12,429 nt of DNA from Nitrospinota bacterium (GTDB taxonomy: Bacteria > Nitrospinota > Nitrospinia > JACRGO01), in NCBI GenBank assembly GCA_016212295.1, contig JACRGO010000125.1, positions 1 to 12,429 of the forward strand, written 5' to 3'. Under the pieces are notes generated by a model that was not told where the DNA came from, did not search any database, and saw nothing but the letters and a program-made list of their open reading frames with translations. Of the stretch, positions 1-12,429 are shown piece after piece. The position numbers and the translations under genes are program-made. The stretch's first letter is position 1. Each line of letters begins with the position of its first letter.

Positions 1-1
1 C

Positions 2-100
2 GCAAGAAGACAGGGCGTTCATCCAAGAGATTTCTTGCAAATTCTCCTAAGCGAGGATACGGCCAAGGCCCAAGCCGCACTATACCAAAACTCAAGCTGA
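2..100 (+). pseudogene. C-terminal tail of a probable transposase (partial, IS66-like?)
   Basis: The frame starting at base 2 is open from the window edge to a TGA at 98-100 and gives 32 residues, including GVHPRDFLQILLSED and then AQAALYQ. The pattern 'RRQG..PRDFLQ.LL' is reminiscent from memory of the C-terminal end of IS66-type TnpC transposases, which often end just inside the right terminal repeat. About 40 bases after the stop the sequence reads AACTGTTAC (132-140); IS66 ends typically finish in TTAC, so an element end near 140 is conceivable. The N-terminal bulk lies outside the window, so it cannot be said whether the gene is intact. A second frame (1-108) is also open over this short distance, so frame choice rests on residue pattern only. 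Confidence 0.35.
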
Positions 101-385
101 AGCCGTGATGCGCTCTAAAAAATTTGGGCTAAACTGTTACCCCTTTTAATGATTTCTTCCTCCGTTTCATCCGGCTCAAAATTTCATAGAGAGAAAATTT
201 GGCAACCGCCAAGATGGGAAGGATCTAAAGCGAATGCCTGTTTACCGTACGGGAAAGATATTTTGTCCATAACTAAAAAAACAAGGTCTTATAATACGTC
301 CAGAAATTTGCGCTTCCGCTCAAATTTTTCAACCGTATTTATTTTTGTTGCGGCGAAGCCGCGCCATGCATGAATAGCGGCTAAT
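101..385. other. Gene-poor spacer with a hairpin and a GC-rich palindrome
   Basis: I see no convincing gene here. An open frame at 149-373 has no family resemblance and ends inside the GC-rich palindrome, so I do not call it. An AT-rich stem (AAATTTG at 304-310 with CAAATTT at 321-327, extended by GC pairs) is followed by TTTTTC on the plus strand and could serve as a weak plus-strand terminator for whatever lies to the left. The end of the spacer carries copy 1 of the GC-rich palindrome (see 347-373), just downstream of the stop of the minus-strand CBS gene. Confidence 0.5.
347..373. repeat. GC-rich palindromic repeat, copy 1
   Basis: The sequence GTTGCGGCGAAGCCGCGCC followed by ATGCATGA contains the stem GCGGC-GAA-GCCGC. 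Related copies lie at 2819-2848 and 7082-7117; all three share a T-rich lead-in, TTGCGGC, a GCCGCG core and a trailing GCATG. It sits just past the stop of the CBS-domain gene. REP-like behaviour is inferred from its dispersed, palindromic, extragenic nature. Confidence 0.55.
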
Positions 386-1009
386 TCAACAGAAATGCTC
401 CACCACCTTGTAACCGGCGCCGGACAAAAGATTGCATAAGGGCAGGGTTTCCCGGTGCTTGATCCTGAATGAGTAAACCTCTTCACCGTGCTTTTCGGAA
501 ACTTGGCCGATTCCTATCATTTTACAGTCCTCGGACTCCAAAAGGCGCTTTATCTCTTCCACGTCATCGAGGCTTTTTACCTGCACGTCGATTCTAGCCG
601 ATTTCTGGAGCCCGTCCATAAGCTCAATGAAGACCCCGAGGATATCCTGGTAGGTGATGATTCCAACCAGCTTCCCCTTGTCCACGACTGGAAGCCCTCC
701 GATCTTCTTCATGTAGAGCAGCCTTGCCGCGTCCTGCACGAAGGTCTTTGAGGTGACCGTGGCCAGTTCCCGTTGCATCACGGCTTCAACGGATACCGGT
801 TTCAACTCGTGGACGTCATTTTTTCCCTGATTGACGTTTAGCTTTACGTCCCGGGATGTGACGATGCCGAGGAGTTTTGATTTGTCCGTCTTGTCCACCA
901 CCGGCAGTTGCCGGACATCATGCTTTACCATTAATTTAAGAGCGATGCTGATCTTGTCATTGGGGAATAGGGTAATGAGTTCCCTGGACATTATTTCACC
1001 GACAAACAT
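386..1009 (-). CDS. CBS-CBS domain protein with ACT-like C-terminus (AcuB-like)
   Basis: This 207-residue cytoplasmic protein holds two CBS motifs in tandem. The first covers about residues 1-60 (MFVGEIMSRELITL, then VRQLPVVD at 32-39 and GIVTSRDV at 48-55). The second covers about 72-130 (VMQRELATV, GGLPVVDKGKLVGIITYQDI). A CBS pair usually binds adenosine nucleotides and acts as an energy or ligand sensor. Residues 136-207 read as a beta-alpha-beta region resembling an ACT domain, the layout of the AcuB group. The start at 1009 is supported by AGGAG (complement of CTCCT at 1017-1021) seven bases upstream. No enzymatic domain is fused, so it probably regulates a partner not identifiable here. 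It is a single minus-strand gene. Family assignment is firm; the partner and ligand are unknown. Confidence 0.88.
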   Translation of the reverse strand: MFVGEIMSRELITLFPNDKISIALKLMVKHDVRQLPVVDKTDKSKLLGIVTSRDVKLNVNQGKNDVHELKPVSVEAVMQRELATVTSKTFVQDAARLLYMKKIGGLPVVDKGKLVGIITYQDILGVFIELMDGLQKSARIDVQVKSLDDVEEIKRLLESEDCKMIGIGQVSEKHGEEVYSFRIKHRETLPLCNLLSGAGYKVVEHFC

Positions 1010-1433
1010 GGCATTTCTCCTTTAAAAAAAATTCGTGGATAATGAATATAAAATAGCATGGAATCAGTTGAAAGGAAAAGAAAAATTTATGGTATTGTTA
1101 ATGAGGCACAATCCTTTGTCCCGCCTATGCTGGGCTATCTTAAAAAATCTTTAAGATAATGCTTACGCGGCCTTAAAATTTAATGGCTTGGGGATGGAAA
1201 ATATCTCTTTTTTAAGGTTGTAGTAATGCTGTTCAGTTAATACGCTCATTATCCAGCTTAATACCGGGAGTGTGAGAGCGGCCCGCACTGCCTGATTGGG
1301 CCAGTGCGGCGGCGTTCACCGCGGGTGCTCGTTGCCTAGTGGACAAAGGTACAGCCACCATTCCCCTGAAAGTTTGCGGGGCGGCGTGGATATTTTGGAA
1401 AATCCGGCGAATTTTGACCACAATTTGGACACG
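1010..1433. other. Intergenic stretch with hairpins and a possible decayed frame
   Basis: No intact gene is evident between the CBS gene and the tRNA terminator. Visible structures are a perfect 9-bp hairpin (1136-1144 with 1150-1158, loop of 5, no T-tract after it) and an 8-bp GC-rich hairpin (CCGCACTG at 1283-1290 with CAGTGCGG at 1302-1309). The minus strand holds a frame with a single in-frame TGA (described separately). The bases just upstream of the CBS start are AT-rich and may contain its promoter (TATATT on the minus strand around 1040), but no clear -35 accompanies it. Confidence 0.45.
1163..1432 (-). pseudogene. Possible decayed minus-strand frame with internal TGA
   Basis: On the minus strand one frame runs from a GTG at 1432 to a TAA at 1163-1165 with a single interruption, a TGA at 1316-1318. 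The first part (38 codons) includes SGEWWLYLCPLGNEHPR; the second (50 codons) includes LTEQHYYNLKKEIFSIPKP, which reads like real protein. I do not recognise the family. It begins right beside the tRNA-Phe terminator and has no ribosome binding site, so a remnant of a larger gene or of an element inserted beside the tRNA is more likely than an expressed protein. It could also be chance. Confidence 0.2.
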
Positions 1434-1471
1434 GAAATAAAAAAGGGGCCGGCCACATTGGGCTAGCCCCT
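1434..1471 (-). terminator. Rho-independent terminator of tRNA-Phe
   Basis: On the minus strand the stem AGGGGCTAGCC (1471-1461) pairs with GGCCGGCCCCT (1454-1444), with one mismatch and one G-T pair, around a six-base loop (1460-1455). It is followed directly by TTTTTTATTT (1443-1434). It starts nine bases after the tRNA CCA end, so it terminates the tRNA transcript. Confidence 0.88.
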
Positions 1472-1479
1472 TGATTTTA

Positions 1480-1555
<76 letters not shown>

Positions 1556-1798
1556 CCCATTCAATAAACAAAAATTTTTTTAGTTTTTATTTTCGGATCA
1601 TTTAACCGGCTTGTGCCGCGCAAGCCCATGCCGAACCGAAAGTGTAATTCTAATTCAAATCACCATTAAAAATCAATTTATCTTCCCCCGCCTTGCTATT
1701 TTTGTTCAAATTAAATAAAATTTTAGACTTTGCAACGCCTTAATAAGCGCGTATCCGCGCTTTTACATTTTAGATACTTCACTTAAATAGGAGAGTTT
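1556..1798. other. AT-rich divergent promoter region
   Basis: This spacer separates the minus-strand tRNA-Phe from the plus-strand charged-protein gene and must hold promoters for both. It is very AT-rich (for example 1568-1592), but I cannot pick confident -35/-10 pairs. A short perfect hairpin lies near its right end (1745-1762). A ribosome binding site AGGAG is at 1789-1793. Confidence 0.4.
1745..1764 (+). promoter_or_regulatory. GC-rich leader hairpin
   Basis: AAGCGCG (1745-1751) pairs perfectly with CGCGCTT (1756-1762) around TATC, followed by TT and then ACATTTT. It ends 34 bases before the start codon of the charged-protein gene. It could be a weak terminator or attenuator, or a 5' leader stem; the broken T-tract makes strong termination unlikely. 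Confidence 0.35.
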
Positions 1799-2395
1799 AT
1801 GCCGTCGATTGAAGCAGTAAAAAAAGGGATTGATTCAGCGAAAAAGGAATTAAAGGAAAAGAAAGCCACCGCCGACGCCGCAAGCGGCAAGGAAGGAACT
1901 CGATCCATTCGTAAAAAGATAAAACGCCTGTCCCGAAAATTAGTGGTCAAGAAAATTATCGCGGCCAAGGAAGAAGAGCAATTGAAAAAGAAGGCCGAAA
2001 ACGAGGCCAAAAAAGCCGAGAAGGAGACAAAAAGCAATGAGCGGCGGAGCGCCGAGGAAAAAAAGAAGGAAGAAATAAAGAAACTGAGGGCCGAAGCCGC
2101 GGCGAAACGGCTTGAAGAGCAAAAGAGGCTGGAGGAGGAAAGAAAGGCCAGGGAAGAAGAAAAGAGAAAGAAAAGGGAAGAAAAGGAAAAAGCCAAGGCT
2201 TCTGAAAAAGATAGGAAGCCCAAGCAGGGCGAAAAAGATAAAAAGGACAGCGCCAAGGGCGAGGAGGAAGTAAAAACAGAGGGCGAGGACAAATCAAGGA
2301 AAAAGGGCGCCCAGGCAGCCCCTAAAGCCAAGACAAAGCCCAAGGAGGACGAAAAGGGCGATAAGCCTAACTCCTCGGAAAAAACCCAGGAATAA
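1799..2395 (+). CDS. Highly charged Lys/Glu/Ala-rich helical protein, unknown function
   Basis: I do not recognise a named family. The 198-residue product has two parts. Residues 1-58 are helical and moderately basic (KGIDSAKKELKEKK, then RKKIKRLSRKLVVKKII). From about 58 to 170 it is almost wholly K, E, R and A, with runs such as KRLEEQKRLEEERKAREEE, the pattern of a long coiled coil or single alpha-helix. The tail is rich in K, P, G and D and probably disordered. There is no signal peptide or membrane segment. AGGAG five bases upstream supports the ATG at 1799. gatC starts 18 bases after its stop, so the two are probably co-transcribed. The basic head could suggest nucleic-acid or ribosome binding, but that is inference only. 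Confidence 0.75.
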   Translation: MPSIEAVKKGIDSAKKELKEKKATADAASGKEGTRSIRKKIKRLSRKLVVKKIIAAKEEEQLKKKAENEAKKAEKETKSNERRSAEEKKKEEIKKLRAEAAAKRLEEQKRLEEERKAREEEKRKKREEKEKAKASEKDRKPKQGEKDKKDSAKGEEEVKTEGEDKSRKKGAQAAPKAKTKPKEDEKGDKPNSSEKTQE

Positions 2396-2413
2396 GGAAT
2401 CCAAACCCGAAGA

Positions 2414-2704
2414 ATGAAAATTTCCGAAAAGGAAGTAGAGCATATAGCTCGTCTGTCGAGGCTTGAACTGGAGCCGGAAGAAAAACCGAGGATGGCGGAG
2501 CAACTCGGGAAAATTCTGGATTACATGGCCAAGTTGAATGAACTGGATACCGAGGGCACGGAGCCGACCTCCCATGTCCTGCCCATCCAAAACGTATTCC
2601 GTGAGGACGGGGTGGCCCGCCATTTCGCGGGGGCTGACCTCATGGCCAGTGCCCCTAAAAAGGACAAGGGGCATTACCAGGTCCCCAAGATTCTTGGGTC
2701 TTAG
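2414..2704 (+). CDS. gatC: Asp-tRNA(Asn)/Glu-tRNA(Gln) amidotransferase subunit C
   Basis: GatC is the small non-catalytic subunit of the GatCAB enzyme, which amidates Glu-tRNA(Gln) or Asp-tRNA(Asn). It wraps between GatA and GatB and stabilises the complex. At 96 residues the length is typical. Hallmarks are the N-terminal helix (EKEVEHIARLSRLELEPEE), a second helix ending ILDYMAKLNELDTEGTEPT, the strongly conserved HVLPIQNVFREDGVA (residues 54-68), and a closing HYQVPKILG. It follows the charged-protein gene by 18 bases and precedes gatA, with a hairpin repeat filling the gatC-gatA gap. The ribosome binding site is weak (a purine-rich AAGG well upstream), which fits translation coupled to the preceding gene. 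Confidence 0.95.
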   Translation: MKISEKEVEHIARLSRLELEPEEKPRMAEQLGKILDYMAKLNELDTEGTEPTSHVLPIQNVFREDGVARHFAGADLMASAPKKDKGHYQVPKILGS

Positions 2705-2712
2705 TTCCAGTT

Positions 2713-2811
2713 TTAAGTGACTAAAGTGAACTAAAGTGACTAAAGTTAAAAATCAAAGACGGCTTTTTCGCCTTAACTTTAGCTCACTTTAAACTTTAGT
2801 CACTTTAGTCA
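2713..2811. repeat. Long hairpin of 9-10-bp 'CTAAAGTGA' repeats between gatC and gatA
   Basis: The left arm (2713-2748) is made of near-tandem units CTAAAGTGA or ACTAAAGTGA. The right arm (about 2773-2811) is the complementary set (TTTAGTCAC, TTTAGCTCAC). Together they form a long imperfect stem with a loop of roughly 25 bases that includes GGCTTTTTCGCC. The arms match TTAACTTTAGTCACTTTAG on opposite strands. A related half-copy lies at 5805-5853. Any transcript running from gatC to gatA would carry this hairpin. Confidence 0.8.
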
Positions 2812-2818
2812 ATTTTAT

Positions 2819-2848
2819 TTGTTTGCGGCCATGCCGCGACACGCATGG
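2819..2848. repeat. GC-rich palindromic repeat, copy 2, overlapping the gatA start
   Basis: TTGTTTGCGGCCATGCCGCG is followed by ACACGCATGG, matching the TTGCGGC...GCCGCG...GCATG pattern of the copies at 347-373 and 7082-7117. The stem is GCGGC-CAT-GCCGC. The gatA ATG at 2845 lies within the trailing GCATGG, so this copy replaces the usual ribosome binding region of gatA. Confidence 0.5.
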
Positions 2849-4314
2849 CACATCTAAATTTACATCAGCTAACCATCCATCAACTGGCCGGTCTCTTGAG
2901 GAGCGGAGAGTGCACCTCCACTCAAATAGTGGAGTCCGTTCTCCAGAGAATCGAGGCGGTGGAGGGAAAAACCAATTCTTATCTCTCCGTCTTCCACGAT
3001 GAAGCGTTGCGGCAGGCGGAGGCCGCTGACCAGGTTTTCAAAAGAGAGAAAAATCCCCACATCCTGGCAGGCATCCCAATCGCCATAAAGGACCTGATCT
3101 CCCTGAAAGGGGAAAAAAACACCTGCGCCTCGAATATCCTGCGAAATTACATTTCTCCATTTGACTCCACGGCGGTCCGCCGCTTGAGGGAGGCCGGGAC
3201 GGTCTTCATCGGAAAAACCAATCTGGATGAATTCGCAATGGGGTCCTCCAACGAAAATTCCTGCTTCGGCCCAGCTAAAAATCCCTGGGACCTTGGCCGC
3301 GTGACCGGGGGGTCCAGCGGCGGCTCCGCCGCCGCGGTGGCGGCTGACGAATGCATAGGTTCGCTTGGCACCGACACCGGCGGCTCCATCAGGCAGCCCG
3401 CCTCCTTTTGCGGGGTGGTTGGACTAAAGCCCACCTATGGAAGGGTCTCCCGCTTCGGCCTTGTGGCCTTCGCCTCGTCCCTGGACCAGATAGGCCCCAT
3501 GGCCAAGGATGTTAAGGACGCGGCTATCATGCTGAACTGCATTTCCGGGAAGGACCCCATGGATTCCACCTCAGCGGACGTCCAGGCTCCGGATTTTACT
3601 AAGTCCCTGGCCGGAGACGTCCGCGGACTTAGAATCGGGGCGCCAATTGAATATTTCGCGGAAGGCTTGGACCCGGAAGTGGAAAAGGCGGTAAAGGACG
3701 GGATGGAAAGACTGAAAGCGCTGGGCGCGGAAATCACGGATATCTCCCTTCCACACACCTCCTACGCGCTGCCGGTGTATTACATTCTTTCCTCAGCCGA
3801 GGCGAGTTCAAATCTGGCCCGCTATGACGGGGTGAAGTACGGCTACCGTTCGGGCGAGGAGGAAGGCTTGAGGAAAATGTATGAAAGGACCAGAAAGGAA
3901 GGGTTCGGCCCGGAGGTGAAAAGGCGGATCATGCTTGGGACCTATGTTCTTTCCTCCGGATACTATGACGCCTATTACATTAAGGCCCAAAAGGTCAGGA
4001 CCCTCATCCGGGGGGACTTTGATGACGCCTTTAAAAAGTGCGACGTTATAATCTCGCCCGTGGTTCCGGCCCCGGCCTTCAAGCTGGGGGAGAAGATGGA
4101 AGATCCCCTTACTATGTACCTGTCGGATATATATACAATGCCCGTCAACCTTGCCGGACTTCCGGCCCTATCCGTTCCGTGCGGATTCAACTCATCCGGC
4201 CTTCCCATGGGGATGCAGCTCATAGGAAGGCGCTTTGACGAAGAGACCATCCTCCGCGCCGCTTACGCCTTTGAGACAACCACGGATTTCCATAAGAAGA
4301 AACCCCTGCTTTGA
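2845..4314 (+). CDS. gatA: Asp-tRNA(Asn)/Glu-tRNA(Gln) amidotransferase subunit A
   Basis: GatA is the amidase subunit that releases ammonia from glutamine and passes it to GatB for transamidation of mischarged tRNA. The 489-residue length is normal for the amidase-signature family. The catalytic Ser-cisSer-Lys triad is readable: Lys82 (IPIAIKDLI), cis-Ser157 (GGSSGGSAAAVAAD) and nucleophile Ser181 (GTDTGGSIRQPASFCG). These match the spacing I recall for S. aureus GatA. The C-terminal YTMPVNLAGLPALSVPCGF and GLPMGMQLIGRRFDEE are also typical. The ATG at 2845 gives a standard N-terminus but has no ribosome binding site and sits in a GC-rich palindrome. gatB is not next door; a TauE-like permease follows instead, so GatB must be encoded elsewhere if the complex is complete. 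Confidence 0.97.
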   Translation: MAHLNLHQLTIHQLAGLLRSGECTSTQIVESVLQRIEAVEGKTNSYLSVFHDEALRQAEAADQVFKREKNPHILAGIPIAIKDLISLKGEKNTCASNILRNYISPFDSTAVRRLREAGTVFIGKTNLDEFAMGSSNENSCFGPAKNPWDLGRVTGGSSGGSAAAVAADECIGSLGTDTGGSIRQPASFCGVVGLKPTYGRVSRFGLVAFASSLDQIGPMAKDVKDAAIMLNCISGKDPMDSTSADVQAPDFTKSLAGDVRGLRIGAPIEYFAEGLDPEVEKAVKDGMERLKALGAEITDISLPHTSYALPVYYILSSAEASSNLARYDGVKYGYRSGEEEGLRKMYERTRKEGFGPEVKRRIMLGTYVLSSGYYDAYYIKAQKVRTLIRGDFDDAFKKCDVIISPVVPAPAFKLGEKMEDPLTMYLSDIYTMPVNLAGLPALSVPCGFNSSGLPMGMQLIGRRFDEETILRAAYAFETTTDFHKKKPLL

Positions 4315-4361
4315 TTCTAAATTTGTAATACAGGGGACAGTTGCCAGGGTAAGACAGGAAT

Positions 4362-4394
4362 GAGTCATGTGCCAGGGCGCACAACGCATGACTC
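4362..4394. repeat. GAGTCATG palindrome between gatA and the permease gene
   Basis: GAGTCATG (4362-4369) and CATGACTC (4387-4394) are perfect inverted repeats, and inside them TGTGC pairs with GCACA. A second partial unit (ACAACGCATGAC) follows at 4396-4407. The same TGAGTCATG/CATGACTCA core recurs at 8553-8594. Just before it, CAGGGGACAGTTGCCAGGG (4331-4349) looks like another repeat-type sequence. Confidence 0.6.
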
Positions 4395-4414
4395 ACAACG
4401 CATGACGCTTGATT

Positions 4415-5401
4415 ATGGAAATATTCGACCCCATAGCCGGATTTTATTTTAATCCCTTGATTGTGATTGGATTGGGCTTGTTCGCGGGTTTGATGGCCGG
4501 CATGGTGGGGCTTGGGGGAGGACTTATCCTGGTCCCGGCCATGATCCTGTACGGCGTGGCGCCAAACGTCGCCGCGGCCACGGCCAATTGCTTCATGGTA
4601 TCCACGTCCTCATCCGGCCTGTACGCCTACATGGCCGGGCGCAATGTCAACGTGAAGACCGGCGCCTGCCTGGTCTGCGGCTCCATGCTGGGCGGGATGG
4701 CCGGGGTCCCCCTTGTCAACGAATTACTGAGGTCCGGCATGGCGGACGGGGTCATAAGGACATGCTTCGCGGCGATCACCGGGACAGTCGGCCTTTTCAT
4801 GCTGTGGGATGTATTCCGTACCGGGAAAGGAAGCCGGCAAGGGGATGGCGGCAAGCTTCAATGGACCAAATCCACAATCGCGATGATTGTGCTTGTGGGG
4901 ATGGCGGCGGGTTTGGCCTCTTCCATCCTTGGGATAGCCGGTGGGGTGTTTATTGTTCCCTTCCTGATTTATTTTCTTGGCTTCGAGACGCGCATGGCCG
5001 TCGGCACGAGCCTGATGCACATCCTGTTCACCACTGCGGGCGTGAGCATATTTCATTCCTATCAAAATAAAAACCTTGATATGGTCCTGGCTTTTTTCCT
5101 TATGATTGGATCAGGGGCAGGGGCGCAGATGGGGGCGTACCTGTCAAAAAAATCAAGCCCAAGGGCGATCAAATTTATTTTCGGGCTCATGGCCGTCGCC
5201 GGCTCATGGAGACTCTTGTGGGGCCACGTTTATAGGAAGGCGGGGGCGGTCCATCAATTGAGGGAATATCCGGAAATTTTACGGGAGGCAATGAGATTTA
5301 TTGAGGGGCGCCCATTGGCATACGGGGCGCTCTCCGTCTGCCTGGCCTTGGGCATAGGGCTGTTCTGGGGGAGGATATTCGCGAGATCAAGCAGGGTATG
5401 A
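4415..5401 (+). CDS. TauE/SafE family (sulfite exporter-like) membrane permease
   Basis: This 328-residue inner-membrane protein belongs to the TauE/SafE (DUF81) family, whose members export or import small organosulfur compounds or sulfite; the substrate here cannot be read from sequence. It has about eight hydrophobic segments and the family's internal duplication: MVGLGGGLILVPAMI (30-44) in the first half and ILGIAGGVFIVPFLI (171-185) in the second. A long loop (about 135-152) separates the halves. The C-terminus has an extra predicted helix near 302-320 after a soluble stretch (272-300), slightly longer than minimal members. I prefer the ATG at 4415; an in-frame TTG at 4409 would add two residues. 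No good ribosome binding site is seen. It may be read through from gatA, 100 bases upstream. Confidence 0.88.
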   Translation: MEIFDPIAGFYFNPLIVIGLGLFAGLMAGMVGLGGGLILVPAMILYGVAPNVAAATANCFMVSTSSSGLYAYMAGRNVNVKTGACLVCGSMLGGMAGVPLVNELLRSGMADGVIRTCFAAITGTVGLFMLWDVFRTGKGSRQGDGGKLQWTKSTIAMIVLVGMAAGLASSILGIAGGVFIVPFLIYFLGFETRMAVGTSLMHILFTTAGVSIFHSYQNKNLDMVLAFFLMIGSGAGAQMGAYLSKKSSPRAIKFIFGLMAVAGSWRLLWGHVYRKAGAVHQLREYPEILREAMRFIEGRPLAYGALSVCLALGIGLFWGRIFARSSRV

Positions 5402-5436
5402 AGATATTTTAAATTTCAGATTGGAAGAATATAAAA

Positions 5437-5770
5437 AGCTGTCTTGAAAAAACGTTTACCCTGAAAAGCAAACATACGGTTGCAATAAGAAGCCCGCTGA
5501 CACACCCCGGCCTTCGGCCACCCCTCTCAAGAGGGGAATTTTTCAGATGAAAAAATTTTAAATCGCCGGCGGTATGATTTCCCTATATTGGCCTTGAACC
5601 TTCATGGCTTGCCGCTGCTTGCGCGGCGCCTTATTCCTTAACCCCCTATTGAAAGGGCGCCACCATCTATAAATTCCCCTCTTGAGAGGGGTGGCCGAAG
5701 GCCGGGGTGTGTTAAGGATTTTCGTGGCTGTTTGCAAGCAGGCGGACCGTAATGTTTTTTCAAGACAGCT
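5437..5770. mobile_element. MITE-like inverted-repeat element (334 bp)
   Basis: The ends are perfect 17-bp inverted repeats (AGCTGTCTTGAAAAAAC at 5437-5453 and its complement at 5754-5770). Inside lies a second, perfect 42-bp inverted pair at 5500-5541 and 5671-5712. Each 42-bp arm is itself self-complementary: GGCC-TTC-GGCC followed by CCCCTCT-CA-AGAGGGG. The 45-bp stretches between outer and inner repeats do not match each other. The 129-bp centre codes for nothing visible. I see no clear target-site duplication. C/G-rich palindromes of this CCCCTCT...AGAGGGG type are, from memory, dispersed in many environmental genomes. A non-autonomous transposable element is the best reading; two separate palindromes in inverted order is the alternative. 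Confidence 0.65.
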
Positions 5771-5804
5771 TCTAAAAAACTGCTATAAATCTAAAATTAA
5801 TTCC

Positions 5805-5853
5805 AGTAAACTTCAGTCACTTTAAACTTCAGCCCGCTTCAGTTCACTATACT
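5805..5853. repeat. Degenerate copy of the TTTAGTCAC-type repeat
   Basis: AACTTCAGTCACTTTAAACTTCAGC and the following GCTTCAGTTCACT strongly resemble the right arm of the gatC-gatA hairpin (AACTTTAGCTCACTTTAAACT at about 2775), with TTTAG changed to TTCAG. It lies directly downstream of the SPOR gene stop. Only one arm is clear here. Confidence 0.55.
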
Positions 5854-5858
5854 GTAAA

Positions 5859-7016
5859 TCATCCTTGTTTCGGGCTTTTCACCACCGCTGAGGACGGCAC
5901 CAGGTCCTTCGGCAGGCCCTTCCTGACCTCTTCCGCCTGGGCCTCTGTCGCGAAGTTGCCGATATACACGGCTGTCAGGTTGCCGGAGTTTTTTTCCGTT
6001 TCGCTTATTGCTTCAAAACCCAGGCTGGAAATTTTCTCTTCCGTGTCATCCGCCTTGCTCGCCGAGGAGTATTTTCCCGCGTCGACTTTATAGATCGCCT
6101 CTGCCTTGTCATAAATGACCCTTGCTCCATGCACTCCCGCTCTTTTTATTTCCCTTGCCGCGTCCTCCGCTTCCGCCCTGCTGTAAAAAGGGCCGGCGTA
6201 GACGGCGTTGGACCCCGCCGAGCCGTAAACTGGAACGCCGAAAGACTCAAATCCCTTTTCCGAGAGCTTTTGAATGAGGCTTACGGCGTTTTCCTTAACC
6301 GCGAAGGTGCCGACCTGTATAGCGTATCCCCCGGATGTCGAGGTATGTGGCGCTTGGGCTGGAGAGGCAGGGGCTGGGGCCTGTTTTTCGGCCTTAGTGG
6401 AATTGTCCGTTGTTTTCATCGGTTCCGGCATTGCGGGTTTACCGCTTTCCTTATTTTTGGGTATCTCTTTTTCCTCTTTTTTAGCGAGATGCTCTTTTGG
6501 GGCTTCTTGCTGTTTCTGTTTCCCTTGATTTTCTATATGCTCCACTGCCTTGGCCGCTGGAGGAGGCGCTTTTGCCGTTTGAGCGCCTTCAGGCTGGACT
6601 TCCTTTGCCACGTTTTCTTCCTTTGCTCCGCCTTCTTCAGCTTCCTTTTTCCTTTTGGCGATCCTCTCTTCTTTTTTTATCCTCTCCATTTCCGCGAGCT
6701 TGGCCTTTTCCTCTTCCGAAACCTTTTTTTCCGCCTCGGAAATTTTAGGCTCTTCCTTTTTCAATCCAACCAATACCATGAGTTTGTCCTTTTGGACCAA
6801 CAGCGCGTCATAATATTTAGAACCGAAGTAAATGCCGGAGATCAGGACCAGGCCGATGACAGATATAAGGGCGATTTTTGTGTTTTTTGAGCGGGTTTTA
6901 CTGCCTCCCTCTTCCGATTCCCCGGCTTCCGCCTCGTCCATTATCTGGTCCATTGCCTCGTCTGAGTATTCCGAGGATTCGGTTTCCTCTGCTTCCTTTT
7001 TCTTTTTTTTAAACAT
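5859..7016 (-). CDS. Single-pass membrane protein with one or two SPOR domains
   Basis: The 385-residue protein has an acidic/basic cytoplasmic N-terminus (residues 1-45), one membrane helix (about 47-66, ALISVIGLVLISGIYFG), a charged coiled-coil stretch (about 92-128) and a long Pro/Ala/Lys linker (130-228). The C-terminus carries a SPOR domain (about 230-302: GYAIQVGTFAVKENAVSLI, VYAGPFYSRAEAEDAA). A second, weaker SPOR-like repeat follows (about 308-380: YKVDAGKYSSASKAD, YIGNFATEAQAEEV). SPOR domains bind denuded septal peptidoglycan, so a role in cell division or envelope maintenance is expected; topology is N-in, SPOR in the periplasm. A purine-rich GAGGGAG lies just before the ATG. It is divergent from pilC. 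Family is clear; the exact role (FtsN- or DedD-like) is not. Confidence 0.88.
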   Translation of the reverse strand: MFKKKKKEAEETESSEYSDEAMDQIMDEAEAGESEEGGSKTRSKNTKIALISVIGLVLISGIYFGSKYYDALLVQKDKLMVLVGLKKEEPKISEAEKKVSEEEKAKLAEMERIKKEERIAKRKKEAEEGGAKEENVAKEVQPEGAQTAKAPPPAAKAVEHIENQGKQKQQEAPKEHLAKKEEKEIPKNKESGKPAMPEPMKTTDNSTKAEKQAPAPASPAQAPHTSTSGGYAIQVGTFAVKENAVSLIQKLSEKGFESFGVPVYGSAGSNAVYAGPFYSRAEAEDAAREIKRAGVHGARVIYDKAEAIYKVDAGKYSSASKADDTEEKISSLGFEAISETEKNSGNLTAVYIGNFATEAQAEEVRKGLPKDLVPSSAVVKSPKQG

Positions 7017-7081
7017 GATCTCCCTCTCTATTTAATTGCTAAGTTCAGAAAATTAAATTTTCCGCGCGGATTTTTAAATCG

Positions 7082-7117
7082 TTTTTTGCGGCGCGGCATG
7101 GCCGCGCCATGGCATGA
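7082..7117. repeat. GC-rich palindromic repeat, copy 3
   Basis: TTTTTTGCGGCGCGGCATGG followed by CCGCGCCATGGCATGA contains the stem GGCGCGG-CAT-GGCCGCGCC and the trailing GCATGA shared with the copies at 347-373 and 2819-2848. It lies in the probable 5' leader of the SPOR gene, between its predicted promoter and start codon. Confidence 0.55.
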
Positions 7118-7133
7118 AAACGACAAAAATATA

Positions 7134-7165
7134 ATTATAATGTCTTACTTTTCAACGGTTGTCAA
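7134..7165 (-). promoter_or_regulatory. Candidate promoter of the SPOR gene
   Basis: On the minus strand a consensus TTGACA (7165-7160) and a consensus TATAAT (7139-7134) are both present but 20 bases apart, longer than the usual 16-18. A TTGAAA/TATATT pair overlaps them at 16-base spacing. One of these combinations probably drives the SPOR gene, giving a leader of about 110 bases that contains the GC-rich palindrome. Confidence 0.4.
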
Positions 7166-7176
7166 TCGTTTTTGTC

Positions 7177-7205
7177 TTGCCAATAAAACAGGAAATTGTT
7201 AGCAT
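7177..7205 (+). promoter_or_regulatory. Candidate sigma70-type promoter of pilC
   Basis: TTGCCA (7177-7182, 5 of 6 matches to the -35 consensus) is followed after 17 bases by TAGCAT (7200-7205, 4 of 6). Transcription would start near 7212 and give a leader of about 63 bases ending in the AGGGAG ribosome binding site at 7262-7267. Confidence 0.5.
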
Positions 7206-7274
7206 AGGCCGTGAAAATCGATTATCATATATTTTACCGTGTTAATTTCGACTATGTAAAAAGGGAGAATTTCC

Positions 7275-8468
7275 ATGCCTGAATTCATATATTCAGCCAA
7301 AACCAGGGGCGGCGTGCTTACAGACGGCGTTATTGAAGCGAAGACAAAGGAAGAGGCCCAGGCCATACTCCAAAAACAATTCGCGGAGGTCGTCAAGCTT
7401 AAGAAGGCGCCGATGGAGATTCATTTCGGAAAGCCCAAGATATCCGAAAAAGACGTTGTTATTTTCACCAGACAGTTCTCGACCATGATTGACGCCGGTT
7501 TGCCCCTTGTGCAGTGCCTGGGGATACTTTCCACGCAAACGGAAAATAAGGCGTTCGGAAAAAAAATCGGGGAAATAAAGACAAGCGTTGAAGGCGGGGA
7601 CACCTTCTCCGACGCGCTGAGGAAGCATCCCGATGTTTTTGACAACCTCTTCACCAACATGATCGAGGCCGGAGAGGTCGGAGGGATCCTTGACACGATT
7701 TTGAACAGGCTCGCCAATTATATTGAAAAATCCCTGGCCTTGAAGAAGAAGATAAAATCCGCCCTTACATACCCTATCGTAATCCTGGTCATTGCCTTTG
7801 TGATAGTCGCCGGCCTTCTGGTTTTTGTAATCCCGGTTTTCGTAAGCATGTTCGAGGACATGGGAAAGGAGGTCCCGGCCCTCACTCTTTTCGTAATGAA
7901 GCTAAGTGAAATATTTCAAAATTACGTCCACTATCTTCTGGGAATAGGCTTTCTGGTGATTCATCTAATCAAGAGATACTATAAGACAGAGAATGGAAGG
8001 TTGAACATGGACGCGCTTTTCCTGAAATTGCCCGTTGCAGGGTCCTTGATCCAGAAAGTGTCCGTGGCGAAATTCACCAGAACGCTCGGCACGCTTTTGG
8101 CCAGCGGGGTCCCAATAATAGAGGCGCTGGATATCACGGCCAGGACCGCTGGAAACAAGATCGTGGAGAACGCCATATTCGGGATTATCGGCTGCATAAA
8201 GGAAGGGCAGACAATGACCGCCCCCCTGAGCCGTGAAAAGGTTTTCCCGCCTATGGTGGTGTCGATGATCGACATAGGCGAGGCGTCCGGGGCATTGGAC
8301 ACGATGCTGAACAAGATAGCCGATTTCTACGATGAGGAAGTGGACACCGCTGTGGAGGCCATGACCTCCCTTCTGGAACCCATGCTGATGGTGTTCCTCG
8401 GCATAACCATCGGGACCATTGTTGTCGCCATGTACCTGCCGATCTTCAAGATGGGCGAGGTCATCTGA
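7275..8468 (+). CDS. pilC: Type IV pilus / type II secretion inner-membrane platform protein (PilC/GspF family)
   Basis: PilC is the inner-membrane platform around which the PilB and PilT motors polymerise and retract pilin. The 397-residue length and architecture are standard: an N-terminal cytoplasmic piece (FIYSAKTRGGVLTDGVIEA), then two homologous T2SSF domains at about 66-188 and 266-390. Both carry the repeat signature: FTRQFSTMIDAGLPLVQCL with EAGEVGGILD, and FTRTLGTLLASGVPIIEAL with DIGEASGALD. Membrane helices fall near 167-190, 217-233 and 366-389. AGGGAG seven bases upstream supports the start. No pilB, pilT or pilin lies in the window, so GspF cannot be excluded by context. The PilS-like kinase downstream favours the pilus role. 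Confidence 0.92.
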   Translation: MPEFIYSAKTRGGVLTDGVIEAKTKEEAQAILQKQFAEVVKLKKAPMEIHFGKPKISEKDVVIFTRQFSTMIDAGLPLVQCLGILSTQTENKAFGKKIGEIKTSVEGGDTFSDALRKHPDVFDNLFTNMIEAGEVGGILDTILNRLANYIEKSLALKKKIKSALTYPIVILVIAFVIVAGLLVFVIPVFVSMFEDMGKEVPALTLFVMKLSEIFQNYVHYLLGIGFLVIHLIKRYYKTENGRLNMDALFLKLPVAGSLIQKVSVAKFTRTLGTLLASGVPIIEALDITARTAGNKIVENAIFGIIGCIKEGQTMTAPLSREKVFPPMVVSMIDIGEASGALDTMLNKIADFYDEEVDTAVEAMTSLLEPMLMVFLGITIGTIVVAMYLPIFKMGEVI

Positions 8469-8497
8469 TTCTTTAAGCTGAATATCGAAGAGGGAAA

Positions 8498-8648
8498 ACA
8501 GAACGTCGAACACTGAACATCGAACGTCCAACATTGAAGCAAGGAGCGTGGCATGAGTCATGCGTGGTGAGTTATACATTGGTTCATGACTCATGGCGCA
8601 TTACTCATTTCGACATTCGATGTTCAGTGTTGGATGTTCGATGTTCAA
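8498..8648. repeat. Nested palindrome of NNNGAAC heptamers around a TGAGTCATG hairpin
   Basis: The left arm (8498-8539) is six in-phase 7-base units: ACAGAAC, GTCGAAC, ACTGAAC, ATCGAAC, GTCCAAC, ATTGAAG. The right arm (8614-8648) is five units on the opposite strand: CATTCGA, TGTTCAG, TGTTGGA, TGTTCGA, TGTTCAA. Between them lies a second perfect inverted pair, ATGAGTCATG (8553-8562) and CATGACTCAT (8585-8594). The whole spacer between pilC and the kinase gene is thus a long hairpin with two nested layers. Confidence 0.8.
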
Positions 8649-8683
8649 TTCTTTAAAGTCCGCCCAAAGGGCGTAAAATTCCC

Positions 8684-10417
8684 ATGGAATCCGCGTTCAC
8701 CCAGACGGGGCAGCAGGAATTACTGAATAGAGTAAAGGCCCTGATGTTTCTGCGTGTCCTGGTGGTGACCGGGTTCCTTGGCGCAATACTTGCCTTCCAA
8801 AAGGACCTTGAGCTTCCGAATATCGTCCCGGTAAGCACACTGATCGCCGCCACCTACCTCCTCACCCTCTTCTACGCCATTGCCCTGAAGTGGGTCCGCA
8901 ACCTCACCCTGTTCTGCTATTTTCAAATAGCGGCGGACGTGTTCATAGAGGGGGGCGTGATTTACATCACCGGCGGCATCGACAGCCCCTTTTCCATCCT
9001 TTTTAATTTTTCCATCATCTCCTCAAGCATCACTATCTCCAAGAAGGGAGGCTATATCATCGCTTCCCTGTCCGCGATTATTTTCGGCGCCCTGCTGGAC
9101 CTCGAATATTACCAATTGCTGCACCCCATCCATGTATACCCCCCTTCCCCCATGTCCGAGATAGGAGGGTATGTGTTCAGCGTGATCTATCTGAATTTTT
9201 GCGCCTTTTTCATCATCGCCTTTCTGAGCGGATTTTTGGCGGGCAAGCTCAGGACCGCCCATGAGGAATTGATCGAAAAGAGCGACAGCCTGGAAGAGCT
9301 TCAGGCATACCACGAGAATGTCGTCCGCCACATGGGAGACGGCCTTCTTACAACCGGCGCCGACTGGAAAATCAGCTCCTTTAATTACGCGGCTGAAAGG
9401 ATAACCGCATTCCGGAAGGAGGAGGCAAGGGGGAGTTTACTGCCGGATTTTTTCCCGTTTTTGAAAAACAGAATACCCTTGGACTTTCTTGGCGGCTTTA
9501 CTGCCCCGCTGAGGGAGGAGGGGAAAATCACCCGGAAAGACGGGGAAGAGGTTGATGTCGGGATCAACCTTTCCGTGCTCTTTGACCAAAGGGACCAGGC
9601 CAAGGGGTGCATAGCGGTGTTTCAGGACCTTACCTACCTGAAGGACATGGAGCGGAAACTGGTTCAGACCGAAAGGCTGGCCGCCGTCGGCCAAATGTCC
9701 GCCTCGATCGCGCACGAGGTCAGAAATCCCCTGGCCTCGCTTAGCGGCTCCGTCCAGGTCCTGAGAGGGGAATTGACGCTGAGCGGGCCAAACGCCAGGC
9801 TCATGGACATTATCGTGGAGGAGACGGAGAGATTGAACCAGTTCATTTCCCAATTCCTTGACTATGCTAATCCTAAACCGCCTGAATTAGCGGACGCGGA
9901 AATAGCTTCCCTTGCCAGGGACACAGTCGACCTCCTCAAAAACAGCAGGGAATTCCCCCCTGGAGTGGAAATAGAGCTGGAACTGAAAAATGAAGGCGCC
10001 CTCTGCCGCGTTGATCCAAGACAGATCAAACAAGTCCTCTGGAACGTATGCCTGAATGGAATTCAGGCAATGCCTGAAGGCGGCAGGTTGAAAATAACGA
10101 TCGGGGAGTGGAACGCTTCTTCCCCAGGCGGCTCATTCCTGTTTTTTTCCGACGGGAAGTTGAGGGAGGGCGGATTGCCGCGCGAGTGGTCCGCCGCGAT
10201 GTTGAAAATCGACATAAAGGACGAGGGCATAGGAATAAGCAATAAAGACAAGCTAAAAATCTTCGAGCCGTTTTTTTCCACCAAGGAAAAGGGGACGGGC
10301 CTTGGCCTTGCGACCGTCTATAGGGTGATAGAAAAGCATAACGGGCTTATCGCGATAGAGAGCGGCCCTTCCAGAGGAACGACCTTTTCCATTTTCCTGC
10401 CTGCGGTTCGCGGATGA
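8684..10417 (+). CDS. Membrane sensor histidine kinase, PilS/NtrB-like (6 TM, PAS, HisKA, HATPase)
   Basis: The 577-residue kinase has six predicted membrane helices in residues 21-186, including the PilS-like region GGIDSPFSILFNFS (97-110). A coiled linker follows, then a PAS domain (about 205-320), a HisKA domain with the phospho-acceptor His344 in SIAHEVRNPLASL, and a HATPase_c domain. The N-box is NVCLNGIQAM (Asn458), G1 is DEGIGIS (513-519), the F-box is FEPFFSTKEKG and G2 is GTGLGLA. Together with pilC upstream this points to PilS, which controls pilin transcription through the sigma54 activator PilR. No PilR-like regulator follows; a WYL regulator does. The ATG at 8684 has no strong ribosome binding site; the upstream sequence is a run of GGGCG and A/T. 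NtrB-like kinases with other inputs remain possible. Confidence 0.88.
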   Translation: MESAFTQTGQQELLNRVKALMFLRVLVVTGFLGAILAFQKDLELPNIVPVSTLIAATYLLTLFYAIALKWVRNLTLFCYFQIAADVFIEGGVIYITGGIDSPFSILFNFSIISSSITISKKGGYIIASLSAIIFGALLDLEYYQLLHPIHVYPPSPMSEIGGYVFSVIYLNFCAFFIIAFLSGFLAGKLRTAHEELIEKSDSLEELQAYHENVVRHMGDGLLTTGADWKISSFNYAAERITAFRKEEARGSLLPDFFPFLKNRIPLDFLGGFTAPLREEGKITRKDGEEVDVGINLSVLFDQRDQAKGCIAVFQDLTYLKDMERKLVQTERLAAVGQMSASIAHEVRNPLASLSGSVQVLRGELTLSGPNARLMDIIVEETERLNQFISQFLDYANPKPPELADAEIASLARDTVDLLKNSREFPPGVEIELELKNEGALCRVDPRQIKQVLWNVCLNGIQAMPEGGRLKITIGEWNASSPGGSFLFFSDGKLREGGLPREWSAAMLKIDIKDEGIGISNKDKLKIFEPFFSTKEKGTGLGLATVYRVIEKHNGLIAIESGPSRGTTFSIFLPAVRG

Positions 10418-10444
10418 AAAATTTGCGCCGAAAACACAAATAGA

Positions 10445-10507
10445 ATCTCAAATCTGAAACTTGAAACTTGAAATCTCAAATCTCAAATTTCAAATCTCAA
10501 ATCTGAA
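10445..10507. repeat. Tandem heptamer array (nine ATCTSAA-type units)
   Basis: Nine contiguous, perfectly phased 7-base units fill 63 bases: ATCTCAA, ATCTGAA, ACTTGAA, ACTTGAA, ATCTCAA, ATCTCAA, ATTTCAA, ATCTCAA, ATCTGAA. The consensus is A-Y-Y-T-S-A-A. It ends 21 bases before the WYL gene start. The same units build the arms of the elements at 11550-11670 and 12113-12240. Confidence 0.9.
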
Positions 10508-10528
10508 ATCCTGTACCGTGAGGCCCCG

Positions 10529-11503
10529 ATGAACAGACTGGATAAAATCCATCTCTTTCACGAAATCCTGAAAAATTCCCGCCATCCGGTTCCTCGCGGG
10601 GCCATCCAGGAAAGGCTGCAATGTTCCCGCTCCACGTTCAACCGGATGGTGGACGAGATGCGCGATTATCTTCACGCCCCGCTGGAATTCGACCGGGAAA
10701 GGAACGGGTGGCATTACGGCCAACAAGAGGGAAACCCCTATGAGCTTCCTGGATTATGGTTCAACCTCTCCGAACTCTACGCCCTTCTCGTCTGCCGCCA
10801 GTTGCTCTCGAATATAGAGCCGGGCTTTTTGGCGCCCCATATCGATCCCTTGAGAAAGCGTATTGAGGAGATTCTCGCGGCGCGGCGCCTTTATCCCGGA
10901 GAACTGGAGCGGCGCATCCGGATTCTCAGCATGGGGAAACGAACGTCCGCTCCGGACTCCTTTCAAACCGCGGCCCAGGCCGTCCTGAACCGCAAAAGGA
11001 TGAACATTGCTTACCGCGGCAGGGAAAGAGACGTCCCCACGGAGCGGGAAATTTCCCCCCAGCGTCTCGTTCATTACCGGGACAACTGGTATCTGGACGC
11101 CTGGTGCCACCTGCGAAAGGACTTGAGGAGCTTCTCCGTGGACCGGATCGTCCGCGCCGTAATTTCAGGGAAGAAGGCAAAGGAAATACCCGACGCCCGA
11201 TTGGATGCCCATTTCGCCGGGTCCTATGGCATCTTCGCGGGAAAGCCCAGGGGAACGGCTCGTCTCCTTTTTACCGGGGAGGCGGCGCGATGGGTGGAAA
11301 ACACCCAGTGGCATCCCGATCAAACATCGCGCCACACGGAAAAGGGGTACGAACTGACGATTCCCTATTCCGATTTCCGGGAACTGGTCCCGGATATCCT
11401 CCGCTTTGTTCCCCACGTCCGAGTCCTGTCTCCCGCCTCCCTGCGTGAGGAGTTAAGAAAGAGGTTGGAAAAGGGCTTGGAGGGAATGGAAAAGGAAAAA
11501 TAA
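10529..11503 (+). CDS. WYL-domain transcriptional regulator (HTH + WYL + WCX)
   Basis: The 324-residue protein has an N-terminal winged-helix DNA-binding region (about 4-60, with HPVPRGAIQERLQCSRSTFN as the recognition part) and a middle helical linker. The WYL domain (about 140-212) contains the literal motif W187-Y188-L189 in HYRDNWYLDAW and the conserved RSFSVDRI (200-207). A C-terminal WCX-type extension spans about 237-318. WYL proteins sense ligands, often nucleic acid or nucleotides, and regulate DNA-damage, phage-defence or CRISPR functions (DriD, BrxR, PafBC, CapW types). GAGG at 10520-10523 supports the ATG at 10529. A heptamer array lies just upstream, and a repeat element plus the HIRAN gene follow. 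No defence operon is visible, so its targets are unknown. Confidence 0.9.
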   Translation: MNRLDKIHLFHEILKNSRHPVPRGAIQERLQCSRSTFNRMVDEMRDYLHAPLEFDRERNGWHYGQQEGNPYELPGLWFNLSELYALLVCRQLLSNIEPGFLAPHIDPLRKRIEEILAARRLYPGELERRIRILSMGKRTSAPDSFQTAAQAVLNRKRMNIAYRGRERDVPTEREISPQRLVHYRDNWYLDAWCHLRKDLRSFSVDRIVRAVISGKKAKEIPDARLDAHFAGSYGIFAGKPRGTARLLFTGEAARWVENTQWHPDQTSRHTEKGYELTIPYSDFRELVPDILRFVPHVRVLSPASLREELRKRLEKGLEGMEKEK

Positions 11504-11549
11504 TTTTTTCACGATACCGCTTTTTGACACACTGCCCGGAGTAAAATGG

Positions 11550-11670
11550 ATTTCAGATTTCAGATTTCAGATGGATTCCTGAAGGCGATAGTGGTTCAAG
11601 GAACCTGAAATTTCAAATCTGAAAACCCGGCTTTATAATCTGAAATCTCAAATTTCAAATCTGAAATTTT
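11550..11670. repeat. Repeat element A upstream of the HIRAN gene
   Basis: This is a hairpin-forming element of about 121 bases. Its left end is TTTCAGATTTCAGATTTCAG, and its right end (11638-11665) is four in-phase heptamers of the ATCTSAA class that are largely complementary to the left. The centre has TTCCTGAAGG paired with TTCAAGGAA. Its last 66 bases (11605-11670) are identical to 12175-12240 of element B. It ends seven bases before the ribosome binding site of the HIRAN gene and contains TATAAT at 11634-11639. Confidence 0.85.
11634..11639 (+). promoter_or_regulatory. TATAAT -10 box inside repeat element A
   Basis: A perfect TATAAT lies 50 bases upstream of the HIRAN ATG. Seventeen bases before it is TTTCAA (11611-11616), a poor -35. 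The same box at the same position occurs in element B (12204-12209), so the repeat may supply the promoter for the gene behind it. Confidence 0.4.
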
Positions 11671-11689
11671 CTTTCTGGGAGGGCAAATC

Positions 11690-12100
11690 ATGAAAAGACG
11701 GGACCTGCTGAAAAACCTGTTCGCGTTTCCGGCGTTTCTTTTTTCTTTTGATTTTAAGAAAGAACCGGAGCCGAAAAAGCCTCAACCCCTCTCCGTCAAG
11801 GTCCCCATCGCCGGTTTCCAATACTACCAGGGGGAACAGATCTGGAAAAAATTGCGCAAGAATGACCCCCTGCGCCTGCAAAGGGAACCTGGAAACCCTC
11901 ATGATCCACAGGCCATTGAGGTCTTCTGGATGAACAAAAAACTTGGCTACGTCCCCAGGTCCGACAACCCCATTCTCGCCCAGCTCATGGACAAAGGCTG
12001 CGCCGTGAAGGCGGAGATATGCCGCTTGAAAAAGAGCGGGAACCCCTGGGAGAGGGTGGAGGCGCGGGTGGAGTTATGGCTGTGGGAAGAAAGGGCATAA
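11690..12100 (+). CDS. HIRAN-domain protein with Tat-like N-terminus
   Basis: The 136-residue protein has a single HIRAN domain (about 37-112): VPIAGFQYYQGEQIW, then LQREPGNPHDPQAIEVFW (63-80) and LGYVPRSDNPILAQL (85-99). HIRAN domains occur in HLTF/Rad5-type helicases, where they bind 3' DNA ends, and also as stand-alone bacterial proteins of unknown role. The N-terminus starts MKRRDLLKNLF followed by a short hydrophobic run to about residue 20, resembling a twin-arginine signal; no clear AxA cleavage site is seen, so it may stay anchored. GGGAGGG six bases before the ATG is a strong ribosome binding site. It lies between repeat elements A and B, 186 bases after the WYL gene. The domain call is firm; export is inferred. 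Confidence 0.87.
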   Translation: MKRRDLLKNLFAFPAFLFSFDFKKEPEPKKPQPLSVKVPIAGFQYYQGEQIWKKLRKNDPLRLQREPGNPHDPQAIEVFWMNKKLGYVPRSDNPILAQLMDKGCAVKAEICRLKKSGNPWERVEARVELWLWEERA

Positions 12101-12112
12101 AGGAAATCCCGT

Positions 12113-12240
12113 ATTTCAGATTTGAGATTTCAAATTTCAGATGGGTTCCTGAAGGTCCTCGTGGCCCAAGGAATCTGAAATTTCAAATCTGAAAACCCGG
12201 CTTTATAATCTGAAATCTCAAATTTCAAATCTGAAATTTT
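12113..12240. repeat. Repeat element B upstream of the S23-type gene
   Basis: This 128-base element is the second copy of element A. Its ends are imperfect inverted repeats of about 30 bases (ATTTCAGATTTGAGATTTCA on the left; ATCTGAAATCTC...ATCTGAAAT on the right). Bases 12175-12240 are identical to 11605-11670, and the TTCCTGAAGG...AAGGAA core is kept although the loop differs. It begins 12 bases after the HIRAN stop and ends just before the AGGAGG of the next gene. Confidence 0.85.
12204..12209 (+). promoter_or_regulatory. TATAAT -10 box inside repeat element B
   Basis: A perfect TATAAT lies 47 bases before the S23-type ATG, at the same place in the repeat as in element A. The upstream -35 match is poor. 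Conservation between copies could reflect recent duplication and does not by itself show selection. Confidence 0.4.
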
Positions 12241-12256
12241 TTTATAGGAGGGAGTC

Positions 12257-12429
12257 ATGACCTACAACCGTTTCGAGGACCTGCCCGTCTGGCAAAAGGC
12301 CATGGAATTGGCCCAAATGGCCTATAACCTGACGGAGACCGCGCCTTTCAAAAAGAGTTACAGCCTGCGGGACCAATTGGAAAGGGCCGCCCTTTCCGTG
12401 TCCAATAACATCGCCGAGGGTTTTGAACG
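12257..12429 (+). CDS. Four-helix-bundle protein of the S23 / 23S rRNA intervening-sequence family (partial)
   Basis: The gene runs off the right edge after 57 codons. The visible N-terminus, FEDLPVWQKAMELAQMAYNL and then LRDQLERAALSVSNNIAEGF, is the unmistakable signature of the S23/IVP family (full length usually about 115-130 residues). These proteins were first found inside intervening sequences of 23S rRNA genes and are now known as widespread, often multicopy free-standing genes of unclear function; they form pentamers of four-helix bundles. A consensus AGGAGG (12246-12251) lies five bases before the ATG. Repeat element B lies immediately upstream, the same arrangement as for the HIRAN gene. 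No rRNA sequence is nearby, so it is a free-standing copy. Confidence 0.92.
   Translation, partial: MTYNRFEDLPVWQKAMELAQMAYNLTETAPFKKSYSLRDQLERAALSVSNNIAEGFE

Follow-up and report, generated by a model that had tools for sequence, protein, structure and literature searches.

The window is a 12,429-nucleotide stretch of Nitrospinota bacterium DNA (assembly GCA_016212295.1, contig JACRGO010000125.1), which constitutes contig C77 of a 3.74-Mb genome assembled in 237 contigs and stops inside an S23 gene. Its last two kilobases carry three genes on the forward strand, namely a WYL/WCX regulator (positions 10529-11503; PF13280, E 5.5e-22, and PF25583), a HIRAN-domain protein (11690-12100; PF08797, E 4e-19), and a gene of the S23 four-helix-bundle (IVP) family (12257-12429, cut by the contig end; PF05635, E 3.5e-17, and TIGR02436), one of 18 S23 matches in the genome. 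As the original prediction stated, all three are preceded by heptamers of the ATCTSAA type; these are far above chance, and shuffled windows yielded no period-7 array.

The second and third of these sites are more than plain arrays. At the first, between the stop codon of a pilS-like kinase gene (10417) and the WYL start (10529), lies a one-armed array on the forward strand (10444-10510) made of 9.6 copies of the word CTGAAAT/CTCAAAT; no left arm was seen, its fold is weak (z -1.4), and it is read as a half element or relic. The other two sites are occupied by 122-bp inverted-repeat hairpins lacking an S23 gene, both on the forward strand and together flanking the HIRAN gene. Copy 1 (11549-11670) extends between the WYL stop and the HIRAN start and consists of a left arm, (GATTTCA)3, at 11549-11572, an inner stem-loop and a right arm at 11605-11669, while copy 2 (12113-12240), between the HIRAN stop and the S23 start, has its left and right arms at 12113-12142 and 12172-12239, respectively. 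They are direct copies of one unit, 92% identical overall and fully identical over the last 65 bp, with identity dropping sharply at the unit edges and folding z values of -2.8 (copy 1) and -5.2 (copy 2, RNA). The S23 gene of the window is thus preceded by a whole hairpin, not a single arm, and any downstream arm would lie past the contig end.

Compared with the genome, the 122-bp unit gave 56 matches, nearly all confined to its heptamer part; an exact 21-mer heptamer pattern matched 25 times, versus none for the reversed control pattern, and the ATCTSAA-type word is present at approximately 50 further sites. In being short and non-coding, with terminal inverted repeats and dispersed copies, both window hairpins resemble MITEs. 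The right half of the unit also holds CTTTATAATCT, a good -10-like box (11624-11636 and 12194-12206), so that the unit could supply a promoter or leader to the gene that follows. Elsewhere in the window (2715-2815), a short period-9 array, AAGTGACTA, with an inverted partner about 30 bp further on, precedes a gatA-like gene; its word resembles that of another S23 locus, L017.

The original prediction took the three adjacent, co-directional genes as a possible functional module, acting on nucleic acids or in defence, that the repeats could have spread or assembled. Among defence-related models, the PADLOC candidate PDC-M03B matched the HIRAN part of the HIRAN protein, and the WYL protein was hit by WYL models associated with CRISPR loci. 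Nevertheless, the module is extremely improbable and its proposal is largely refuted. The same-genus genome G001 keeps the T2SSF-pilS neighbourhood and has other genes 3' of pilS, with no WYL, HIRAN or S23 gene and no heptamer array there. For the WYL protein, G001 has no counterpart, and homologues of at most 30% identity only were found, in 8 of 30 relatives; the HIRAN protein was unmatched in 58 of 60 relatives, with weak partial matches in the other two. The block was to be regarded as coincidental if relatives showed no co-occurrence of the genes or if the repeat lay at scattered intergenic sites: relatives show no co-occurrence, the repeat is found at many other intergenic sites, and S23 genes occur in many unrelated operons. 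Neither a functional link nor a conserved neighbourhood is therefore supported. What survives is the suggestion that the repeats could spread, as arms of S23 elements or as S23-less hairpins; that they assembled a three-gene module does not. The WYL gene, whose membership in an element is unsupported, and the HIRAN gene, a neighbour or possible passenger, are regarded as bystanders, with the ATCTSAA dialect of the element having put two hairpins and an S23 gene into the gaps around them. Given the PADLOC and WYL-model matches, WYL and HIRAN may conceivably form a two-gene defence pair.

Inverted heptamer arms around S23 genes

ATCTSAA was considered as a common word of all S23 genes and rejected, being mostly absent around them. 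A word-free search for period 7 revealed that most S23 genes have arrays on both sides, the right one being the reverse complement of the left, and that each S23 gene of the source genome has its own word (e.g., TTAGCGG, GTTCACG, GTCATTG, AATTACG and GAACATC). Flanks were scored by the best ungapped match between the 300 bp upstream and the reverse complement of the 300 bp downstream, with a cut-off of at least 13. Of the 18 S23 loci of the source genome, 17 were testable and 13 of these reached the cut-off, the 99th percentile at random gene-sized places being 12.0 (n = 300). At loci of other species, 44 of 77 scored at least 13, compared with 9 of 77 when the flanks were matched in direct orientation and a single one of 140 same-locus controls; with the threshold raised to 15, 37 of the 77 loci and no control passed. 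The 80 loci retrieved were those nearest to the query subfamily and hence represent an uneven sample of the S23 family, and about 40% of the cross-phylum loci fail the test, through decayed arms or by chance. According to record titles, the positive loci span about a dozen phylum-level groups, including Desulfobacterota/Deltaproteobacteria, Verrucomicrobia, Lentisphaerae, Planctomycetota, Gamma- and Betaproteobacteria, Bacteroidota, Ignavibacteria, Clostridia, Elusimicrobia, Caldithrix, Caldiserica and Peregrinibacteria. On cyanobacterial plasmids, inverted arms were found at 7 of 10 S23 loci.

The best period in arm pairs was 7 in 51 of 64 cases and 8 in seven, and the arms lie mostly within some tens of bases of the S23 reading frame. 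A full unit accordingly reads as a 7-bp array, the S23 gene and the same array inverted, and measures approximately 430-520 bp. AG prevails over CT in the arms of 57 of 64 S23 loci. The stricter rule of NAG in every heptamer is strong in S23 arms, yet it was discarded as universal, applying to only 9 of 22 hairpin words.

Arm word and S23 protein vary together: the word is common to 9 of 10 protein pairs with at least 70% identity, to 31% of those with 55-70% and to about 1% of those below 45%. Word-sharing pairs include different genera and higher groups, although in L104/L106, a pair near the top, the flanking genes are shared too and ordinary synteny makes up part of the score. Such co-variation may mean that S23 recognises the word, or that the unit is inherited or transferred as a whole; the sequences fit either.

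At operon-like sites, 62 of 69 S23 units have the same sense as both neighbours. None was found inserted in a 23S rRNA helix; their neighbours are protein genes (rnf, cmr, cas, nrd, tra, cysD/cysN, carA/carB and two-component genes). In full elements, folding predictions pair the ends into a stem whose loop holds S23 (z -7.2 and -7.0); as the units stand in intergenic gaps, mostly inside operons and in sense, the operon mRNA would carry a long stem of this kind. In Pseudomonas and Modicisalibacter, two gammaproteobacteria, S23 lies between apparent cysD and cysN genes (L115 and L137) with differing heptamer words, and three cyanobacterial plasmid loci (L278, L280 and L282) have S23 units within cas6-cas4 and cmr2-cmr3 gene runs. 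A published list of CRISPR-linked genes includes the 23S rRNA IVP (PMC10910872), which could be such a hitchhiker; S23 genes inside operons, here cas and cmr, should not be read as functional partners of those operons.

Paralogues, matching sites and S23-less arrays

The S23 paralogues L011 and L012 of the source genome (86% protein identity) share 81% homology, which starts and stops inside the arms, with none beyond; in a decayed paralogue pair the likeness likewise begins in an arm. At an rnf site, an S23 unit of 523 bp is present in the source genome. G015 has just 4 bp at this place between the aligned flanks, G011 carries a different heptamer hairpin, and G019 has no S23 unit or hairpin. 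Comparable differences were found on cyanobacterial plasmids. An S23 gene lies between cmr2 and cmr3 in Picosynechococcus 7003 and is absent in 7002 (90% identical); another lies behind traM in Nostoc C052 and CCNP1411 and is absent in C057 (95% identical), with Nostoc ATCC 53789 having an S23-less hairpin at this point; and a third lies between nrd genes in N. edaphicum and is absent in Calothrix NIES-4105 (85%). Judged from these sequences, arms and S23 behave as one unit, and the comparisons record its presence or absence, leaving the direction of gain or loss unfixed. For locus L009 versus G001 a clean empty site was not obtained, because the upstream genes differ, and no clear target-site duplication appeared at the junctions read by eye. 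Parent-like units carry S23 and not a transposase.

Earlier authors proposed that heptamer arrays are sites bound by a translational or transcriptional regulator, as for the TAACTGA repeats of Beggiatoaceae (PMC4679880) and the heptanucleotide pairs of Geobacter (PMC2700814), and arrays standing directly before start codons agree with this. As a general account it is very unlikely here, given that many unrelated words in one genome, inverted pairing and whole-unit presence or absence between relatives agree more closely with a mobile element; the arrays might still affect regulation as a by-product.

Array densities were obtained from sampled stretches. In a sample of 398 kb, 28 tandem arrays had period 7, versus 0-3 for every other period besides 14. 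With a looser cut-off, 60 of 75 arrays were intergenic in sequence that is 84% coding, which fits the description of cyanobacterial-type STRR. An inverted partner scoring at least 13 was found for 44 of the 75 and a direct partner for 21; at a score of at least 14, 29 of 41 inverted partners lie 18-136 bp away, whereas direct ones are scattered. Where an S23-less array has an inverted partner, the two mostly form a short hairpin, and S23 was the only gene found between gene-sized inverted array pairs. Relatives bearing S23 had 106 arrays in 660 kb, versus none in 381 kb of ten S23-free relatives, a contrast confounded by ancestry because the two groups belong to different families. In the S23-bearing G004, no array was found in the 20 kb readable (40 of 60 kb were masked). 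The intergenic gap at 2480-2625 of L010 and its counterparts in G015 and G019 contain differing heptamer words (GTCATTG, GACTTCT and TGACTCC), which suggests repeated insertion or fast word turnover.

These data also bear on an origin without a dedicated protein, in which replication slippage and template switching produce the hairpins of intergenic DNA, quasi-palindrome correction keeps the arms alike, and S23 is a trapped passenger. Slippage would account for a private word common to both arms of a locus and differing between loci, for variable array lengths, and for one intergenic site having different words in different relatives. It is nonetheless quite unlikely, as it leaves unaccounted for S23 being the sole gene within gene-sized inverted array pairs of the 398 kb, the lack of arrays in the 381 kb of S23-free relatives, a word that tracks the S23 protein across genera, and paralogues that carry arms and S23 together.

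A candidate S23 element

The reading preferred here, to which a probability of roughly 0.78 is assigned, is that small mobile units, with S23 (PF05635, an Avd-like four-helix bundle) as their sole gene, have the heptamer repeats as terminal arms. At the level of sequence, it draws on the inverted arms, the word particular to each element, the apparent joint movement of arms and S23, the co-variation of word and protein, and arrays that track the S23-rich genomes among those sampled. The S23 proteins match structure 2GSC, a ring of five four-helix bundles (PMC4990558). Such a pentameric ring may recognise the heptamer array of its own unit, in the form of RNA or single-stranded DNA, and, bound to the words of its own arms, may help to spread or protect the unit, with catalysis presumably supplied in trans by the host or another enzyme. 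Against this reading stand the lack of any known or seen catalytic protein, S23 itself having no recombinase motif, and the observation that the S23 protein of the Coxiella IVS is seemingly not made (PMC4990558). A wider proposal is tentative and is given slightly less than even odds: S23 elements would be minimal mobile elements widespread in bacteria, with a protein-word code diverging by lineage and with spread via operon transcripts, and would be the hidden source of the unexplained bacterial heptamers.

Units might instead move as RNA by means of a reverse transcriptase (RT) acting in trans, with S23 behaving like the Avd protein of diversity-generating retroelements. S23 and Avd belong to the same family of four-helix-bundle pentamer folds. 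The sense orientation in operons and the stable RNA stem are consistent with retro-mobility, as is the presence of RT genes in 5 of 7 S23-rich versus 6 of 41 S23-free relatives. Conversely, no RT gene was found in the S23-rich G019 and G004, both incomplete genomes, no RT adjoins the elements, and the single RT of the source genome, on contig C142, is at none of the 18 S23 places. The association is only loose, and RT was accordingly rejected as an obligate partner; retro-mobility is rather unlikely, reverse transcription of the units being possible but weakly supported. A weak S23 match beside a reverse transcriptase (G020:C47:4673-5847) is probably the Avd of a diversity-generating retroelement.

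Should S23 units be mobile elements with a protein-word code, two old puzzles would join and become directly testable: the role of the very common S23/four-helix-bundle proteins, and the origin of intergenic heptamers, known in cyanobacteria since 1990.

Comparison with known systems

Cyanobacterial heptameric repeats (STRR) were reportedly described by Mazel in 1990. These repeats, together with the GGGAATC repeats of Xanthomonas and Nostoc, TAACTGA of Beggiatoaceae and MTYCTGA of Geobacter, resemble the present arrays in being intergenic 7-bp tandem arrays, often in convergent inverted pairs. About 70 such pairs are described in Xcc (PMC4692102), and the Geobacter sites are paired on opposite strands (PMC2700814). 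Such heptamers are reported to be generally not associated with mobile elements (PMC4692102), and no exchange mechanism was found for those of Beggiatoaceae (PMC4679880). Unlike the present analysis, these papers drew no link to S23. In the literature found, heptamers (PMC4679880, PMC4692102, PMC2700814) and S23/IVS (PMC4990558) are handled separately, and no paper tying S23 genes in general to heptamer arms was encountered, with subscription journals mostly outside the coverage.

MITEs and REPIN/RAYT, too, are short inverted-repeat units that are dispersed and have a related coding element. The present units differ in that their arms are period-7 arrays, the word differs per family, no target duplication was seen, and S23 takes the place of a DDE or HUH transposase as coding partner; Pfam and NCBIfam searches found no HUH (Y1) domain in S23. 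In contrast to Avd-containing diversity-generating retroelements, S23 units have no adjacent RT, template or variable repeat.

There is a close likeness to the S23-bearing 23S rRNA IVS of Coxiella and Leptospira, in which terminal inverted repeats pair into a stem whose loop holds an S23 reading frame, approximately 430 nt in all. The Coxiella IVS measures 428 nt, has a 28-bp stem, and carries tandem heptamers, (GACAGAT)2-3, directly before the S23 start codon (PMC4990558). The present elements encode the same S23/IVP reading frame (PF05635, TIGR02436) and, where full, have stem-forming inverted repeats. They differ from the IVS in lying between protein genes, in having heptamer arrays as both arms, and in being many per genome with many words, accompanied by S23-less hairpins. 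The IVS already share gene, stem and even heptamers with the S23 elements, which would, if the protein-word code is true, be a kind of their own.
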